DNA of 64,000 nucleotides from Sediminicoccus rosea (GTDB taxonomy: Bacteria; Pseudomonadota; Alphaproteobacteria; Acetobacterales; Acetobacteraceae), in assembly GCF_033547095.1 (NCBI RefSeq), contig NZ_CP137852.1:2039501-2103500 (forward strand). Direction: 5' to 3'. How positions within the stretch are numbered: position 1 is the first letter of the stretch; every line of letters starts with the position of its first letter. Shown here in pieces: positions 1 through 64,000 of this stretch. Below the pieces are notes generated by a model. That model worked only from the letters and a program-made list of their open reading frames with translations, was not told the origin of the DNA and did not search any database. Position numbers and translations under genes: made by a program.

Positions 1-837
1 TGGGAAGCGCTCGGCAAGGCGACGGGCCTCGACCACACGCACTTGGCGCTGCCCAAGGAAGACGAGAAGATCCGCTTCCGCGACGTGGTGGCGCAGCCGC
101 GCAAGATCATTTCCGCCCCCACCTGGTCCGGGCTGGAGAGCGAGAAGGTCTGCTACAACGCCGGCTACACCAATGTGCATGAGCTGATCCCCTGGCGCAC
201 GCTGACCGGGCGGCAGCAGCTCTACCAGGATCATCTCTGGATGCGCGCCTTCGGTGCCGCACTCTGCGTCTATCGGCCACCGGTGGATTTGCGCACGGTC
301 GCCCCGGTGGCGGACATGAAACCCAACGGCCAGAAGCAGGTGGTGCTGAACTTCATCACGCCACACCAGAAATGGGGCATCCACTCCACCTACACCGACA
401 ACCTCCTGATGCTCACGCTCTCACGCGGCGGCCCCTGCATCTGGATCAGCGAGGCGGACGCACAGCGCGCCGGGATCGTGGACAATGACTGGGTGGAGGC
501 CTTCAACAGCAATGGTGCGCTGGTCGCGCGCGCCGTCGTCTCCCAGCGCGTCAAGGACGGCATGGTGATGATGTACCACGCGCAGGAGAAGATCGTGAAC
601 GTGCCCGGCTCGCAGATGACGGGCAACCGCGGCGGCATCCACAACTCGGTCACGCGCATCGTGCTGAACCCGACGCACATGATCGGCGGCTACGCCCAGC
701 AATCCTATGACTTCAACTACTACGGCACCATCGGCACCAACCGCGATGAGTTCGTGGTGGTGCGGAAGATGACGGAGATCGACTGGCTGGAACGCCCCCA
801 CGCAGATTCAACGCTGGTCACGGGAGAAGTGGCATGA
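1..837 (+). CDS. narG: Respiratory nitrate reductase alpha subunit, C-terminal part (cut by window edge)
   Basis: The reading frame is open from base 1, so the gene begins upstream and only the last 278 residues are visible. NarG is the catalytic subunit of the membrane-bound nitrate reductase; it binds the molybdenum bis-MGD cofactor and reduces nitrate to nitrite on the cytoplasmic side. The visible part matches the C-terminal molybdopterin-dinucleotide-binding domain: it contains a WGIHSTY segment, a GGPCIWIS segment, and a stretch around MTGNRGGIHNS before the end. The identification is secured by narH, which starts inside the last codons (ATGA overlap). The catalytic N-terminal part and the FS0 cluster ligands lie outside the window. 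Confidence 0.96.
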   Translation, partial: WEALGKATGLDHTHLALPKEDEKIRFRDVVAQPRKIISAPTWSGLESEKVCYNAGYTNVHELIPWRTLTGRQQLYQDHLWMRAFGAALCVYRPPVDLRTVAPVADMKPNGQKQVVLNFITPHQKWGIHSTYTDNLLMLTLSRGGPCIWISEADAQRAGIVDNDWVEAFNSNGALVARAVVSQRVKDGMVMMYHAQEKIVNVPGSQMTGNRGGIHNSVTRIVLNPTHMIGGYAQQSYDFNYYGTIGTNRDEFVVVRKMTEIDWLERPHADSTLVTGEVA

Positions 838-2360
838 AAATCCGCGCGCAGATCGCGATGGTGCTGAACCTCGACAAGTGCATCGGCTGTCACACCTGCT
901 CGGTCACCTGCAAGAACGTATGGACCAACCGCGAGGGGATGGAATACGCGTGGTTCAACAACGTCGAGACCAAGCCCGGCATCGGCTATCCCAAGGATTG
1001 GGAGGACCAGAAGAAGTGGAAGGGCGGCTGGAAGCGCAGACGCAATGGCAAGATCGTGCCGCGCATCGGCGGCAAGTGGCGCGTGCTGGCGAACATCTTC
1101 GCCAACCCGAACATGCCCGAGATCGACGACTACTATGAGCCCTTCACTTTCGATTACGAGCACCTGCAGAAGGCGCCGGAGCTGGAGGCCTTTCCCACCG
1201 CTCGGCCGCGCAGCCTGATCACCGGCGAGCGGATGGAGAAGATCGAGTGGGGGCCGAACTGGGAGGAGATCCTCGGCGGTGAATTCGCCAAGCGCTCGAA
1301 GGATGTGAATTTCGAGGGCGTGCAGAAGGAAATGTACGGCCAGTTCGAAAACACCTTCATGATGTATCTGCCGCGGCTCTGCGAGCACTGCCTCAACCCG
1401 GCCTGCGCCGCGGCCTGCCCGTCGGGCGCCATCTACAAGCGCGAGGAGGATGGCATCGTCCTGATTGACCAGGACAAGTGCCGCGGCTGGCGCATGTGCG
1501 TCTCGGGCTGCCCCTACAAGAAGATCTATTACAACTGGTCCTCCGGGAAATCCGAGAAGTGCATCTTCTGCTATCCGCGCATCGAGGCGGGGCAGCCCAC
1601 CGTTTGCTCCGAGACCTGCGTGGGGCGCATCCGCTACCTCGGCGTGATGCTCTACGACGCCGACCGCATCGAGGAAGCGGCGAGCGTGGCGGATGAGAAG
1701 AACCTCTACGAATCCCAGATGAGCATCTTCTGCGATCCGAACGACCCGAAGGTGATCGCCCAGGCGCGGGCGGATGGCATCAGCGACTCCTGGCTGGAAG
1801 CGGCGCGCCATTCGCCGGTCTGGAAGATGGCGATGGAGTGGAAGGTCGCCTTCCCGCTGCATCCCGAATACCGCACGCTGCCGATGGTCTGGTACGTGCC
1901 GCCGCTCTCGCCCATCACGGCCGCGGCGGAAGCCGGTCAGATGGGCACGGATGGCGGCATGCCGGATGTACGCTCGCTCCGCATCCCGCTGAAGTATCTG
2001 GCGAACCTGCTGACGGCGGGTGACGAGGTGCCGGTCGCCAATGGCCTCGAACGTATGTTGGCCATGCGCGCCTATATGCGCGCGAAAACGGTGGATGGCG
2101 TGATTGACGAGGTGGTGGCCCGCAAGGCCGGCCTCACCCCCGCGCAGATCGAGGAGATGTACCACGTGATGGCCATCGCCAATTACGAGGACCGCTTCGT
2201 GATCCCGACGGCGCACCGCGAAGTCACCGAGGACGCTTACGAGATGCGCGGCCATTGCGGGTTCTCCTTCGGCGATGGCTGCGCGCCGAGCGAGCAGGCG
2301 GGCAATCTGTTCGGCGGCATCAAGCTCAAGAACGACAAGCCGAAGATGGGGGTTCTGTGA
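834..2360 (+). CDS. narH: Respiratory nitrate reductase beta subunit
   Basis: Electron-transfer subunit that passes electrons from the NarI hemes to NarG through four iron-sulfur clusters. At 508 residues it has the normal length. Four cysteine groups are visible: Cys16/19/22/26 (CIGCHTC then C), CEHCLNPACAAACP near residue 185, CRGWRMCVSGCPY near residue 215, and CIFCYPR with CSETC near residues 243-262. In the third group a Trp replaces one Cys, which is the known NarH signature of a [3Fe-4S] cluster. It starts at an ATG overlapping the narG stop by four bases and ends overlapping the narJ start by one base, so the three are translationally coupled. Confidence 0.97.
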   Translation: MKIRAQIAMVLNLDKCIGCHTCSVTCKNVWTNREGMEYAWFNNVETKPGIGYPKDWEDQKKWKGGWKRRRNGKIVPRIGGKWRVLANIFANPNMPEIDDYYEPFTFDYEHLQKAPELEAFPTARPRSLITGERMEKIEWGPNWEEILGGEFAKRSKDVNFEGVQKEMYGQFENTFMMYLPRLCEHCLNPACAAACPSGAIYKREEDGIVLIDQDKCRGWRMCVSGCPYKKIYYNWSSGKSEKCIFCYPRIEAGQPTVCSETCVGRIRYLGVMLYDADRIEEAASVADEKNLYESQMSIFCDPNDPKVIAQARADGISDSWLEAARHSPVWKMAMEWKVAFPLHPEYRTLPMVWYVPPLSPITAAAEAGQMGTDGGMPDVRSLRIPLKYLANLLTAGDEVPVANGLERMLAMRAYMRAKTVDGVIDEVVARKAGLTPAQIEEMYHVMAIANYEDRFVIPTAHREVTEDAYEMRGHCGFSFGDGCAPSEQAGNLFGGIKLKNDKPKMGVL

Positions 2361-3106
2361 TGCGCACGCTCAAGGTTCTCTCGGCGTTGCTCACATATCC
2401 CACGGCCGAGTTGGTGTCGGCCGGCCCCGAGCTCCGCGCCGTGCTGGAGCGCGAGGCCGTGCTGCCCAAGCGCGAACGCTCGGCGGTGGAGGCGCTGATC
2501 GCCGATCTCGCCGCGCATGATCTCTACGACGCGCAGGAGCGCTACATCCTGCTGTTCGACCGCACGCGCTCGCTCTCGCTGCACCTGTTCGAGCATGTGC
2601 ATGGCGAGAGCCGGGATCGCGGCCAGGCCATGGTGGATCTCATCAAGGTCTATGAGGATGGTGGCTTCACGCCCACCACCAAGGAGTTGCCGGACTTCCT
2701 GCCGCTCTTCCTGGAATATGCGGCCACCCGCGCGCCGGCCGAGGCGCTCGAGCTGATCGGTCAGCCAGGCCATGTCTTCGCGGCCCTGCGGGAACGCCTG
2801 GCCAAGCGTTCCTCGCCCTATGAGGGGATCTTCGCGGCACTCACCGCGCTGTCCCGCACCAGGCTGAACGCGTCGGCGTTGGCGGCACTGCGCGCGGAAG
2901 CCGACCCAGAGCCGGATGACCTGGAAGCCCTGGATGCCGCTTGGGAGGAGGAGGAAGTGACCTTCGGCCCAGGCTCGGCCGCCGCCGCCTGCGGCACGGA
3001 TGTGCTGGCCGCCAAGTTGCGCCAAGCCAATCGCCCCGCCCCCGGCATGGAGCCGCCGCCGGGTCAGCGCCCGCGCACCACCATCACCCATCGCAACGCC
3101 GGTTGA
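2360..3106 (+). CDS. narJ: Nitrate reductase molybdenum cofactor assembly chaperone
   Basis: NarJ (TorD/DmsD-like) chaperone that holds apo-NarGH during cofactor insertion and membrane attachment; it is not part of the final enzyme. The 248-residue product begins with the usual LKVLSALLTYPT segment and has the conserved YVLLFDRTRSLSLHLFEHVHG-type region (here YILLFDRTRSLSLHLFEHVH) around residues 63-82. The C-terminus is low in complexity (acidic, then Pro/Arg-rich), as is common in NarJ. The start ATG at 2360 shares one base with the narH stop. An in-frame extension upstream to 2255 exists but would lie wholly inside narH, so it was not used. Confidence 0.95.
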   Translation: MRTLKVLSALLTYPTAELVSAGPELRAVLEREAVLPKRERSAVEALIADLAAHDLYDAQERYILLFDRTRSLSLHLFEHVHGESRDRGQAMVDLIKVYEDGGFTPTTKELPDFLPLFLEYAATRAPAEALELIGQPGHVFAALRERLAKRSSPYEGIFAALTALSRTRLNASALAALRAEADPEPDDLEALDAAWEEEEVTFGPGSAAAACGTDVLAAKLRQANRPAPGMEPPPGQRPRTTITHRNAG

Positions 3107-3118
3107 GGAGTACGCATC

Positions 3119-3829
3119 ATGCGCGACGCCATCTTCCACATCCTCTTCGTCTGGTATCCTTATGTGGCGCTGACAGCCTTTCTGATCGGCAGCCTGATCC
3201 GCTTCGATCGTGAGCAGTATTCCTGGCGCGCAAGCTCGAGCCAGATTCTCCGCAAGCGGCAGCTCGCCTGGGGTTCCAACCTGTTCCACGCCGGCGTGCT
3301 GTTCCTGTTCCTCGGCCATGCGGCGGGGCTGCTGACGCCGAAATTCATCTACACGCTGTTCATCACGGTCGAGCAGAAGCAGCTGATCGCCGTCATTGCC
3401 GGCGGCATCGCGGGCCTCATCTGCTTCATCGGGCTGACGCTGCTGCTGCATCGCCGGCTCTATGATCCGCGCATCCGCGTTACCTCCACATACATGGATC
3501 TCGCAGTGCTGATGATCCTCTGGGTGCAGCTTTCGCTCGGGTTGCTGACGCTGCCCTTCTCGCTCGCGCATTCGGATGGTTCGACCATGCTGGTGCTGGC
3601 GCATTGGGCGCAGGGCATCCTCACCTTGCAGCCGGTTGATGCGAAGACGCTGCAGGGATTGAGCTTCCCCTACCTCGCCCACCTGGTGCTGGGGATGACG
3701 ATCTTCCTGATCTTCCCCTTCTCACGTCTGGTGCATGTGTGGTCGGCGCCGGTCTGGTATCTCGGACGGCGCGGCTACCAGGTGGTGCGCAGCCGCCGCC
3801 CCATCACCGTGAAGCAGGCGGCGGAGTGA
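3119..3829 (+). CDS. narI: Respiratory nitrate reductase gamma subunit (di-heme cytochrome b)
   Basis: Membrane anchor that oxidises quinol and carries two b-type hemes feeding NarH. The 236 residues hold about five membrane segments. The four expected heme-ligand histidines are visible as two pairs: His57 and His67 (LFHAGVLFLFLGH) and one His in each half of YLAHLVLGMTIFLIFPFSRLVH near residues 187 and 205. A GAGGAG ribosome site lies at 3105-3110 before the ATG. The next gene starts five bases after the stop, so transcription clearly continues into the accessory genes. Confidence 0.96.
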   Translation: MRDAIFHILFVWYPYVALTAFLIGSLIRFDREQYSWRASSSQILRKRQLAWGSNLFHAGVLFLFLGHAAGLLTPKFIYTLFITVEQKQLIAVIAGGIAGLICFIGLTLLLHRRLYDPRIRVTSTYMDLAVLMILWVQLSLGLLTLPFSLAHSDGSTMLVLAHWAQGILTLQPVDAKTLQGLSFPYLAHLVLGMTIFLIFPFSRLVHVWSAPVWYLGRRGYQVVRSRRPITVKQAAE

Positions 3830-3834
3830 ATGCC

Positions 3835-4659
3835 ATGAGCACGACAGCCGCCTGCGGCGCCAAGCCGGCGCCCCCCGCCAGCCGCAAGACGATCCGCGTG
3901 AATGGTGTGGTCATCCCGCGTGCCGCCATCGCGCAGGAGACGCAGCACCACCCGGCCCCCAGGCCATTGGATGCCATGAAGGCCGCTTCGGTGGCCCTGG
4001 TGGTGCGGGAGCTGCTGCTGCAGGAAGCGCGCCGCCTCGGTATCCCGGCAGACCCCGCCAGCGATGGCGAGGGCCGCCGTGAGACGGAGGAGGAGGCACT
4101 GATCCGCGGCTTGGTCGAGCGTGAGGTCCAGACGCCCGCGGCCGATGAGGCGGCCTGCCGGCGGTTCTATGAGCAGAACAGGCGCCAGTTCCGGTCGCCG
4201 GATCTCCACGAGGTCCGGCATATCCTCCTGCCCGCCAATGAGCCCGACAGGGCGGAGGTCGCGGCCGCCATCCTGGCCCGCCTGGCCGTGGCGCCTGGTG
4301 AGTTCGGCGAGTTGGCCCTGGCGCACTCGGCCTGCCCGTCCGGTCGGACGGACGGCAGTCTCGGCCAGATCGGCCCGGGGCAGACGGTCCCGGAATTCGA
4401 GGAAGCCCTGGCGCGCATGAGCGTCGGAGCCATCCATTCTGAGCCGGTCGAGACGCGCTACGGCCTGCACATCGTCGCGCTGGATCGCCGGATCGAGGGG
4501 CGGGACCTGCCCTTTGACATCGTGCGCGGCAAGATCGCCGCCTGGCTCGAGGAGAAGGTGCGCCGCACCGCGATCCGCCAATACATCCAGATCCTGGCGG
4601 GGCGCGCGGAGATCGACGGCATCGACCTGGCGGCTGCCGGCTCGCCGCTCGTGCAGTGA
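3835..4659 (+). CDS. Parvulin-type peptidyl-prolyl cis-trans isomerase of the nar operon
   Basis: The 274-residue product has an N-terminal helical region (residues about 25-110) and a PpiC/rotamase domain from about residue 120 to 225. Motifs include EVRHILLPA, a GELALAHSACPSG segment, GSLGQIGPGQTVPEFEEAL, and ETRYGLHIVALDRR. It has no signal peptide, so it probably acts in the cytoplasm, like NifM. It lies directly after narI (five-base gap), as in a number of nar operons, which suggests a role in folding or maturing the nitrate reductase; that role is inference. The ATG at 3835 was chosen because the upstream extension lies inside narI. Confidence 0.85.
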   Translation: MSTTAACGAKPAPPASRKTIRVNGVVIPRAAIAQETQHHPAPRPLDAMKAASVALVVRELLLQEARRLGIPADPASDGEGRRETEEEALIRGLVEREVQTPAADEAACRRFYEQNRRQFRSPDLHEVRHILLPANEPDRAEVAAAILARLAVAPGEFGELALAHSACPSGRTDGSLGQIGPGQTVPEFEEALARMSVGAIHSEPVETRYGLHIVALDRRIEGRDLPFDIVRGKIAAWLEEKVRRTAIRQYIQILAGRAEIDGIDLAAAGSPLVQ

Positions 4660-4669
4660 GGGGGATGCC

Positions 4670-5023
4670 ATGCTGCTTGGTACGATCCTGAAGCGCCTGG
4701 GCCAGGAGGCGGATGCTGGCGAGGCGCTGGCCGCGATGGGCGACATGGTCCTGCTCACCGAGGTGCAGGCCATGGGCGAACTCCATGACGAGACGCCGGC
4801 CGACTATGTCTGCGGCGCGACGCGGCGCTTCGCGGCCGATGCCTCAAGTGAGGAGTGGCTCGCGCTGATGACCGCCGTCGAACGCGGCGACGATCCGGCG
4901 CGCGCGACGCTGGAGCGGATGCTGCGCTGGGCCCTCGCGCGGGACGCGGCGGAGGCTCGGGCGGGGGAGGCGTGTGGGCATGGCTGCGGTTGCGGCCATG
5001 GTGGTGCGGGCCATGCCGCATGA
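4670..5023 (+). CDS. Small protein with Cys/His/Gly-rich C-terminal tail, nar operon
   Basis: I do not recognise a family. The 117-residue product is mostly helical and acidic, starting MLLGTILKRLGQEADAG and containing one internal Cys (ADYVCGATRR). It ends in a tail CGHGCGCGHGGAGHAA with three Cys and three His, which looks like a metal-binding tail similar to those of metallochaperones. It sits ten bases after the parvulin gene and overlaps the following hemerythrin-like gene by eleven bases, so it belongs to the nitrate reductase operon. A role in metal (Fe, Ni, Zn) handling is inference from the tail alone. Confidence 0.7.
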   Translation: MLLGTILKRLGQEADAGEALAAMGDMVLLTEVQAMGELHDETPADYVCGATRRFAADASSEEWLALMTAVERGDDPARATLERMLRWALARDAAEARAGEACGHGCGCGHGGAGHAA

Positions 5024-5543
5024 CGCGCTCGACCCACCGCCCGTTGCGCTCCTCGACGATCCGCTCGCGTATTTCCTGGCCGCTCATCATCTGCAGCGGG
5101 TTGTCTGCCAGCGGCTGCACGGCTTCGCCGCGGCGCTTCGCGTCTCGCGCAAGGAGGCCGGCCGCGTGAGCGCCTATCTCACCGAGGATCTCGCCCTGCA
5201 CCATGAGGACGAAGACCTGGATCTCTACCCGGCGCTCCGTCGCCGCGCCGTGCCGGCTGACGGGCTGGGCCCGACACTGGCGCGACTGGGTCGGGAGCAT
5301 CACCAGGGCCTCGCCACCGCCGCGCAGATCGCCGGGGCGCTCGCCGTCTCCCCGGCGGAGGCCGAGGTCGTGCTTGATGCCGGTGCGGCAGCGGCCATGC
5401 AGGATTACGCGGCGAGCGAGCTGCGTCATCTCGCCATCGAGAACGCCGTGGTGCTCGCCCTGGCGCGCATCCGTCTCAAGCGGCCAGACCTGTTGGCCAT
5501 CAGCCGCAACATGAAGGCGCGGCGTGGGATCAAGGCGCCGTGA
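5013..5543 (+). CDS. Hemerythrin HHE domain protein
   Basis: The 176-residue helical protein carries spaced His/Glu ligands typical of a di-iron four-helix bundle: AAHHLQR, HHEDEDLDLYPALR, GREHHQG and SELRHLAIEN. The order (H, HxxxE, H, HxxxE) fits hemerythrin-like proteins that bind oxygen or nitric oxide or act in iron handling. The start is taken at ATG 5013, which overlaps the previous gene by eleven bases; ATG 4998 is an alternative. It is followed by the carbonic anhydrase gene with a four-base overlap. Location in a nitrate respiration operon fits a role in NO or O2 sensing or scavenging, but substrate binding cannot be read from sequence. Confidence 0.85.
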   Translation: MPHDALDPPPVALLDDPLAYFLAAHHLQRVVCQRLHGFAAALRVSRKEAGRVSAYLTEDLALHHEDEDLDLYPALRRRAVPADGLGPTLARLGREHHQGLATAAQIAGALAVSPAEAEVVLDAGAAAAMQDYAASELRHLAIENAVVLALARIRLKRPDLLAISRNMKARRGIKAP

Positions 5544-6301
5544 GCAGCCTCGAGCACCTGTTCGACCGCAACATCGCCTGGGCGGACCGCAAGACCGAGC
5601 AGGACCCCGGCTTCTTCCGGCGCCTCTCCGAGCAGCAGGCGCCGCGATATCTCTGGATCGGCTGCTCGGACAGCCGCATCACGGCGAATGACGTGCTGGG
5701 CCTGGATCCGGGCGAGGTCTTCGTGCACCGGAATATCGCCAATATCGTCCACACGAGCGACATGAACATCCTCGCCGTGCTGGAGTACGCGATCGAGGTT
5801 CTGGGCGTCCGGCACATCATCGTCTCTGGTCATTATGGCTGCGGGGGCGTGCTGCGCGCCATGGCGGAGGAGCGCGGCGCGCTCGTGGATCACTGGCTGC
5901 AGCCGCTCTCAATGTTCTTCCGCAAGCATCGCGCCGCCTTCGCCGCCATGGGTGATGCGACCTTCCAGGCCAACCGCCTTTGTGAGCTCAACGTGCAGAT
6001 GCAGCTCCGCCGCGTCGCCGCGACACCGATCGTGGAGGGCGCCTGGGCGCGCCAGCGCGAACTTCACCTGCATGGCTGGATCTATGGCATGCATGACGGG
6101 TTGCTGCGTGACCTCGGCACCGAGGTCGCCTCCCTCGCCGAGCGCGAGGCGCTGCCCTCCATAGATCAATGCGTGGCGGTGGGGACGGAGCCTCTCAGCC
6201 CGCGCCGCCGACACGCACTCGAAGCCTTCTCGGGCCTCCGGCTGGATGACATGGCCTCGGCCCCTTGCTGCATGCCCTCCCTGGAGAAGCCGTCCGGATG
6301 A
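5540..6301 (+). CDS. Beta-class carbonic anhydrase
   Basis: Zinc enzyme that interconverts CO2 and bicarbonate in the cytoplasm. The 253-residue product has the full active site: Cys42, Asp44 and Arg46 in the CSDSR motif, and His98 and Cys101 in GHYGCGG, at the same numbering as E. coli Can. It starts at GTG 5540, overlapping the hemerythrin stop by four bases, and ends in a four-base overlap with the DUF2478 gene. Its presence inside a nitrate respiration operon is unusual; supplying bicarbonate or buffering under low-oxygen growth are possible reasons, neither shown by the sequence. Confidence 0.95.
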   Translation: MSSLEHLFDRNIAWADRKTEQDPGFFRRLSEQQAPRYLWIGCSDSRITANDVLGLDPGEVFVHRNIANIVHTSDMNILAVLEYAIEVLGVRHIIVSGHYGCGGVLRAMAEERGALVDHWLQPLSMFFRKHRAAFAAMGDATFQANRLCELNVQMQLRRVAATPIVEGAWARQRELHLHGWIYGMHDGLLRDLGTEVASLAEREALPSIDQCVAVGTEPLSPRRRHALEAFSGLRLDDMASAPCCMPSLEKPSG

Positions 6302-6840
6302 CCCTGCAACCCTGCCTGCTCACCGCCCTGGTCCATGCCGATTCCGCCTGCGCCGCACAGGTGATGCGCGCCGTGGCACAACGCTTCGAGGCGGCCGGCC
6401 GCAGCCTCGCCGGGGTGCTGGAACATGCGCTGCCCCGCCCAGGCCGTGCGCGCTGCGACATGATCCTGGAGGAATTGTCCCAGGGTGCGCGCATCGCGAT
6501 TTCCGAGGATCGCGGGCCGCTCGCGCGCGGTTGCCGCCTCGATGCGCATGAAATGGCACGCGCCATCGCGCTGGTCTCCGACACGCTACGCGAGAGACCG
6601 CAGCTCCTGATGCTCAACAAGTTCGGCAAGGCCGAGGCCGAGGGCGGCGGCTTCCGCCCCCTCATCGCCGCCGCGCTGGAGCAGGGCGTGCCCGTGCTGA
6701 TCGCTGTGCCGCTGCGCAACCTCGACGCATGGCGCAATTTCGCGGGCGGGCTGGGGCAGGAGATCGGCCTCGATGACGCGGATGCCTGGCTCGACGGCCT
6801 CTGCCCCCGGATCCCCGCCGCGGAAGGCCCGCACCCATGA
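6298..6840 (+). CDS. DUF2478 family protein
   Basis: The 180-residue product matches the DUF2478 family from memory: an N-terminal ALVHADSACAAQVMRAVA segment where a P-loop would sit in related THEP1-like NTPases, a central SDTLRERPQLLMLNKFGKAEAEG segment, and a VPVLIAVPLRNL segment. The family often lies beside molybdenum uptake or molybdoenzyme genes. Here mog and the nitrate reductase genes are in the same operon, which supports a link to molybdenum. No canonical GxxxxGKS loop is visible, so NTP hydrolysis is doubtful. ATG 6298 overlaps the preceding stop by four bases. Confidence 0.75.
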   Translation: MTLQPCLLTALVHADSACAAQVMRAVAQRFEAAGRSLAGVLEHALPRPGRARCDMILEELSQGARIAISEDRGPLARGCRLDAHEMARAIALVSDTLRERPQLLMLNKFGKAEAEGGGFRPLIAAALEQGVPVLIAVPLRNLDAWRNFAGGLGQEIGLDDADAWLDGLCPRIPAAEGPHP

Positions 6841-7292
6841 CGGGCGAGGAGGCCGGGCGGCTGATTGACCACATCCTCACGCGCTACCACGCGGTCCATC
6901 GGGCCGAGATGCCGGACCTGATCCAGCTGGCCACCGCGGTCGAGGCGGCGCATCCGAGCCACCCGCAGCTGCCGCGCGGCCTCACTGACCTCCTGCGCCG
7001 CATGGCGTGGGAAATGGAGGCACATATGCGAAAGGAGGAGGACGGGCTCTTCCCTGAACTCCGTGCCGGCGAGGACCGCATGGCGATGGCCATGACCCTG
7101 ATGCGCGACGAGCATGATGACCACGCGGCGCGGCTGGAGCAGCTGGCGGCATTGACCCACCAGCACCGGCCACCGCCCGGTGCCTGCGCCACTTGGCAGG
7201 CGCTTTGCGCCGGCACCGCGAAATTCGCGGAAGATCTGCGCGAGCATATCCGGCTTGAGAATGAGGTGCTCTTCCCCGGTTTCGGGGCATGA
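6837..7292 (+). CDS. RIC/YtfE/DnrN-like di-iron hemerythrin domain protein
   Basis: The 151 residues resemble the C-terminal di-iron domain of YtfE/ScdA/DnrN (repair of iron centres): RYHAVHRAEMPDL at the start, MEAHMRKEEDGLFPEL in the middle, RDEHDDHAARLEQL, and LREHIRLENEVLFPGF at the end. The N-terminal ScdA domain of full RIC proteins (about 60 residues) is absent. RIC proteins restore Fe-S clusters damaged by nitric oxide or peroxide. Location between nitrate reductase and NnrS/NnrU genes fits protection against NO formed from nitrite. It is joined by four-base overlaps to DUF2478 before it and mog after it. Confidence 0.85.
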   Translation: MTGEEAGRLIDHILTRYHAVHRAEMPDLIQLATAVEAAHPSHPQLPRGLTDLLRRMAWEMEAHMRKEEDGLFPELRAGEDRMAMAMTLMRDEHDDHAARLEQLAALTHQHRPPPGACATWQALCAGTAKFAEDLREHIRLENEVLFPGFGA

Positions 7293-7825
7293 GCGAGCCC
7301 ATCGGCATCGGCGTGGTGACCATCTCCGACCGCGCCTTCCAGGGTCGCTATGCCGACCAGGGCGGCCCCGGCATCGAGGCGGCGCTGGGCCGCCTCCTGG
7401 CCACCCCCTGGCGCCCGCTGCGCCGCCTGGTGCCGGACGAGATGCCGGCCATCGAGGCCGCCCTGCGAGACCTTGCCGACGCCGAAGCCTGCCCGCTGAT
7501 CGTCACCACCGGCGGCACGGGCCCCGCCCCGCGCGATGTGACGCCCGAGGCGACCATGGCGGTCTGCGAGCGGCTGCTGCCCGGCTTCGGCGAGATGATG
7601 CGCGCCGTCAGCCTCCGCGCCGTCCCGACGGCGATCCTCTCGCGGCAGGTGGCGGGCACGCGCGGGCGCAGCCTCATCGTGAACCTGCCGGGCAAGCCCT
7701 CGGCCATCGCCGAGTGCCTCGATGCGGTATTTCCCGCCATTCCCTATTGCGTGGACCTGATTGGCGGCCCGCGGATCGAGACAGACCCGGAGGCCTGTGT
7801 CGCCTTCCGGCCGAAGGGCGCATGA
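7289..7825 (+). CDS. mog: Molybdopterin adenylyltransferase
   Basis: MogA/MoaB-fold enzyme that adenylates molybdopterin ahead of molybdenum insertion, needed to make the NarG cofactor. The 178-residue product has the conserved TTGGTGPAPRDVTPEAT loop (around residues 70-87) and LPGKPSAI (about 131-138). Length is as expected for Mog. It lies in four-base overlaps with the hemerythrin gene upstream and nnrS downstream. Having the cofactor gene in the nitrate reductase operon couples cofactor supply to enzyme synthesis. Confidence 0.93.
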   Translation: MSEPIGIGVVTISDRAFQGRYADQGGPGIEAALGRLLATPWRPLRRLVPDEMPAIEAALRDLADAEACPLIVTTGGTGPAPRDVTPEATMAVCERLLPGFGEMMRAVSLRAVPTAILSRQVAGTRGRSLIVNLPGKPSAIAECLDAVFPAIPYCVDLIGGPRIETDPEACVAFRPKGA

Positions 7826-8991
7826 TGGCGCTCTTCGCGCATGGCTTCCGGCCTTTCTTCCTGATGGCCGGCCTCGTGGCGCCGCTCGGCGTGGGACTGT
7901 GGGTGATGACGCTCACGGGCCTGCCGCTCCCCGAGGGGCCGCTGCCGATGATCCGCTGGCACGCGCATGAGTTGCTCGCGGGCTTCGTCGGGGCGGCGAT
8001 GATCGGCTTCCTCCTGACGGCGATTCCGAACTGGACGGGGCGGCGCGGCTATTCGGGTGTGCCGCTGGTGGCGCTTGTGGTGTTGTTTCTGGCCGCGCGC
8101 CTCGTGATGCTGCCGGGTTCGCCAGTGCCGATTGGGATCGCGGTGGTGATCGACCTCGCAGCACTGCCGGCGACCTTGCTACTGGTGCTGCCGGCGTTGG
8201 TGAAGGCCGGGTCCGCGCGACTGTTCGGTCCTCCTGTGCTGGTTCTTATCTTCTGGGCCGGGCAGGTCATGATGGCGGCCGAGGCTGCGGGCTGGTGGAC
8301 CTCGCCGGGGTGGGCAGCCGGGCAGATGCTGATGGCCGACACGGCGCTGCTGCTGGTCGTGCTGATCGGTGGGCGGATCGTGCCCTCCTTCACCCTGAAC
8401 GCGCTGCGCAAGACGGAACGGGCGGCCGAGGCGCAGCCTCTGCCGGGGGTTGATCGCGCGGCGATCCTCGCGGTGGCCCTGGTGGCCGTGGTGGACCTGA
8501 TCGACCCCGGGGGCATGGTCGCCGGCGCGCTCGCGGCCGTGGCGGCGGCGCTGGTGGCGCTGCGCCTTTCGCGCTGGCATGGGTTGCGCACGCTGCGCTG
8601 GCCCATCCTCTGGGTGCTGCACCTGGCCTACGCGCTGATCCCGCTCGCGCTGGCCGTAAAGGCGGCCTTCCTGCTTGCGGCTTCGCCCTGGGGCGCGGCC
8701 TGGCTGCATCTGCAGATGGCGGGGGCGGTGTCGCTGATGATCCTCGCCGTCATGACCCGCGCGACGCTTGGCCATACGGGCCACGCGCTGGTGGCGGCAC
8801 CGTCGGTGGTGCTGGCCTATGGACTGGTGCTGACGGCGGCGCTGCTGCGCGGCTTCATGGGCCTCGCCGAGGCGGATGCGCTGGTCGTCGTAGGGGCGGC
8901 GGCGCTGTGCTGGATGACGGCCTTCGTGCTGTTTCTCCGGGTTTATGCGCCGATTCTCTGGATGCCACGCGCGGACGGCAAGCCGGGGTGA
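7822..8991 (+). CDS. nnrS: NnrS family heme-copper membrane protein
   Basis: Polytopic membrane protein (389 residues, about 12 hydrophobic segments). The N-terminus AHGFRPFFLMAG and the IRWHAHELLAGFVGAAMIGFLL region are typical of NnrS, which binds heme and copper and protects against nitrosative stress in denitrifiers. Further His residues (HGLRTLRWP, LHLAYALIP, TLGHTGHALVA) are in place. Two adjacent ATGs (7822, 7825) are possible starts; the first overlaps the mog stop by four bases. A much longer open frame extends upstream to 7180 but runs through mog, so it was not used. Confidence 0.93.
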   Translation: MMALFAHGFRPFFLMAGLVAPLGVGLWVMTLTGLPLPEGPLPMIRWHAHELLAGFVGAAMIGFLLTAIPNWTGRRGYSGVPLVALVVLFLAARLVMLPGSPVPIGIAVVIDLAALPATLLLVLPALVKAGSARLFGPPVLVLIFWAGQVMMAAEAAGWWTSPGWAAGQMLMADTALLLVVLIGGRIVPSFTLNALRKTERAAEAQPLPGVDRAAILAVALVAVVDLIDPGGMVAGALAAVAAALVALRLSRWHGLRTLRWPILWVLHLAYALIPLALAVKAAFLLAASPWGAAWLHLQMAGAVSLMILAVMTRATLGHTGHALVAAPSVVLAYGLVLTAALLRGFMGLAEADALVVVGAAALCWMTAFVLFLRVYAPILWMPRADGKPG

Positions 8992-9674
8992 TGGGCGGCT
9001 GGGGAGAATACCTCGCGGCTTGGGCCGTCTTCTTGCTGAGTCACATGCTGCCGGCACGGCCACGTCTGCGCCCAGCCCTGGTCAGCCTCCTCGGACAGCG
9101 TGGCTACGTCACACTTTACAGTTGCGCCTCCGTGGCGGTCTTGGCTTGGTTGATCGCGGCGAGGGGGCGCGCGCCCTATCTGCCCCTCTGGGATTGGGCG
9201 GCCTGGCAGGCTTGGGTGCCGAACGTCGCCATGCCATTCGCCTGCGTGCTGCTGGCCCTGGGCATCGGCATTCCAAATCCCTTCTCGATCGGCGGTGCGC
9301 GGCCCGAGCGCTTCGACGCCGCAAGGCCCGGTATCCTGGGCGTGACGCGCCACCCGGTGCTGGTCGGCATCACGCTCTGGGCAGCGTCCCATATCCCGCC
9401 GAATGGAGATCTTGCCTCGGTGGCACTGTTCGGCGCCTTCGCGCTGATGGGCCTGGTCGGGATGGGCGCGCTGGACCGGCGGCGCAGGCGGGCCTGGGGC
9501 CGGGAGGCTTGGCTTAGGATGTCGCGCCGCACCGCCTTGGTTTGGCCTGGCGTTGGAGAACTCGGGAAGGCTTCCGCCATGAAGCGCATCGCGTTTGGCT
9601 TGGCGGTCTGGCTGCTTCTTCTGTGGCTTCATCGCCCTTTGATTGGTGCTGTCCCGTTGCCGGCCTTGCGGTGA
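8991..9674 (+). CDS. nnrU: NnrU family membrane protein
   Basis: The 227-residue product has five to six membrane segments and the NnrU features FLLSHMLPARPRLR near the start and VTRHPVLVGITLWAASHIPPNGDLAS in the middle, where an HP...W..SH pattern is shared with isoprenylcysteine methyltransferase-like proteins. NnrU is known only from denitrification clusters, where it accompanies nnrS; its biochemical role is unclear. The ATG at 8991 shares one base with the nnrS stop. It is the last gene of the nitrate respiration operon; a gene-poor stretch follows. Confidence 0.88.
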   Translation: MGGWGEYLAAWAVFLLSHMLPARPRLRPALVSLLGQRGYVTLYSCASVAVLAWLIAARGRAPYLPLWDWAAWQAWVPNVAMPFACVLLALGIGIPNPFSIGGARPERFDAARPGILGVTRHPVLVGITLWAASHIPPNGDLASVALFGAFALMGLVGMGALDRRRRRAWGREAWLRMSRRTALVWPGVGELGKASAMKRIAFGLAVWLLLLWLHRPLIGAVPLPALR

Positions 9675-10179
9675 GCCGATCCCGACCGAGCTAGCTTCGC
9701 CCGCTCGAGCAGCGAGCCGAGGTCGCGCTCCCCTGCACTTTCAGGCCCGCTCCAGTTCGGCCCTGGCGACCGGCATCGCCCAGGGCCTATCCAAGCATCG
9801 CCATGACCGGAGTCTGGCGGACCGCGATGTGGACTACGTCAGAGCCACCCCGCAGCGAGACGGTATCACGCTGAGGCCGACCGAGGATCGCTGCGTGCAA
9901 CTCTCCAGTGTTGCTGGGATCATCACCCCTGAGGCGGAATGCATCGTGTTTCGTGACATTTGCAGATGAGCGTCGATGCTTGGCCGAGCCACCATTGCTC
10001 CCATGAGAGCCAAACGCCCGAAGCCGGAGTGCGGTGTTACGGCCGGTGCGTTATCCTCGCGCTGCCGCAGCGAGCGTTAGCCTTGTTCTCCATAAGCCGA
10101 ACCCTGTCCCCAATTTGAACCTGCGAGCTTCGTTGGGTAGGTTGACGGTATAGTAAAGACCAGCCCCTCAGACACCCCG

Positions 10180-10200
10180 GCAAGAACCTCAGGTTCTTGC
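10180..10200. repeat. Inverted repeat 1 (9-bp stem, 3-base loop)
   Basis: GCAAGAACC, spacer TCA, GGTTCTTGC: a perfect nine-base inverted repeat. It is the first of three hairpins within 90 bases. No T-run follows on either strand, so a simple intrinsic terminator is not certain. Confidence 0.7.
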
Positions 10201-10220
10201 ATCTCCGACAATTTGTGGTG

Positions 10221-10238
10221 CAGGAGGCTGGCCTCCTG
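10221..10238. repeat. Inverted repeat 2 (8-bp stem)
   Basis: CAGGAGGC, TG, GCCTCCTG: a perfect eight-base inverted repeat with a two-base centre, 20 bases after the first hairpin. Function unknown; it may be part of a compound terminator or a dispersed repeat unit. Confidence 0.65.
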
Positions 10239-10246
10239 CTGGGGGT

Positions 10247-10267
10247 CGAGGGGGCAAAGCCCCCTCG
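10247..10267 (-). terminator. Hairpin between convergent genes, probable terminator
   Basis: CGAGGGGGC, loop AAA, GCCCCCTCG: a perfect nine-base GC-rich stem ending seven bases beyond the stop of the reverse-strand solute-binding protein gene. The placement between convergent genes and stem strength suggest termination. There is no U-tract, so it would have to act without one, as is common in high-GC genomes. Confidence 0.55.
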
Positions 10268-10274
10268 CGCCAAG

Positions 10275-11918
10275 TCACGACAGGGTCGTCAGATCCTGGA
10301 ACCAGTGCTGCGCCGGCACATAGCCGCGCACCGCACGCCCCGCCGCCTTCGGGTTGGTGTCGTGCACCACGAAGACCCAGAGCGCCTCGTTGACGGCCTT
10401 TTCGTGGGCGCGCTGCATGAGGCGGTTCTGCTCCTGCTCGTCGAAGCTGTTCATCGCGGCGTTGAGGATCTGGTCCATCTCCGCATCGCGGTAATGGCCG
10501 TAATTCACCCCGCGCGGCGCGATCTGGTCCGAGTGGAAGAAGCGGATGAAGGCGTAGAGCGGATCGCTGGTGAGATACGCCACGTTGTTGGCCGTGATGT
10601 TGCCGGCGCGGCTGATCTCGCCCAGCGCGCCCTGGCGCCAGGCGGTGTAGAGCACCTCCAGCTCGACGACCTGGAACTCCACCTGGATGCCCACCTCGCG
10701 CCAGGCCGACTGGATGTATTCGTTCATCGGCATGGAGAGCATCTGGCCCGAGCCGCCCGAGGGCACGATGAAGCGCGTGCGCAGTGGGTTGCGCGGCGAG
10801 AAGCCGGCCTCGGCCAGCAGGCGGCGCGCCTCGGCCGGATCGTGGCGGATGCGGAAGGTCGGGTTGCCGAACCAGGGCGAGGTCGGGTCCACCACGCCGA
10901 CCGCGGGCTTGGCGAGGCCGCCCAGCAGGGCCACCACCTCATCGCGGTTGATGGCGAGGTTGGCGGCCTGGCGCAGGCGGACATCGCGCCAGGGCGAGCC
11001 CTCGGCGAGGCTCAGATGGTAGTTCCAGACATGCGGCGTGACGTTCTCGATGATCCGCACGCCGGATTGGCGTAGGCGCGGCAGAAGGTCGGGCGCCGGG
11101 CTCTCGATGATGTCCACCTGGTTGGTCAGGATGGCGTTGGTGCGCGTCACCGTCTCGGGTGCGACGATCAGGATGATCCGGTCGAGCTTCGGCGCGCGGG
11201 CCGGGTTCCAGTAGGTCGGGTTGCGGACCAGCTCGGCGCGCTCGCGCGGGACGAGACGGGCGAGGCGGAAGGGACCGGTGCCGGAGGGCTCGTTCGCGAA
11301 ACGCTCCCAGGAGCGGCCCAGGCGCTCATATTGCGCGGGCGAGGAGATGAGGAACCAGAGCATCTGGTAGGGGAAGAAGCTGTCCACCGTGCGGGTGGTG
11401 ACCTCGACCGTCATGTCGTCCAGCTTGCGATAGCTGGCGACGGAGGGCAGGCGGGGGCGGACCTGGGCGGCCTGGCGGTTGTCGAAATGCGGCGCCTGGG
11501 CGTTCAGCACCTTCTCGAAATTCCAGATCACGGCATCCGCGTTGAAGGGCGAGCCGTCATGGAAGGTGACGCCGGGACGCAGGCGGAAGACCCATTTCGT
11601 GCGGTCCGACGGCAGCGCCTCCCAGGAGGTGGCGAGGCCGGGGACGAGCTTCCCCGGGCGGTCGGCGACATCCATCTCCCACGCCACGAGCGGGTCATAG
11701 AGGGTGTGGCCGGTGAACTGGTAGGCGCCGGCGCCGCGATCGGGCTGGCCGGTGGTCTGGGGGATGTCGGCCATGGAGATGCCGTAGCGCAGCACCCTCT
11801 CGCCGCCCACAGTTTGGGCATGCGCCTCCATCTCCGCCCAGGAGAAGGGCAGGGTGGCTACAGTTGCGGCACTCGTCAGGGCCAGAAGATCACGACGAGA
11901 GAAGGAATTGGATGACAT
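10275..11918 (-). CDS. ABC transporter substrate-binding protein, family 5 (peptide/nickel type)
   Basis: Periplasmic receptor of the DppA/OppA class. The N-terminus MSSNSFSRRDLLALTSAATV has a Tat-like SRRDLL motif and ends in an AHAQ cleavage region near residue 35. The 547 residues carry the SBP_bac_5 pattern, for example LVPGLATSWE, WVFRLRPGVTFHDGSPFNA and RQAANLAINRDEVV. No permease or ATPase gene lies next to it, so it is an orphan receptor that must use a transporter encoded elsewhere. The ligand cannot be told from sequence; di/oligopeptides, nickel or small organic ligands are all known for the family. Confidence 0.88.
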   Translation of the reverse strand: MSSNSFSRRDLLALTSAATVATLPFSWAEMEAHAQTVGGERVLRYGISMADIPQTTGQPDRGAGAYQFTGHTLYDPLVAWEMDVADRPGKLVPGLATSWEALPSDRTKWVFRLRPGVTFHDGSPFNADAVIWNFEKVLNAQAPHFDNRQAAQVRPRLPSVASYRKLDDMTVEVTTRTVDSFFPYQMLWFLISSPAQYERLGRSWERFANEPSGTGPFRLARLVPRERAELVRNPTYWNPARAPKLDRIILIVAPETVTRTNAILTNQVDIIESPAPDLLPRLRQSGVRIIENVTPHVWNYHLSLAEGSPWRDVRLRQAANLAINRDEVVALLGGLAKPAVGVVDPTSPWFGNPTFRIRHDPAEARRLLAEAGFSPRNPLRTRFIVPSGGSGQMLSMPMNEYIQSAWREVGIQVEFQVVELEVLYTAWRQGALGEISRAGNITANNVAYLTSDPLYAFIRFFHSDQIAPRGVNYGHYRDAEMDQILNAAMNSFDEQEQNRLMQRAHEKAVNEALWVFVVHDTNPKAAGRAVRGYVPAQHWFQDLTTLS

Positions 11919-11984
11919 TCAGGAAGGGTCCCGGTTGTTGCCTGCCGGGGGGCAGAGCAAGACCGGGGCCACAGGGGGGGGCAG

Positions 11985-12659
11985 TCAGCCGAAGCGCGAG
12001 ATCCAGTTCACGAAGCCGGCGCTGGCGCCGAGCAGCAGGAGGGCCAGGACCGGGTGGCCCATCTTCGGCGCGCGCGTGCCCTCTGGCATGGGCTTGCTGC
12101 CGCGCATCATGGCCTGCACCAGGTCATGCCCGAGGCTCACGCGATACCAGATGACGGCCGCGATATGCAGGAAGATGGCGATGCCGATCGCGTAGATCAG
12201 CCGGATGTGGATCCAGCCCGCCCAGTCGCTGGTGGCGCCGCTCACCTGCTGCGCCAGCGGCCCGCGGGTGAAGATCTGGTCATCGGTGAAGAGGCCCGTC
12301 ACGGCCTGGGTGAGCAGCAGGGAGAGGATCACCACCACCATCCAGCCGCCGGCCGGGTTGTGGGTGAGCTCCCGGTCCGGCCCCGGCTCGGCCTTCATGT
12401 GGCGCAGATGGGCCAATGCCGTGAAGGGCGAGCGCAGGAAGGTCATGAAGCGCGCCGGCTCGGAGCCGACGAGGCCCCAGAGGATGCGGAAGATCACCAG
12501 CGTCAGCAGCGTGTAGCCGCTGAGCATGTGCAGATCCATGTTGTGGGAACGGGCGGTGAGGTAGGAGGTCGGGATCAGGATGACGATGGACCAGTGGACC
12601 AGCCGCACCCAGCCATCCCAGACTTTGACCCGGGTTTCGGGCACGCGCGTCTCGTTCAT
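11985..12659 (-). CDS. Cytochrome b561-type membrane cytochrome
   Basis: A 224-residue protein with four to five membrane segments and paired His residues: RLVHWS (His22), HNMDLHMLSGY, and WIHIRLIYAIGIAIFLHIAAV near residues 165-185, as in the Ni/Fe-hydrogenase-type b-cytochromes. Such proteins pass electrons between quinones and a periplasmic or membrane partner. The start ATG at 12659 was chosen because the upstream extension is Arg/Gln/Pro-rich shadow sequence over the divergent membrane-protein gene. No partner c-type cytochrome or dehydrogenase is adjacent. Confidence 0.87.
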   Translation of the reverse strand: MNETRVPETRVKVWDGWVRLVHWSIVILIPTSYLTARSHNMDLHMLSGYTLLTLVIFRILWGLVGSEPARFMTFLRSPFTALAHLRHMKAEPGPDRELTHNPAGGWMVVVILSLLLTQAVTGLFTDDQIFTRGPLAQQVSGATSDWAGWIHIRLIYAIGIAIFLHIAAVIWYRVSLGHDLVQAMMRGSKPMPEGTRAPKMGHPVLALLLLGASAGFVNWISRFG

Positions 12660-12725
12660 CTCGCATCCTTTGCGTCTCGCGATGCAGCATAGCTTCCCAC
12701 CGGGGGAGTGAGGCAAGTTGCGCGC

Positions 12726-13502
12726 ATGCTTCCCGATTCGATGACCGAGGCCGCGGCGCCGCTCGCCGCGCTGGCGCTGGCCACCGCCTGGGCGGGCCTG
12801 CTGCGCTGGCGCCGCCGGCCGCTGACGGCGGGACTCGGCCTCGCCCTCGCCACGCTGCTCGGCGTGGTGCTGCTGCTGGGCCTGACCCTCGCCTCGCCCC
12901 GCCAATTGGCCGAGCGGCTGCCGGTGCTGGCGCTGGCCGCCGCGACCCTGGCGCTGCCGCTGGCCTGGGGGCGGCGTGGCTGGCTGGCCTTCCTGCTCGG
13001 CCTGCTGGCGGCGGGCTTCACCGGCTGGTGGATGGCCGGCGGCCCGCTGACCGAGGCGGACCTGCTGCGCGCGGCGCCGGCGGGCCTTGCCCTCATGCTG
13101 CTGGTGCCGCTGGTGCAGCTTGAGGCCGCGCCGCCCTGGCGGGGGGTGCTGGCGGCGGTGGCGCTGCTGGCCGGGCTCCTGGCCTCGGGGATTCCGGGGC
13201 CCTGGGTCATGCTGGGGCTGATCCTGCTCTCGGCCAGCTTCGGGCAGCAGCTGGCGGGCGGTGGCGCCATGCCGGATTCGGCGCGGCTGCCCTTCGCCAT
13301 GCTGCTGGCCGCCCTGCTGGCCGGGCCGCTGCTGGCGCGTGGTGCGGCCGCGGATTGGGCGGCGGCCCTGGCGCCGCTGGCCCCCTTGCTGCTGGGGCCC
13401 CGCCTGACCGGCCGCCTCAAAGGCTGGCGGGCCAGCCTCCTCATCATCCTCTTGGCTGTGCTGCCGGTGGCCGCCGCCTGGGGCCTCGCGCGCCTGGGGT
13501 GA
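12726..13502 (+). CDS. Hypothetical polytopic membrane protein
   Basis: I do not recognise a family. The 258-residue product is almost entirely hydrophobic (rich in Leu, Ala, Gly) with around ten predicted membrane segments and short Arg-rich turns such as RWRRRPL. No catalytic motif is visible. It is divergent from the cytochrome b gene and may share its promoter region (12660-12725). Starts at GTG 12708 or ATG 12741 are also possible. Strongly biased composition makes fold guesses unsafe. Confidence 0.6.
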   Translation: MLPDSMTEAAAPLAALALATAWAGLLRWRRRPLTAGLGLALATLLGVVLLLGLTLASPRQLAERLPVLALAAATLALPLAWGRRGWLAFLLGLLAAGFTGWWMAGGPLTEADLLRAAPAGLALMLLVPLVQLEAAPPWRGVLAAVALLAGLLASGIPGPWVMLGLILLSASFGQQLAGGGAMPDSARLPFAMLLAALLAGPLLARGAAADWAAALAPLAPLLLGPRLTGRLKGWRASLLIILLAVLPVAAAWGLARLG

Positions 13503-13564
13503 ACCCCTCGTCACCCGGCGCCTCGCGCTGCTAGGCTCCCGCCACCCCAGCCAGGAGCCAGACC

Positions 13565-15892
13565 ATGCCCGACGGAAACACCTCGCAGATCGGCCGCTTC
13601 GGCAGCGGCCAGGCGGTGCGCCGCATCGAGGACCGCGCGCTGCTGGCCGGGCAGGGGCAGTTCACCGATGATTTCGCGCCGGCTGGCGTGACGCAGATGG
13701 TCTTCCTGCGCTCGCCGCACGCGCATGCGAAGCTGGTCTCCATCAACACCGATGCGGCGCGCGCCCTGCCGGGCGTGGTCGCCATCCTCACCGGCGCGGA
13801 TCTGGTCGCCGCCGGGGTGAAGCCGATGTATGTGGCGCTGCCCTTCAAGCGGCCGGACGGCTCGGCCCTGACGGCGCCGCCGCGCCACTGCCTCGCCGTC
13901 GAGGAGGTGCGCTTCGTGGGCGAGCCGGTCGCGGCCATCATCGCCGAGACGCTGGGCCAGGCGCGCGACGCCGCCGAGGCGATCGAGGTGGAATACGAGG
14001 AATTGCCGGCCGTGATCGGCCCCGGCCGCGCCGATGCGCCGGGGGCGCCGCTGGTCTGGCAGGGCGCGCCCGGCAACCTGGTGGCCGAAAGCCGCTATGG
14101 CGACGCCGCCGCCGCCGAGGCCGCCTTCGCCAAGGCCGCGCATGTGGTAGGCCTGGATATCGAGAACCAGCGCCTCGCCCCCGTCTCGATGGAGCCGCGC
14201 GTGGCGCTCGGCGAATATGACGCGGCGAGCGGGCGCATCACGCTGCGCCTCTCCTCCCAGATGCCGTCGGGCGTGCGCGACGCGATCTGCAAGGAATTGC
14301 TCGACATCCCGACCGACAAGCTGCGCGTGCTGGTGGGCGATGTGGGCGGCGGCTTCGGCATGAAGACCGGCCTGAACCCGGAGGAGGGCGTGGTCGCCTT
14401 CGCGGCGCGCATGCTTGGCCGCCCGGTGAAATGGGCCTCGACGCGCATGGAGGATTTCCTCTCCGCCCTGCATGGGCGCGCGACGGAAAGCCGGGCCGAG
14501 ATGGCGCTGGATGCCCAGGGCCGCGTGCTGGCGCTGCGGGTGCGGACGGCGGCCGACATGGGCGCCTATCCGCGCAATGCGAGCGTTGCGATCCAGCTGC
14601 TGGTGGGGCCCTGGGTCTCCACCAGCATCTACGACATCACCTGCGTGGACTTCACCTTCCGCGCGCTGCTGACCACGACCGCCCCCACCGGCCCCTATCG
14701 CGGCGCCGGCCGGCCCGAGGCGATCTACCTGCTGGAGCGCCTCTTCGACACGGCGGCGCGCAAGATGGGGCTGGACCCCGCGGAACTGCGCCGCCGCAAC
14801 ATGATCGCGCCCACGGCCATGCCCTACAAGAACGCCATGGCGATGACCTATGACAGCGGGTCCTTCGAGCGGATCCTGGACCAGGGCCTCGACCTCGCCG
14901 ACTGGAACGGCTTTGCCGCCCGCGCGGCGGCCTCCCAGGCCAAGGGCCGGCTGCGCGGGCGCGGCATCGCCACCTTCCTGGAATGGACCGGCGGCAATGT
15001 CTTCGAGGAGCGCGTGACGATCGCGGTGAAAGGCGATGGCAGCATCGAGATCTATGCCACCACCCAGGGCATGGGGCAGGGCATCGCGACCAGCTACGCG
15101 CAGCTCGCGGTGGACGTGTTCGGCGTGGAACTCGAGCGCATCCAGGTGGTGTTCGGCGACAGCGATCGCGGCAGCGGCTTCGGCTCGGCCGGCTCGCGCT
15201 CGCTCTTCACCGCGGGTTCGGCCGTGAAGCTCGCGGCCGACAAGACGGTGGACGAGGCGCGGGACATGGCGGCCGAGGCGCTGGAGACGGCGGCGGCGGA
15301 CATCGAATACCGCGCGGGCGCCTTCACCGTGGCGGGCACGGACCGGGCCATCGGCCTGTTCGACCTCGCCGCGCGCCAGCCCGAGGGGCGGATCTTCATC
15401 GACCACACCAGCAGCGTCTCCGGCCCCACCTGGCCCAATGGCTGCCATGTCTGCGAGGTGGAGCTGATCCCTGAGACGGGCGAGGTGGTGATCGCGGGCT
15501 ATGCCTCGGTGAATGACGCGGGGCGCGTGGTGAACCCGATGATCGTGGAGGGGCAGGTGGTCGGCGGCGCGCTGCAGGGCATCGGCCAGGCCATGTGCGA
15601 GCATGTGATCTACGACGCCGAGACCGGCCAGCCGCTGACCGCGAGCTTCATGGATTATTGCCTGCCGCGGGCCGACATGGTGGCCGACTACGCGACGAAG
15701 CTCGATCCCAGCATCCCCTGCCTGACCAACCCGCTCGGGGTGAAGGGCGTGGGCGAGCTTGGCACGATCGGCGCCACGCCGGCCGTGATGAATGCCGTGG
15801 CCGATGCGCTGGCCCGCCATGGGAAGGCGGCGGCGGCGGACCGGCTGCGCATGCCGCTGACGGCGGAGCAGGTCTGGTCCCTGCTGCGCTGA
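13565..15892 (+). CDS. Xanthine dehydrogenase-family molybdopterin-binding subunit (CoxL form II-like)
   Basis: Large subunit of a molybdenum hydroxylase (775 residues, full length). It has the N-terminal aldehyde oxidase a/b-hammerhead domain (about residues 20-130) and the molybdopterin-binding domain. Motifs: GDVGGGFGMKTG near residue 262, TGPYRGAGRPEA near 380 in place of the AYRCSFR loop of true CO dehydrogenase, QGMGQGIA near 503, and GVGELGTIGA near 730, which contains the catalytic Glu. It is therefore a form-II-like CoxL whose substrate is unknown. The FAD (CoxM) and 2Fe-2S (CoxS) subunit genes, usually adjacent, are not in the neighbourhood. Confidence 0.9.
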   Translation: MPDGNTSQIGRFGSGQAVRRIEDRALLAGQGQFTDDFAPAGVTQMVFLRSPHAHAKLVSINTDAARALPGVVAILTGADLVAAGVKPMYVALPFKRPDGSALTAPPRHCLAVEEVRFVGEPVAAIIAETLGQARDAAEAIEVEYEELPAVIGPGRADAPGAPLVWQGAPGNLVAESRYGDAAAAEAAFAKAAHVVGLDIENQRLAPVSMEPRVALGEYDAASGRITLRLSSQMPSGVRDAICKELLDIPTDKLRVLVGDVGGGFGMKTGLNPEEGVVAFAARMLGRPVKWASTRMEDFLSALHGRATESRAEMALDAQGRVLALRVRTAADMGAYPRNASVAIQLLVGPWVSTSIYDITCVDFTFRALLTTTAPTGPYRGAGRPEAIYLLERLFDTAARKMGLDPAELRRRNMIAPTAMPYKNAMAMTYDSGSFERILDQGLDLADWNGFAARAAASQAKGRLRGRGIATFLEWTGGNVFEERVTIAVKGDGSIEIYATTQGMGQGIATSYAQLAVDVFGVELERIQVVFGDSDRGSGFGSAGSRSLFTAGSAVKLAADKTVDEARDMAAEALETAAADIEYRAGAFTVAGTDRAIGLFDLAARQPEGRIFIDHTSSVSGPTWPNGCHVCEVELIPETGEVVIAGYASVNDAGRVVNPMIVEGQVVGGALQGIGQAMCEHVIYDAETGQPLTASFMDYCLPRADMVADYATKLDPSIPCLTNPLGVKGVGELGTIGATPAVMNAVADALARHGKAAAADRLRMPLTAEQVWSLLR

Positions 15893-15899
15893 CGCCCCG

Positions 15900-16364
15900 T
15901 CAGCGTGCGCCCACGCCCTCCAGCCGCTCCAGATGCGGGTCGAGGGCGAGGGCGAAGCGGACCATCTCGGCCAGCAGGGAGACCGCGGTGGTGCGGGGCG
16001 CTTCCTGCCGCTCCAGCGCGACCCGGTGATCGGGCGTGAGGCGAAGCTGCCAGCCCTCCGGCATCTCGGCGGGCAGGGCGGCCACGGCGCGGGCGGTGAA
16101 ATGCCGGTCCGCCCCCGGCTCGGCCGTGGAGGGGATGCGCCCGGCGATGGCGCGCAGGCGCAGCGCGCCCTCCTGCAATCGCGCCTCGCACAGGCGGCCG
16201 CGCCAGGCGAAGCGGATGGCCGGGCTGAGCCCCGGGGCACGGGGCGCCAGCGTCCCATCCGCCGCGACGGCGAAGGGGCCCAAGGTGAGGGCGGGCTTCG
16301 GGGCGGGGGAAGGGCCCACGGATGGGCCCAAGGATGGAGCAGGGGTGAGGGGCGGGGTCATCAT
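15900..16364 (-). CDS. Hypothetical protein
   Basis: A 154-residue product of no family known to me. After a Pro/Ser-rich N-terminus (residues 1-30) comes a compact part with GPFAVAADGTLAPR, FAWRGRLCEARLQ and WQLRLTPDHRVALERQ, which reads like a small beta-rich domain, then a helical end. No signal peptide is clear. It is convergent with the molybdenum hydroxylase (seven-base gap) and divergent from psd. The start is taken at ATG 16364, with ATG 16361 as alternative. A longer in-frame extension runs antisense through psd and was rejected. Confidence 0.6.
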   Translation of the reverse strand: MMTPPLTPAPSLGPSVGPSPAPKPALTLGPFAVAADGTLAPRAPGLSPAIRFAWRGRLCEARLQEGALRLRAIAGRIPSTAEPGADRHFTARAVAALPAEMPEGWQLRLTPDHRVALERQEAPRTTAVSLLAEMVRFALALDPHLERLEGVGAR

Positions 16365-16412
16365 GCGACACACAACTTGCCGCGAAAGAGTGAAGAGAGG
16401 ATAAACCGGGCG

Positions 16413-17084
16413 ATGTCTCTCGCGAACAGCCTCTCCCTCGTCCTCGCCCCGCCGCACCCGGCCGGGCGTCCCTTCATCTATGCGGGCGCGGGCGTCGCGC
16501 TGCTGGGCGGGCTGCTGCTCGGCTCCTGGCTCTTCTGGCTGGGCGCGGCCTTCACCGCCTTCTGCCTCTATTTCTTCCGCGACCCGAAGCGCGTGCCGCC
16601 GGCGCGGCATGACCTCGTCCTGGCGCCGGCCGATGGCAAGGTCGTGCTGGTCGGCCCCGCGATCCCGCCGGCCGAGCTCGAGATGGGCGACCAGCCGCGC
16701 TGGCGCGTCGCCATCTTCCTCTCGGTGCTGGACGTGCATGTGAACCGCAGCCCGGTGCAGGGTCGGATCTCCCGCATCTCCTACCGCCACGGCAAGTTCA
16801 TGGATGCGAGCCTGGAGAAGGCCTCCGAGGAGAATGAGCGCAATGCGCTCCGCTTCGACCTGCCCGATGGCCGGGACCTCGCCTGCGTGCAGATCGCGGG
16901 CCTGGTCGCGCGCCGCATCGTCTGCACGGCGCATGAGGGCGACCGGCTGATGGCGGGCGAGCGCTTCGGCATCATCCGCTTCGGCAGCCGCACCGACGTC
17001 TACCTGCCGGTCGGCGTGAAGCCGCTGGTGCTGGTCGGCCAGACCATGATCGGCGGCGAGAGCATCCTGGCGGAGCTCGCGTGA
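16413..17084 (+). CDS. psd: Phosphatidylserine decarboxylase proenzyme, short (PSD-A) type
   Basis: Makes phosphatidylethanolamine from phosphatidylserine at the inner membrane. The 223-residue protein has two N-terminal hydrophobic segments (residues 20-55), the APADGKVV motif near residue 70, LDVHVNRSPVQG near 110, and the self-cleavage site in RFGSRTDVYLP near residue 192, where the Ser becomes the pyruvoyl group. Its size is that of the short bacterial family. It overlaps pssA by four bases, so the two steps of the pathway are co-translated in reverse order. Confidence 0.95.
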   Translation: MSLANSLSLVLAPPHPAGRPFIYAGAGVALLGGLLLGSWLFWLGAAFTAFCLYFFRDPKRVPPARHDLVLAPADGKVVLVGPAIPPAELEMGDQPRWRVAIFLSVLDVHVNRSPVQGRISRISYRHGKFMDASLEKASEENERNALRFDLPDGRDLACVQIAGLVARRIVCTAHEGDRLMAGERFGIIRFGSRTDVYLPVGVKPLVLVGQTMIGGESILAELA

Positions 17085-17959
17085 CGCGGGCCGGGCTCCG
17101 GAGCCGGCTGGGCCGCTTCCAGACGCGCGCCCGGCCGCGCTATCGCGGACCCTCCTTCAACCGGCTGATCCCCAACCTGCTGACCATGATGGGGCTCTGC
17201 GCGGGCCTGGTCGCCATCCGCTTCGGGCTGGAGGGGCGCTTCGCCCAGGCGGCGGCCTTCATCGTGGCGGCAGGCGTGATCGACGGCCTCGATGGCCGCA
17301 TCGCGCGGCTGCTGAAGGGCACGTCCCGCTTCGGCGCCGAGTTCGACAGCCTCAGCGATTTCCTTTGCTTCGGCGTGGCGCCGGGCCTGATCCTCTATCT
17401 CTGGACGCTGGAGAATGCGGGGCCGATCGGCTTCATCCCCGGCATGATGTTCGCCGTGTGCAGCGCGCTGCGCCTCGCCCGCTTCAACGCCGCCAGCATC
17501 GCCGAGCCGGGCGCCATCCCCATCGTGAAGCCGGCCTATGCCTACAACTTCTTCACCGGCGTGCCGGCGCCGGCGGGGGCGGGCCTCGCGCTGCTGCCGC
17601 TCTTCGCCTCGCTCGGCTTCGCCGAATGGGGCTGGGCCTCCATGGCCGAGGCGGCGCGCCACCCGGCCTTCAGCGCGGTGATGCTCTTCCTGGTGGGGGG
17701 GCTGATGGTGAGCACGCTGCCCTCCTGGTCCTTCAAGAACTTCAAGGTGCCCTCCAACATGGTGCTGCCGCTGCTGCTGGGCACGGGCGGCTACATCGCC
17801 TTCCTGGTGACGGAGCCCTGGGCGGCGCTCTCGCTGGGTGGCCTGCTCTATTTCGGGATGCTCTACTTCTCCGTCCGGTCCTATGCGCGGCTGAAGCGCG
17901 AGGCGGAGGCGATGCGCGAGGGTGCGGAGGCCGAGCCGGCCAAGGCGACCATCCCTTGA
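17081..17959 (+). CDS. pssA: CDP-diacylglycerol-serine O-phosphatidyltransferase
   Basis: Integral membrane enzyme that makes phosphatidylserine from CDP-diacylglycerol and serine. The CDP-alcohol phosphatidyltransferase signature is complete: Asp68-Gly69 and Asp71-Gly72, then Ala75-Arg76, Gly85, Asp89 and Asp93. The 292 residues hold about eight membrane segments and a C-terminal basic/acidic tail. It starts at GTG 17081, four bases inside psd. The product is the substrate for the psd enzyme. Confidence 0.96.
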   Translation: MTRAGLRSRLGRFQTRARPRYRGPSFNRLIPNLLTMMGLCAGLVAIRFGLEGRFAQAAAFIVAAGVIDGLDGRIARLLKGTSRFGAEFDSLSDFLCFGVAPGLILYLWTLENAGPIGFIPGMMFAVCSALRLARFNAASIAEPGAIPIVKPAYAYNFFTGVPAPAGAGLALLPLFASLGFAEWGWASMAEAARHPAFSAVMLFLVGGLMVSTLPSWSFKNFKVPSNMVLPLLLGTGGYIAFLVTEPWAALSLGGLLYFGMLYFSVRSYARLKREAEAMREGAEAEPAKATIP

Positions 17960-18345
17960 AGATCCTGGGCGTCGAGGTTGCGGCGGGCCCCTTCCGGAAC
18001 CTGCCCGCGGGCGCCTTCGGCCTTTGCCTCGATCCCGAGGCGCCGAACCGGGGCGAGGCCAGCCTGACGCTCGACATCGTGGATTACGGCCTGCCCGACC
18101 CGGCGGCGCTGCGCGCCACGCTGGACGCGCTGCGCGCCGCCATGGCGGCCGAGCCGGAACGCCTCTTCTATGTGGGCTGCCGCGCGGGGCTGGGGCGGAC
18201 CGGCACGGTGCTGGCCTGCCTCGCCGCCGAGGCCGGCATTGTGGGCGACCCGGTGGCCTGGGTGCGCGCGCAGCATGATCCGCGCGCCGTGGAGACGAAG
18301 GCGCAGGAGGATTTCGCCCGCGCCTGGGCACCGCCTGCGGCCTGA
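17956..18345 (+). CDS. Small protein-tyrosine-phosphatase-like protein
   Basis: The 129-residue product has the CX5R phosphatase loop in VGCRAGLGRTGTV, with Cys75 and Arg81, so it resembles dual-specificity/cyclin-type phosphatases in their minimal form. The residue before the Cys is Gly instead of the usual His. Asp40 or Asp43 could serve as general acid. The only start that preserves spacing is TTG 17956, which overlaps the pssA stop by four bases. Its place in the phospholipid operon suggests a lipid or lipid-enzyme target, but that is inference. Confidence 0.75.
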   Translation: MKILGVEVAAGPFRNLPAGAFGLCLDPEAPNRGEASLTLDIVDYGLPDPAALRATLDALRAAMAAEPERLFYVGCRAGLGRTGTVLACLAAEAGIVGDPVAWVRAQHDPRAVETKAQEDFARAWAPPAA

Positions 18346-18357
18346 TCGGCCCGCGCT

Positions 18358-19113
18358 CTACCGGCCGATCATCAGCCCGATGGGCACCATGTCCGCGATC
18401 ACCTGGCCGGTGAAGGGCGTGAGGACGGCCCGCGCCGCCTCCAGCGCCTCGGGCGGGGGCGGCGGGGGCGCGGCGAGGTGTGGCCGCATCGCATCGGCCT
18501 CCCGGCTCGCCGCCTCCAGCGCCTTGCGGCGCAGTTCCGCGATGCGGCCCATGCCGAACAGCGGCGAGAGCGCCATGTAGAGCGGCGTCAGCAGCGCCGG
18601 CCAATGCGCGAGATGCAGGTAGAGCGTCGGGATGATGCCCTCGGCATGGCCATGCAGCCCGGCCAGCGCCAGCACGCTGCGCCGCGCCTCGGGCGAGAGC
18701 GCCTCGAGCCGCGGCAGGGGCGGGGGCTTGGGCAGCATGGCGGGGGGCGGCCCGGCAGGGGCGGGGCCCGCGGCGGGGGCCGTGGCACCGCGCTGGGGGC
18801 CGCGCAGCAGCGCGGTCAGCAGGATGAGGTTGCTGAGGTTGCCGCGGTTGTAGAGCGCCGCGATCCCCGCCGCATCCGGCCCCATGGAGATGCGGGGCAG
18901 GGGTTCCAGCGCCGCCATGAGGCGCGCGGTGGCCGCCGGCAGCAGCGGCGTCGCGGGCGCGATGCTTTCCCAGGCCCAGGGCAGCACGCCCGGCAGCGTC
19001 GCGAAATGCCGCCAGATCAGGTTGACCATCGGCAGGCCATAGGCCTGGCGGAGCTGGGCATAGATGGCGTCCACCTCGGGCGGCGCATCCGCCTCGCGGA
19101 GTTCGGCCAGCAT
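18358..19113 (-). CDS. DehI-like protein (2-haloacid dehalogenase family, helical repeat)
   Basis: The 251-residue product begins with AIYAQLRQAYGLPMVNLIWRH-like sequence and PGVLPWAWESI, patterns I associate with the DehI/DL-DEX haloacid dehalogenase family, which is built from two related helical halves. The second half (from about residue 160) repeats the helical pattern with AEGIIPTLYLHLAHWPALLTPLYMAL. The halves are joined by a long Ala/Pro/Gly linker (about 110-145). Dehalogenase activity is uncertain because I cannot align the catalytic Asp. The start ATG 19113 shares a base with the CaiB-family stop, so the two genes are co-translated. Confidence 0.6.
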   Translation of the reverse strand: MLAELREADAPPEVDAIYAQLRQAYGLPMVNLIWRHFATLPGVLPWAWESIAPATPLLPAATARLMAALEPLPRISMGPDAAGIAALYNRGNLSNLILLTALLRGPQRGATAPAAGPAPAGPPPAMLPKPPPLPRLEALSPEARRSVLALAGLHGHAEGIIPTLYLHLAHWPALLTPLYMALSPLFGMGRIAELRRKALEAASREADAMRPHLAAPPPPPPEALEAARAVLTPFTGQVIADMVPIGLMIGR

Positions 19114-20354
19114 CACTTCCGGCGCTTCTCCACCAGCACGCCCGCGTCATGCAGCTTCGCGATCTCTTCCTCCGAGAAGCCGAGGCGCGCCAGCACCTCC
19201 TGCGTGTGCTGGCCGAAGCGGGGCGGGGCGGCGCGCGTGCCGCCCGGCGTGCGGGAGAGCTTGATGGGCGTGCCGAGGCCGACGAAGCCGTCCTTCTCGG
19301 TCACCATCTGCCGGTGCGCGGTGTGGGCGGCCGCCATCGCCTCGTCCACGCCGAGCACGGGGCCGGCGGGCAGGCCGGCGGCCAGCATGCGCTGGCAGAG
19401 GTCATGCCCATCCTCATCGGCGAAGCGCGCGTTCAGGATCTCGGTCAGCGCGGCCTTGTTGATCACGCGCTGGCCGTTGGTGGCGAAGCGCGGATCGGTG
19501 CCGAGGCCGTCCAGGCCCAGGAAGGCGCAGAACTTGCGGAAGGTCGGGTCATTGCCGCAGCCCACGAAGATCTCGCAGGTCTTCGTCGTGAACTTGGCGT
19601 AGGGCGCCAGGTTCGGGTGCGGGTTGCCGGTGGCGACCGGCCGCTTGCCGTTCAGGAAGTAGTTGGCGGCATGCGGGTGCAGCAGCGCCATGCCGCAGTC
19701 GTGCAGCGTCATGTCGCAATACTGGCCACGGCCCGACTTCTCGCGCTCGACGACGGCCATCAGGATGGCGATGGCGCTGAACAGGCCGGTCGCGATGTCG
19801 ACGATGGGCGTGCCGAGGCGCGTCGGCCCCGAATTCTCCGTGCCGTTGATGGACATGAGGCCCACCATGGCCTGCAGGATGGCGTCATAGCCGGGGAAGC
19901 CGCCGAGCGGGCCAGTCGCGCCGAAGCCCGAGACGCGGCAATGGATCAGGCGCGGGAAGCGCTTGGAGAGCACCTCCTCATAGCCCAGGCCCCATTTCTC
20001 CATGCTGCCCGGCTTGAAGTTCTCGACCAGGATGTCGGCACCTTCAAGCAGGCGCAGCAGCACCTCGCGCCCCTCGGGCTTGCTGAGGTCGAGGCCCACG
20101 CTGCGCTTGTTGCGGTTCACGCCGATGAAGTAGCTGGCGTCGCCATTCTCGTTGAAGGGCGGGCCCCAGTCGCGCACCTCGTCGCCCTGGGGCGGTTCGA
20201 GCTTGATGACCTCGGCGCCGTGGTCGCTCAGGATCATCGTGCAATAGGGGCCGCCCAGCACGCGGGTGAGGTCCACCACGCGCAAGCCGGACAGCGCGCC
20301 CGGGCCCGGCGCATTCCCCGCGCCGATGGGCGCGGTGGGGGCTGGCATATCCAT
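19113..20354 (-). CDS. CaiB/BaiF family (class III) CoA-transferase
   Basis: Transfers CoA between organic acids. The 413 residues have the family features: LSGLRVVDLTRVLGGPYCTM near residue 21, GAEVIKLEPP near 47, NRNKRSVGLDL near 80, and the catalytic Asp157 in GGFPGYDAILQA. No signal peptide, cytoplasmic. It is followed by the DehI-like gene with a one-base overlap, which suggests that the two act on the same acid substrate. The substrate itself cannot be read from sequence. Confidence 0.92.
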   Translation of the reverse strand: MDMPAPTAPIGAGNAPGPGALSGLRVVDLTRVLGGPYCTMILSDHGAEVIKLEPPQGDEVRDWGPPFNENGDASYFIGVNRNKRSVGLDLSKPEGREVLLRLLEGADILVENFKPGSMEKWGLGYEEVLSKRFPRLIHCRVSGFGATGPLGGFPGYDAILQAMVGLMSINGTENSGPTRLGTPIVDIATGLFSAIAILMAVVEREKSGRGQYCDMTLHDCGMALLHPHAANYFLNGKRPVATGNPHPNLAPYAKFTTKTCEIFVGCGNDPTFRKFCAFLGLDGLGTDPRFATNGQRVINKAALTEILNARFADEDGHDLCQRMLAAGLPAGPVLGVDEAMAAAHTAHRQMVTEKDGFVGLGTPIKLSRTPGGTRAAPPRFGQHTQEVLARLGFSEEEIAKLHDAGVLVEKRRK

Positions 20355-20431
20355 GGCGAATCTCCTTTGGGCGCACGTGCGTTGCGCCCGGAAGATGCGC
20401 CATCGGCGCCGTTTTGTCGAACCGGCGGGGG

Positions 20432-21343
20432 TTACGCCCGCCGCATCACCGGGCCCTTCACGAAGCCCTCGATGTCATCCACCAGCGAGAGGCTGCCGGG
20501 CAGGACGCCCATGCCCGGCATGACGGTCATGTGGTCCCGCATCCAGTAGCGGCGCAGCTGCGCGGGGTTGCCGGCCTCACGCAGATCCTCGGCGAAATGG
20601 ATGGCGTTGGGCGGCCAGACGATGGCGTCCAGCATGCCCTGCACGAGAAGGCTCGGTGGCAGGTTGGGCGTGACGAAGGCGTTGGGCGTGCGCTGCTCGC
20701 GCGTCGTGCCCTCGAAGAGACTGAAGAGCAGCGGGTAGCGCGTGGGCCAATGGCCATAGGGGCCGGCCACGCCGACGAAGCCGCGCAGCGGATGGCGGTC
20801 GCTCTCCGTCACGCCCAGCGCGCGGTGGACGAGCTGTGGCCGCACCTGGAGCATGGCGCCCATCCAGCCGCCCGCGGACCAGCCGGCGGCGACCACCTCG
20901 CCGCGCGCGGCGCCATGCTCATGCCCGTGCCGCGTGGCCCAGGCGACGGCGTTGGCCGCGTCCTCCAGGATGCCGGCATGGTTGGTCTCGGGGTAGAGGC
21001 GATAGCCGGCGGCGATGCTGGTGATGCCGCGCGCGGCGAGGTGGCTGCACAGCGTTTCCACCATCGCCTCGCAGCGGCTGCCGAACTGCCAGAAGCCGCC
21101 ATGGAAGAAGACCAGCGCCGGGCGCGGCGCGGGCGCGGGGCCGAGGCGCGGCATGGCGGCGGGATAGACATCGAGGCGCTGCGACGGGTGCGCGCCATAG
21201 GGGATGTCACGCTGCGCGGGGATGTTCAGATGCGTGAAATCCGCCGTGCCGTCCGGACCGGGGGCCGCGCAGGCGGCCAGGGCGGACGTGATCGAGGCGG
21301 CGGCGCCGGCGAGCATGGCGCGGCGAGGGAGACCTTGTGTCAT
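20432..21343 (-). CDS. Lipoprotein alpha/beta hydrolase (esterase-like)
   Basis: A 303-residue secreted lipoprotein: RR followed by a hydrophobic stretch and lipobox LAAC with Cys25. The catalytic layout is complete: oxyanion HGG at His81, nucleophile Ser156 in GWSAGG, Asp239 in QGMLDAIV and His271 in MRDHMTV. The GYRLYPE segment is typical of the carboxylesterase/kynurenine-formamidase-like (HSL) branch. It probably hydrolyses small esters at the membrane surface. The neighbouring genes on the same strand are CoA-transferases and a nitroreductase. Confidence 0.85.
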   Translation of the reverse strand: MTQGLPRRAMLAGAAASITSALAACAAPGPDGTADFTHLNIPAQRDIPYGAHPSQRLDVYPAAMPRLGPAPAPRPALVFFHGGFWQFGSRCEAMVETLCSHLAARGITSIAAGYRLYPETNHAGILEDAANAVAWATRHGHEHGAARGEVVAAGWSAGGWMGAMLQVRPQLVHRALGVTESDRHPLRGFVGVAGPYGHWPTRYPLLFSLFEGTTREQRTPNAFVTPNLPPSLLVQGMLDAIVWPPNAIHFAEDLREAGNPAQLRRYWMRDHMTVMPGMGVLPGSLSLVDDIEGFVKGPVMRRA

Positions 21344-21414
21344 CGGGCTGCATTCCTTGCGGGGACGCAGCCAGATCGCGCATCAGGGTTAAGGCTTTCC
21401 TGCCGGCGGCAGCC

Positions 21415-22092
21415 TTACGCGTCGAAGCCCACGAAGCGCAGGAAATTCGCGTTGGGCTCGCGATCCGAGGTCACGCCATTCGCGGGGAACGCGTCCTCCG
21501 GATAGCCGAGGGCGATGCAGGTCATGATCACCTGGTCCTCCGGGATCGCGGCCTCCTCGCGCACGATCTCGGAGCGCATGATGCCCTGGCCGTTCACCAC
21601 GGTGCCGAGGCCGCGATCCCAGGCGGCGAGGCAGATGCCGTAGCTGAGGGCGCCGAGGTCGAAATGCACGACCGCACCCGGGTCCAGCACGCGGTCATAG
21701 GTGAGCACGAGCGAGACCGGCGCGTCGAATTGCCGGAAGCCGCGCATCACCCAGTCCTGGCGCATCGGCTTGTCGTCGCGCGCGATGCCCATGGCGCCGA
21801 AGAGCTTGACGGCGATGGCCACCTGGCGCGCGCGGTGCACGCCCTCGTATTCGCCGTGGCTGATGATGTCGCGGTTGGGCTTCGCGCCGCCGGCCATCAC
21901 CTGCATGTTCCGCTGCCGTACGCGCTCCAGCGGCGCGCCGGTCAGCGCATGGACATGCCAGGGCTGGGTGTTCATCGAGGAGGGCGCGCGCTTCGCGACC
22001 TCGATGATCTCCTCGATGACGGCGCGCGGCACCGGGTCGGGCTTGTAGCCCCGCACGCTGCGGCGCGTGCGGGCGAGGGTCTCGTAATCCAC
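21415..22092 (-). CDS. Nitroreductase family flavoprotein
   Basis: FMN-dependent NAD(P)H oxidoreductase of the NfsB/BluB fold. The 225-residue product starts with ARTRRSVRGYKPDPVP, has APSSMNTQPWH near residue 42 (flavin binding), FDLGALSYGICLAAWDRGLGTV near 147 and CIALGYPEDAFPAN near 190. The GTG at 22092 is preferred; longer starts would run into the CoA-transferase gene. It lies five bases after that gene, so it is probably in the same transcript. The electron acceptor is unknown. Confidence 0.85.
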   Translation of the reverse strand: MDYETLARTRRSVRGYKPDPVPRAVIEEIIEVAKRAPSSMNTQPWHVHALTGAPLERVRQRNMQVMAGGAKPNRDIISHGEYEGVHRARQVAIAVKLFGAMGIARDDKPMRQDWVMRGFRQFDAPVSLVLTYDRVLDPGAVVHFDLGALSYGICLAAWDRGLGTVVNGQGIMRSEIVREEAAIPEDQVIMTCIALGYPEDAFPANGVTSDREPNANFLRFVGFDA

Positions 22093-22096
22093 GGCT

Positions 22097-22837
22097 TCAG
22101 GCCGCGCGCTTGCGGCCGAAGACGCGGGCGCAGAAATCCGGATAGGTCTCCAGCATCTCGTCGCAGACCGCGCCACGCAGCAAAGCGAGCTCTTCGTCGG
22201 TCGGCGCGGGTGTCTCGCCCACATCGGGGGCGACGTCGAAGTCGAAGCCGGTCATGGCGCGGATGCTCTCCAGCGTCTCGCCCGCATGGATGGAAGCAAG
22301 CGAGAAGCGGCCCTTTTCCGGGTGGAAGTGGAAGACGCAGCGGCCCGTCACCAGCGCCTGGGCGTGGCCGCGGCGGAAGACGCCGGGCTCGGAGATGCCA
22401 GGGGCGGAGATGTGCGCCACGCGGTCCACCAGCACGCGCGGGCTGTGCTCCTCGCGGAACAGGATGGTGCGGCCGGCCATGAAATACATGAAGGCCGAGC
22501 CGAAGCTGCCGGGGAAGCGCACCTCCATGCCCGGCCAGCCGCCCGTGCCGATCAGGTTGAGGTTGGCCTGGCCGTCAATCTCGCCGCCGCCCAGGAAGAA
22601 CAGGTCCACGCGGCCCTGGCCCGTCAGGTCGAAGAGCTCGCGCGAGCCATCGGTGAAGGGATTGCCGGTGCGCTTGTGCAGCAGCGAGAGGCGCAGCGGC
22701 GCGCCCTGCTTCACGCAGAGCCAGCAGGCGGCCGCCGGGATGGGCGAGGCGGCGCCGACGGCGATATGCGCGGTCGGCACCGCGCGGATCAGCCGCGCGA
22801 TGGAGACGGCGAGGAGTTCTTCGGTCCGGTAGCTCAT
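22097..22837 (-). CDS. CoA-transferase family I beta subunit, IpdB-like
   Basis: The 246 residues follow the layout of the small subunit of glutaconate-type CoA-transferases and IpdB-like hydrolases: GGGEIDGQANLNLIG near residue 90, FPGSFGSAFMYFMAG near 113, PGVFRRGHAQALVTGRCVF near 160, HPEKGRFSLASIHAG, and PTDEELALLRGAV near the end. Where CoA-transferases carry a catalytic Glu in the first third, this protein reads LSLLHKRTGNPF, with no Glu, which resembles IpdB-type ring-cleaving enzymes. Assignment to hydrolase rather than transferase is inference. It overlaps the alpha subunit gene by four bases. Confidence 0.75.
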   Translation of the reverse strand: MSYRTEELLAVSIARLIRAVPTAHIAVGAASPIPAAACWLCVKQGAPLRLSLLHKRTGNPFTDGSRELFDLTGQGRVDLFFLGGGEIDGQANLNLIGTGGWPGMEVRFPGSFGSAFMYFMAGRTILFREEHSPRVLVDRVAHISAPGISEPGVFRRGHAQALVTGRCVFHFHPEKGRFSLASIHAGETLESIRAMTGFDFDVAPDVGETPAPTDEELALLRGAVCDEMLETYPDFCARVFGRKRAA

Positions 22838-23655
22838 TCCGCGGCCACCGCCTGGCTGCCGAACACATGCTCCGCGCACCAGGCGGCGAAGCCGGCCTCG
22901 GTCTTGGCCGCGCGGGCATAGTCCATGACGTATTGCGTGTCGAAGCCGTATTCGTCGAGCAGGGCGGCGGGCTGCGCGCCGCGCTCGGCGATGGCGTAGC
23001 CCGAGATGTAGGTGGCGTTGATGGCGCCGGGGCAGAGGCGCTCATCCTCCAGGAAATTGCCCTCCACCACGCGCTCCACCGTGACCAAGGCCCGCTTGCT
23101 GGCATGGGCGATCGTGGCGCATTCGCGGCGGCGGCCGACCCAGACATTGCCGGCGCTGTCCGCCATCACCGCGTGGAACACCGCGACATCGGGGTTGAGG
23201 GCGGGCAGGAGGGTGATCTTCTCGCCGGTTCCGAACGGGCTTTCCACCACCTTCCAGTCCGGGCGGTTGGCCAGGATGTCGCTGCCGATGAGGCCGCGCA
23301 GCGGCATGAAGGGCACGCCCTTCTCGGTCGCCTGCAGCATGGTGTGGATGGCGGGGCAGGTGGCGTCCAGGATGCGGAGCTTCCCTTCCTTCAGCGCGGC
23401 CGAGAAGCGCGGCGCGAAGCCCGCTTCGCCGAGCGTGACGGCGCTGGTCTGCACCTCCTCCACGCAGCCGGCGCCGATCAGGATGTCGGTCGCGAAGCCC
23501 GAGATGGGCACGCCCACCAGGCGCAGCCGCTTCGCACCCCGGCGGATCAGCGCCTTGGCGAGTGCCACGGAGGGGAGGGAGTTGTCGGGCGGCAGCGCGA
23601 TCATCGCCCCATCGGGGATGCTCGCCGCCATCGCGTCCAGGTTCATCAGGGTCAT
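22834..23655 (-). CDS. CoA-transferase family I alpha subunit, IpdA-like
   Basis: Partner of the beta subunit gene, which starts inside its last codons. The 273-residue product has the N-terminal GAMIALPP segment and ISGFATDILIGAGCVEEVQTS near residue 50, VPFMPLRGLIGSD near 115, and PDVAVFHAVMADSAGNVWVG near 155, as in IpdA and the alpha subunits of glutaconate CoA-transferases. The start is placed at ATG 23655. Together the pair probably acts on a CoA thioester in ring or acid catabolism; the exact substrate is open. Confidence 0.78.
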   Translation of the reverse strand: MTLMNLDAMAASIPDGAMIALPPDNSLPSVALAKALIRRGAKRLRLVGVPISGFATDILIGAGCVEEVQTSAVTLGEAGFAPRFSAALKEGKLRILDATCPAIHTMLQATEKGVPFMPLRGLIGSDILANRPDWKVVESPFGTGEKITLLPALNPDVAVFHAVMADSAGNVWVGRRRECATIAHASKRALVTVERVVEGNFLEDERLCPGAINATYISGYAIAERGAQPAALLDEYGFDTQYVMDYARAAKTEAGFAAWCAEHVFGSQAVAAE

Positions 23656-23695
23656 CGGGCGTTCCTTCCTGCGGGCGAGGCTAGACCGGTTGGGG

Positions 23696-24703
23696 TCAGG
23701 CATCCAGCCAGGCACGTGTCGCGGATTTCAGGAATGCCGTGTCCTCGGCGAAGCCTTGCGGATTGCCGGCGCGGTGGCCGTTGATGCTGGGGATCACGCG
23801 CATCTCGCCATGGCGCAGATGCGGCAGTTCGGCCGCATTGTCGGCCACGCGGAAATAGAGGTCGGTCTCACCCGGCAGCAGCAGCACCCGGGCCTGGATG
23901 GCGCCCAGGGCGCGCGCGAGGTCGCCGCCATGCAGCGGGTTGGCGCTGATGTCGCCGGCATCCCAGCAGCGCGCCTGGGCGTAGAGATTGCCAGCGTCGC
24001 GCGCCATCCAGCGTGCCTCCCACTGGTTGACCAGGAAGGCCTCGAGGCTCGGCTCGTTGGTGAGGTGGCGGCCGGCGCGGTAGAAATCCTGGCTCAGCGC
24101 CCAGCTCGCATAGATGCGGCCATAGGCGCGCAGCGCCGCCATGGGCTTGGCGGTGAAGCGCCCGCCGCCGATATGCTCGGGTGCGGCCTCCAGCACCGCC
24201 ATCAGGCTGCGGAGGAAGACCTGGTTGTGCACGGCGGTGCGCGCGCTGCCGCAGATGGCGATGATGCGCTCCACCGCCTCGGGGAAGATCGCGGCCCAGT
24301 GATAGGCCTGCTGCGCGCCCATGGACCAGCCATAGACGCAGGCCAGGCGCTCGATGCCGAACTGCTCGGTCAGCAGGCGGCGCTGCGCGCGCACATTGTC
24401 CCAGGCGGTCACCAGCGCCGGGTATTCGGGGTCGTTGGACGGGCTGGATGAGAGGCCGTTGCCGAACATGTCGGGCTGGATGATGAACCAGCGCGTCGGG
24501 TCCAGGATGCCGTCCGGCCCGATCAGCCATTCCAGCTCCTGGTGCTGGGCCGCGTAGCTGGTGGGGTAGAGGATCACGTTGTCTCGCGCCGGCGAGAGCC
24601 TGCCATGCGCCTTCCAGCTCAGCTTCGCGCCGCGGATCACCTCGCCCGAGAGGGTGGTCACGTCGCCCAGGGCGTGCAGGCCCGTCTGGATCGGCCAGCT
24701 CAT
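23696..24703 (-). CDS. MetX-like alpha/beta hydrolase
   Basis: The 335 residues follow the homoserine O-acetyltransferase (MetX) fold: LSWKAHGRLSPARDNVILYP at the start, the nucleophile Ser127 in VYGWSMGAQQAYHW, Asp in LLPGETDLYFR near residue 290 and His in SINGHRAGNP near 312. It lacks the usual NG-specific motifs I would need to call it MetX, and it stands next to CoA-transferase genes, not methionine genes, so it may be a general acyltransferase or hydrolase. It is transcribed toward the CoA-transferase pair (40-base gap). Confidence 0.78.
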   Translation of the reverse strand: MSWPIQTGLHALGDVTTLSGEVIRGAKLSWKAHGRLSPARDNVILYPTSYAAQHQELEWLIGPDGILDPTRWFIIQPDMFGNGLSSSPSNDPEYPALVTAWDNVRAQRRLLTEQFGIERLACVYGWSMGAQQAYHWAAIFPEAVERIIAICGSARTAVHNQVFLRSLMAVLEAAPEHIGGGRFTAKPMAALRAYGRIYASWALSQDFYRAGRHLTNEPSLEAFLVNQWEARWMARDAGNLYAQARCWDAGDISANPLHGGDLARALGAIQARVLLLPGETDLYFRVADNAAELPHLRHGEMRVIPSINGHRAGNPQGFAEDTAFLKSATRAWLDA

Positions 24704-24774
24704 CTCGGTCTCTCCCCTTTTTGAGACAGGCTTGGTGTAGCCGAGGCGAGGCCCGCGGGGATAGGGTCGCGCGC

Positions 24775-25395
24775 ATGGCCGCCATCCTGCACACGGAACG
24801 CCTGCTGCTGCGGCCGCTCACCCTGGCCGACGGGCCTGAACTCGCCGCCATCAACGGGGATGCGGCGGTGATGCGGCATTTCCCGAAGCCGCTCGACTTC
24901 GCCGCGAGCGAGGCCTTCCGCGAGCGCATCGCGCGCCATTTCGCCGAGCATGGCTACGGCTTCTGGGGCGTGTTCCGGCAGGAGGCGCCGGGGCTGGTGG
25001 GCCTGGTCGGCCTGCTCAATATCCCCTGGGAGGCGCGCTTCACCCCGGCGGTCGAGATCGGCTGGCGCATCGCCCCCGCCCATCAGGGCAAGGGCTACGC
25101 GCTGGAGGCGGCGCGGGCGGCGCTGGCGCATGGCTTCGGCCCGCTCGGCCTCGCCGAGATCGTCGCCTTCACCATCCCGGCCAATGAGCCCTCCTGGCGG
25201 CTGATGGAAAAGCTCGGCATGGCGCCGGACGGTGATTTCGAGCACCCGAACCTGCCCGAGGGGCATCCGATGCGCCGCCACCTCCTCTATCGCCTGCGGA
25301 AAATCTTGCCCGCCCGGCGTAACCCCGGCGCCACCCCCGGCGAACCGGGATCAGGCGCTTTCGGGCCCGGCATCGGGCCGGGCGGGCGCGATTGA
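24775..25395 (+). CDS. GNAT family N-acetyltransferase (RimJ/RimL-like)
   Basis: The 206-residue product has the RimJ/RimL type pattern: HTERLLLRPLTLADGPELAA, EIGWRIAPAHQGKGYALEAA (acetyl-CoA loop with the QGKGY core) and EIVAFTIPANEPSWRLMEKLGM. The last 30 residues (about 177-206) are Pro/Gly-rich and are coded by DNA that contains the promoter-like element of the downstream sigma operon (25319-25344), so this tail may be of no functional value. Target protein or metabolite unknown. Confidence 0.85.
   Translation: MAAILHTERLLLRPLTLADGPELAAINGDAAVMRHFPKPLDFAASEAFRERIARHFAEHGYGFWGVFRQEAPGLVGLVGLLNIPWEARFTPAVEIGWRIAPAHQGKGYALEAARAALAHGFGPLGLAEIVAFTIPANEPSWRLMEKLGMAPDGDFEHPNLPEGHPMRRHLLYRLRKILPARRNPGATPGEPGSGAFGPGIGPGGRD
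25319..25344 (+). promoter_or_regulatory. GTAACC-N16-CGAA promoter-like element upstream of the ECF sigma gene
   Basis: GTAACC at 25319-25324, exactly 16 bases, then CGAA at 25341-25344. This is the same arrangement as the element before the flavoprotein cassette (27350-27375) and equals the motif I recall for the Caulobacter crescentus sigma-F regulon. It lies inside the 3-prime end of the acetyltransferase gene, about 100 bases before the sigma start, and would make the sigma operon self-activating. Confidence 0.75.
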
Positions 25396-25441
25396 GGATA
25401 CGCGTGTCACGACCGAGCTTGCCCTGGGCGGCCTCGCCGGC

Positions 25442-26002
25442 ATGAGCGAGGCCGAGGAAAGGCCCGCGCGCGATGCGCGCTGGTCGGACCTGATGGCGCG
25501 CGCCCAGGCGGGGGACGCGCGCGCCTATGACATGCTGCTGCGCGAATGCCTGCCGCTGCTGCGCGCCATCTGCCGCCGCCGCCTGAGCGACGCGGCCGAG
25601 GTGGAGGATGCCGTGCAGGACACGCTGCTGACGCTGCACCGCGTGCGCGCCACCTATGACCCGGCGCGCCCCTTCCGCCCCTGGGTCGCCGCCATCGCCG
25701 AGCGCCGCGCGCTGGACCGTGGGCGCGGCGTGGCGCGTGGCCTCTCGCGCCACACGGTGCTGGAGGCGGCCGAGCATGTCGGCGCCGAGGGCGATGCCGA
25801 GCAGCGGCTGGATGCGGCCGACCTGCGGACGGCGGTGGGGCAATTGCCGGCCTCGCAGCGCACCGCGCTGCAACTGACGAAGATCGAGGCGCTCTCGCTG
25901 GCGGAGGCGAGCGCGCGTTCGGGCATGTCCATGGGGGCGCTCAAGGTCGCCACCCATCGCGCCATCCAGAGCCTGCGCCGCAAACTCGGCAGGGAGCCAT
26001 GA
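25442..26002 (+). CDS. ECF RNA polymerase sigma factor (SigF/NrsF-linked group)
   Basis: The 186-residue product has sigma region 2 (residues about 17-85: AYDMLLRECLPLLRAICRRR, then AEVEDAVQDTLLTLHRVRATYDP and PWVAAIAERRALDRGR) and region 4 (about 120-180: LPASQRTALQLTKIEALSLAEASARSGMSMGALKVATHRA). There is no region 3. It directs RNA polymerase to stress promoters. The next gene encodes an NrsF-type membrane anti-sigma factor and overlaps it by four bases, so the two form the usual sigma/anti-sigma pair. A matching promoter-like element precedes the gene. Confidence 0.93.
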   Translation: MSEAEERPARDARWSDLMARAQAGDARAYDMLLRECLPLLRAICRRRLSDAAEVEDAVQDTLLTLHRVRATYDPARPFRPWVAAIAERRALDRGRGVARGLSRHTVLEAAEHVGAEGDAEQRLDAADLRTAVGQLPASQRTALQLTKIEALSLAEASARSGMSMGALKVATHRAIQSLRRKLGREP

Positions 26003-26652
26003 CCATGCGGACCGAAGACCTCATCAGCCAGTTGAGCCGCGGGCTCAAGCCGGTGCGCCGGCTGCCCTCGCCGCTCGCCATGCTGGGGCTGTGGTGCCTG
26101 TTCTGCGCGGGCGTGATCGGCGCGGCGCTGCTGATCTCGGGCCTGCGCGCCGATTTCGCGGCCTGGCTGATGGACGGGTTCGACCTCTACCACCTCATGT
26201 CCGCCGCGCTGGTGGCGCTGACGGCGGGCTATGCCGCCTTCCAGCTGGCCCTGCCCGACCGCGACCAGCGCTGGGCGCTGCTGCCGGTGCCGGCGGTGGT
26301 GGGCTGGCTCGTGACGATGGGCTGGGGCTGCCTCGAGGATCTGGCGCGGCTGGGGCCGGAGGCGCTGCAGCTCGGCGTCAGCCTGCCCTGCCTCAGCTTC
26401 ATCATCGGCCTTGGCCTGCCGATGACGGCGGCCATCGTCTTCCTCACGCGGCATGCGGCGCTGCTGCGGCCGGTGCCGGTGGCGGCTCTCGGCGCGCTCT
26501 CGGCCGCGGCCTTCGCGAGCCTCGGCCTGACCCTGGTGCATGAGCTGAACGCGGCGGTGATGGTGCTGGTCTGGCATGGCCTCGCGGTGCTGGTGGTGAC
26601 GGCGCTGGGCGCGCTGGCCGGGCCCCTGCTGATGCAGCGCGCGGCGCTGTGA
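25999..26652 (+). CDS. nrsF: NrsF family (DUF1109) membrane anti-sigma factor
   Basis: A 217-residue protein with a short cytoplasmic N-terminus (MTMRTEDLISQLSRGLKPVR) and six membrane segments, the architecture of NrsF/DUF1109 proteins that hold an ECF sigma factor at the membrane until a stress signal releases it. Cysteines are at 33, 36, 111 and 131. In the Caulobacter homologue CC3252 I recall two conserved Cys (131 and 181) being needed for the metal response; here Cys131 is present but the second site reads LVHELN with no Cys. The signal sensed may therefore differ. Four-base overlaps link it to the sigma gene and the DUF3047 gene. Confidence 0.9.
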   Translation: MTMRTEDLISQLSRGLKPVRRLPSPLAMLGLWCLFCAGVIGAALLISGLRADFAAWLMDGFDLYHLMSAALVALTAGYAAFQLALPDRDQRWALLPVPAVVGWLVTMGWGCLEDLARLGPEALQLGVSLPCLSFIIGLGLPMTAAIVFLTRHAALLRPVPVAALGALSAAAFASLGLTLVHELNAAVMVLVWHGLAVLVVTALGALAGPLLMQRAAL

Positions 26653-27293
26653 TCCCACGCCGGGCCGCGCTCGCCCTGCCGCTGGCCGCGCCGCGCGCCG
26701 CCCGGGCCCAGGAACTGGACCCGCGCCTTGCCGAGGCGGGCTGGCGCCTGCAGCCGGTGCGCGGCCGTGCCGTCGCGCAATTCACGCTGGAAGAGGCGGG
26801 CTCCATCCGCGTCACCGCGCGCGATTCCGTGGGCTTCCTCCTGCGCCCCTTTCCCGGGCCGCCCGGCCGCCTCGCCTGGCGCTGGCGCCTGGAAAGCGCG
26901 GCCCCGCCCAGTGACGCCGGGGCGCGCGGCGCCGATGACCGCTCGGCCGCCCTGCATGTGCTCTTCGCGGCCAGCGGCGCGCTCGCCTTCATGCGCCGGG
27001 GCCTGACGCCGGAGGGCATGGCCGGCCGCGGCCTCACCTATTGCTGGGGCGGCGGGCCGCCGGGCCGGCGCCTGCCCAACCCCTATGCGCCGCGCGATGG
27101 CGCCGTGATCATCCTGCGCGGGGAGGAGGCGCCGCTCGCCACCTGGCTGGAGGAGGTGGTGGATGTCGCCGCGGATCACGCGGCGGCCTTCGGCGAGCCG
27201 GCGCCGGCCGTGACCCACCTGGCGCTGTCCGCCGATACGGATGACCGGGGCGGCCTGGCCGTGGCGCGGATCATGCCGCCGCGCTGGCTGTGA
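26649..27293 (+). CDS. DUF3047 family secreted protein
   Basis: The 214 residues start with a short signal peptide (MIPRRAALALPLAAPRAARAQ). The remainder matches the DUF3047 pattern as I know it: LAWRWRLESA followed by an Asp-rich GADDRSAALHVLF, YCWGGG, PNPYAPRDGAVIILRG, and a terminal LALSADTDDRGG. It begins at GTG 26649, four bases inside the nrsF gene, so it is part of the sigma operon. Function unknown; placement suggests a periplasmic member of the same stress response. Confidence 0.8.
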   Translation: MIPRRAALALPLAAPRAARAQELDPRLAEAGWRLQPVRGRAVAQFTLEEAGSIRVTARDSVGFLLRPFPGPPGRLAWRWRLESAAPPSDAGARGADDRSAALHVLFAASGALAFMRRGLTPEGMAGRGLTYCWGGGPPGRRLPNPYAPRDGAVIILRGEEAPLATWLEEVVDVAADHAAAFGEPAPAVTHLALSADTDDRGGLAVARIMPPRWL

Positions 27294-27349
27294 GGTCCGT
27301 GGTATCATCCCTGCCATCCGCGCCGGGCAACCGCGCAGGCCCGTGGCGC

Positions 27350-27375
27350 GTAACCTTCCCGAGCCCTTCAGCGAA
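27350..27375 (+). promoter_or_regulatory. GTAACC-N16-CGAA promoter-like element upstream of the flavoprotein cassette
   Basis: GTAACC at 27350-27355, exactly 16 bases, then CGAA at 27372-27375, in the 124-base gap before the flavoprotein gene. Transcription would start near 27382, giving a leader of about 36 bases. The element is identical in both boxes and in spacing to that before the sigma gene, while the spacer sequences differ, so the two are not a copied block. Confidence 0.78.
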
Positions 27376-27417
27376 ACCGGCACAGCGCAGCGGCAGATCC
27401 AGAATGACGCCCGACAC

Positions 27418-28875
27418 ATGACCCATGACGAGACCCCCACACCGGCCGCGCGCCGCCCGCGCCGGAAGGGCGACGTGCTGCATGCCGATCTCTGCGTGAT
27501 CGGCGCGGGCTCGGCCGGGCTCTCGCTCGCGGCCGGCGCCGTTCAGATGGGCGCCTCGGTCGTGCTGATCGAGAAGCACCGGATGGGGGGCGATTGCCTG
27601 AACACGGGCTGCGTTCCCTCCAAGGCGCTGCTCGCCGCCGCCCATGCGGCGGAGGCGGCGCGCGGGGCGGCGCGCTTCGGCGTGGACGTGCCCGCCCCCG
27701 TGGTGGATTTCGCCCGCGTCCATGCGCATGTGCAGGGCGTCATCGCCACCATCGCCCCGCATGACAGCGTGGAGCGCTTCGAGGGGCTGGGCTGCACGGT
27801 CATCCGCGCCGCCGCCCGCTTCACCGGCCCGCGCGAGGTGGCCGCCGGCGGCCAGCGCATCCGCGCGCGGCGCTTCGTGGTGGCGAGCGGCTCCTCGCCC
27901 GCGCTGCCGCCGGTCCCCGGCCTCGCCGAGACGCCGCATCTGACCAATGAGACGATCTTCGAACTGACCGAGCGGCCAGAGCATCTGCTGGTGTTGGGCG
28001 GCGGGCCGATCGGCATCGAGATGGCGCAGGCCTTCCGGGGCCTCGGCTCGGCGGTGACGGTGATCCAGCGCGACACCATCCTGCCGCGCGACGAGCCCGA
28101 GGCGGTGGCGATCCTGCGCGAGATCCTGCGCGGCCAGGGCATCACGCTGATCGAGGGCGCGCAGGTGGCGCGCATCCGGCCCGGCGTGCAGGTCGAGCTG
28201 GCCGACGGCACGGTCATCGCGGGCTCGCACCTGCTGGTGGCGGCGGGGCGCAAGCCCAACCTGGATGGGCTCGACCTCGCTTTGGCGGGTGTGGAGGTGA
28301 CGCCGCGCGGCATCACGGTGGATCGGCGGCTGCGCAGCACGAACCGGCGCGTCTTCGCCGCGGGTGATGTCGCGGGCGGGCCGCAATTCACCCATGTGGC
28401 GGGCTACCATGCGGGCGTGCTGATCCGGAACATCCTCTTCGGCTTGCCCGCGAAGGTGGATTACGCGGCGCTGCCCTGGGTGACCTATTGCGACCCGGAA
28501 CTCGCCCATGTGGGCCTGACCGAGGCCGAGGCGCGGCTCGCCAGCCACCCGGTGCAGGTCCTGCTGCAGCCGCTCTCCGGCAATGACCGCGCGGTGGCGG
28601 AGCGGAGCGACCAGGGCCTGGCCAAGATCATCCTGGGCGGCGGCGGGCGCATCCTGGGGGCGACGATCCTGGCCCCCCGCGCCGGTGAAATGATCGGCCT
28701 CTGGGGGCTGGCCATCCAGTCCAGGATGAAGATCGGCGCGGTGGCGCAGATGATGGCGCCCTATCCGACCATGTCCGAGATTTCCAAGCGCGCGGCCGGC
28801 GCCTTCTACACGCCGAGCCTGTTTTCCGCGCGCACGCGGCGGATCGTGGGCTGGATCCAGAGGCTGCTGCCATGA
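27418..28875 (+). CDS. FAD-dependent pyridine nucleotide-disulfide oxidoreductase (MerA/Lpd-like)
   Basis: The 485-residue flavoenzyme has an FAD-binding GAGSAGLSLA at about residue 29, the redox disulfide Cys60/Cys65 in GGDCLNTGCVPSKAL, an NAD(P)-binding VLGGGPIGIEMAQA near 190, the FAADGDVAG-type site (RVFAAGDVAGG) near 315 and the dimerisation domain. The C-terminal active-site motif reads APYPTMSE, with Tyr where lipoamide dehydrogenases have His, and there is no vicinal Cys pair and no N-terminal NmerA domain, so it is neither a typical Lpd nor mercuric reductase. It leads an eight-gene cassette and overlaps the next gene by four bases. Confidence 0.9.
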   Translation: MTHDETPTPAARRPRRKGDVLHADLCVIGAGSAGLSLAAGAVQMGASVVLIEKHRMGGDCLNTGCVPSKALLAAAHAAEAARGAARFGVDVPAPVVDFARVHAHVQGVIATIAPHDSVERFEGLGCTVIRAAARFTGPREVAAGGQRIRARRFVVASGSSPALPPVPGLAETPHLTNETIFELTERPEHLLVLGGGPIGIEMAQAFRGLGSAVTVIQRDTILPRDEPEAVAILREILRGQGITLIEGAQVARIRPGVQVELADGTVIAGSHLLVAAGRKPNLDGLDLALAGVEVTPRGITVDRRLRSTNRRVFAAGDVAGGPQFTHVAGYHAGVLIRNILFGLPAKVDYAALPWVTYCDPELAHVGLTEAEARLASHPVQVLLQPLSGNDRAVAERSDQGLAKIILGGGGRILGATILAPRAGEMIGLWGLAIQSRMKIGAVAQMMAPYPTMSEISKRAAGAFYTPSLFSARTRRIVGWIQRLLP

Positions 28876-29573
28876 GGTGGCTTCGCGACAGGCGGCTCTG
28901 GCTGCTCCTTGGGGCCTTGGCCCTGCTCGGGGTGTTACGCGCCACCGGGCTCGGTGAGCTGCTCTCGCTCGATACGCTGGCGCGGCACCGCGAGGCGCTG
29001 GGCGGCTTCGTCGCGCGCAACGCGCTGCTGGCGGCGGGCGGCTTCGTGCTGGTCTATGCGGCGGCGGTGGCGCTTTCCGTGCCGGGGGCCATCATCCTCA
29101 CGCTCGCGGGCGGCTTCCTCTTCGGCGCGGTGCTGGGCACGCTGCTCACCGTGCTGGGGGCGACCATCGGCGCCACGCTGGTCTTCCTCTTCGCCCGCAC
29201 CATCTTCGGCGAGAACGCGCTGGACCGCTTCGGCGCCCCGGCGCAGCGCCTGGCCGAGGGCATCCGCCGCAACGCCGCCTCCTACCTGCTGGTGCTGCGG
29301 CTGGTGCCGCTGTTTCCCTTCTTCCTGGTCAACCTCGTGCCCGCCTTCGTGGGCGTGAAGCTGCCGGTCTACGTGCTGACGACCTTCTTCGGCATCATGC
29401 CCGGCACCTTCGTCTTCAGCCTGACCGGCGCGGGGCTGGGTTCCATCCTGGATGCCGGCGGCACGCTCGACCTCGGCGCGGTGCTGACGCCGCAGATCCT
29501 GGGCGCGCTGCTGGGCCTCGCCGCGCTCTCGCTCGCGGCCATCCCGCTCAAGAACAGGTTCGCCGCGAAATGA
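28872..29573 (+). CDS. TVP38/TMEM64 family membrane protein (VTT domain)
   Basis: A 233-residue inner-membrane protein with five to six hydrophobic segments and the VTT/SNARE-associated domain: SVPGAIILTLAGGFLFGAVLGT at about residue 68, FLFARTIFGEN, and the RLVPLFPFFLVNLVPAFVGV re-entrant region near 140, followed by FFGIMPGTFVF. Family members move or scramble lipids or ions and often lie beside MerA-like flavoproteins, as here. Starts four bases inside the flavoprotein gene and overlaps the DUF547 gene by four bases. Confidence 0.9.
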   Translation: MRWLRDRRLWLLLGALALLGVLRATGLGELLSLDTLARHREALGGFVARNALLAAGGFVLVYAAAVALSVPGAIILTLAGGFLFGAVLGTLLTVLGATIGATLVFLFARTIFGENALDRFGAPAQRLAEGIRRNAASYLLVLRLVPLFPFFLVNLVPAFVGVKLPVYVLTTFFGIMPGTFVFSLTGAGLGSILDAGGTLDLGAVLTPQILGALLGLAALSLAAIPLKNRFAAK

Positions 29574-30355
29574 TCCGCCGCCGCGCCCTCGGCCTCCTGG
29601 CCCCGGCCATCCTCATCGGCCCCGCCCAAGCGGCGGAGCCCGGCCTCGATGCGCTGCTCGGTCGCTACGCCGGCACGCCCGCCGATGGCGTGACGCGTGT
29701 GGCCTATGGCCGCTGGAAGGCGAGCGCCGCCGACATGGCCGCCCTCGACGCCTGGATCGCCGAGGCCGCGACGCGCCGCCCCTCGGCCATGCCGCGGGGC
29801 GAGGCCTTCGCCTTCTGGGCCAATCTCTACAACGCGCTCACGCTCAAGCTCGTGCTGGAGCGCTATCCGGTGCGCTCCATCAAGGACATCCGCTCGACCG
29901 GCGTCGGTCTCGATCCGCGGCAATTCCTCGGGCCCTGGCGCACGCGCCTCGTCACCATCGAGGGCACGCGCATGTCGCTGGACGATATCGAGCACGGCAC
30001 GATGCGCCCGACCTTCCGCGATCCGCGCGTGCATTACGCGGTGAACTGCGCCTCCATCGGCTGCCCGAACCTGCCGCTGCGCGCCTGGCGGGCGGCGAGC
30101 TTGGAAGCCGATCTGGACGCCGCCGCCCGCGCCTTCGTGAACCACCCGCGCGGTGCGGCCCTGCTTGCGGGCGGGGGCCTGCGCGTCTCCTCCATCTATC
30201 GTTGGTTCCGCGAGGATTTCGGCGGCGATGATGCGGGCATCCTCGCGCATCTCCGCCGCCATGCCGCACCCCCGCTGGCCGATGCGCTGCGAAATGTCAC
30301 CCGCATCGCGGAAGATGCCTATGATTGGGCGTTGAACGACGCCACGCCGTCCTGA
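29570..30355 (+). CDS. DUF547 family secreted protein
   Basis: A 261-residue exported protein (signal peptide to about residue 21, AQA cleavage). DUF547 hallmarks are visible: EAFAFWANLYNALTLKLVLERYP near residue 80 and HYAVNCASIGCPNLPLRAW near 155, which holds the conserved Cys-rich site of this family (papain-like fold suspected by others, activity unproven). It overlaps the TVP38 gene by four bases and is followed after 18 bases by the radical SAM gene. Confidence 0.88.
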   Translation: MIRRRALGLLAPAILIGPAQAAEPGLDALLGRYAGTPADGVTRVAYGRWKASAADMAALDAWIAEAATRRPSAMPRGEAFAFWANLYNALTLKLVLERYPVRSIKDIRSTGVGLDPRQFLGPWRTRLVTIEGTRMSLDDIEHGTMRPTFRDPRVHYAVNCASIGCPNLPLRAWRAASLEADLDAAARAFVNHPRGAALLAGGGLRVSSIYRWFREDFGGDDAGILAHLRRHAAPPLADALRNVTRIAEDAYDWALNDATPS

Positions 30356-30373
30356 ATTCCGGAGAGCCCCGCC

Positions 30374-31327
30374 TTGTCCCTTCGCAGCCAGACCACGACG
30401 CCGCTCCTGCCCGGCAAGTTCCAGGATCCCGACTGGACGCTGAAGGGCGAGCGGCGCGCGAGCGTCGCCCTCGCGGCGCTGGAGACGCTGTGGTTCAACA
30501 CCGGCACGCTTTGCAACATCACCTGCGCCAATTGCTACATCGAGAGCAGCCCGCGCAATGACGCGCTGGTCTATCTCACTGCCGCCGAGGTGCGCGGCTA
30601 CCTGGACGAGGCGGCCGGCTTCCCGGTGGCGGAGGTGGGCTTCACCGGCGGCGAGCCCTTCATGAACCCGGACCTCGTGCCGATGCTGGAGGATGTTCTC
30701 TCGCGCGGGTTGCGCGCGCTGGTGCTGACCAATGCGATGCAGCCCATGCGGCGCTATGCCGCCCCCCTGCTGGCGCTGCGCGACCGGCACGGGACGGGCA
30801 ACCTCATCCTCCGCGTCAGCCTCGACCATCACGACGCCGCCATCCATGACCTGGAGCGCGGCGCGGGCAGCTTCGCCCGGACCATGGAGGGGCTCGGCTG
30901 GCTGGCGCGCGAGGGCTTCCAGTTGCATGTCGCCGGCCGCGCGGGCTTCGGCGCGGAGGACGAGGCGGCGATGCGCGCGGGCTTCGCGCGCCTCTTCGCG
31001 GCGCACGGCATCCCGGTGGATGCCGAGGACCCCGTGGCCCTCATGCTCTTCCCCGAGATGGACGAGGGGCGCGACGTGCCGGAGATCACCGAGGCCTGCT
31101 GGGGCATTCTGAAGAAATCGCCCGAGTCCATGATGTGCGCCTCCTCCCGCATGGTGGTGAAGCGCAAGGGGGCCGAGCGGCCGGCCGTGCTGGCCTGCAC
31201 GCTGCTGGCCTATGATGAGCGCTTCGAACTGGGCGCCACGCTGACCGAGGCGGCGCGGCCGGTTTCGCTGAACCACCCGCATTGCGCCACCTTCTGCGTG
31301 CTGGGTGGCGCGGCCTGCAGTCGATGA
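30374..31327 (+). CDS. Radical SAM protein with extra C-terminal cysteines
   Basis: The 317-residue enzyme has the [4Fe-4S] radical SAM site Cys47-x3-Cys51-x2-Cys54 (CNITCANCYIE) and the GFTGGEPFMNP SAM-binding segment near residue 94. Six more Cys occur near the C-terminus (242, 255, 275, 304, 308, 315), enough for an auxiliary Fe-S cluster of the twitch/SPASM kind. It is not ArsS, whose site reads CNQxCxHCH. Product unknown. The start is TTG 30374 and the stop overlaps the following acetyltransferase-like gene by four bases. It is the most likely chemistry-defining enzyme of the cassette. Confidence 0.88.
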   Translation: MSLRSQTTTPLLPGKFQDPDWTLKGERRASVALAALETLWFNTGTLCNITCANCYIESSPRNDALVYLTAAEVRGYLDEAAGFPVAEVGFTGGEPFMNPDLVPMLEDVLSRGLRALVLTNAMQPMRRYAAPLLALRDRHGTGNLILRVSLDHHDAAIHDLERGAGSFARTMEGLGWLAREGFQLHVAGRAGFGAEDEAAMRAGFARLFAAHGIPVDAEDPVALMLFPEMDEGRDVPEITEACWGILKKSPESMMCASSRMVVKRKGAERPAVLACTLLAYDERFELGATLTEAARPVSLNHPHCATFCVLGGAACSR

Positions 31328-32085
31328 CGCTGGACTTCGTGCCGCTGAGCGCGCGGCCCGACCTTGCCGATGCGCTCGATACGCCGGAATTCCGCGCGCT
31401 CTGGCCGGAATTCATGATGCACGACCCGGCCGCCGACCTGCGCTTCAATGCGGCGGCCTTCTCGCGCTACCTCGATTTCTCCTTCGCGATCCTCGACCCG
31501 GCCCGGCCGGACCGGCCGGTCGGCCGTTCCTTCGCCGTGCCCTTCCACTTCACCGGCGAATTGCCGGATTCCGGCTGGGACGGCGTGATCCGGATGGCGC
31601 ATGCGGATGCGGTCGCCGGCCGCGCGCCGAACGCGCTGAGCGCGCTGGAGATCACGCTGCTGCCCACGCATCGCGGCCAGGGCCAATCGGCCGCCATCCT
31701 CCGGGCGATGCGTCGCCATGCCGCGGCGCGGGGCCTTGGCCATCTCTTCGCGCCCGTCCGCCCCACCGCGAAGCAGCACGAGCCCTTCCTGCCGATGGCG
31801 GACTACCTGGCGCGCCGCACGGCGGAGGGCTTCGCGACGGACCCCTGGGTGCGCACGCATGAGCGCATCGGCGGGCGCGTCATCAAGATCGCGCCGACCA
31901 GCATGGTGATCCCCGGCACGCTCGCCGAGTGGCGCCGCTGGACCGGCCTGCCGCTTGGCGCTTCGGGGCCTGTCGCCATCGAAGGCGGGCTGACGCCGCT
32001 GCATGTGTCCGTCGAGCAGGACCACGCCGTCTATGTCGAGCCCAATGTCTGGATCGAACATCCCCTGGAAGACCCCGCCGCATGA
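31324..32085 (+). CDS. GNAT-fold N-acetyltransferase-like protein
   Basis: The 253-residue product contains a GNAT core: ALEITLLPTHRGQGQSAAILRAMRRHAAARG near residues 105-135 has the acetyl-CoA loop (RGQGQS). The C-terminal part adds GGRVIKIAPTSMVIPGTLAEW and a beta-rich end, so it is larger than a minimal GNAT. The substrate is unknown; given the neighbours it may acetylate the radical SAM product. Four-base overlaps on both sides bind it into the cassette. Confidence 0.78.
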   Translation: MTLDFVPLSARPDLADALDTPEFRALWPEFMMHDPAADLRFNAAAFSRYLDFSFAILDPARPDRPVGRSFAVPFHFTGELPDSGWDGVIRMAHADAVAGRAPNALSALEITLLPTHRGQGQSAAILRAMRRHAAARGLGHLFAPVRPTAKQHEPFLPMADYLARRTAEGFATDPWVRTHERIGGRVIKIAPTSMVIPGTLAEWRRWTGLPLGASGPVAIEGGLTPLHVSVEQDHAVYVEPNVWIEHPLEDPAA

Positions 32086-32936
32086 TGCATCGCCGCTCGC
32101 TCCTCGCCGCGCCACTCCTGTCGCCGGGCCTCGCCCAGGCGCAGACGCGCGCGCCGATCCGCTTCGCCGTCGGCCCCTTCCAGCCGACCGCGGGCGACAC
32201 GCGCCGCGCCTTCGAGCCCTTTTTCGCGCATCTGGCGCAGGCGCTGGGCCGGCCCTACGAACTCACCGTCACCACCGACTGGGCCGGCATCGCCGTCGCA
32301 CTCGGCGCGGGCCAGGTGGATGCGGCCTGGATGGGACCCTGGGGCTACGTCCTGGCGCGCGACCGGGCGCGGGCTGAGGCGCTGGCGACGGTGCTCTACC
32401 AGGGGCGGCCCACCTACCACGCGATCATCCTGGCGCGCGCGGGCCTCACCATTGCCCGCTTTCCGGATGATGCACGCGGCCTCTCGATCTCCTTCGCCGA
32501 TGCGGGCTCGACCAGCGGCTGGCTCATCCCGCATCACTGGTTCGCGCAGCAGGGCATCGAGGTGCGGCGCTTCTTCCAGTATCGCGACGGCGCGAGCCAT
32601 GCGGCGAACGTGATTTCCGTGGCCTCGGGCCAGGTGGACCTCGCCACCGATTTCGACCGCAACTTCAACGCCATGCTGGCTTCCGGCCGGGTGCGGCCCG
32701 AGCAGGCGCGCATCGTCTGGCAGAGCGAGCCGCTGCCCAATGACGCGCTCGCCGTCCGGCATGACCTGGATGCGGCGACGAAATCGGCACTCGCCGCCGC
32801 CGCGCTCGCCATCACGCCCGAGCAGGCGGTACGCGTCATGCCGGCCAACTACACGGGCTGGGTGGCGGCGACCCCCAGCACCTATGCGCTGATCGAGGCG
32901 GCGGGGCGGTCATTGGGGCGGCTGCGCACCTCGTGA
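32082..32936 (+). CDS. PhnD-like phosphate/phosphite/phosphonate ABC substrate-binding protein
   Basis: Periplasmic receptor of 284 residues with a short signal peptide (MMHRRSLLAAPLLSPGLAQA). The mature part matches the PhnD/PtxB pattern: RFAVGPFQPTAGDTRRAFEPFFAHLAQALG, VDAAWMGPWGYVLA, SISFADAGSTSGWLIPHH (ligand-binding STSG loop) and ASHAANVISVASGQVDLA. Family members bind phosphonates, phosphite or similar oxyanions; arsenic or other oxyanions are conceivable. Starts at ATG 32082 with a four-base overlap and is followed by the permease gene. Confidence 0.86.
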   Translation: MMHRRSLLAAPLLSPGLAQAQTRAPIRFAVGPFQPTAGDTRRAFEPFFAHLAQALGRPYELTVTTDWAGIAVALGAGQVDAAWMGPWGYVLARDRARAEALATVLYQGRPTYHAIILARAGLTIARFPDDARGLSISFADAGSTSGWLIPHHWFAQQGIEVRRFFQYRDGASHAANVISVASGQVDLATDFDRNFNAMLASGRVRPEQARIVWQSEPLPNDALAVRHDLDAATKSALAAAALAITPEQAVRVMPANYTGWVAATPSTYALIEAAGRSLGRLRTS

Positions 32937-33673
32937 AGCTGGGTTGGCTTGCCTTCATCGCTCTGCTGCTGGGCTCGGCCTGGGTGGTGGCGCCCGATCC
33001 GGCGCGGCTGGCGGCCGGGTTGCCGCGCCTCGCGGGCTGGCTTGCCGGCGCCTGGCCCCCCGATTTCTCCGATGCCGGGGACATTGCGCGCCGCGCGGGC
33101 GAAACGCTGGGTATCGCCACCCTCGGCACGCTCGCCGCCGCGCTGATGGCGGTGCCGCTCGCGCTGCTGGCGACGCGGCAGGTGACGCCGGGCTTCGCGC
33201 TCTACCACCCGCTGCGCGCCGTGCTGGATGCGTTGCGCGGCGTGGATGGCTTCGTCTTCGCGCTGCTCTTCGTCGCCGCCGTGGGCCTCGGCCCCTTCGC
33301 GGGCATGCTGGGCGTCGCGCTGCATTCGGCGGGCTCGGTCGCCAAGCTCTGGTCCGAGACGATGGAGGAGGCCGATCCGCGCCCGGCCGAGGCGATCCTC
33401 GCGGTCGGCGGCTCGCGCTGGCATGTCGCGCTCTGTGCCCTGGTGCCGCAGACGCTGCCGCAGAACCTGGGCGCGCTGCTCTATGTGTGGGAGGCGAATA
33501 TCCGCGCCTCCACCGTGCTCGGCCTGGTCGGTGCGGGCGGGCTCGGGCAGGAGCTGAAGAACGCGGTGGACCTGCTGGATTTCAACCGCGTGCTTGCCAT
33601 CCTCATCGTCATCATCGCCCTGACCCTGGCGGCGGACCGCATCAGCGGCGCCCTGCGCCGAAGCCTGTCCTGA
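32933..33673 (+). CDS. PhnE-like ABC transporter permease
   Basis: A 246-residue inner membrane permease with five to six segments and the PhnE-type EAA loop around AEAILAVGGSRWHVALCALVPQTLP near residue 160, then NIRASTVLGLVGAGGLGQEL near 190. It starts at GTG 32933, four bases inside the receptor gene. No ATPase gene (PhnC type) lies anywhere in the cassette or near it, so the transporter must borrow an ATPase encoded elsewhere. Confidence 0.87.
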   Translation: MKLGWLAFIALLLGSAWVVAPDPARLAAGLPRLAGWLAGAWPPDFSDAGDIARRAGETLGIATLGTLAAALMAVPLALLATRQVTPGFALYHPLRAVLDALRGVDGFVFALLFVAAVGLGPFAGMLGVALHSAGSVAKLWSETMEEADPRPAEAILAVGGSRWHVALCALVPQTLPQNLGALLYVWEANIRASTVLGLVGAGGLGQELKNAVDLLDFNRVLAILIVIIALTLAADRISGALRRSLS

Positions 33674-33685
33674 AGGTTGCCTCGC

Positions 33686-34522
33686 ATGATCCCGACGCTG
33701 CGGCTCGACGCGCCCCTCCTAGTCATGGGCGGGCCCTATTCCAACCTGCAGGCGACCGAGGCGCTGCTGGCCGAGGCCGCGCGGCGCGGCATCCCGGGGG
33801 AGCACATCCTCTGCACCGGCGATGTCGTCGCCTATGCCGCCGATGCCGCGGCCTGCTGCGACCTGATGATGCAGAGCGGCGCCCGGGTGCTGATGGGCAA
33901 TTGCGAGGAGAACCTCGCGGCCGGCGCCGAGGATTGCGGCTGCGGCTTCGCCGAGGACACGGCGTGCGACCTGCTCTCGCGCGCCTGGTATGCCCATGCG
34001 CTCCGCCAGGTGACCGCCCGCCACCGCGCCTGGATGGGCGGGCTGCCGCGCCGCATCCATCTCGACCTGCCCGATGGCCGCAGGCTCGCCGTGCTGCATG
34101 GCGGCGCGCGGGAGATCAGCCGCTTCCTCTTCGCCTCGGCCGGGGATGAGGAATTGCGGGCGGAACTCGCGGCGACCGGCTGCGCCGGCGTCATCGCCGG
34201 GCATTGCGGCATCCCCTTCGCCCGGCGGCTTGCGGGCGGCGGGCTCTGGCTCAATGCGGGCGCGATCGGCATGCCGGCCAATGACGGCACGCCGCGCGTC
34301 TGGTTCGCGCTGCTGACGCCGGGGCCGCGCGAACTCGGCATCGAGATCCTGCCGCTCGCCTATGACCACGCCGCCGCCGCCGCCGCGATGCGCCGGGCGC
34401 GCCTGCCCGAGGGCTATGCGGCGGGGCTGGAGAGCGGGCTCTGGCCCTCCTGCGACGTGCTGCCGCCGGCCGAACTGGCCGCGCGCGGGCAGGCGCTGGC
34501 GCCGCGGCGCCTGGTCTGGTGA
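33686..34522 (+). CDS. Metallophosphoesterase family protein
   Basis: The 278-residue protein follows the calcineurin-like order: GGPYSN (15-20), CTGDVVAY with Gly45-Asp46, GNCEEN (71-76), LHGG with His138, and AGHCGIPF with His173. The usual first motif DxH is replaced by GPYSN, so the first metal site is altered. A Cys-rich patch (EDCGCGFAEDTAC) follows motif III. ATG 33686 is preferred over TTG 33677. It closes the cassette; the next gene faces it, four bases away. Confidence 0.85.
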   Translation: MIPTLRLDAPLLVMGGPYSNLQATEALLAEAARRGIPGEHILCTGDVVAYAADAAACCDLMMQSGARVLMGNCEENLAAGAEDCGCGFAEDTACDLLSRAWYAHALRQVTARHRAWMGGLPRRIHLDLPDGRRLAVLHGGAREISRFLFASAGDEELRAELAATGCAGVIAGHCGIPFARRLAGGGLWLNAGAIGMPANDGTPRVWFALLTPGPRELGIEILPLAYDHAAAAAAMRRARLPEGYAAGLESGLWPSCDVLPPAELAARGQALAPRRLVW

Positions 34523-34526
34523 GGGC

Positions 34527-35681
34527 TCAGCGCGTCTCGCCGTAGTGTGAGCCGATCCGGTCGTCCCAGGCGCGGAGCATATAGGCGCGCGCGGCGGCGC
34601 TGAGCGGCGGCGCCACGGCGCGGCCTTCCAGCTCGGCCGCGAGCGAGGGCGTCAGCGCCTCGGTCCAGAGGCGGTCGGTCGGGGTCGTGTCGGTCACGCG
34701 CGGGCCGGTGCCGGGCACCAGGCCGCGGCCGAAGACGTGGCGCTGCATCCCGGGCTGGCCGAGGAAGGCGGCGAGGGGCTGCAACTGGGCGATGCGCGCC
34801 TCCGCCACGCCGCGCGGCACGGCGAGGATGAGGCTGTGCGGCAGCAGCGGCGCCGCCTGGAAGGGCGTGCAGAGCGTGTCGGGCGGCAGGAGGCGCTGGC
34901 CCATGCCCAGCAGGTAGGGGCCGAGCAGCGCGGTGCTGAGGTCCACGCCGCCCTCCAGGAATTCCTCCGTCGCCGCCTCGCCGGAGCTTGGGTAATAGGC
35001 GACGTGCTGGCCGAGCTCGGCGAGGTAGGCCCAGGTGGCGGGCCAGCCGGCGCGCGGATCGAGCGGATCGGAGTCGTTCAGGAGATAGGGCAGGCCGGTC
35101 ACGAAGGTCTGGCCGAAGCGTGACTGGCCGGGCCGCGTGTACTGGAAGCGCCGCGGATTCTGCCGGGCATAGTCCAGCAGCTCCTCCGCCGTGCGCGGCG
35201 CCGTGGGCAGGACGGAGCGGCGATGCACCAGCACCGGGCCGCCCGGCACGGCACCGAGGACGAGGCCGCTCGCGCCGATGCGCTCCTGCACCAATTGCCC
35301 GGCGGGGGTCAGGCCCGGCGTATTGGCCGCCAGCAGCGCGGCCGGCACCTCCTGCCAGAGGTCGCGCGCGGCGCCGAGCGCATGGCCCGCGATGTTGGTG
35401 ATCACGGCATCGGTGCCCGGCAGCCCGGCCTCGACCTCCTCGCGCAGCTCGGTCGCGATCCAGGGCACGTTCTCGATCCGCAGCGTGCCGACCGGCAGGT
35501 GGAAATCCGGATGATCCTGCAGCTCGGTGAGTACGGCCGTGTTCAGCCGCGGCCCCTCGCCGGCGATGACGACGAAGAGGTCACCCGCGTGCGGGGCCTG
35601 GGCCCAAGCCGAAGGGGGGGCGCGCGTGGCGCCGGCCGTGGCGGCGGCGGCCAGCAGGGAGCGGCGGGAGAGGCGGCTCAT
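34527..35681 (-). CDS. Extracytoplasmic solute-binding protein
   Basis: A 384-residue exported protein with a Tat-like SRRSLLAAAATAGA signal. The mature part has the periplasmic-receptor character of the TTT/Bug class: PHAGDLFVVIAGEGPR at the start, LDYARQNPRRFQYTRPGQSRFGQT in the middle (compare ARPG segments of Bug proteins) and LGQPGMQRHVFGRGLVPGT. Ligand unknown. Its start overlaps the GH8 stop by four bases, so it is co-translated with the glucanase gene upstream. Confidence 0.65.
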   Translation of the reverse strand: MSRLSRRSLLAAAATAGATRAPPSAWAQAPHAGDLFVVIAGEGPRLNTAVLTELQDHPDFHLPVGTLRIENVPWIATELREEVEAGLPGTDAVITNIAGHALGAARDLWQEVPAALLAANTPGLTPAGQLVQERIGASGLVLGAVPGGPVLVHRRSVLPTAPRTAEELLDYARQNPRRFQYTRPGQSRFGQTFVTGLPYLLNDSDPLDPRAGWPATWAYLAELGQHVAYYPSSGEAATEEFLEGGVDLSTALLGPYLLGMGQRLLPPDTLCTPFQAAPLLPHSLILAVPRGVAEARIAQLQPLAAFLGQPGMQRHVFGRGLVPGTGPRVTDTTPTDRLWTEALTPSLAAELEGRAVAPPLSAAARAYMLRAWDDRIGSHYGETR

Positions 35682-36949
35682 CGGGGCGGCGCCAGGCCGC
35701 GCAGCCCTGCCGGAACGCCGCGCACCTGCGACTGCTCCGCGCTCAGGTTGCGCGACCACTGGGCCTGGACGGGCGCGGGGGAGGGCGGCTCGGCCACCTC
35801 CTCATCGCCGCGCCAGCGGGCCCAGGCGGCCTGGGCCGCGCCCATCAGCCGCTCGGTGCGGGAGGGCGGGGTGGCAGGCGTGGGGGGCACCAGCGCCGGG
35901 GGCTGCGGGGCCATGTGCGGCGCGATGCGCGTCTGCAGCACCAGCGCCGCGCCGAAGTAATCGGGCGCGTCGGCGACGCCGAGCGGCGTGCCCACCGTCT
36001 CGCCGAAGCGGCTGCGGACCAGCGCATGGATGGCGCGGATGCCGGCATGGCCCGGATAGGGCGCGATCTCGCCGGTCCCGAGATCCACCCAGGCGGGCGG
36101 GCGCCGGGGGTGGTTCGGGAAGTCCCAGAATTCGCGGGAGGCCGGGAGCGGGCCCACATCCAGCCCCTGCCAGGCGAGGTTCAGCGGCACCCGCACCGCA
36201 TCCCAGGCGAAGCGGTTGGGCCAGCGGCCGGCATTCACCGGCGGCCCGCCCTGTGCGGGCAACAGCAGCCAGTCGGGTGGCAGGCGCCAGCGGCCGAAGG
36301 CCGCCTCGTCCATCAGCCGCAGCCCATCCTGCTCCAGTGCCGCCCAGCGCGCATCGGGCACGAGGCGCGAGAGGGCGCGCAGCGCCGGAAAGGCGTAGTA
36401 GGAGAGGTTGATGATGACGCCCTGCGAATCCTGGAAGCCATGGATGCCGGGCAGCAGCAGCGTGCGGCCCTGGAACTCGATCACGCAGCAGCGCAGGATG
36501 TCGGCCGTGATGCGCTGCGCTGCCTCGCGATAGGCGGGGACGTTCCAGCGCTCGGCCGCCATGAGGAGCGACCAGGCGATGAAGATGTCGCCATCCGTCG
36601 CGTTGTTCATGTCGGTCACGCCGGCGCGGCTGTTGGGGTCGAAGCGCCAGGCGGCGAGGCTGTCGCTCGGGCGCGCCAGGTTGCGGCGCGTCCAGTTCCA
36701 CATCAGGTCGAAGCGCGCGCGGTCGTCGAAATGCACGGCGAAGAGCATGGAATAGCCCTGGCCCTCGCTGTGCGAGATGCCGCGGTTGGCGGTATCGATG
36801 ATGCGGCCCTCGGGCGCCATGTAGCGCCGCACATAGGCCTGCCATTCATTGGGCCCGGGCGGCGGGGGCGGGGCGGCCAGCGCCGGGGCGAGGGTCAGCA
36901 GGAAGGCGGCCAGAAGGATGAGCGCGCGGTGCGTCAGGGCCAGGGGCAT
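35678..36949 (-). CDS. Glycoside hydrolase family 8 endoglucanase-like
   Basis: A 423-residue secreted enzyme with a signal peptide to about residue 26. The GH8 core follows the BcsZ pattern: RGISHSEGQGYSMLFAV with the proposed acid Glu62, WRFDPNSR, NNATDGDIFIAWSL with Asp119/Asp121 in the DGD box, and YYAFPAL. GH8 enzymes cut beta-1,4-glucans such as cellulose. In many bacteria the gene sits in a bcs operon, but no cellulose synthase is in this window; it shares a transcript with a solute receptor instead. The last 80 residues are Pro/Arg-rich and unordered. ATG 36949 is used. Confidence 0.87.
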   Translation of the reverse strand: MPLALTHRALILLAAFLLTLAPALAAPPPPPGPNEWQAYVRRYMAPEGRIIDTANRGISHSEGQGYSMLFAVHFDDRARFDLMWNWTRRNLARPSDSLAAWRFDPNSRAGVTDMNNATDGDIFIAWSLLMAAERWNVPAYREAAQRITADILRCCVIEFQGRTLLLPGIHGFQDSQGVIINLSYYAFPALRALSRLVPDARWAALEQDGLRLMDEAAFGRWRLPPDWLLLPAQGGPPVNAGRWPNRFAWDAVRVPLNLAWQGLDVGPLPASREFWDFPNHPRRPPAWVDLGTGEIAPYPGHAGIRAIHALVRSRFGETVGTPLGVADAPDYFGAALVLQTRIAPHMAPQPPALVPPTPATPPSRTERLMGAAQAAWARWRGDEEVAEPPSPAPVQAQWSRNLSAEQSQVRGVPAGLRGLAPPR

Positions 36950-37047
36950 GCGGGCGTCTCCAGTCGAGGGCAACGCTTGCACGCGAATGCGCCCGGTTCA
37001 AGCTGGCATTCAGATTTTGCGATAAGGCGACGCGCGCCGGCCTGCGG

Positions 37048-38001
37048 CTAATCCGCCCGGATATTCGCCGCCCGCACCACCTCCCGGTAGCGCGCGAGCT
37101 CGGCCTGGAGCAGCGCGGCCATCTCCTCGGGCGTCCTGCGCCAGGGCGTCATCCCGATCTGGCCGAGGCGCTGGCGGAACTCGGGCTCCTCCTGCATCGC
37201 GTCCAGCGCGGCGGCGAGGCGGCGGAGGATGGCGGCATCGGTCCGGGCAGGGGCGAAGAGGCCCTGCCAGGCCAGCATCTCCACGCCCTGGAAGGCGGGC
37301 AGGCTGGCCAGCGGCGGCAGGCCCTCGATGACGCGGAGCGAGGAATTGGCGAAGCCCTTGATCCGCCCCTCGCGCAGCAGCGGCGCCGTGCTGGTGACGG
37401 TGAGCACGGCGAGGTCGAGCCGGCCGGCGATGAGGTCGGTCGGGATCTGCGCGGCGATGCGGTAGGGCACGTGCTCCAGCCGGATGCCGGCGCCGCGGGC
37501 GATGATCTCGCCCCAGAGGTGCAGCGAGGTGCCGGTGCCGGAGGTGGCGAAGGTCAGCCCCTCCGGCCGGGAGCGCGCCAGGGCCAGCAGGCTGTTCAGG
37601 TCATTCGCCGGCAGGTCGGGCCGGCCGACCAGCGTGAGCGGCAGCGAGGCCAGCATGCCGATGGGCGCGAAGTCGCGCAGCGGGTCGTAGCGCACGGCGC
37701 CCGGCGTGACGAAGGGCGAGATGGTGAAGGGGCTCTCCACACCCAGCAGCAGCGTGTAGCCATCGGGTGCGGCGCGGGCCACGCGCTCGGTGCCGATGGT
37801 GCCGCCGGCCCCCGGCGCGTTCTCCACCACCACGCTCTGGCCGAGGCGGCGGGTGAGTTCGGCGGCCGCCAGCCGCGCCACCGTGTCCACATTGCCGCCG
37901 GCGGCAAAGGGCACGACGAGGGTGATGTTCCGCGTCGGCCAGGACTGCGCGAGCGCGGACGTGGCGAGGGGGGCGAGCAGCAGGGCGCGGCGGGGGATCA
38001 T
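37048..38001 (-). CDS. Bug-family tripartite tricarboxylate transporter receptor
   Basis: A 317-residue periplasmic receptor with a short signal ([19 protein letters not shown]). Bug features: WPTRNITLVVPFAAGGNVDTVAR, VVVENAPGAGGTIGTERVARAAPDGYTLLLG, and PAFQGVEMLAWQGLFAPA. No TctA/TctB membrane genes are adjacent. Its start lies four bases inside the adenosine-deaminase-like gene, so the two are co-translated, which suggests a nitrogen heterocycle or similar as a ligand; the ligand itself is not evident. Confidence 0.9.
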   Translation of the reverse strand: MIPRRALLLAPLATSALAQSWPTRNITLVVPFAAGGNVDTVARLAAAELTRRLGQSVVVENAPGAGGTIGTERVARAAPDGYTLLLGVESPFTISPFVTPGAVRYDPLRDFAPIGMLASLPLTLVGRPDLPANDLNSLLALARSRPEGLTFATSGTGTSLHLWGEIIARGAGIRLEHVPYRIAAQIPTDLIAGRLDLAVLTVTSTAPLLREGRIKGFANSSLRVIEGLPPLASLPAFQGVEMLAWQGLFAPARTDAAILRRLAAALDAMQEEPEFRQRLGQIGMTPWRRTPEEMAALLQAELARYREVVRAANIRAD

Positions 38002-39044
38002 GCGAGGCTCCCTTGGGGAAAGATCTCGGCGGCCAGGGCATCGAATTCCTGGGCGAAGGCACCTTCGAGGTGGCGGCGCGCGGGCTCCGGCAGGAAGGAG
38101 CCGCGGATGCCGTTCAGCATGAAGCCGCGCAGGTCCGGCAGGCCGAAGCCGAAATCCTCCACCATCATCCGCCAGCAGCGCGTGGGGGTGACCTGGTGCA
38201 GCGGCGGGTCGTCGGTGTTGGGATGGATCAGCAGCCCGGCTTCCGGCATGCGGGCCAGCGGGTGGCCCTCGGGCCAGTTCTCCAGCGTGCGGAGGTAGTA
38301 GGAATTGGTCGGCACCACGGTGAAGAGGATGCCGCGCTCGGCGCAGCGCGCGGTCAGCGCCGGGTCCTCCAGGACGGTGTAGCCGTGGTCGATGCGGTCC
38401 ACCTCGCAAAGGTCGATCGCGGTCGCGATGTTGCGCGGGTGGCAGCCGAATTCGCCGGCATGGGCGGTGAGCTTGAAGCCCGCCTGCTTCGCCATGCGCC
38501 AGGCGCGCCAGAAGAGCTCGGGCGGGCGGTCCGTCTCGCGGTAGTCGATCCCCATGCCGATGATGGCGTCCCGCCGGTGGGCCAGCATCCATTCGGCCAC
38601 CTCGGTCGCGGCCTCGGGCGGGGCCTCGCGGTCGATGGACGGGATCAGCAGGGCGGAGACGCCGAAATCGGCCGCCGCATCCGCGAAGCCCGCCAGGATG
38701 GCGTCGGCGCCCTTGGCGTAGCTGAACAGATGCGCCGTGCCGGTCGGGTTCCAGAAGATCTCGGAATGGCGCACGCCATGCGCGGCCGCATCCTGCAGGT
38801 GTTCATAGGCGATGCGGTGCAGGTCCCGCGCATCGCGCAGGATGCGGCTCTCCAGCGCGCGCAGGATGTGCAGCACGCCCTTGGGCTTGGCGTCGCGGGC
38901 GTAGAGCGATTCCGCCTCGGCCGCGGGCATGCCGCAGCGGGCGGCCATCTCGGCGAAGGTGGATTGCCGCACCGCGCCCAGCAGATGGACGTGCAGGTCC
39001 ACCTTGGGCAGCGCGTGGCAGAAGGTTTCGAGCCGTTCGGTCAT
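37998..39044 (-). CDS. Adenosine/adenine deaminase family protein
   Basis: A 348-residue cytoplasmic metal-dependent deaminase with the full ADA site: His18-x-His20 ([13 protein letters not shown]), HAGEFG near residue 185, [11 protein letters not shown] near 210, and [12 protein letters not shown] near 270, where Asp ligands sit. It would remove an amino group from a purine (adenosine or adenine) or a related ring. Its stop overlaps the Bug receptor start by four bases, so uptake and deamination are probably linked. Start ATG 39044. Confidence 0.88.
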
Positions 39045-39108
39045 CGGCGCATCCTGCCACGCCGGCGGGGAGATGACAGGCCCGGCCCCGCATGCGACGA
39101 AGCGGCCC

Positions 39109-40257
39109 ATGCAGAAGCCCGCCAACCCCCGTTTCTCCTCCGGCCCCTGCGCCAAGCGGCCCGGATTCTCGCTGGATGCGCTGCAAGGCGCGCTGCTCGG
39201 CCGCAGCCATCGCGCGGCGGCACCCAAGGCGCGCCTCGCCGAGGTGATCGAGCGCTCCCGGGCCATCCTCGGCATGCCGGCCGATTACCGGCTGGGCATC
39301 GTCCCCGCCTCGGACACCGGCGCGGTCGAGATGGCGCTGTGGAGCCTGCTTGGCCCCCGTGGCGTGGATGTGCTGGCCTGGGAGAGCTTTTCCGCCGAAT
39401 GGGCGCATGACATCCAGGCCGAGCTGAAGCTCACCGATCTGCGCCTGCTCAAGGCACCCTACGGCCAGCTGCCGGATCTCTCCGCCGTGGATCCGGCGCG
39501 GGATTGCGTCTTCGTCTGGAACGGCACCACCAGCGGCGTGCGCCTGCCCCATGCCGACTGGATCAGCGATGCGCGCGAGGGGCTGACCATCTGCGACGCG
39601 ACCTCGGCCGCCTTCGCCATGGACCTGCCGTGGGAGAAGCTCGATGTCGTCACCTGGTCCTGGCAGAAGGTGCTGGGGGGCGAGGCGGCGCATGGCATGC
39701 TGGCGCTCTCGCCGCGCGCGGTCGCGCGCCTCGAATCCCACAAGCCGGCCTGGCCGCTGCCCAAGGTGTTCCGCCTGGCCAAGGGCGGCAAGCTGATCGA
39801 GGGCATCTTCCGGGGCGACACGATCAACACCCCCTCCATGCTCTGCGTCGAGGATGCGCTGGACGGTCTGCGCTGGGCCGAGGGGGTGGGGGGGCTGCGC
39901 GCCCTCGTCGCCCGCGCCGAGGGCAACCTCGCCACCATCGCGGGCTGGGTGGAGCGCAGCGACTGGGCGCGCTTCCTGGCCGATGAGCCGGCCACGCGCT
40001 CCTGCACCAGCGTCTGCCTGCGGATCGTGGCGCCCTGGTTCACCGCGCTCGATCCGGGCGTGCAGGCCAAGGCCGCCGCGCGGCTCTCGGCGCTGCTGGA
40101 GGAGGAGGGCGTGGCACTCGACGCCGCCAGCTATCGCGACGCGCCGCCAGGCCTGCGGATCTGGTGCGGCGCGACGGTGGAGCAGGAGGACGTGGCCGCC
40201 CTGCTCCCCTGGCTTGATCAGGCCTTCGCGCGCGTCACGGCCGAATTCGCGGGCTGA
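39109..40257 (+). CDS. serC: Phosphoserine aminotransferase
   Basis: PLP enzyme of serine biosynthesis. The 382-residue product begins [15 protein letters not shown], has [12 protein letters not shown] near residue 140, [13 protein letters not shown] near 168 and the catalytic Lys in [16 protein letters not shown] near 183, as in the longer SerC form common in alphaproteobacteria. The start is ATG 39109. No serA is next to it in the window. Its 3-prime end overlaps the convergent methyltransferase gene by 40 bases. Confidence 0.9.
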
Positions 40258-41294
40258 GCGCGCCCGCCGAGACGCCAGCCATGCCGGCCGGCCCAGGGCG
40301 AGGAAGGCTCCAGCGCCGCCGCGTCGAGCAGCGCCTCGCCCATGGCGCGGATGCCGCGGTGGCGGCGCGTGACCACATGCTCGCCGATGTTGCGCAGGAG
40401 CCGCTGCCAGCGCCGCGTGAGGGGCGCGGCCGAGAGCAGATAGGCGCCGCGCGACTGCTCCTGCGTCATCTGCCGCCAGAGGGCGGCGGCATGCGTCGCA
40501 TCCGCGCCCGTGGGCGGCGCGTCGCCCGGCCGCCGCTTGCGGAAGACGATGGAGGTGTGCGCCAGGTTCTCGCCCGCGCAGGGCGTGAAGCCAGCCTGCC
40601 AGGCGGCGGCGACCAGCGTCTCGGGCGTGAAGTTCCAGATATGCGCAGCGTGGAAGGTGTTGGCGAGCTGCTTGCGGATGCCGGCCAGATTCGGCACCTC
40701 GATGAAGAGCAGGCCCTCGGGGGCCAGGGCGGCGTGGATGCGGCGCATCGCGGCCCAGGGATCGGTCAGGTGCTCCATGACGTGGTTCATGGTGACGAGG
40801 TGCAGCGCCTCGCGCGGAAATTCGGGGCTGTCCCAGCCGCCCTGGCGGATATCCACCTCATATTCGCGGCGGGCGAATTCGGCATAGCCCCAGTTGGGTT
40901 CGAGGCCGGTGGCGGCGAAGCCCGCCTCGCGCATCACGAAGGTGAACTCGCCCGAGGAGGCGCCGATGTCGAGCACGCGCGCCTTGGTGGATGGAATGGG
41001 GGCGGGCAGCAGCGGCGCCAGGCGGCGGGCGCGGGCCATGGCGCCGCGCAGGGCGCGCAGCGCATGCTTGCGCTTGGGCGTGAAGCCGCCCTTGTATTCC
41101 AGGCGATAGCGGGTCGCGTAGAAATCGCTGACCGCGCTCTCGTCCGGGATCTCGGCATGGCTGACGAGGCCGCAGCCGGTGCAGAGGGCCGTCTCCAGCG
41201 CGGCGCCGCCGCGGCCGCGATCGGCCACGAGGCGGCGCGTGGCGGTGCCGCAGAGCCGGCAGGGGCTTGCCGGGAAATCCTGACCGATCTTCAT
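40218..41294 (-). CDS. Class I SAM-dependent methyltransferase with N-terminal zinc-ribbon motif
   Basis: The 358 residues begin with a [10 protein letters not shown] and [14 protein letters not shown] pair, a zinc-knuckle as found in C-methyltransferases for sugar nucleotides and related proteins, followed by motif I in [19 protein letters not shown] near residue 108, [14 protein letters not shown] near 170 and [11 protein letters not shown]. It probably methylates a sugar or small molecule; the target is unknown. Start ATG 41294 follows a GGAG site six bases upstream, so it is preferred over ATG 41300 or 41306. Confidence 0.82.
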
Positions 41295-41356
41295 GCGCAT
41301 CTCCATCGTCCGGGGCGCGGCCTAACGGGCGGGCGCCCCGGCGGGCTGACGCGGCG

Positions 41357-41373
41357 TGTCAGCGCGATGTCAG
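41357..41373 (+). promoter_or_regulatory. TGTCAG direct repeat (11-base period) upstream of a response regulator gene
   Basis: TGTCAG at 41357-41362 and again at 41368-41373, period 11 bases, ending 22 bases before the start of the OmpR-family regulator gene. OmpR-family regulators bind such 11-base tandem half-sites, and TGTCA-N6-TGTCA is the core of the PhoB box. An autoregulatory site or a Pho-type site are both possible. Confidence 0.55.
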
Positions 41374-41395
41374 GAAGGGCGGGCTAAGGGGGCAT

Positions 41396-42052
41396 ATGCG
41401 GATCCTGGTGGTGGAGGATGAGGCGGGCATCGCGCGGGACGTCCTGCGGGCCCTGGCGCATGCGGGTTTCGCGGCGGAGCACGTGGCCGAGGGCGGCGCC
41501 GCCTGGGAGCGCGGCGGCACGGAGGCCTTCGACGCCGCCATCCTCGACCTCAACCTGCCCGGCGTGGACGGGCTCTCCCTGCTGCGCCGCTGGCGGGCGG
41601 AGGGGGTGGGCTTTCCCATCCTCGTGCTCTCGGCCCGCGCCACCTGGGCGGTGCGGGTGGAGGCGATCGATGCGGGCGCCGATGACTACCTGGTGAAGCC
41701 CTTCGCCATGGAGGAATTGCTGGCCCGGCTGCGCGCCATCCTCCGCCGCAACGCGGGGCTTGCCGGGAATGTGCTGCGCGCGAGCGGCCTCGCGCTCGAC
41801 ACGCGGGCGCGGCGGCTGACGCGGGATGGCGAGGCGGTGGAGCTGACGCCGCTGGAATTCCGCCTCATCGCCTATCTGATGCACCATGCCGGCCGCGCCG
41901 TTCACCAGACCGAGCTGATGGAACATCTCTACGCCGACGAAGCCGACCGCGCGGACAATGCGGTGGAGGCGCTGGTGGCGCGGCTGCGGCGCAAGATCGG
42001 CCCGGAGGCGATCCGCACGCGGCGCGGCCATGGCTATGTGATCGAGCCATGA
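41396..42052 (+). CDS. OmpR-family response regulator (TctD/QseB-like)
   Basis: The 218-residue regulator has a receiver domain (residues 1-115) with acidic residues Glu7/Asp8, phospho-acceptor Asp51 in AAILDLNLPG, and Lys in DYLVKPFAMEELLARL, then a winged-helix domain (about 125-218) with LTPLEFRLIAYLMHHAGRAVHQ and ALVARLRRKIG...TRRGHGYVI. It overlaps its sensor kinase gene by four bases. A TGTCAG direct repeat lies just upstream and may be its own binding site. TctD/QseB-type pairs often control tricarboxylate uptake; the target here is unknown. Confidence 0.92.
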   Translation: MRILVVEDEAGIARDVLRALAHAGFAAEHVAEGGAAWERGGTEAFDAAILDLNLPGVDGLSLLRRWRAEGVGFPILVLSARATWAVRVEAIDAGADDYLVKPFAMEELLARLRAILRRNAGLAGNVLRASGLALDTRARRLTRDGEAVELTPLEFRLIAYLMHHAGRAVHQTELMEHLYADEADRADNAVEALVARLRRKIGPEAIRTRRGHGYVIEP

Positions 42053-43413
42053 CGCGCTCGCTGCGCGCGCGCTTCGCCTGGGCCGGCCTCGCCATGACGG
42101 CGGGGCTGATGCTGGTGCTGGGCCTCGTGCTGCAGGGCCTGTTCGAGCGCCATGTGGAACGCGAGGCGGAGGTGCAGCTGGAGGTGGATCTTCGCATCCT
42201 GGCCCGCGTCGTCGCGACGGGCGAGGGCATCGCCGCCCGCCTGCCGCCGCTGCCCGACCCGCGCTTCGCCGAGCCCTTCTCGGGCCTCTACTGGCAGATC
42301 CGTGACACGCGGACGGGCGAGACCTGGCGCTCGCCCTCGCTTGGCGGCTTCACGCTGGAGATGCAGCCCGCGCCGCCCCGCCCGGGCGAATTGCACCGCG
42401 TCATCCTGCGTGGCCCCGGGGGCGGCAAGATGATCGCCCTGGAACGCGAGCTGGGCGAGGCGCCGGGCGGGCCACTGCGCGCCGTGGTGGCGGTGGACCG
42501 CAAGGTGCTGGACGCCACCAAGCGTGCCTTCTTCTGGGAGTTCCTGCCGGTCCTGGCCTTGCTGGCCCTGGCCATGCTGGTCGCCTCCCTGGTGCAGGGG
42601 GTGATCGCGCTCAGGCCCATCGCGGATGCGCGGCGGGCGCTCGCCGCGCTGCGCGCCGGCAAGCGCGAACGGCTGAGCGGCGCGCTGCCGGCGGAGCTGG
42701 ACGGCCTCGCCCAGGATTTCGACGCTCTGCTGGAGGGGCAGCGCCGCGCCTCGCGCATCGCCCGCGAACGCGCGGCCGACCTCGCGCACGGGCTGCGCAC
42801 GCCGCTTGCCCTGCTGGCCGCCCGCGCGCGGGAGCTGGAAGGCCGGGGCGAGCTGGAGGCGGCGGCCGAATTGCGCGAACTGGCCGATGCCATGCAGGCG
42901 CGGCTCGCGCGGGAACTGGCGCGGGCGCACATCCATGGGCCGCCGCGCCTGGGCGGGCGCGTGGCGCTGGCGCCGCTGGCCCGCCGCATCGCCGATGCGC
43001 TGGCCCGCTCCCCCGCGGGCGAGCGCCTCGCCTGGGAAGTGGCGGTGCCCGACGGGCTGACGCTGACGGGCGATGAGGGGGACATGCTGGAGCTGCTCGG
43101 TTCGCTGCTCGACAATGCCGGGAAATGGGCGCGGGCGCGGGTGCGCGTCATGGCCGAGGCCGCGCCCGAGGGCCTCGTCCTCCGCGTCGAGGATGACGGG
43201 CCGGGCATCGCGCCGCAGGACCGCCGCGCGGCGCTGACGCGGGGTGTCAGGCTGGATGCCTCGGTGAGCGGGACGGGCCTCGGCCTCGCCATCGCGCAGG
43301 ACATCGTGGCCGCCTATGGCGGCGCGCTGGAGCTGGAGGCGAGCGAGTGGGGCGGGCTCGGCGTGCGGATCACGCTGCCGCCGGGCGGCGGTCAGACCTC
43401 GACGACGACGTAG
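42049..43413 (+). CDS. Sensor histidine kinase (TctE/QseC-like)
   Basis: The 454-residue kinase has an N-terminal membrane segment (about residues 10-32), a periplasmic loop to about 160, a second segment (about 168-190), a HAMP-like linker, and the kinase core: H-box DLAHGLRTPLALL with the phospho-accepting His near residue 247, N-box SLLDNAGKWA, VEDDGPGIAP and GTGLGLAIAQDI. It pairs with the regulator gene upstream. The 3-prime end overlaps the convergent Rieske gene by 22 bases. Confidence 0.92.
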   Translation: MTRSLRARFAWAGLAMTAGLMLVLGLVLQGLFERHVEREAEVQLEVDLRILARVVATGEGIAARLPPLPDPRFAEPFSGLYWQIRDTRTGETWRSPSLGGFTLEMQPAPPRPGELHRVILRGPGGGKMIALERELGEAPGGPLRAVVAVDRKVLDATKRAFFWEFLPVLALLALAMLVASLVQGVIALRPIADARRALAALRAGKRERLSGALPAELDGLAQDFDALLEGQRRASRIARERAADLAHGLRTPLALLAARARELEGRGELEAAAELRELADAMQARLARELARAHIHGPPRLGGRVALAPLARRIADALARSPAGERLAWEVAVPDGLTLTGDEGDMLELLGSLLDNAGKWARARVRVMAEAAPEGLVLRVEDDGPGIAPQDRRAALTRGVRLDASVSGTGLGLAIAQDIVAAYGGALELEASEWGGLGVRITLPPGGGQTSTTT

Positions 43414-43787
43414 TCTTCCTCGACGCGCACGGGGAAGGTCTCGGCCTGCAGCGCCTCGCCCTTCTCGACGCAGGCGGGGAAGGCGCGGACCTTCATGCGG
43501 CGCGGGTCGAAGCGGGACTTGCCGGTGCGGATGTCGAACTCCCAGGCATGCCAGGGGCAGCGGATGATCTCGCCGGCGCGGCCATAGCTGTATTCGCCGG
43601 GGCAGGGGCTCTCGACCAGGCCCATGACCGGGCCAGCGGCGAGCGAGCCGCCCTGGTGCGGGCAGCGGTCGGAGAGGGCGAAGAACTCGCCGCCCAGGTT
43701 GAACACCACGACGCGCTTGCCATTGGCCTCGACCAGGCGCCGTTCGCCGGGCGGGATTTCGGCCACCGGCGCAACCACGTGCCTCAT
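43392..43787 (-). CDS. Rieske [2Fe-2S] domain protein
   Basis: A 131-residue ferredoxin-like Rieske protein: cluster ligands CPHQGG near residue 43 and CPWHAWEF near 78, with 17 residues or more between in PVMGLVESPCPGEYS. No oxygenase large-subunit domain follows, so it is a single-domain ferredoxin that could feed electrons to an oxygenase. It starts one base after the upstream amidohydrolase stop on the same strand, so it probably belongs to that operon. Confidence 0.88.
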   Translation of the reverse strand: MRHVVAPVAEIPPGERRLVEANGKRVVVFNLGGEFFALSDRCPHQGGSLAAGPVMGLVESPCPGEYSYGRAGEIIRCPWHAWEFDIRTGKSRFDPRRMKVRAFPACVEKGEALQAETFPVRVEEDYVVVEV

Positions 43788-43788
43788 C

Positions 43789-44907
43789 TCAGAAGCCGTA
43801 GAGCTTGCGCGCATTGCCGCCATAGATCGCGGCGCGCTTGTCCTCGGGGATGAAGCTCGGGATCGCGGTGCGCGGGTCGTCGAAATCCCAATGCGGATAG
43901 TCGCTGGCGTAGAGGATCTTCTCCCAGCCGATCCAGCTCATGCAGTCGAGCAGGTGCTCGGGCCGCGGCGGTTCCTCGATGGGCTGGGTGCTGACCCAGA
44001 TCTGGTCTCGGATCTGCTGCGAGGGCAGGCGCTTCATGGCGGGCAGCTCGGACTTGAGCATGGGCCAGTGCCGGTCGAGCCGCCACGCGACGCTGGGCAG
44101 CCAGCCGAAGCCGCATTCGATGAGGATGATGCGCAGCTTCGGGAAGCGTTCCAGCACGCCCTCGATCACCAGCGAGTTCACAAGCGACTGGCAGGACGTG
44201 GCGTGCTCGCTCACCTCCTCGATGTAGAAGCTGGGCCAGCCGCCATTGGTCATCGCCCAGCCGCTATAGCCGAAGGCATGGATGCCGATGGGCAGGCCCG
44301 CTTCCTCGGCCGCCTCGAAGATCGGCCAGTATTTCGGATTGCCGAGCGGGTGGGAGGTGCGGCTCATCAGCAGCACCTGGCAGAAGCGGGGATCACCGGC
44401 GCGCTTGCGGATCTCGCGCGCACTCGCCTCGGGGTCCTCATAGGGGACGACGACGCTGGCGCGCAGTCGCGCGTCGCGATCCACCCAGGTGGCGAGCTGC
44501 CACTCATTCACGGCGTGCGCCATGGCCACGGAGAAGGGATTGTTCTGGTCGCCCTGTGCGGTCGGCTGCAGCGGGTTCAGCACGCCCACATCCACGCCGT
44601 GGAAGTCGAGCATCTGCTCCTGCATGAAGGCGAGGTCGGAGGCCGGCGTGCCCTCGGCGGGCCAGGCGTCGCGGCGGCAGGCGAGCGGCTGCGACTTGAA
44701 ATAGGGCGTGCCCTTCACGAAGCCGTGGCGCGGGCGGATGCCGAAGGTGTTGAGACGCTCGCGCATCTCGGCCGAGAGCCAGGGCTCGTAGTCGTTGATC
44801 GAGCGCGGGCGGGGGTGGATGTCCACATCCACCAGGCCTTGCGTGGCGGCGAGGGGACGGCCCAACCCTTTTGAATGGGGGGCGGCTTGCGGGCGGATCA
44901 CATTCAT
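43789..44907 (-). CDS. Amidohydrolase 2 family protein
   Basis: A 372-residue metal-dependent hydrolase/decarboxylase of the ACMSD-like group. Its N-terminal site is VDVDIHPRP (Asp-x-His), with GIHAFGYSG near residue 210 and LYASDYPHWDFDDP near 335, where the metal ligands of the family sit. It is adjacent to a second, related amidohydrolase gene (four-base overlap) and to a Rieske protein gene. The trio suggests breakdown of a ring or carboxylated compound; the substrate is not known. Confidence 0.85.
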   Translation of the reverse strand: MNVIRPQAAPHSKGLGRPLAATQGLVDVDIHPRPRSINDYEPWLSAEMRERLNTFGIRPRHGFVKGTPYFKSQPLACRRDAWPAEGTPASDLAFMQEQMLDFHGVDVGVLNPLQPTAQGDQNNPFSVAMAHAVNEWQLATWVDRDARLRASVVVPYEDPEASAREIRKRAGDPRFCQVLLMSRTSHPLGNPKYWPIFEAAEEAGLPIGIHAFGYSGWAMTNGGWPSFYIEEVSEHATSCQSLVNSLVIEGVLERFPKLRIILIECGFGWLPSVAWRLDRHWPMLKSELPAMKRLPSQQIRDQIWVSTQPIEEPPRPEHLLDCMSWIGWEKILYASDYPHWDFDDPRTAIPSFIPEDKRAAIYGGNARKLYGF

Positions 44908-45974
44908 GGGGTCACCTCCAGGGCGAGCCGATCATAGGTGGAAAGCGCGTTCTCCACGCAGATTTTCCGCGCGAGCCCGGCATCGAGGCCGGGCGGCAGG
45001 CGCGGCGGGCCGTCGAACTGCCAATGCGGCCAGTCGCTGGACCAGAGCAGCATCTGGTCGCTGCCCAGGTGGTCCATCACGCGCTGCACGGTTTCCGCAT
45101 CCTCCGGCGCGTCGAAGGGCTGGATGGAGAGGCGGACATTCTCGCGCACCACGTCGAAGGGATTGCGGTCGAGCCAGGGGACCTCGAAGCGCACGCCCTT
45201 CCAGCCCTTCACCAGGCGCCAGAGGAAGGCCGGCAGCCAGGAGACGCCGGATTCCAGCAGCACGACCTTGAGTGTGGGGAAGCGGACGAAGACGCCCTCG
45301 GTGATCAGCGAGGCCATGGTGCTCTGGAAGGCCTGCTGGTTCGCGGCATAATCCTCGGCATACCAGGACGGCCAGCCCAGCGAGGTGACCGGGTTGCGAT
45401 AGGCCGTGCCGGCATGGATGGCGAGCGGCAGGTTGTGCTTCACCAGCGCCTCGAAGACCGGCCAGTTGTGCCGGCGGCCGAGTGGTGTCTCGCCCATCAC
45501 CAGCACCATGGCCTGCACGAAGCGGGGATCGGGCGCGCAGCGTTCGATCTCGGCCACCGCATGTTCGGTGTTGAACATGGGCAGCACGATGGAGCCGGCG
45601 AGGCGCGGGTCGGCGTCCAGCCATTCGGCGCGCGTCCAGTCGTTCAGCGCCGAGGTGAAGGCATGCGCCATGTCCTCGTTGAAGACGAGTTGCACGCCAT
45701 AGAGCGGCGTCACGATGCCGCGCGAAACCCGCCACGGGTCCAGCACCTGCTCGCGCAGATGGCCGATGCGCGAGGCGGGCCATTCACCGGCGGGGCGCCA
45801 GTCGGCGCGCACGGTCTTGGGCGCCTTGGGCGGATAGGCCTGGGTGTCGAAGCCTTCCATCCCGCGCAGCGTGATCTGGTCCCGCCAGAGGTCGGGCAGG
45901 TAGGGCGCCAGCGCGGACAGCCCCGGCACCATGGGATGGAGATCGGCGTCGATCGCGCCCGCGGGCAGGTCCAT
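44904..45974 (-). CDS. Amidohydrolase 2 family protein (paralogue of the downstream gene)
   Basis: A 356-residue relative of the next gene on the strand. It has IDADLHPMVP (Asp-x-His), LAIHAGTAYR near residue 198, VLLESGVSWLPAFLWRLVKG near 250 and LLWSSDWPHWQFDGP near 315. Residue-by-residue resemblance of motif order (DxHP, HAG/HAF, ESG/ECG-W-LP, SDxPHW) shows that the two arose by duplication. It starts at ATG 45974. The two may act on related substrates or as one complex; this is inference. Confidence 0.85.
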   Translation of the reverse strand: MDLPAGAIDADLHPMVPGLSALAPYLPDLWRDQITLRGMEGFDTQAYPPKAPKTVRADWRPAGEWPASRIGHLREQVLDPWRVSRGIVTPLYGVQLVFNEDMAHAFTSALNDWTRAEWLDADPRLAGSIVLPMFNTEHAVAEIERCAPDPRFVQAMVLVMGETPLGRRHNWPVFEALVKHNLPLAIHAGTAYRNPVTSLGWPSWYAEDYAANQQAFQSTMASLITEGVFVRFPTLKVVLLESGVSWLPAFLWRLVKGWKGVRFEVPWLDRNPFDVVRENVRLSIQPFDAPEDAETVQRVMDHLGSDQMLLWSSDWPHWQFDGPPRLPPGLDAGLARKICVENALSTYDRLALEVTP

Positions 45975-46026
45975 GGCTCGTTTCCTTTCCGGGGAGCTTG
46001 CCATGGGCCCGGCCCAGCGGGAAGCG

Positions 46027-46314
46027 TCAGCGGCAGACCGTCCGCCCATCGTCGCGGCGCCAGCAATTGCGGCGCGGCGGCGGCTGCGGCGTGGTGACGA
46101 CGCCGACCGCCGCACCCGTCAGCGCACCCGCCACGGCGCCGATCGCGGCCCCCTGGCCGCCGCCCGCCAGCGCCCCGATCGCGGCGCCGCCGCCCGCGCC
46201 GATCAGCGCGCCGCCGGCGGCGCGCTGGCCCTGGTTGTAGGGATTGGTGCAGCCCATGGTGCCTAAGGCGAGCGCGGCCAGCAGCAGGGTCATGGGAATC
46301 GGTCGTGTGCGCAT
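46027..46314 (-). CDS. Small glycine-zipper lipoprotein (YMGG-like)
   Basis: A 95-residue lipoprotein with a signal and lipobox near LGTMGCTNP (Cys22). The middle, from residue 32 to 72, is a run of Gly/Ala pairs (GGALIGAGGGAAIGALAGGG) of the glycine-zipper type that spans or packs into membranes. The end NCWRRDDGRTVCR holds two Cys. Similar small proteins sit in the outer membrane or periplasm; function unknown. Confidence 0.8.
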   Translation of the reverse strand: MRTRPIPMTLLLAALALGTMGCTNPYNQGQRAAGGALIGAGGGAAIGALAGGGQGAAIGAVAGALTGAAVGVVTTPQPPPRRNCWRRDDGRTVCR

Positions 46315-46374
46315 GGAAACCTCCTTGGTCGGGGAAGGTTTCCCGCGCGAAAAAGGCGAAAAGATGGGCGGGTC

Positions 46375-46674
46375 CTACAACTTGCAGATGTGAATCGTGC
46401 GATCCTCGATCAGCGGCTCATAGGCGGCACGGGTGCGCGCGAGGCGCGGATTCTGCGTGTGCGCCTTGAAGGCCGCGTCATCCGCATAGACCTCGTAGAG
46501 CATGACGCGCGAGAGATCGGGCCCTTCCTTGCTGCCCGGCTGCAGCACGTCGAAGCGCTCGCAGCCCGGCTCGTCGGCCAGGGTGCCGGCCGCGTGGTCG
46601 CGGATGATGGCATCGAAGGCGGCATGCGCGCCGGGCTTCAGCTTGAATTCGACGACGAGGGCGATCTTGGCCAT
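46375..46674 (-). CDS. Antibiotic biosynthesis monooxygenase (ABM) domain protein
   Basis: A 99-residue single-domain ABM protein (dimeric ferredoxin-like fold). Pattern: ALVVEFKLKPGAHAAFDAII, EPGCERFDVLQP, VMLYEVYADDAAFKAHTQ. Such proteins oxidise aromatic substrates or bind heme, but many have no known reaction. It lies next to a second ABM gene of the same strand, 51 bases apart, which seems to be a tandem duplicate. Confidence 0.85.
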   Translation of the reverse strand: MAKIALVVEFKLKPGAHAAFDAIIRDHAAGTLADEPGCERFDVLQPGSKEGPDLSRVMLYEVYADDAAFKAHTQNPRLARTRAAYEPLIEDRTIHICKL

Positions 46675-46725
46675 GGGGCTCTCCGGTGTTTCCGGGCGCC
46701 ATTGCGGGGCCTCCGCGCGCCCCCG

Positions 46726-47037
46726 TCAATCCGGCCCGAGGCGGCAGAGCTGGGAGGAGCGGCCCTCGATCAGCGGCGCGAAGGCGGCCTTGGTCGCCTC
46801 ATGCCGCGGCTTCGCCCAATGCGCCTCGCGCGCCGCCTGGTCGCGGAAGACCTCGTAGAGCATCAGGCGCAGGGGGTCGGGCCGGCCTGCCGCATCCATC
46901 GCCTCCAGCACGTCGAAGCGCTCCAGACCCGGCTCATCCGCGAGGCAGGCGGCGGCGTGGCGGCGCATGAGGTCCAGCAACGCCGCGTGGCAGCCGGGCC
47001 GGACCTCGAAGGTGACGATCAGGGCGATCCTGGACAT
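46726..47037 (-). CDS. Antibiotic biosynthesis monooxygenase (ABM) domain protein, tandem paralogue
   Basis: A 103-residue protein closely similar in order to its neighbour: ALIVTFEVRPGCHAALLDLM, EPGLERFDVLEAM and LMLYEVFRDQAAREAHWAK. It is the first of the two in transcription. Its start is divergent from the Bug receptor gene, 62 bases away, so both may be driven from the same control region. Confidence 0.84.
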   Translation of the reverse strand: MSRIALIVTFEVRPGCHAALLDLMRRHAAACLADEPGLERFDVLEAMDAAGRPDPLRLMLYEVFRDQAAREAHWAKPRHEATKAAFAPLIEGRSSQLCRLGPD

Positions 47038-47099
47038 GCGGAATGCTCCTCGCGCTCGGCGTCGTGCGGTGGCATATCACGGCCCAACAGGAGGAACAC

Positions 47100-48074
47100 A
47101 TGACCCGCATCACCCGCCGCACCCTCGGCGCCGCGCTCCCGCTTCTCGCGACACCCGCGCTTGCCCAAGGGGGGGGGCAAGGCGGCTTTCCGCAACGCAA
47201 CGTCACCATCATCGTGCCCTTCGCGCCGGGCGGCAGCACCGATGTGCTGACGCGGCTGATGGCCGAGCGGATGACGCAGACGCTGGGCCGCCCCGTGCAG
47301 GTGGAGAATCGCCCGGGCGGCAACACCATCGTCGGCGCCGAAGCCGCGGCGCGCGCCGCACCCGATGGCCACACGCTGCTGATGGCGGCCGGCACGACGC
47401 TGACGGTGAACCCCATCATCCAGCGCAACCTCTCCTACAAGATCGAGGATTTCGCGCCGGTCACGCTCTGCTCCACCTTCCCCTTCGCGGTGATCGCCCG
47501 CCATGACGGCCCGCGCGACATCCCGGCGCTGGTCGCCGCCGCCCGCGCGCGGCCGGGCCGCATCACCTACGGCACCAACGGGCCGACGACGCTGACGAAT
47601 GTCGCGATGCTGATGGTGCTGGAGCGGCTGGGCGTCACGATGCAGGACGTCACCTATCGCGGCGACGCGGCGCAGCTGAACGACTTCCTGGCCGGCAATC
47701 TCGACCTGCTGGTGGTGGCGGGCAGCACGGCGCTGCCGGTCCATCGCAACAACCAGGGCCGGATCCTCGGCTGGACCAGCGCGCAGCGCGTGCCCTCCAC
47801 GCCCGACGTGCCGACCTTCGCGGAATTCACGCCGGGGCTGGAGGCGTTGAGCTGGTTCGGCCTGCTGGCGCCGGCCCGCACGCCGCCCGCCGCCATCGAG
47901 GCGCTGAACGCCGCCGCCGTGGCCGCGCTGGGCGATGAGCGCATCCGCGACCGGCTGACGAATGACGCGCAATTCGTCCAGGGCAGCACGCCGGCCGAGT
48001 TCAGCCGCTTCCTGGCCGCGCAGCTCGAGGCCTGGAGGCCGGTGCTCAGCCGCATGGAAGTGCCGCTGAACTGA
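47100..48074 (+). CDS. Bug-family tripartite tricarboxylate transporter receptor
   Basis: A 324-residue periplasmic receptor. Signal peptide MTRITRRTLGAALPLLATPALAQ (Tat-like RR), then RNVTIIVPFAPGGSTDVLTRLMAERM, VENRPGGNTIVGAEAAARAAPDGHTLLM and YGTNGPTTLTNVAMLM, all Bug hallmarks. An AGGAGG site six bases upstream supports the ATG at 47100. It stands alone, as is typical for Acetobacteraceae and Burkholderiales, whose many receptors share few transporters. Confidence 0.9.
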   Translation: MTRITRRTLGAALPLLATPALAQGGGQGGFPQRNVTIIVPFAPGGSTDVLTRLMAERMTQTLGRPVQVENRPGGNTIVGAEAAARAAPDGHTLLMAAGTTLTVNPIIQRNLSYKIEDFAPVTLCSTFPFAVIARHDGPRDIPALVAAARARPGRITYGTNGPTTLTNVAMLMVLERLGVTMQDVTYRGDAAQLNDFLAGNLDLLVVAGSTALPVHRNNQGRILGWTSAQRVPSTPDVPTFAEFTPGLEALSWFGLLAPARTPPAAIEALNAAAVAALGDERIRDRLTNDAQFVQGSTPAEFSRFLAAQLEAWRPVLSRMEVPLN

Positions 48075-48123
48075 GCTGTGCCGCGGCCGGGACGGCGCCC
48101 GGGTGCGCGATGCGGCATGCATC

Positions 48124-48143
48124 AATTGTCGAGAATTGTGCGC
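48124..48143 (+). promoter_or_regulatory. AATTGT tandem repeat upstream of histidine kinase gene
   Basis: AATTGTCGAG (48124-48133) is followed at once by AATTGTGCGC, a 10-base-period repeat in an otherwise GC-rich leader, 80 bases before the kinase start. The 10-mer AATTGTCGAG also occurs upstream of the convergent kinase gene (52099-52108, reverse strand). It may be a shared operator or promoter part; only comparison can show this. Confidence 0.4.
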
Positions 48144-48212
48144 GGGGCGCGGGCCGCCTTGGCTTGGCCCCGCACTCGTCTAGGTTGAGGCATTCAGCGC
48201 ATCGTTCCGGAT

Positions 48213-49994
48213 TTGAGCGGCTTCCTTCACGCCCCCACCGTCCTTTTCGTCGCGGGCTTCGTCGGTCTGATCGGCAGCCTGCTGCTGGTGCGGAACAGCG
48301 AGCATGGCGGCCGGGCGAGCGGCCGCCCGGTGCCCACCGCCTGGCTGATCGCCTCGATCATGCAGGCGCTCGCCTCCTTCGGGCATGCGCTGCGCGGCGA
48401 ACTCCCGGCCTTCCTGGTGTTCACGACGGTGAACGCCGCGCAACTGCTCGCGATCAGCCTGCTCTGGCTCGGCGCGCGTCGGATGGCGGGGCATGCGGTG
48501 GCGCGCTGGATCGCGCTGCTGCCCTCCGCCATCTGGGTGCTGGCCTGCCTCGTCCCGGGCTTCCTCGAATCACCGGGCGCGCGCCTCGCGCTCTATGCGC
48601 CGCTCGCCAATGGCGCGGCGCTCTGGGCGGCCTTCGAGATGTGGCGCGTGCACCGGCGCGAGGGGCTGCGCGCCGCGCTCGACATGGCGGTGCTTGTCAC
48701 CATCGTCGTGCTCGGCCTGCTCGGCGTCGTGCTGTATTCGGCGGTGGTGCCGCCCACGCAGGCCGGGCCGCAGGCCTTCTTCTCGGTCATCCCGGCACTG
48801 CTGACGGCGCTCTACGGCACCACGCTGCCCTTCCTCATGCTGGCGGTGACGCGCGAATGGGATGCGCGGGAGGAGGGCGCGCGCGCCGCCGTGCTGCTGC
48901 GCACCGGCCGCGCCCAGGTGGAGCGGCTGCATGCGGGTCTGCCGGCCGAGATCTTCCTCTGCGACGTGGCGCCCGACGGCGAGATCAGCCTGCTCTATCG
49001 CGGCGGCGACATGCAGACGGTGACCGGCTGGCCGGCGGATGAACTCGCGCGGCGGCCCGATCCCGCGACGCTCGCCCATCCCGGCGATGCGACGCTGGCG
49101 GACAAGCTGCCCCGCCTGCTGCTGGAGGGACGCGTCGGCTATGAGTGGCGGATGCGCCAGCCCGGCGGCGGCTGGCGCTGGCTGCACACGCTGGTGCGCG
49201 TGCTGGAGCGCCCGCCCGAGGGGGGCGCCGTGATCGTCGGCTACACCATCGACATCCAGGCCCGGCACGAGGCGGAGGCGCGCGCCATGGCCGCGGCACG
49301 CCTCGCCTCGCTGGGCGAGTTGGCGGCCGGCATGGCGCATGAGCTGCGCCAGCCGCTGCAGGTCATCTCGCTCGCCGCCGAACTCGGCCAATACGCGGCG
49401 CGCGAGCGCGACCTGGACGAGGTGAATGTGCGGCTGGAGCGCATCGTCGAGCAGACGCAGCGCACCTCCCTGCTGCTCGACCGGCTGCGCCGCTTCGCGC
49501 GCGGCGCCGAGGCGGAGGCGCCGATGCAGCCCGTGCCGCTGGCCGAGGCGGTGGCGGGCGCGCTGGAGCTGGTGCGCCGCCCGCTGCTGGACCACGGCGT
49601 GGCGGTGGAGCTGGCGCTGGGCGAGCCGCCGCCCATCCTGCAGGCGCAGGAGATCCTGCTGGACCAGCTGCTCTCCAACCTGCTCCGCAACGCCTGTGAC
49701 GCGCTGGCCGAGCGCCCGCCGGGCGCGACCCGGCGCATCCGCATCGCGGCCGAGCCCGGGCCGCCCGGCATGGTGCGGATCACCCTCGCCGATACGGGCG
49801 GCGGCATCGCGCCCGAGGTGATGGCACGGCTCTTCGAGCCCTTCGTGACGACGAAGGGGCCGGACAAGGGCACGGGCCTTGGCCTGTCCATCTGCCATGG
49901 CCTGGCCACGGGCATGGGCGGCACGATCGAGGCGCGCAACGAGGGGGAGGGCGCTGTCTTTACCCTGACCCTGCCGGCGGCGCCCGCCGCCTGA
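48213..49994 (+). CDS. Sensor histidine kinase with 7-TM-like input and PAS domain
   Basis: The 593-residue kinase has about seven membrane segments (residues 1-225), a PAS-like part (about 235-355, with LYRGGDMQTVTGWPADELAR and GGWRWLHTLVRV), then a NtrY/FixL-like kinase core: H-box GMAHELRQPLQVISLAAE, N-box NLLRNACDAL, DTGGGIAPEV, FEPFVTTK and GTGLGLSICHGL. It starts at TTG 48213. The core is closely related to two other kinases in this cluster (50017-52029 and 52550-54670). No regulator gene is adjacent on its strand. Confidence 0.88.
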   Translation: MSGFLHAPTVLFVAGFVGLIGSLLLVRNSEHGGRASGRPVPTAWLIASIMQALASFGHALRGELPAFLVFTTVNAAQLLAISLLWLGARRMAGHAVARWIALLPSAIWVLACLVPGFLESPGARLALYAPLANGAALWAAFEMWRVHRREGLRAALDMAVLVTIVVLGLLGVVLYSAVVPPTQAGPQAFFSVIPALLTALYGTTLPFLMLAVTREWDAREEGARAAVLLRTGRAQVERLHAGLPAEIFLCDVAPDGEISLLYRGGDMQTVTGWPADELARRPDPATLAHPGDATLADKLPRLLLEGRVGYEWRMRQPGGGWRWLHTLVRVLERPPEGGAVIVGYTIDIQARHEAEARAMAAARLASLGELAAGMAHELRQPLQVISLAAELGQYAARERDLDEVNVRLERIVEQTQRTSLLLDRLRRFARGAEAEAPMQPVPLAEAVAGALELVRRPLLDHGVAVELALGEPPPILQAQEILLDQLLSNLLRNACDALAERPPGATRRIRIAAEPGPPGMVRITLADTGGGIAPEVMARLFEPFVTTKGPDKGTGLGLSICHGLATGMGGTIEARNEGEGAVFTLTLPAAPAA

Positions 49995-50016
49995 GGGCGC
50001 GGTGCGCGCGTGGATG

Positions 50017-52029
50017 TCAGCGCGCGGGCTCGGCCGCCACCTCGGCCGCGGCGAGGGTGACCTCGAAGCAGGCGCCGGCGCCCTCGTTGCGGCCCTGGAG
50101 CTTGGCGCCCATCCGCTCGGCGAGCCCGGCCGCGACGGAGAGGCCGAGGCCGATGCCGCGATCCGGCCCCTTCGTCGTCACGAAGGGCTCGAAGAGGCGC
50201 TCCATCACCTCGGGCGCGATGCCGCCGCCATTGTCGGCGACACTCAGCCGCACCTCGCCCCCCGCCCGCGTGGCGCCAATGGTGAGCCGGCGCGGCACGC
50301 CGGGCGGCAGGCCGGCCATGGCGTCGCGCGCATTGCCGATCAGCGTGACCAGGATGTGCTCCAGGATGGTGCGGTCGCAAAGCACCACGGGCGCCTCGCG
50401 CCCCAGTTCGACGCTCACCTCCACGTCGCGCAGCAGCCCGCTGGTCAGCGCCAGCGCGCCGCCCACCGGCTCCGCGAGCGTGACGGGCTTGATGGGCGGC
50501 CGCTCCTCCGGCTGGCTCGCGAAGCGGCGCAGATCCTCGATGATGCGCGAGGCGCGCAGCGCCTGGTCCATGATGACGTCGAGGGCGCGCCGCGCCGCCT
50601 CCTCCGCCGGGCCGTCCAGCGCGGCCTGGGTGTTCTCGGCCGTCAGGAGGATCGCGGTCAGCGGCTGCAGCAGCTCATGGGCGAGGCCGGTGGACATTTC
50701 GCCCAGCGAGGCGAGGCGCGAGGAGGTGATGGCCCGCGCCTCGGCCCGGCGCTCGCGGTCGATGTTCAGCGTGTAGGTCAGCACCTCGGCGCCGCCGCTC
50801 GCGTCGCGGCGCAGGCAGATGGCGCCGCGACGCACCCAGCTCCAGCCCCCGTCGGGGCGGCGCAGCCGCACCTCGTCCCGATGCGTCCCCTCGCGGATCG
50901 TACGCAGCAGCATGCTCGGCAGATCGGGCGCGTCGGGGGCGAAGAGATGGCGCGCGTCGTTCCCGCCGCGCAGCCCCGCCGCGGGCCAGCCGGTCACGGC
51001 GGTGATGTCGCCCTCGCGGAAGACGAGGGTGGAGGCGCCATCGGCCGTGACGCGGCGCACCGTGACGACGACGGGCAGCGCGCCCAGGATGCGGGCCATC
51101 TCGGCCCGGCCCTCGCGCAGCACCGCCGCCTCCTGCCGGGCCGCGATGAGCGAGGCGCGGCGGGCGAACCAGGCGGCCAGAGCGATGCCGATGGCGACGG
51201 CGGCACTGCCCACCAGCAGCCAGCGCAGCGCGGCCCAGGCCGTGGCCTCGATCTCCGCCACGGGCTGCGCGACCACGACCGTCCAGCCCGGGGCGGCGGT
51301 GAGGCGCTCCACGGCATAGACATTGGGCTGGTTCTGCCAGCCCGGGCCGGTGACGAGGATGCGCTGCACCCCCGCCACGGCCGGGCCCACCCAGCCTGGC
51401 GCCGACACGCCGGTGCTGCGCCCCGTCGCATCACGCGAATGGGCGAGGATGCGGAGATTGCCGTCCGCGATCGCGGCGAAGCTCTCGCCGCGCAGGCCGA
51501 GGTGCCGCACCATGGGGCGCAGCAGGGCGGGCGGGTAGTTGAAGCGCAGCAGGTGCGCCACCTCGCCCTCGCGGATCACGGGCAGGGTGATGGCGAGGCT
51601 GAGCGGTTGCCCCTCCTGCTCCACGAGGTCGGAGACGAGGGCCTGCGGCCGGCGCTTGGGGTCCGTCCCGGGTGGGCCCGGCGGAAGCACTTCGATGCGC
51701 CCGCCCAGCTCCTCGCCGATCCGCCCGATGTCGCGGATCGCGCCGGCATCGGGCACGCGCGGCAGCAGCCGGGGCGAGGTGGCGATGGTCCGCAGCGCGA
51801 CCTCGAGCAGGCCGAGCTCGGCATCCACGGCGCCGGCGAGCGCGCGCGCGGTGTCGGCGAGGCGGGCATGTTCGGCGCGGCGATAGGCGGCGAGGCTCGT
51901 GCTCACCGCCGCGCCGAGGAAGGCGAGCAGCCCCAGCAGCAGCGCCAGCATGGCGCAGAGGCGATTGACCTCGATGCGCTTGCGGGCCTCCAGGGCACTG
52001 GCCGCGATGACGGGGGCGAGGGGTTGCAC
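50017..52029 (-). CDS. Sensor histidine kinase with dCache-like input and PAS domain
   Basis: A kinase of about 670 residues with one N-terminal membrane segment, a large periplasmic domain, a second segment (WLLVGSAAVAIGIALAAWFA), a PAS part (VFREGDITAVTGWPAAGLRG) and a core with GLAHELLQPLTAILLTAE (H-box), TLIGNARDAM (N-box), DNGGGIAPEV, FEPFVTTKG and GIGLGLSVAAGL. In the last motif Ile replaces the usual Thr. The start is uncertain: GTG 52029 is used because no ribosome site precedes the upstream TTG 52116. It ends a four-gene reverse-strand operon. Confidence 0.88.
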   Translation of the reverse strand: MQPLAPVIAASALEARKRIEVNRLCAMLALLLGLLAFLGAAVSTSLAAYRRAEHARLADTARALAGAVDAELGLLEVALRTIATSPRLLPRVPDAGAIRDIGRIGEELGGRIEVLPPGPPGTDPKRRPQALVSDLVEQEGQPLSLAITLPVIREGEVAHLLRFNYPPALLRPMVRHLGLRGESFAAIADGNLRILAHSRDATGRSTGVSAPGWVGPAVAGVQRILVTGPGWQNQPNVYAVERLTAAPGWTVVVAQPVAEIEATAWAALRWLLVGSAAVAIGIALAAWFARRASLIAARQEAAVLREGRAEMARILGALPVVVTVRRVTADGASTLVFREGDITAVTGWPAAGLRGGNDARHLFAPDAPDLPSMLLRTIREGTHRDEVRLRRPDGGWSWVRRGAICLRRDASGGAEVLTYTLNIDRERRAEARAITSSRLASLGEMSTGLAHELLQPLTAILLTAENTQAALDGPAEEAARRALDVIMDQALRASRIIEDLRRFASQPEERPPIKPVTLAEPVGGALALTSGLLRDVEVSVELGREAPVVLCDRTILEHILVTLIGNARDAMAGLPPGVPRRLTIGATRAGGEVRLSVADNGGGIAPEVMERLFEPFVTTKGPDRGIGLGLSVAAGLAERMGAKLQGRNEGAGACFEVTLAAAEVAAEPAR

Positions 52030-52098
52030 GGAACGCTTTCTACCGAACAGCGCGGATGGTGCAGCCGGTGCGCGGCTTCGCAAGGCGGATCGCGCCTG

Positions 52099-52108
52099 CT
52101 CGACAATT
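52099..52108 (-). promoter_or_regulatory. AATTGTCGAG element upstream of a kinase gene
   Basis: On the reverse strand this reads AATTGTCGAG, preceded by GAG, 70 bases before the start of the kinase gene at 52029. The same 10-mer stands before the forward-strand kinase at 48213 at a similar distance. It falls in the 119-base gap behind the receiver-only gene, so the kinase may have its own promoter. Confidence 0.4.
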
Positions 52109-52148
52109 CTCCGCAAAGACAGGGCAGGCCTGTGTTACAGCCCGCCTG

Positions 52149-52553
52149 TCACGTACCATTCCGCCGCGTGACAGCCCGCTCATGCGCGCGGGTGACCGCC
52201 GCGTCCAGCTCGGCCAGGCGGAAGGGCTTCTGCACGAATTCCAGCCGCCCGCCCGGGGCCAGGTCGTCGAGGTCGCGCGGCATGGCGTGGCCCGAGATCA
52301 GCACCACCTCCAGCGCATCGGCCGCGCCACGCCCGGCGAGCGCGCGCATGGCAAGTTCGAGTCCGTTCTCGCCGGGCATGCGGATGTCGGTCACCAGCAC
52401 GGCGATCTCGGGGTGGGCGGTGAGCAGCGCCATCGCCTCCTGCGCCGAGCCGGCCTGGAGCACCGGGCTCCAGCGGCGCGAGAGGGCCCGGGCCATCTCG
52501 CGCAGGATGTGCGGCTCGTCCTCCACCAGCAACAGGCTGACAGATTCGCTCAT
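52149..52553 (-). CDS. Receiver-only response regulator
   Basis: A 134-residue single receiver domain: Glu11/Asp12 in LLLVEDEPHI, phospho-acceptor Asp56 in VLVTDIRMPGENG, and Lys in LEFVQKPFRLAELD. There is no output domain, so it probably relays phosphate between kinases or binds a partner. Its start overlaps the stop of the upstream kinase gene by four bases, making it part of a regulator-kinase-regulator-kinase operon. Confidence 0.92.
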   Translation of the reverse strand: MSESVSLLLVEDEPHILREMARALSRRWSPVLQAGSAQEAMALLTAHPEIAVLVTDIRMPGENGLELAMRALAGRGAADALEVVLISGHAMPRDLDDLAPGGRLEFVQKPFRLAELDAAVTRAHERAVTRRNGT

Positions 52554-54670
52554 GTGGTTTCGCGCTCCGGCGTGGCCAGCGGGAAGTCGAGGGTGAATTC
52601 GGCGCCCCCGTCGGCGTTGCGCACCCGGATGTCGCCGCCGAAGCCGCGCATGGCCGAGTGGCAGATGGCGAGGCCGAGGCCGGTGCCCTTGTCGCTGGGC
52701 TTGGTGGTGAAGAAGGGCTCGAAGACGCGGCCCATCGCCTCGGGCGGGATGCCGCCGCCGGTATCGGCGAAGCGGATGGTCAGGCGGCCGGGCGTCTCCT
52801 CGACCTCGGCCGTGATCGAGATTTCGCGCGCGGCGCCGGCCGGCAGGGCGGCCAGCGCGTCGCGCGCATTGAGGAAGAGGTTCACGAAGACCTGCTCCGC
52901 GCCGACGGCATTGGCGCGGATCGGCGGCAGGATGGCGGGCAGGCGGTTGTGCAGGGTGATGCCGGCATCGCGCAGCGCGCCGCGCACCAGCAGCATCGCG
53001 CCCTGCACCACCGTCTCGAGCCGCACCTCGGCCAGGGCCTGGCGCTTGTCGGGGCTGCTGAAGAGCCGCAGGTGCTGCACCACCTCCTTGCAGCGCGCGG
53101 CCTGCTGGGCGACGAGATCCAAGGTCTCCAGCGCATCGGGGATGCCCGCCGCGCCATCCTCGTCCAGCGCGGCGGAGGCGTTCTCGGCGGCGAGCGAGAT
53201 GACGGCGAGGGGCTGGTTCAGCTCATGCGCCATGTTGGCGGCGAGTTCGCCGAGCATGGTCAGCCGCGCGCTGGCGGCGGCCCAGGCGGCGGTCTCGCGC
53301 TGCTCGGTCACGTCGAGCAGGTAGCCCACGATGTCGCGCGCATCGGGCCCGACGCGCCGCGCCTCCTCGCGCAGCCAGCGCCAGCTGCCATCGGCCCGGC
53401 GGCAGCGGTATTCGACGAGGGCCTGGCCCTCGGTCAGGACGTGGCGCCGGAAATCGGCGCGCAGCGCGACCGTGGCCGCGTCCATCCGCTCCGCGGCCGC
53501 GGCGGGGTCGAGAAGCACCTCGGGCGGCCAGCCCGCCACGCGATGCAGGTTGGGCGAGGCGAATTCGGTGCGGAAGCAGGCGGCCTCCAGGCGGCCCGCA
53601 TAGATGGCGACGGGCGCCGCCTCGAGCAGCTGTTCGAGCCGGGTCCAGGCGGTGGCGGTGGCGGCGCGGTCTGCCTCGGCATCGGCCAGCAGGCGGCGGG
53701 TGGCGCGCAGCCCCGCGCCGCGCAGCAGCGCCAGCAGCCCGCCCGCCAGCAGCAGCATGATCAGCGCGAAGGACGCCCAGGCCCAGCGCTGCAGCGCCAC
53801 GAAGGGCTGGGAGACGATCGCCCAGTCCTCGGCGGCGGCCACCAGCAGCCGCCCCTCCGGCACCTTGCGGAAGCACATCAGCAGGTCCCGCCCGTCGAGC
53901 GCGCTGGGCGCGCGGAAGCTGCCGCGCGGCGCGTCACGCGCGGCGCGCACCGCCGGATGGTCGCCGAGTGGCGGGCGGGCGAGCTGCGCCTCGGCGTCTC
54001 GGCTGCGCGCGAGCAGCGCGCCGTCATCGAGCCGCATCAGCGCGGAGAGCGCGCCTTCCGCCGTCGAGATCTCGGCCAGGCGGCGCGACAGCAGGAGCGG
54101 GTCGAGCGAGACGATCGAGACGCCGTCAAAGCGGCCCTCCGCGTCGTGCAGCGGGTAGCTGAGCTGCAGGCTCCAGCGCCCGGAGATGCGGCCGATCAGC
54201 GGCTCGCTGACGAAGAGCGCCGCGGGGCGGTCCACATGCACCCGCACATGCTCGCGGTCAGCCAGCGGAATGGGCGCCCAGCCGGGCACGCTCGAGAAGG
54301 AGAGCACGCCCCGCGCATCGGTGGCGGCGATCTGCAGGATGCCGAGCGCCTCCTGCGCCGCGACGTCGGTGAGGTAGCCGCTGATGGCCTGCGCGCCGTC
54401 CCGGTTGCCCTGGCGCAGCAGGTCGCGCTGCAGCTGCTGCAGGACATGCACGCGCTGGATCGCCTCCAGGGTGCCTTGCAGCGTCTGGTGCAGCGCATCC
54501 ACGGTGGAGAGGCAGCGCGCCTTCACCTCGCGCGCCAATTGCCGTTCCTCGTGCCGCAGCAACAGGAAGACGCCGCCCGTCCCGGTGGCGAGAACCGCCA
54601 GCCAGAAGCCGGCAGCGGCGATCCAGACCGGCCGTCCGGGGAGGCGTCCCTCCCGGCGGGGCTCAGCCAT
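52550..54670 (-). CDS. Sensor histidine kinase with dCache-like input and PAS domain
   Basis: A 706-residue kinase: membrane segment near residues 15-38, a periplasmic domain of about 260 residues with SFSSVPGWAPIPLADREHVRVH and PLIGRISGRWSLQLSYPLHD (dCache ligand-domain signatures), a second segment (ASFALIMLLLAGGLLALLRG), a PAS domain (RTEFASPNLHRVAGWPPEVL, RADGSWRWLREEARR) and a core with NMAHELNQPLAVISLAAE, NLFLNARDAL, DTGGGIPPEA, FEPFFTTK and GTGLGLAICHSA. Its start overlaps the upstream OmpR-type regulator gene by eight bases (ATGGCTGA). Confidence 0.9.
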   Translation of the reverse strand: MAEPRREGRLPGRPVWIAAAGFWLAVLATGTGGVFLLLRHEERQLAREVKARCLSTVDALHQTLQGTLEAIQRVHVLQQLQRDLLRQGNRDGAQAISGYLTDVAAQEALGILQIAATDARGVLSFSSVPGWAPIPLADREHVRVHVDRPAALFVSEPLIGRISGRWSLQLSYPLHDAEGRFDGVSIVSLDPLLLSRRLAEISTAEGALSALMRLDDGALLARSRDAEAQLARPPLGDHPAVRAARDAPRGSFRAPSALDGRDLLMCFRKVPEGRLLVAAAEDWAIVSQPFVALQRWAWASFALIMLLLAGGLLALLRGAGLRATRRLLADAEADRAATATAWTRLEQLLEAAPVAIYAGRLEAACFRTEFASPNLHRVAGWPPEVLLDPAAAAERMDAATVALRADFRRHVLTEGQALVEYRCRRADGSWRWLREEARRVGPDARDIVGYLLDVTEQRETAAWAAASARLTMLGELAANMAHELNQPLAVISLAAENASAALDEDGAAGIPDALETLDLVAQQAARCKEVVQHLRLFSSPDKRQALAEVRLETVVQGAMLLVRGALRDAGITLHNRLPAILPPIRANAVGAEQVFVNLFLNARDALAALPAGAAREISITAEVEETPGRLTIRFADTGGGIPPEAMGRVFEPFFTTKPSDKGTGLGLAICHSAMRGFGGDIRVRNADGGAEFTLDFPLATPERETT

Positions 54671-55439
54671 GGCGTGGCCTGGCGGGCGGGGTGGCCGCCG
54701 CGTCGAAGCCCACGAAGACATAGCCCACGCCGCGCAGCGCATGGATGCGGCGCGGCCCGTCGCGCTCGGGCTCGATCTTGCCGCGCAGCTTGGCCACCAG
54801 CGTGTCGATCGCGCGGTCCTCGACGCGGTAGGGGCGGCGCAACACGCGGCGGTGGCATTCCTCCCGGCTCACGGGCTGGCCCTGGCGCTCATGCAGCAGG
54901 TGCAGCAGCTCGAACTCGGAGGAGGTGAGGTGGACGATCTGCCCCTGGGGGTCGCGCAGCGTGCGCTCGGCCGCGGAGAACTCCCAGCGGGCGGCCGGGG
55001 GCTGGGTGGCGGGCAGGGCGGCGCCGCGGCGCAGCGCGATGCGGATGCGGGCCAGGATCTCGCGCGGGGGGGCGGATTTCACGATGTAGTCATCGGCGCC
55101 GCCCTCGAGTCCCGCGATCCGCGTCGCCTCGTCCTCGCTGCCGGTGAGCATGATGCAGGGCATGTCCGAGGTGGCGCGCAGGCGCCGCAGCACCTCCATG
55201 CCGGTGGCGCCGGGCATCATCTGGTCGAGGATGACGAGGTCGGGCGGGACGTCGGGCAGGGCGGCCAGGAAGGCCTCGCCCCCGTCATAGGCGAGGGCGG
55301 TGAAGCCCTCGCGCCCCAGCAGCCGGGCGAGCTGCGCGCCGAAGGCGGGGTCATCATCCACGACGGCGATCTTGGCGGTCACGGTGTCCAGGCGGTTCCA
55401 AAGGGTTGTGGCCCGGGGCGGAATCTTCGCCCCGGGCAT
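54663..55439 (-). CDS. OmpR-family response regulator
   Basis: First gene of the reverse-strand signalling operon. It has a receiver domain (AVVDDDPAFG, phospho-acceptor Asp in DLVILDQMMPG, Lys in DYIVKSAPPREILARI) and a winged-helix domain (LTSSEFELLHLLHERQGQPV and IDTLVAKLRGKI...ALRGVGYVF). The Lys loop has KSA where KPF/KPL is usual. ATG 55439 (AGGA five bases upstream) is used; GTG 55382 would begin right at the domain (VTAKIAVVDDD) and cannot be excluded. A strong hairpin overlaps the first codons. Confidence 0.85.
   Translation of the reverse strand: MPGAKIPPRATTLWNRLDTVTAKIAVVDDDPAFGAQLARLLGREGFTALAYDGGEAFLAALPDVPPDLVILDQMMPGATGMEVLRRLRATSDMPCIMLTGSEDEATRIAGLEGGADDYIVKSAPPREILARIRIALRRGAALPATQPPAARWEFSAAERTLRDPQGQIVHLTSSEFELLHLLHERQGQPVSREECHRRVLRRPYRVEDRAIDTLVAKLRGKIEPERDGPRRIHALRGVGYVFVGFDAAATPPARPRHG
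55411..55437 (-). promoter_or_regulatory. Strong hairpin at the start of the signalling operon
   Basis: GCCCGGGGCG, 7-base loop, CGCCCCGGGC: a perfect 10-base inverted repeat immediately next to ATG 55439 on the transcribed strand. If translation begins at 55439 the hairpin lies on the first codons and would limit initiation. If it begins at GTG 55382 the hairpin is in the leader and could act as an attenuator. No U-run follows. Confidence 0.55.
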
Positions 55440-56137
55440 GATTCCTGCCATGGTAGGACCGGCGCGCGGCGGCGTGAATACGCCACCTGAACCCTCCAAC
55501 AAGTAGAGCTTTCAGGCATGGGCGTGGCCGGCATTTGCGATTGGCGCAAATTCATCCGGACATCTTCGCAAAAGGAGAATATCGATGACCAACCAGCGCC
55601 CCATGGCACAGTAAGACTAATTTTGAAGAGTTTTGTATTGTATCGGTGTGCTTTGTAGACAGCATGCATGCTTTGGCTGAACTCAACATGAACGCGATGG
55701 GGCCGTCGCTGGAGCCCCTGTGGCCTGGGCACCGACGCGGCTTCAGGCGGCCCGCCGGGGGCAGCTTGCCGCGCGAGGACGAAGCGGCGATCCCCCCGCC
55801 GGATGGCGGTTGATCAAGAATTCCAGAGCGATACAGGGGGCGGGCGGCAGTCCTGTCCGCCCCGCGATGGACGAGGCGCTTCGCCCCGTGCTTCATTGCG
55901 CGGGCACAACCATAGGCTGTAATTTTCGAAAATTCATGCGGCAACCGTTTGGCGATTGTGGATTTTTGTACCTGTGCTTGTGCAGCCGCCGCCAGGCGCG
56001 CAACTTCATTCGCGGATAGGCAGGAAAGTATTGCGTGTGACGCAGTCGGTCACTTCATCATGCCGGCAAGGCCCCGGAGCGGGCCGGACCGGCGCTCCGT
56101 CCCACGCCTTGCCTCAACAACGCGGGGAAACCGAGAC
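55440..56137. other. AT-richer intergenic stretch with palindromes
   Basis: About 700 bases without a supported gene between divergent genes. GC content drops visibly, for instance around 55610-55690 and 55915-55985. Two perfect palindromes stand out: AGCATGCATGCT at 55661-55672 and AATTTTCGAAAATT at 55921-55934. The second precedes the HTH regulator gene at 56138 by about 200 bases and might be an operator. Two overlapping open frames (55552-55944 reverse, 55720-56019 forward) look random. The stretch may be a control region or DNA gained by transfer. Confidence 0.6.
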
Positions 56138-56536
56138 ATGTCCGACATGATGCCCTCCGTCACTGCCGGTGGCAGCGCACGGCGCCAGCGCCTGGACCGG
56201 GACCTGGACGCCGAGATCGGCCGACGGCTGCGCGCACGCCGTCGCGCGCGGCAATTGACGCTGCAGCAGCTGGCCGAGATTTCCGGCCTCACGGTGCAGC
56301 AGATCCAGCGCAGCGAATCGGGTGCGGCGCGCGTCACCGTCGTCGTGCTGCTGCGTCTGGCCGAGGCGCTGCAGACGCCGCCGCTCGCCCTGCTGCCCGA
56401 CATGGCGCCCGAGGCCGGCGCTGAGACCGCCGAGGCGGAGTCCGAGGAATCCCCGGGCTCCACCGCGCATGACCTCGCCATCGGGCTGGCCCAGTATCTC
56501 TGGAAGCAGGGGCATTCGCGCGGCGGTTCGCGCTGA
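56138..56536 (+). CDS. XRE-family helix-turn-helix transcriptional regulator
   Basis: The 132-residue protein has a Cro/C1-type HTH at about residues 25-85: EIGRRLRARRRARQLTLQQLAEISGLTVQQIQRSESGAARVTVVVLLRLAEALQ. After it comes an acidic Glu/Ala linker (about 90-110) and a helical C-terminus (HDLAIGLAQYLWKQ). It is alone on its strand and is preceded by the palindrome-containing stretch, which fits autoregulation. ATG 56138 is used. Confidence 0.86.
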   Translation: MSDMMPSVTAGGSARRQRLDRDLDAEIGRRLRARRRARQLTLQQLAEISGLTVQQIQRSESGAARVTVVVLLRLAEALQTPPLALLPDMAPEAGAETAEAESEESPGSTAHDLAIGLAQYLWKQGHSRGGSR

Positions 56537-56545
56537 GACCAACGC

Positions 56546-57562
56546 TCACCGCCGGGTGAGGCGGAGCGCGAGGCCGAGGGCGAGCAGCGCCGCCGGCAGC
56601 AGCAGCAGGCCTTGCGGCGTGCGCCGCCGCGCTGATGCCTTGGGGCCGCCGCCCAGCCCCCCGTCCAGGCGCACCAGCCCCTCCCGGTCATGGGGAATCG
56701 CCGGGGTGAGCGTCGGGGCCACGGGTTCCTTGCCGCTCCAGGCGCGGGTGAATTCCGCGCCGAGCAGGAAGATCGCCGCCGAATAGTAGAGCCAGAGCAG
56801 CACGACGGCGAGCGAGCCCGCCGCGCCGAAATCCTCCGAGACCGCCGCCCGGCCGATGTAGAGGCCGATCGCCGCCTTGCCGAGCGTGAAGAGCAGGGCG
56901 GTCACGATCGCGCCCACCACCACATCCCGCCAATGCAGCCGCCGGTCCGGCAGGATCTTGAAGACAGCCGCGAAGAGGCAGGCGATCAGCGTGAAGGAGA
57001 GAGCGAAATTGGCGGCGCGCAGCAGCCAGGCCGCCGCCTCGCGCCCCGCCGTCAGCCATTCGCCGAGCGCGGCGATCCCGGCACTCGCGATCAGCGAGGC
57101 CAGCAGCAGGAAGCCCGTGGTGCCGACCAGGCCGATGCTCAGCGCCCGGGCGCGCAGGAAGGCCGCGATCATGCTGCCCTCGCCCGCCAGCGCGGGCGCC
57201 TCGGTTTTCCAGATGGCGTTCAGCGCGGCCTGCAGCGCGGCGAAGGCGCCCGATGCGGTGATGATCAACGTGGCGAGGCCGATGGCGAAGGCCCAGCCGC
57301 CGCGCACCTGGCCCAGCGCGCGCGCGGCCATCTCCTGCACCGTCGCCGCCGCCTCGCGCCCCAGGAGGCCGCGCAGCTGCGTGGCGAGTGCGGCCTGCAC
57401 CTCGGCCTCGCCGAAGAGCAGGCTCGCGATGCCGGAGGCCAGGTAGATCAGGGGGCCGAGGGAGAAGAGGGTGAAATAGGCGATGGCCGCCGCGCGGGTC
57501 AGCGCGTCATCCTCGATGAAGCCCCGGAGCGTGTCCCGCCCCAGCCGATACGCGCCGCGCAA
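56546..57562 (-). CDS. YihY/BrkB family membrane protein
   Basis: A 338-residue inner-membrane protein with six segments. Family features: an N-terminal DDALTRAAAIAYFTLFSLGPL, WAFAIGLATLIITASGAFAALQAALNAIW in the middle, LPDRRLHWRDVVVGAIVTALLFTLGK and VVLLWLYYSAAIFLLGAEFT at the end. The C-terminal 60 residues are Gly/Pro/Arg-rich with a final hydrophobic segment. The start is TTG 57562, since no ATG precedes the conserved part. Function in the family is unproven (once called virulence factor or RNase BN). Confidence 0.88.
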   Translation of the reverse strand: MRGAYRLGRDTLRGFIEDDALTRAAAIAYFTLFSLGPLIYLASGIASLLFGEAEVQAALATQLRGLLGREAAATVQEMAARALGQVRGGWAFAIGLATLIITASGAFAALQAALNAIWKTEAPALAGEGSMIAAFLRARALSIGLVGTTGFLLLASLIASAGIAALGEWLTAGREAAAWLLRAANFALSFTLIACLFAAVFKILPDRRLHWRDVVVGAIVTALLFTLGKAAIGLYIGRAAVSEDFGAAGSLAVVLLWLYYSAAIFLLGAEFTRAWSGKEPVAPTLTPAIPHDREGLVRLDGGLGGGPKASARRRTPQGLLLLPAALLALGLALRLTRR

Positions 57563-57619
57563 GATGAGCCCCCCGGTTGCAGCCCGCGCAACGCGGGGCC
57601 GCGCCGCGGGTTGCGCCGC

Positions 57620-58606
57620 TCAGTGCAGGCGGGGCGTCTTCAGGTGTCGCGCGCGGTCCGTGCTGGTGATGGCGAGGTCGAGCTGGCGGGCGCCGCGCGC
57701 CAGCGTCAGCCGCACCTCCGCCCCCGCCGGGCCGGCCGCGCGCACCGCCGTCCAGAGCGAGGCGAGGTCGTTCACCTTGCGCCCATCCACGGCCACGATG
57801 CGGTCGCGCGGCTTGACGCCCGCGCGCTCGGCCGGGCCGCCCTTGGCGAGGGAGCCGACGCCCACCTCCTCGTCATCCTCGGTCGCGTAGAGGCCAAGCC
57901 AGGGGCGCGCCGGGCGGCCGGAATGGCCGGTGCGGCGCAGCGTCTCGAGGATGGGCAGCAGCTCGCCCGTCGGCACCACCATGTTGAGGTCGAGCCGCTT
58001 TCCGCCCCGCTGCCCCTGCTGGAGGATGAGCGAGCCGATGCCGGCCAGCCGCCCCGTCGCGTCGAACAGGCCGGCGCCGCCCCAATGCGGATGGGCGGGG
58101 GCGGTGAAGATCGCGTTGTCCAGCAGGTATTCCCAATAGCCCGCGAAGGGCTGGCGGGCCGCCACGGTGCAGGCCAGCGCGTGGCTGAGGCCACCAGCCG
58201 CGGCCAGCACGCCCTGCGCGCCATGGCGCATCGCCTCCGAGTCGCCGAGCTCGGCCACCTTCTGGCCGGGGATGCGGCCCAGCATCTGCACCAGGCCGAA
58301 GCCCGTCTCGAAATCCATGGCGAGCGGCGTGCCTTCCACCACCCGGCCTTCATTGTTGGTGATCCAGATGGTCTCGGCCTCGGTGATCAGGTAGCCGATG
58401 GTCAGCACCAGGCCGCCCGCGTCGATGACGACGCCCGAGCCCTCGCGCTCCACGCCCAGGGCGGCGGCGGAGGTGGCATCGGGCGGCACGAAGGACTTGA
58501 GCGCGACGACGGTGGCGAGGCGCGATTCCAGGTCGAAGGCGAATTCGGTGGGGTCGGGCTGGAAGGCGTCCGGCACCTCCCATTCGTCGTCGTCATCGTC
58601 AGGCAT
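57620..58606 (-). CDS. HtrA/DegP-like protein with PDZ domain, catalytic triad lost
   Basis: The 328 residues follow the HtrA plan: trypsin-like part (about 25-225) and a PDZ domain (about 230-320: AKGGPAERAGVKPRDRIVAVDGRKVNDLASLW). But the active-site residues are absent: GSGVVIDAGGLVLTIGYLI has Tyr72 where His belongs, DFETGFGLVQ has Gly102 in place of Asp, and PHWGGAGLF lacks the Ser of the GNSGG motif. No signal peptide is visible; the N-terminus is very acidic (MPDDDDDEWE). It is therefore probably a scaffold or binding protein, not a protease. Confidence 0.87.
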   Translation of the reverse strand: MPDDDDDEWEVPDAFQPDPTEFAFDLESRLATVVALKSFVPPDATSAAALGVEREGSGVVIDAGGLVLTIGYLITEAETIWITNNEGRVVEGTPLAMDFETGFGLVQMLGRIPGQKVAELGDSEAMRHGAQGVLAAAGGLSHALACTVAARQPFAGYWEYLLDNAIFTAPAHPHWGGAGLFDATGRLAGIGSLILQQGQRGGKRLDLNMVVPTGELLPILETLRRTGHSGRPARPWLGLYATEDDEEVGVGSLAKGGPAERAGVKPRDRIVAVDGRKVNDLASLWTAVRAAGPAGAEVRLTLARGARQLDLAITSTDRARHLKTPRLH

Positions 58607-58643
58607 CGCGCAGCGTCCTTGTCATTCGCCCTTATATCAGGCC

Positions 58644-59132
58644 TCAGGCCAGGAGCGAATGCGCCATCTCGAAGCAGCGGGCGACCGTCGCGGCGCGGAT
58701 GGCGGCGCGGTCGCCGGGGAAGATGCGGCTTTCGGCGATGATCGCGCCGCCGCGCCGGCCCGCGCCCATCCAGACGAGGCCCACCGGCTTGAGCAGGGAG
58801 CCGCCGCCCGGGCCAGCCACGCCGGTGCAGGCGATGGCGATGTCGGTGCCCGCCGCGCGCAGCGCGCCCTCCACCATCCGGCGCGCCACCTCCTCGCTCA
58901 CGGCGCCGACGCGCTCGATCAGCGCGGGGTCCACGCCCAGCATCGCGGTCTTGGCCGCGTTGGAATAGGTGACGTAGCCCGCCTCGACACTGGCTGAGGA
59001 GCCGGGGATGGCGGTGAGTGCGGCGGCGATCAGCCCGCCCGTGCAGCTCTCGGCGGTGGCGATGGTCAGGCCGCGCGCCTGCAGGGCGGCGAGGAGGCGG
59101 GCGGCGTCATCCAGCGTGGTCTCGGGCAGCAT
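58644..59132 (-). CDS. CinA C-terminal family protein (nicotinamide-nucleotide amidase type)
   Basis: A 162-residue stand-alone CinA C-terminal domain, as in PncC, which deamidates nicotinamide mononucleotide for NAD salvage. Conserved: LTIATAESCTGGLIAAALTAIPGSS, VTYSNAAKTAMLGV, GAVSEEVARRMVEGAL and ACTGVAGPGGG. The start ATG 59132 shares a base with the pgpA stop. Confidence 0.92.
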   Translation of the reverse strand: MLPETTLDDAARLLAALQARGLTIATAESCTGGLIAAALTAIPGSSASVEAGYVTYSNAAKTAMLGVDPALIERVGAVSEEVARRMVEGALRAAGTDIAIACTGVAGPGGGSLLKPVGLVWMGAGRRGGAIIAESRIFPGDRAAIRAATVARCFEMAHSLLA

Positions 59133-59551
59133 CAGCGGATTCCGAAAGGGGCGAGGAGGAGGAGGATCACCGCCGCCATGGCGCCGGCGATGACGTCATC
59201 GGCCATCACGCCGAAGGGCCCCTTCTGCCGGTCGGCCCAGCCGACGGGGCCGGGCTTGGTGATGTCGAAGAGGCGGAACAGCGCGAAGGCGAGAACCACG
59301 CCGAGCCAGCCCGTGGCGGCGGCGAGTGCGAGGGATTGCCCGGCCGCTTCGTCCACGACCACCCAGCCGGGATCGGCCGCCGCCTCGGGCAGGCGGGTCA
59401 GCGCCCAGTAGCCGAGGCCGGTGAAGAGAAGCGCGGCCAGCAGCGCCACCCAGGGCGGCAGGAAGGCCAGCGGCAGCACGGCGGCCGAGCCCCAGGTGCC
59501 CGGCGCCGGGCGGAGGAAGCCGATGCCGCCCAGGGAGGCGATGGACCTCAA
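59132..59551 (-). CDS. pgpA: Phosphatidylglycerophosphatase A
   Basis: Removes the phosphate from phosphatidylglycerophosphate in the inner membrane. Typical patterns: GGIGFLRPAPGTWGS near the N-terminus, VVVDEAAGQSLAL near residue 72 (acidic metal site) and FDITKPGPVGWADRQKGPFGVMADDVIAG near 105. The start is TTG 59551, ten bases after the stop of the lytic transglycosylase gene upstream; no ATG or GTG gives a sensible N-terminus. Confidence 0.92.
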   Translation of the reverse strand: MRSIASLGGIGFLRPAPGTWGSAAVLPLAFLPPWVALLAALLFTGLGYWALTRLPEAAADPGWVVVDEAAGQSLALAAATGWLGVVLAFALFRLFDITKPGPVGWADRQKGPFGVMADDVIAGAMAAVILLLLAPFGIR

Positions 59552-59561
59552 CGGGCCATCC

Positions 59562-61517
59562 TCAACGCGTCCATTGGGCCATCGGGTGGTCGAGCGCCGC
59601 AGCCCGTGCGTCCTTCGCGCGATAGACCGCGACGTTCTCAATGACGCGCTGCACGTAGTTGCGGGTCTCGCCGAAGGGGATCATCTCGATCCAGTCCAGC
59701 ATGCGGACATTGCCCTGGCGGGGATCGCCATAGGTGACGAGCCACTCGTCCACGCGGCCGCTGCCGGCATTGTAGGCGGCGAAGGCGAAGGGCATGACGC
59801 CGCCGAAGCGGTCCAGCCGCTCCTGGATATAGGCGGCACCGAGCCGGATGTTGTGCGAAGGGTCGCTGGTCAGCCAGGCGGGCTGGTGGGGGATGCTGAG
59901 GCGGCGCGCGACGGATTGCGCGGTGGCGGGCAGCAGCTGCATCAGGCCGCGGGCATTGGCGGTGGAGACGGCCTCGCTCTCGAAATTGCTCTCCTGCCGG
60001 GTGATGGCGAAGACCACCGCGGGCTCGGCGCTGTTGGCGGGCGCGGGGTAGGGCATGGGCCAGCCATCCTCGACCAGCATCGCGCCATGGGCGCCCGCGC
60101 GGCGCGCCACCCAGACCGCCTGGTCCGGCCGGCCCATCGCGGTGGCGAGGCGGGCGACCAGCAGGCGCTCGGCATTGCTCGGCGCCGTGTCCTCCAGGCG
60201 CAGCAGGAAGAGGCGGCCGCGCCGGGCCTCTCCGAGTTCGCCGAGGGCGAGCAGCAGGCGCGGCAGCTCGCGGCTCATGAAGGCGCGGGCCTCGGCCTCG
60301 GTGGGCCGGGGGATGGCGAGGTTGTTGATGCGGGCCGAGATCTGCGCGCCGTTCTCGCCGAGCGCGAGTGCGCCCATCTGGCCGTAGAAGGTGACGGGGA
60401 AGCCCGCCGCGCGCTCGAAATGCGCGCGGGCGCGGGCCGGGTCGGCCTCGGCGCGGCCCTGCCAATAGGCGGCGCGGGCCTGGGTGATGGCGCTGCGGCT
60501 GCCCTCGGCCAGGCGCTGGAAATGCGGCATGGCGCGGGCCGGCTCGTTCAGCTGGCGCAACGCGATGAAGCCCGCCAGGAACTCCGCCTCCTGCCGGGGC
60601 TCGCCCGCCACCGTCTGGCCGTGCTGGGCGGCGACGGTGTAGGCGGCCTGCGGGTTGCCCAGGCGCATGAGCTTGCGTGCCAGCACCTGGCGCTCGGTCC
60701 AGATGGCGCGCTGCGCCTCGGGCGGGAGGTTGGCCTGTGAGGCGGCGCCGGCGGCCCAGGCGGCGGCGGCATCGGCATCGCGCTCGGCGCGTCGGAGCAT
60801 GCGCGCGCGCTCCAGCGTCGCGCCCGCATCGCGCGCGGCGAGCTGGGGGTTGGGATCGCTGCCGGAGGAGGTGGCGTAGGCGAGGCGCAGCTCGGCCAGC
60901 GGGCGGCGCCCTGCGTCGAGCAGCGGCACCACGCGCTGCGCCGCGCCGAAATCGCGCCCGAAGGAGAGGCGGTTGAACCGGCGCCAATGCTCCTCGGGCG
61001 TCAGGAACTCGCCCGCGCGGGCGAGGAAGGCGGCCTCGGCGCTGGCATCGGCCGCCGTGTCCTCGGCCCAGGCGCGGCGGGCGGCGGCACGGGCCTCGGC
61101 CGCGCGGCCGCCATTCACCAGGGCGGTGACGTGGCGGGTGGCACCCTCCAGCGTGCGGGCGGGGCGGCCGGTGAAGAAGCGCAGCGCCAGCGCGTCATCC
61201 GGATCGGTCGCGAGCAGTTCCTCGGCGCGGCGGGCCAGCGCGTCCTGGCTCGGCCAGTCGCTGGCGCTCTCGATGAAGCCCACGATCTCGGCCGCGCTGC
61301 CCGCGCCGCCGCGCTGGGTGAGGCGCATCCAGGTGACCATCTTGGCGACCAGCGGGTCGGCCTGGGCGGCGGCGGATTGCGCTTCGCCCCAGCGCTGGGC
61401 CTGGGCGGCGGCCAGCGCCTGGCGGCCGGCCTCGCGCGCGGGCTGCGCGACGGCGGGTTGCGCGAAGGCGGGCTGGACGAGGAGGAAAAGCCCGAGGGCC
61501 AGGAGGAAAGGGCGCAT
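59562..61517 (-). CDS. Soluble lytic murein transglycosylase (Slt-type)
   Basis: A 651-residue periplasmic enzyme that cuts peptidoglycan glycan strands. Signal peptide to about residue 20 (MRPFLLALGLFLLVQPAFA), a long alpha-helical U-shaped domain of TPR-like pairs (about 30-470), and the goose-lysozyme-like catalytic domain with Glu in ITRQESNFESEAVS, ARGLMQLLPATAQ, AAYNAGSGRVDEWL and IPFGETRNYVQRV. It is the first gene of the reverse-strand run (slt, pgpA, cinA). Confidence 0.93.
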   Translation of the reverse strand: MRPFLLALGLFLLVQPAFAQPAVAQPAREAGRQALAAAQAQRWGEAQSAAAQADPLVAKMVTWMRLTQRGGAGSAAEIVGFIESASDWPSQDALARRAEELLATDPDDALALRFFTGRPARTLEGATRHVTALVNGGRAAEARAAARRAWAEDTAADASAEAAFLARAGEFLTPEEHWRRFNRLSFGRDFGAAQRVVPLLDAGRRPLAELRLAYATSSGSDPNPQLAARDAGATLERARMLRRAERDADAAAAWAAGAASQANLPPEAQRAIWTERQVLARKLMRLGNPQAAYTVAAQHGQTVAGEPRQEAEFLAGFIALRQLNEPARAMPHFQRLAEGSRSAITQARAAYWQGRAEADPARARAHFERAAGFPVTFYGQMGALALGENGAQISARINNLAIPRPTEAEARAFMSRELPRLLLALGELGEARRGRLFLLRLEDTAPSNAERLLVARLATAMGRPDQAVWVARRAGAHGAMLVEDGWPMPYPAPANSAEPAVVFAITRQESNFESEAVSTANARGLMQLLPATAQSVARRLSIPHQPAWLTSDPSHNIRLGAAYIQERLDRFGGVMPFAFAAYNAGSGRVDEWLVTYGDPRQGNVRMLDWIEMIPFGETRNYVQRVIENVAVYRAKDARAAALDHPMAQWTR

Positions 61518-61565
61518 GAGTATCTATTAGCGCGGTCCGGTTTCGACCAGAGCGATAAAACCGCC

Positions 61566-61605
61566 CGCCCGCGCGGCGGCCGGCGAAGTGGCCGCCGCGC
61601 GGGCG
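61566..61605. repeat. Perfect 16-bp inverted repeat between divergent slt and poxB
   Basis: A 16-base arm at 61566-61581, an 8-base spacer (GGCGAAGT), and the exact inverse at 61590-61605. It lies in the leader region of two divergent genes, so it is not a conventional terminator. It may be an operator, an attenuator, or a dispersed hairpin element. Confidence 0.65.
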
Positions 61606-61724
61606 CGTCCCTCGCGCAAACTTCTTTGGATCGGCGTCACGCCTGGATAGATTAGGCGGGAGAAGCTGATGCGGTTATCGTGAATTCCCGGGCAATCGAA
61701 GAATTGAGATAAGGGCCTTCCGCC

Positions 61725-63449
61725 ATGTCCATGACCGTTGCCGATGTTCTGGCCCAGGCCCTCGCGGAGGCCGGCGTGAAGCGGATCTGGGGGGTGACGG
61801 GCGACAGCCTGAACGGCCTCACCGACAGCCTCCGCCGGCTCGGCAAGATTGACTGGATGCATGTGCGGCACGAGGAGACCGCCGCATTCGCCGCCGGCGC
61901 GGAGGCGGCCATCACGGGCGAGCTCGCGGTCTGCGCGGGGAGTTGCGGGCCGGGGAACCTGCATCTCATCAACGGCCTGTTCGACTGCAAGCGCAATCAC
62001 GTCCCCGTGCTGGCGATCGCGGCGCATATCCCGTCCTCCGAGGTCGGGCTCGGCTATTTCCAGGAGACGCATCCCCAGGAGCTGTTCCGGGAATGCGCGG
62101 ATTTCATCGAATTGATCTCCAATCCGGCGCAGCTGCCCGGGGTGCTCTACCGGGCGCTCAACACGGCGGTCGGCCGCAAGGGTGTCTCGGTGCTCGTCCT
62201 GCCGGGCGATGTCGCGCTGCTGCCCGCCCCGGCGATGGGGCCCGCGCATGCCGCGCTGCCCAAGGCGCCACGCATCCTGCCGCCGGTCAGCGAGATCGAG
62301 CGCCTGGCCGCGACGCTGAACGCCTCCAAGACCGTGACCATCCTGGCCGGCAGCGGCTGCGCCGGCAGCCATGACGCGCTGGTCGCCCTCGCCGCGCGCC
62401 TGAAGGCGCCCATCGTGCATGCGCTGCGCGGCAAGGAGCATGTCGAATGGGACAACCCGTTTGACGTCGGGATGACCGGCTTCATCGGCTTCTCCTCCGG
62501 CTATCACGCGATGATGTCGTGCGACACGCTGCTGATGCTGGGCACCGATTTCCCCTATCGCGCCTTCTATCCGAAGGAGGCGAAGATCCTGCAGGTGGAT
62601 CGAGACCCCGGTGCGCTCGGCAAGCGCGCGGCGTTGACGCAGGGCCTGGTGGGCGATGTGGACGGGACGATCTCGGCCCTCTTGCCGCTGCTGCAGGAGC
62701 GGACGGAGCGCCGCTTCCTCGATTCCGCCCTGCAGCACTACCGGCACGCGCGGAAGGAGCTGGATGACCTCGCGACACCCGCCGCACCGGGGCGGCCGAT
62801 CCATCCGCAATACCTGGCCCGCCGAATCAGCGACCTCGCGGCGGACGATGCGATCTTCACCGCCGATGTGGGCACGCCCACGGTCTGGGCGGCGCGCTAC
62901 CTCGCCATGAACGGCAAGCGCCGGCTGCTCGGCTCGTTCAACCATGGCTCGATGGCCAATGCCATGCTCCAGGCCATCGGCGCGCAGGCCGCGGCACCCG
63001 GGCGGCAGGTGGTCTCGCTCTCGGGCGATGGCGGCTTCAGCATGATGATGGGCGACTTCATCTCGCTCGTGCAGCTTGGGCTGCCGGTGAAGGTGGTGGT
63101 GGTGAACAATGGCTCGCTCGGCTTCGTGGCGCTGGAGATGAAGGCGGGTGGCTATCTCGACACCGGGACCGACCTGACCAACCCCGACTTCGCGGCGATG
63201 GCGACGGCGATGGGCGTGCTGGGCATCCGGGTGACGGACTCGGCTGAGGTGGACGCGGCGCTGCAACGGGCCTTCGCCCATCCCGGGCCGGCCCTGGTGG
63301 ATGTGGTGACGGCCAAGCAGGAGCTGGTGATGCCGCCCAAGATCCACCTCGAGCAGGCCAAGGGGTTCGGCCTCTTCATGCTGAAGGCGGTGATGAATGG
63401 CCGCGGCGACGAGGTGGTGGACCTGGCCCGCAGCAATCTGCGGTTCTGA
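61725..63449 (+). CDS. poxB: Pyruvate dehydrogenase (quinone), PoxB type
   Basis: ThDP- and FAD-dependent enzyme that oxidises pyruvate to acetate and CO2 and reduces ubiquinone at the membrane surface. The 574-residue product matches E. coli PoxB in size and motifs: [16 protein letters not shown], catalytic Glu in [17 protein letters not shown] near residue 50, [19 protein letters not shown], and the ThDP site [15 protein letters not shown] through [12 protein letters not shown]. The C-terminus is membrane-binding in the E. coli enzyme. It stands between slt and dapA and has its own leader. Confidence 0.93.
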
Positions 63450-63462
63450 GCGGAGGCCCGGC

Positions 63463-63491
63463 CCGGCCCGCCAGGCTTCGCCGCGGGCCGG
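63463..63491 (+). terminator. Possible terminator hairpin after poxB
   Basis: CCGGCCCGC (63463-63471) and its inverse GCGGGCCGG (63483-63491) form a nine-base stem with an 11-base loop, 14 bases after the poxB stop. There is no U-run, so it is a weak prediction. Confidence 0.35.
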
Positions 63492-63570
63492 CTGGCCGCC
63501 GCTTCGGCATGTGCGCTTGTGACAAAGCCCGGTCGCTCCTAATTTGCGGGCAGCCACAAGGAAACACGCC

Positions 63571-64000
63571 ATGTCCGCCACTCCGTTGCGCCTGCAGGGT
63601 CAGCTCACCGCCCTGATCACGCCCATGCGTCCCGATGGCGGCCTGGACGAGAAAGCCTTCGCCGATTTCGTGGAATGGCAGATCGCCGAGGGCATTGACG
63701 GCCTGGTGCCCGTCGGCACCACGGGCGAATCCCCCACGCTCAGCCATGACGAGCACAAGCGCGTCGTCGAGATCTGCGTCGAGGTCGCGCGCGGGCGGGT
63801 GCCCGTGGTGGCCGGTGCCGGCAGCAACAGCACGGCCGAGGCCATCGATTTCGCGCAGCATGCGAAGAAGGCCGGCGCGGATGCCACGCTGGTGGTGACG
63901 CCCTACTACAACAAGCCCACGCAGGAGGGCATGTTCCAGCACTTCATGGCCATCGCCGAGGCGGTGGACCTGCCCATGATCATCTACAACATCCCCGGCC
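63571..64000 (+). CDS. dapA: 4-hydroxy-tetrahydrodipicolinate synthase, N-terminal part (cut by window edge)
   Basis: First 143 residues of DapA, which condenses pyruvate with aspartate semialdehyde in lysine and diaminopimelate synthesis. Visible: [36 protein letters not shown] (the Thr-Thr pair of the proton relay), [25 protein letters not shown], and the catalytic Tyr in IIYNIPG at the edge. The Schiff-base Lys lies beyond 64000. The start ATG 63571 follows an AAGGAAA ribosome site. Confidence 0.95.

Follow-up and report, generated by a model that had tools for sequence, protein, structure and literature searches.

A cassette of Sediminicoccus rosea that appears to encode an undescribed variant of the arsenosugar-building pathway

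A gene cassette in a 64,000-nucleotide stretch of the Sediminicoccus rosea genome (contig NZ_CP137852.1, positions 2,039,501 to 2,103,500; hereafter the window) appears to encode an undescribed variant of the pathway that builds arsenosugars, with arsenic as the presumed substrate. More specifically, we propose a metal-stress-regulated, ArsM-less variant of arsenosugar-type C-As biosynthesis that is fed by an imported oxyanion. This reading, in which the element, the role of the metallophosphoesterase-like protein (MPE) and the product are presumed, comes close to an even chance of being correct. No description of the cluster was found among open PMC papers, as judged from the beginnings of their abstracts. 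Public annotation lists a radical SAM protein, a metallophosphoesterase and a phosphonate transporter, and the link between them is hidden.

The features are listed in Table 1. The initial annotation had described eight plus-strand genes as one unit with four-base overlaps at six of the seven junctions. All eight reading frames were confirmed, and their spacing supports a single unit, but only five such overlaps were counted (flavoprotein/VTT, VTT/DUF547, rSAM/gene 5, gene 5/PhnD and PhnD/PhnE). The radical SAM gene (rSAM) has a TTG start preceded by an 18-nt gap, and the MPE gene begins after 3 nt at its TTG or 12 nt at its ATG. The unit also continues upstream with the genes of an ECF sigma factor (ATG picked by eye), an NrsF-type protein and a DUF3047 protein, which are joined to each other by four-base overlaps. 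The assigned families hold for the disulfide oxidoreductase, VTT/TVP38, DUF547, the radical SAM protein with extra cysteines, PhnD, PhnE and the phosphoesterase fold, but only weakly for the acetyltransferase.

Table 1. Features of the cassette and its upstream extension, in window coordinates
Feature	Position	Strand	Evidence
sigma-F-type promoter motif GTAACC-N16-CGAA	25319..25344	+	exact match; 97 nt before ECF gene ATG
ECF sigma factor	25442..26002	+	Sigma70_r2 52.9 bits, Sigma70_r4_2 33.5 bits, scanned on 25406-25999
NrsF-type anti-sigma factor	25999..26652	+	PF06532 NrsF 89.3 bits, cut-off 26.8; 4-base overlap with ECF
DUF3047 protein	26649..27293	+	PF11249 86.1 bits
sigma-F-type promoter motif GTAACC-N16-CGAA	27350..27375	+	exact match; 42 nt before flavoprotein ATG
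eight-gene core of cassette	27418-34522	+	all eight ORFs in place
MerA-like FAD disulfide oxidoreductase (Cys60/Cys65)	27418..28875	+	PF07992 198.5 bits
VTT/TVP38 membrane protein	28872..29573	+	PF09335 71.7 bits
DUF547 protein	29570..30355	+	PF04784 83.8 bits
radical SAM protein (rSAM), unnamed family	30374..31327	+	PF04055 50.1 bits; CxxxCxxC
gene 5, weakly GNAT-like accessory protein	31324..32085	+	PF00583 E 0.089, below cut-off
PhnD-family SBP, 'hybrid' PtxB/HtxB class	32082..32936	+	HtxB 256 bits; pocket W-S-T-S-H-R-D
PhnE-type ABC permease	32933..33673	+	TIGR01097 245.8 bits, cut-off 216.7
calcineurin-fold protein (MPE)	33686..34522 (or TTG start 33677)	+	Metallophos_2 29.8 bits, cut-off 27; model

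The co-location of the cassette genes exceeds chance, as modules of the cassette recur in many genomes. Conservation of gene order beyond close relatives had been set as a test of the unit; among the loci examined the full eight-gene order is confined to near relatives, whereas its modules are widespread. That unrelated genes came together by accident would agree with this narrow distribution of the exact order, but it is very improbable given the recurrent modules, a gene fusion described below and the co-occurrence of the genes. Related loci bearing names include those of Methylopila sp. Yamaguchi (L078) and Roseomonas haemaphysalidis (p546-1), the 80 named loci being the best 80 of 549 relatives.

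The exact sequence GTAACC-N16-CGAA occurs twice in the window, where 0.01 occurrences are expected, and it lies at a similar distance before the flavoprotein gene in seven other loci, two of which (L053 and L143) are one region. According to the part of PMC3511200 consulted, this motif is the Caulobacter sigma-F promoter consensus, and the sigma-F/NrsF system is under the control of chromium and cadmium. The window shares with that regulon the ECF and NrsF genes as well as the exact promoter sites; two conserved NrsF cysteines and induction by metal are further marks of that regulon, and the window protein has cysteines at 33, 36, 111 and 131 (own numbering, unaligned to Caulobacter). By contrast, the target operon differs from the DUF692, DUF2063, DoxX, DUF2282 and YedY genes named there as Caulobacter targets (PMC3511200, in part).

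The rSAM contains a CxxxCxxC motif and six further cysteines; the motif and C255, C275, C304, C308 and C315 are invariant in an alignment of 19 rows. The initial annotation had stated that the enzyme is not ArsS. This is correct by the NCBIfam cut-off, as the rSAM scores 51.9 bits against TIGR04167 (curated cut-off, 300), but profile comparison corrects the picture: hhalign aligns rSAM with ArsS at E 3.9e-18 over 216 columns, and at E 3.9e-19 over 273 columns, reaching the C-terminus, when bridging members are included. One such member, L216, matches positions 4-299 of the 303 of TIGR04167, but with 50.8 bits; through it the C-terminal cysteines of both families align, the window protein ending in GGAAC where GSSC is characteristic of ArsS. 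On sequence grounds, the rSAM is thus a member of an unnamed family and a remote full-length homologue of ArsS. Its best-scoring NCBIfam model (95.9 of 380 bits) belongs to the Rv1681/Rv1680 families (NF049973, NF049985), among which the substrate-binding protein (SBP) has a weak match as well (20.6 of 400 bits), both scores being far below the cut-offs; the Rv1681 and Rv1680 genes are presumably adjacent. A role in peptide maturation was set aside, no precursor having been noticed.

The neighbours of the rSAM were counted by six-frame phmmer with seed proteins and author-chosen thresholds, because the gene caller overlooks part of the genes in GC-rich loci. The count covers loci of at least 4.5 kb, and merging entries with an identical rSAM core took the set from 136 to 133. 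These 133 loci contain VTT (32), flavoprotein (34), TIGR04282 (36), TIGR04283 (31), ArsM (8) and MTAP (4) genes. Similarly, VTT (6), flavoprotein (7), TIGR04282 (7) and TIGR04283 (6) genes occur in 20 ArsS loci chosen by the author from 116 genomes; the phylum draw, with 34 rSAM places, supplied a further 20 rSAM loci. None of these four partners was found in 76 of the 133 rSAM loci, within the stretch covered, or in 11 of the 20 ArsS loci. DUF3047 is also present near ArsS (L169, L197, L198 and L201), and relatives of the rSAM adjoin ArsM-like genes. Neighbours were clustered by connected components; the Louvain method split the rSAM family. The resemblance to arsenosugar clusters noted in the initial annotation is stronger than first thought, given the neighbours shared with ArsS loci. 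The term 'arsenosugar' for TIGR04282 and TIGR04283 is an NCBI label, not an experimental result.

The window cassette itself has the VTT and flavoprotein partners of arsenosugar clusters and no arsenic-specific gene; TIGR04282, TIGR04283, MTAP and the ATPase gene PhnC were all absent from the cassette genes scanned. A second copy of the cassette in the same genome (L033) includes PhnC and TIGR04282 (134.4 bits, cut-off 134), together with a GT2-like gene and one that just reaches the GT87 cut-off (25.0 of 25 bits). Those glycosyltransferases, the metal control of sigma-F/NrsF in Caulobacter and a second radical SAM protein with weak Tes similarity in the p546-1 cassette (90 of 450 bits) would also suit a metal-stress operon for membrane modification, in which the rSAM works with the glycosyl and VTT/DUF547 proteins to change a glycolipid and the product contains no metalloid. 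The homology of the rSAM to ArsS and the neighbours it shares with ArsS, ArsM and MTAP argue against that explanation, which we hold to be decidedly improbable.

The flavoprotein is of the MerA/lipoamide dehydrogenase type and scores below the equivalog cut-offs (NF004991, 458 of 620 bits; MerA, 375 of 454 bits); it is encoded in one frame with VTT in some loci. The acetylation envisaged for gene 5 is not borne out: the PF00583 match is weak, two close relatives give E 0.018 and no match, and the gene is present in 4 of the 133 distinct rSAM loci. Gene 5 is, by these comparisons, a weak, genus-level addition, and phosphonate acetylation was rejected on the same grounds.

The predicted structure of MPE (pLDDT 95.3) has the fold of SapH (3qfm; TM 0.74 by query, 0.82 by target), a calcineurin-type protein that is an active Ap4A hydrolase by its PDB title. 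The dinuclear site of this fold (DxH, GD, N, H, GHxH) is incomplete in MPE. At metal site 1, DxH is replaced by GxY and GHxH by GHCG, with the loss of three ligands (D, H and the second H of GHxH), while D, N, H and H are kept at metal site 2. GNH has become GNC; SapH has GNW, so it also lacks the GNH histidine. Conserved cysteines have been gained, with exceptions among relatives. The loss of the three metal-1 ligands makes the ordinary dephosphorylation proposed initially doubtful, as far as residues can tell.

In an order sample of 250 genomes, MPE is present in 41 and rSAM in 84, and all 41 are among the 84, a co-occurrence computed irrespective of the relatedness of the genomes. In 19 of the 41, MPE and rSAM share one open frame; the 'fused' group of 20 additionally includes G239, where they do not. 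This fusion supports a direct hand-over between the two proteins. The rSAM and its partners may alternatively handle arsenic on their own, with MPE-PhnDEC as an independent helper that scavenges phosphorus to counter the competition of arsenate with phosphate. The oxyanion-type SBP and six loci in which MPE-PhnDE(C) sits away from rSAM (L133-L138) are compatible with such a helper, but the shared frame, the absence of MPE genomes without rSAM in the sample and a metal site unlike that of a usual phosphatase make it quite unlikely. In the phylum draw, neither the 6 MPE genomes nor the 32 rSAM genomes (30 of them in the class of the window) overlap with the 116 ArsS genomes; in four genomes of this draw MPE is separated from rSAM and no PhnD is nearby, and in a fifth the two are about 2.9 kb apart, again with PhnD lacking.

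The initial proposal of oxyanion-type import is supported, as the SBP is nearest to HtxB and scores 75-83 bits against PtxB/PhnD. Its pocket is constant: S and H are present in each of 31 aligned rows, among them several copies of one gene. HtxB and PtxB belong to reduced-phosphorus transporters, and N128 and F158 of HtxB exclude a third oxygen (PMC5700983, in part); S and H take their place in all 31 rows. The SBP thus combines the W, R and D residues of HtxB with the S and H of PtxB, a 'hybrid' class for which the part of PMC5700983 consulted gives neither a structure nor an assigned ligand. Such a pocket would suit a three-oxygen oxyanion, probably arsenate or methylarsonate, possibly phosphite. 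Dimethylarsinate, with two oxygens by analogy to hypophosphite, became a weaker candidate because the pocket has the third-oxygen residues S and H. Selenate was rejected (TIGR04553, 81.1 of 250 bits), as was AioX-like arsenite binding, since the SBP has no cysteine. AioX, an arsenite-binding SBP, uses a cysteine ligand for As(III).

The pocket and the similarity to HtxB, together with a PhnE over its cut-off and the lack of ArsM matches above threshold in the PhnDEC-type genomes tested, would also fit a reduced-phosphorus pathway. There, phosphite or a small phosphonate would be imported and coupled by the rSAM into a phosphonosugar or phosphonolipid, with downstream partners as in arsenosugar synthesis. 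We consider this improbable: the same MPE-PhnD-PhnE-PhnC block lies beside true ArsS in G263 and G395 (445 and 438 bits, cut-off 300), neither of which has the new rSAM, and ArsM-like genes adjoin relatives of the rSAM. MPE or PhnD was found in none of the 20 selected ArsS loci.

The best ArsM match in the genome of S. rosea scores 57.9 of 263 bits, and an ArsM-like query from L220 gave no match there at E 1e-10. ArsM (8 loci) and MPE/PhnD (38 loci) share none of the 133 rSAM loci. ArsM was searched in 79 genomes with NF008823 at E 1e-40, a threshold at which weaker cases may be missed, as ArsM-like proteins from rSAM loci score E 4.5e-44 to 2.4e-53 as single proteins. It was absent from the 21 non-fused MPE genomes and from 31 rSAM genomes without MPE (of 43 such genomes in the order sample), and coexists with MPE over the cut-off in 5 genomes. 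As ArsM is equally absent when MPE is lacking, its absence is not tied to MPE/PhnDEC, and the replacement of ArsM by import is a proposal.

In the favoured arsenosugar-type pathway, thiol or metal stress would make NrsF let go of the ECF sigma factor and thereby open the two promoters, a function transferred from Caulobacter to the motifs observed. The hybrid-class SBP and PhnE, with PhnC from the second copy, would import a small three-oxygen oxyanion that suits the observed pocket, and the MerA-like flavoprotein may keep the atom or thiols reduced. MPE, a phosphoesterase fold that carries cysteines and retains one metal site, would hold or prepare the trivalent atom for the rSAM, as the observed fusion suggests. 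By analogy with ArsS, whose defining reaction is the adenosylation of dimethylarsinite, the rSAM would join the 5'-deoxyadenosyl group to this atom. TIGR04282/TIGR04283-type enzymes would trim and glycosylate the nucleoside, and VTT and DUF547 may act at the membrane.

Arsenosugars and arsenolipids occur widely in waters and food chains, but few enzymes underlie the bacterial C-As routes known so far. An ArsS sister with an often fused, altered phosphoesterase and an importer would point to new radical chemistry of C-As (or C-P) bonds. It would also suggest a possible function for 'hybrid' SBPs and allow the source of alphaproteobacterial organoarsenicals to be tested. A bolder version, speculative and unlikely to hold in full, is a methyltransferase-free organometalloid-sugar route, in which a phosphoesterase fold has been remade into a metalloid carrier with thiols, in many cases as a fusion with the ArsS sister; it receives the imported oxyanion, whose reduced form is coupled to 5'-deoxyadenosyl. 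Import and MPE would replace ArsM, and Alphaproteobacteria would owe a main part of their arsenosugar-type compounds to this route, which might extend to SAR11-like and roseobacter genomes.

Two known C-As systems can be compared with the cassette. In the arsinothricin cluster arsQML, a radical SAM enzyme and ArsM make a C-As bond; its ArsL has 428 aa and only three conserved cysteines and transfers a 3-amino-3-carboxypropyl group, and the part of the description consulted mentions neither MPE nor PhnDEC (PMC8552651). The ArsS arsenosugar clusters (TIGR04167 with ArsM, MTAP, TIGR04282, TIGR04283, VTT and flavoprotein) have, in some loci, neighbours of the same types, and share with the window a homologous rSAM, the CxxxCxxC motif and a similar pattern of C-terminal cysteines. 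The window differs from them in its rSAM family, in a genome with no ArsM over the cut-off, and in the addition of MPE and PhnDE(C).

The gene families of the cassette were assigned by comparison to NCBIfam and Pfam. Among its eight genes and the matches listed, only PhnE and the PhnD-type substrate-binding protein (SBP; broad model TIGR01098) pass the NCBIfam cut-offs. Five of the seven junctions are four-base overlaps and the remaining two are gaps of 18 and 3 nt; the initial annotation was right in placing eight genes on one strand, but had counted six overlaps. Its acetyltransferase-like label for the fifth gene is weak: the protein is faintly GNAT-like, and the family-model searches gave no family above cut-off for it. 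The unit is also longer than the eight genes described, since three more genes, encoding an ECF sigma factor, an NrsF anti-sigma factor and a DUF3047 protein, lie upstream; they are connected through four-base overlaps and followed by 124 nt until the flavoprotein gene. Among the best 80 of its 549 relatives, the best named relative of the radical SAM protein (rSAM) is that of Roseococcus sp. SDR (93%).

Coordinates of the cassette, the upstream genes and motifs, and related loci
Feature	Location	Strand	Remarks
GTAACC-N16-CGAA	25319		97 nt upstream of the ECF gene ATG
ECF sigma factor	25442-26002		upstream of the eight-gene cassette
NrsF anti-sigma factor	25999-26652		upstream of the eight-gene cassette
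DUF3047 protein	26649-27293		upstream of the eight-gene cassette
GTAACC-N16-CGAA	27350		42 nt upstream of the flavoprotein ATG
Eight-gene cassette	27418-34522	+	flavoprotein (MerA-like), VTT/TVP38, DUF547, radical SAM, gene 5 (weakly GNAT-like), PhnD-type SBP, PhnE, calcineurin-fold protein annotated as metallophosphoesterase (MPE)
rSAM	30374-31327	+	
SBP	32082-32936	+	
SBP_bac_8 extracellular binding protein	34527-35759	-	convergent with the cassette
Second cassette (L033)	C1:1266000-1284000		TIGR04282, VTT, DUF547, rhodanese, GT87-like, GT2-like, rSAM, PhnD, PhnE, PhnC, ECF, NrsF
Roseomonas haemaphysalidis plasmid p546-1 cassette	IAI59_RS17975 to RS17940		named example
p546-1 extra radical SAM protein	L236:4432-5811		upstream of rSAM

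The rSAM and the calcineurin-fold MPE form a core pair. In the order sample of 250 genomes, 84 carry rSAM (called at E <= 3.8e-77, with next-best matches at 3.7e-10) and 41 carry MPE, and every MPE genome belongs to the rSAM set (Fisher p 8.6e-24, in a test that ignores kinship). Nineteen of these 41 genomes have both proteins in a single frame, MPE first, judged from the sizes and places of open frames and from the ORFs of retrieved loci. A draw of 398 genomes across the phylum gives the same picture, with MPE in 6 genomes, all within the 32 that carry rSAM; four of the six come from one family, that of Amylibacter kogurei, and another, of 1.2 Mb and 31% GC, looks SAR11-like. At the order loci L133-L138 the MPE gene is away from rSAM, yet stands beside PhnD-PhnE in 6/6 and with PhnC in 5/6. 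This association is opposed by five other phylum-draw MPE genomes with no PhnD near MPE, four with MPE separate from rSAM (L170, L172, L173, L174) and one with a distance of ~2.9 kb (L108/L171). Among 15 loci with the fused gene, 11 have an MFS transporter gene upstream of it and one carries PhnD; in Methylopila sp. Yamaguchi (L078), TIGR04282, TIGR04283, PhnC, PhnE and PhnD are divergent from the fused gene. Searched at E 1e-20 among 72,556 plasmid records, MPE has a single match, on p546-1, where the public annotation lists TIGR04282, DUF547, two radical SAM proteins, SBP, PhnE, an ATPase and a metallophosphoesterase. The extra radical SAM protein of this plasmid shows weak similarity to TrsS (100 of 490 bits) and to the tetraether lipid synthase Tes (90 of 450 bits).

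Recurrent neighbours of rSAM include TIGR04282 (189.8 bits, cut-off 134) and TIGR04283 (221.2 bits, cut-off 182), which NCBI labels as arsenosugar biosynthesis glycosyltransferases. Across 133 distinct rSAM loci, a set of non-independent counts biased to relatives of the window and with many short stretches, we found MPE in 37, TIGR04282 in 36, flavoprotein in 34, VTT in 32, TIGR04283 in 31, PhnD in 17, NrsF in 17, the arsenic methyltransferase ArsM in 8 and MTA phosphorylase (MTAP) in 4. VTT, flavoprotein, TIGR04282 and TIGR04283 are all absent from the scanned stretches, many of them short, at 76 of these loci. By our estimate, chance alone would place a single-copy family of a 4 Mb genome no more than 20 kb from a given gene in ~0.5% of cases. 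At none of the 133 loci does ArsM occur together with MPE or PhnD (ArsM alone 8, MPE or PhnD alone 38, neither 87). Seven of the 20 phylum-draw rSAM loci (L215-L234) carry VTT, flavoprotein or TIGR04282/04283, and five an ArsM-like gene (L215, L216, L219, L220, L232), with MTAP too in L216 and L232. The four ArsM-like proteins scored (not that of L219) reach 151-181 bits with NF008823, against a cut-off of 263, and are therefore relatives rather than certified members of ArsM. Other settings were recognized by eye: in Reyranella-type loci (L083, L086, L090, L094, L095, L098, L100, L101, L107) rSAM adjoins a LysE-like gene and a pyridoxal-kinase gene, scored as PdxY in L083 only, and in roseobacter-type loci (L099, L109, L116, L117, L121, L123, L128, L130) it is divergent from candidate genes for glucose-6-phosphate dehydrogenase and 6-phosphogluconolactonase.

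The window contains exactly two exact copies of GTAACC-N16-CGAA, against 0.01 expected. The same motif is the site of Caulobacter sigma-F, which is controlled by NrsF and responds to chromium and cadmium according to PMC3511200, and the window likewise has an NrsF-type anti-sigma gene beside its ECF gene. A slightly relaxed motif was scanned in 18 NrsF loci including the window, with L053 and L143 representing one and the same region. It stands close upstream of the flavoprotein gene in 8, of the ECF gene in 4 and of an MFS gene in 1, lies where a rhodanese gene begins in 6 and is absent in 3, with a density of 0.81 per 10 kb vs 0.22 in other loci. At L034, L040 and L041 the fused MPE-rSAM gene adjoins an ECF/NrsF pair and genes resembling DUF692-DUF2063-DoxX, a combination known from the sigma-F regulon of Caulobacter; the labels DUF692 and DUF2063 were given by eye, and the DoxX of L041 was assigned by family search.

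The MPE model (pLDDT 95.3) has the fold of SapH and 3rqz, with DxH replaced by GxY and GHxH by GHCG. In an alignment of 49 distinct sequences, the window's own among them (numbering from ATG 33686), the second-site residues D46, N72, H138 and H173, the Gly in place of the last His, and Cys 84, 86 and 94 are present in 49/49, G16 and Cys 43 in 48/49 (Cys 43 being N in the SAR11-like genome), and Y18 and Cys 73 in 47/49, the latter being V in both ArsS-linked copies. Cys 73 occupies the histidine position of the GNH motif, which is W in SapH; this change alone is thus no argument against catalysis. The residues suggest a mononuclear or thiolate site and not that of a usual phosphatase, and the function of MPE is the least certain step of the pathway reading.

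We infer that the atom handled by the pathway is arsenic. The main rival, because of the nature of the binding protein, is a phosphorus substrate. The SBP is closest to HtxB (256 bits), followed by PtxB and PhnD (75-83) and AioX (57). Compared with the HtxB pocket as given in PMC5700983, W52, R178 and D206 are kept, N128 is replaced by S and F158 by H, this S and H being what PtxB has as its third-oxygen residues. The pocket residues of the window SBP are W67, S143, H173, R193 and D221. PMC5700983 also describes a putative "hybrid" class that combines traits of the two proteins, to which the SBP may belong, as matched via its pocket residues. The seven pocket letters are identical in 31/31 rows, copies of the same gene included and one row without the last column, and these rows are ArsS-linked as well as rSAM-linked.

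The 5.14 Mb genome of the window carries a decayed second copy of the cassette (L033, at ~1.27 Mb). Its rSAM matches that of the window at 73% over the full length, or 75% over 12-317 in another comparison, and its partial MPE is broken by one in-frame stop. By eye, apparently just a tail of the flavoprotein remains. The PhnC of this copy could serve as the ATPase for the window cassette, itself without one.

ArsM was searched in 79 genomes (41 order MPE genomes, 5 further MPE genomes, 2 ArsS genomes and 31 taken from the 43 MPE-less rSAM genomes). It scores above the cut-off in five, all from the fused group including G239, whose parts are not in one frame; G172 is below the cut-off. The count is 5/20 in fused vs 0/21 in other MPE genomes (p 0.02). 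Since it is also 0/31 in rSAM genomes without MPE, ArsM absence is no mark of MPE or PhnDEC; it is the rule for the rSAM family within the order. The ArsM-like protein of L220, used as a query at E 1e-10, has no match in 16 of 17 genomes, including the window's and both ArsS-PhnDEC genomes, and a partial match in G078.

Searches of open PMC papers brought up no account of the cluster; PMC12159101 and PMC8552651 cover ArsS adenosylation and ArsL chemistry, and PMC13188914 and PMC8801600 (both for names) and PMC12718374 were further sources. The rSAM model (pLDDT 85.6) has BlsE, SuiB and SkfB as its nearest structures. Profile comparison of the rSAM family with 18 ArsS proteins gives a probability of 99 (E 3.9e-18, 216 columns), and adding the distant relatives L215 and L216, from outside the class, extends the match to 273 columns up to the C-terminus (E 3.9e-19). 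L216 matches the ArsS model TIGR04167 over positions 4-299 of 303, at 50.8 of 300 bits, and its C-terminal end, HHRCYSCFAYGSSC, is intermediate between those of the window rSAM, HPHCATFCVLGGAAC, and ArsS, HCFGCTAGAGSSC. The rSAM and SBP are also weakly akin to the NCBIfam Rv1681 radical SAM and Rv1680 SBP-like families, presumably adjacent in Mycobacterium, which suggests a parallel pair there.

In the phylum draw, the 32 genomes with rSAM and the 116 with ArsS show zero overlap, perhaps by phylogeny alone, because the window's class accounts for 30/32 of the former and 0/116 of the latter. At 20 loci that we chose from these ArsS genomes, VTT is found in 6, flavoprotein in 7, TIGR04282 in 7, TIGR04283 in 6, ArsM in 4, MTAP in 3 and DUF3047 in 3; 11 lack VTT, flavoprotein, TIGR04282 and TIGR04283, and MPE and PhnD occur in 0/20. 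True ArsS is present in 2 of the 190 class-draw genomes (G263 and G395), in which a search at E 1e-20 did not find the new rSAM. Their gene order is a VTT-flavoprotein fusion, ArsS, MTAP, a weakly TIGR04283-like gene (affected by overlapping gene calls at L169), MPE on the opposite strand, PhnD, PhnE and PhnC. The likeness to arsenosugar clusters noted in the initial annotation is thereby supported: the cassette can be placed with ArsS-type pathways, because it has partners and a homologous radical SAM enzyme in common with ArsS clusters, and because the MPE-PhnDEC block adjoins true ArsS in these two genomes.
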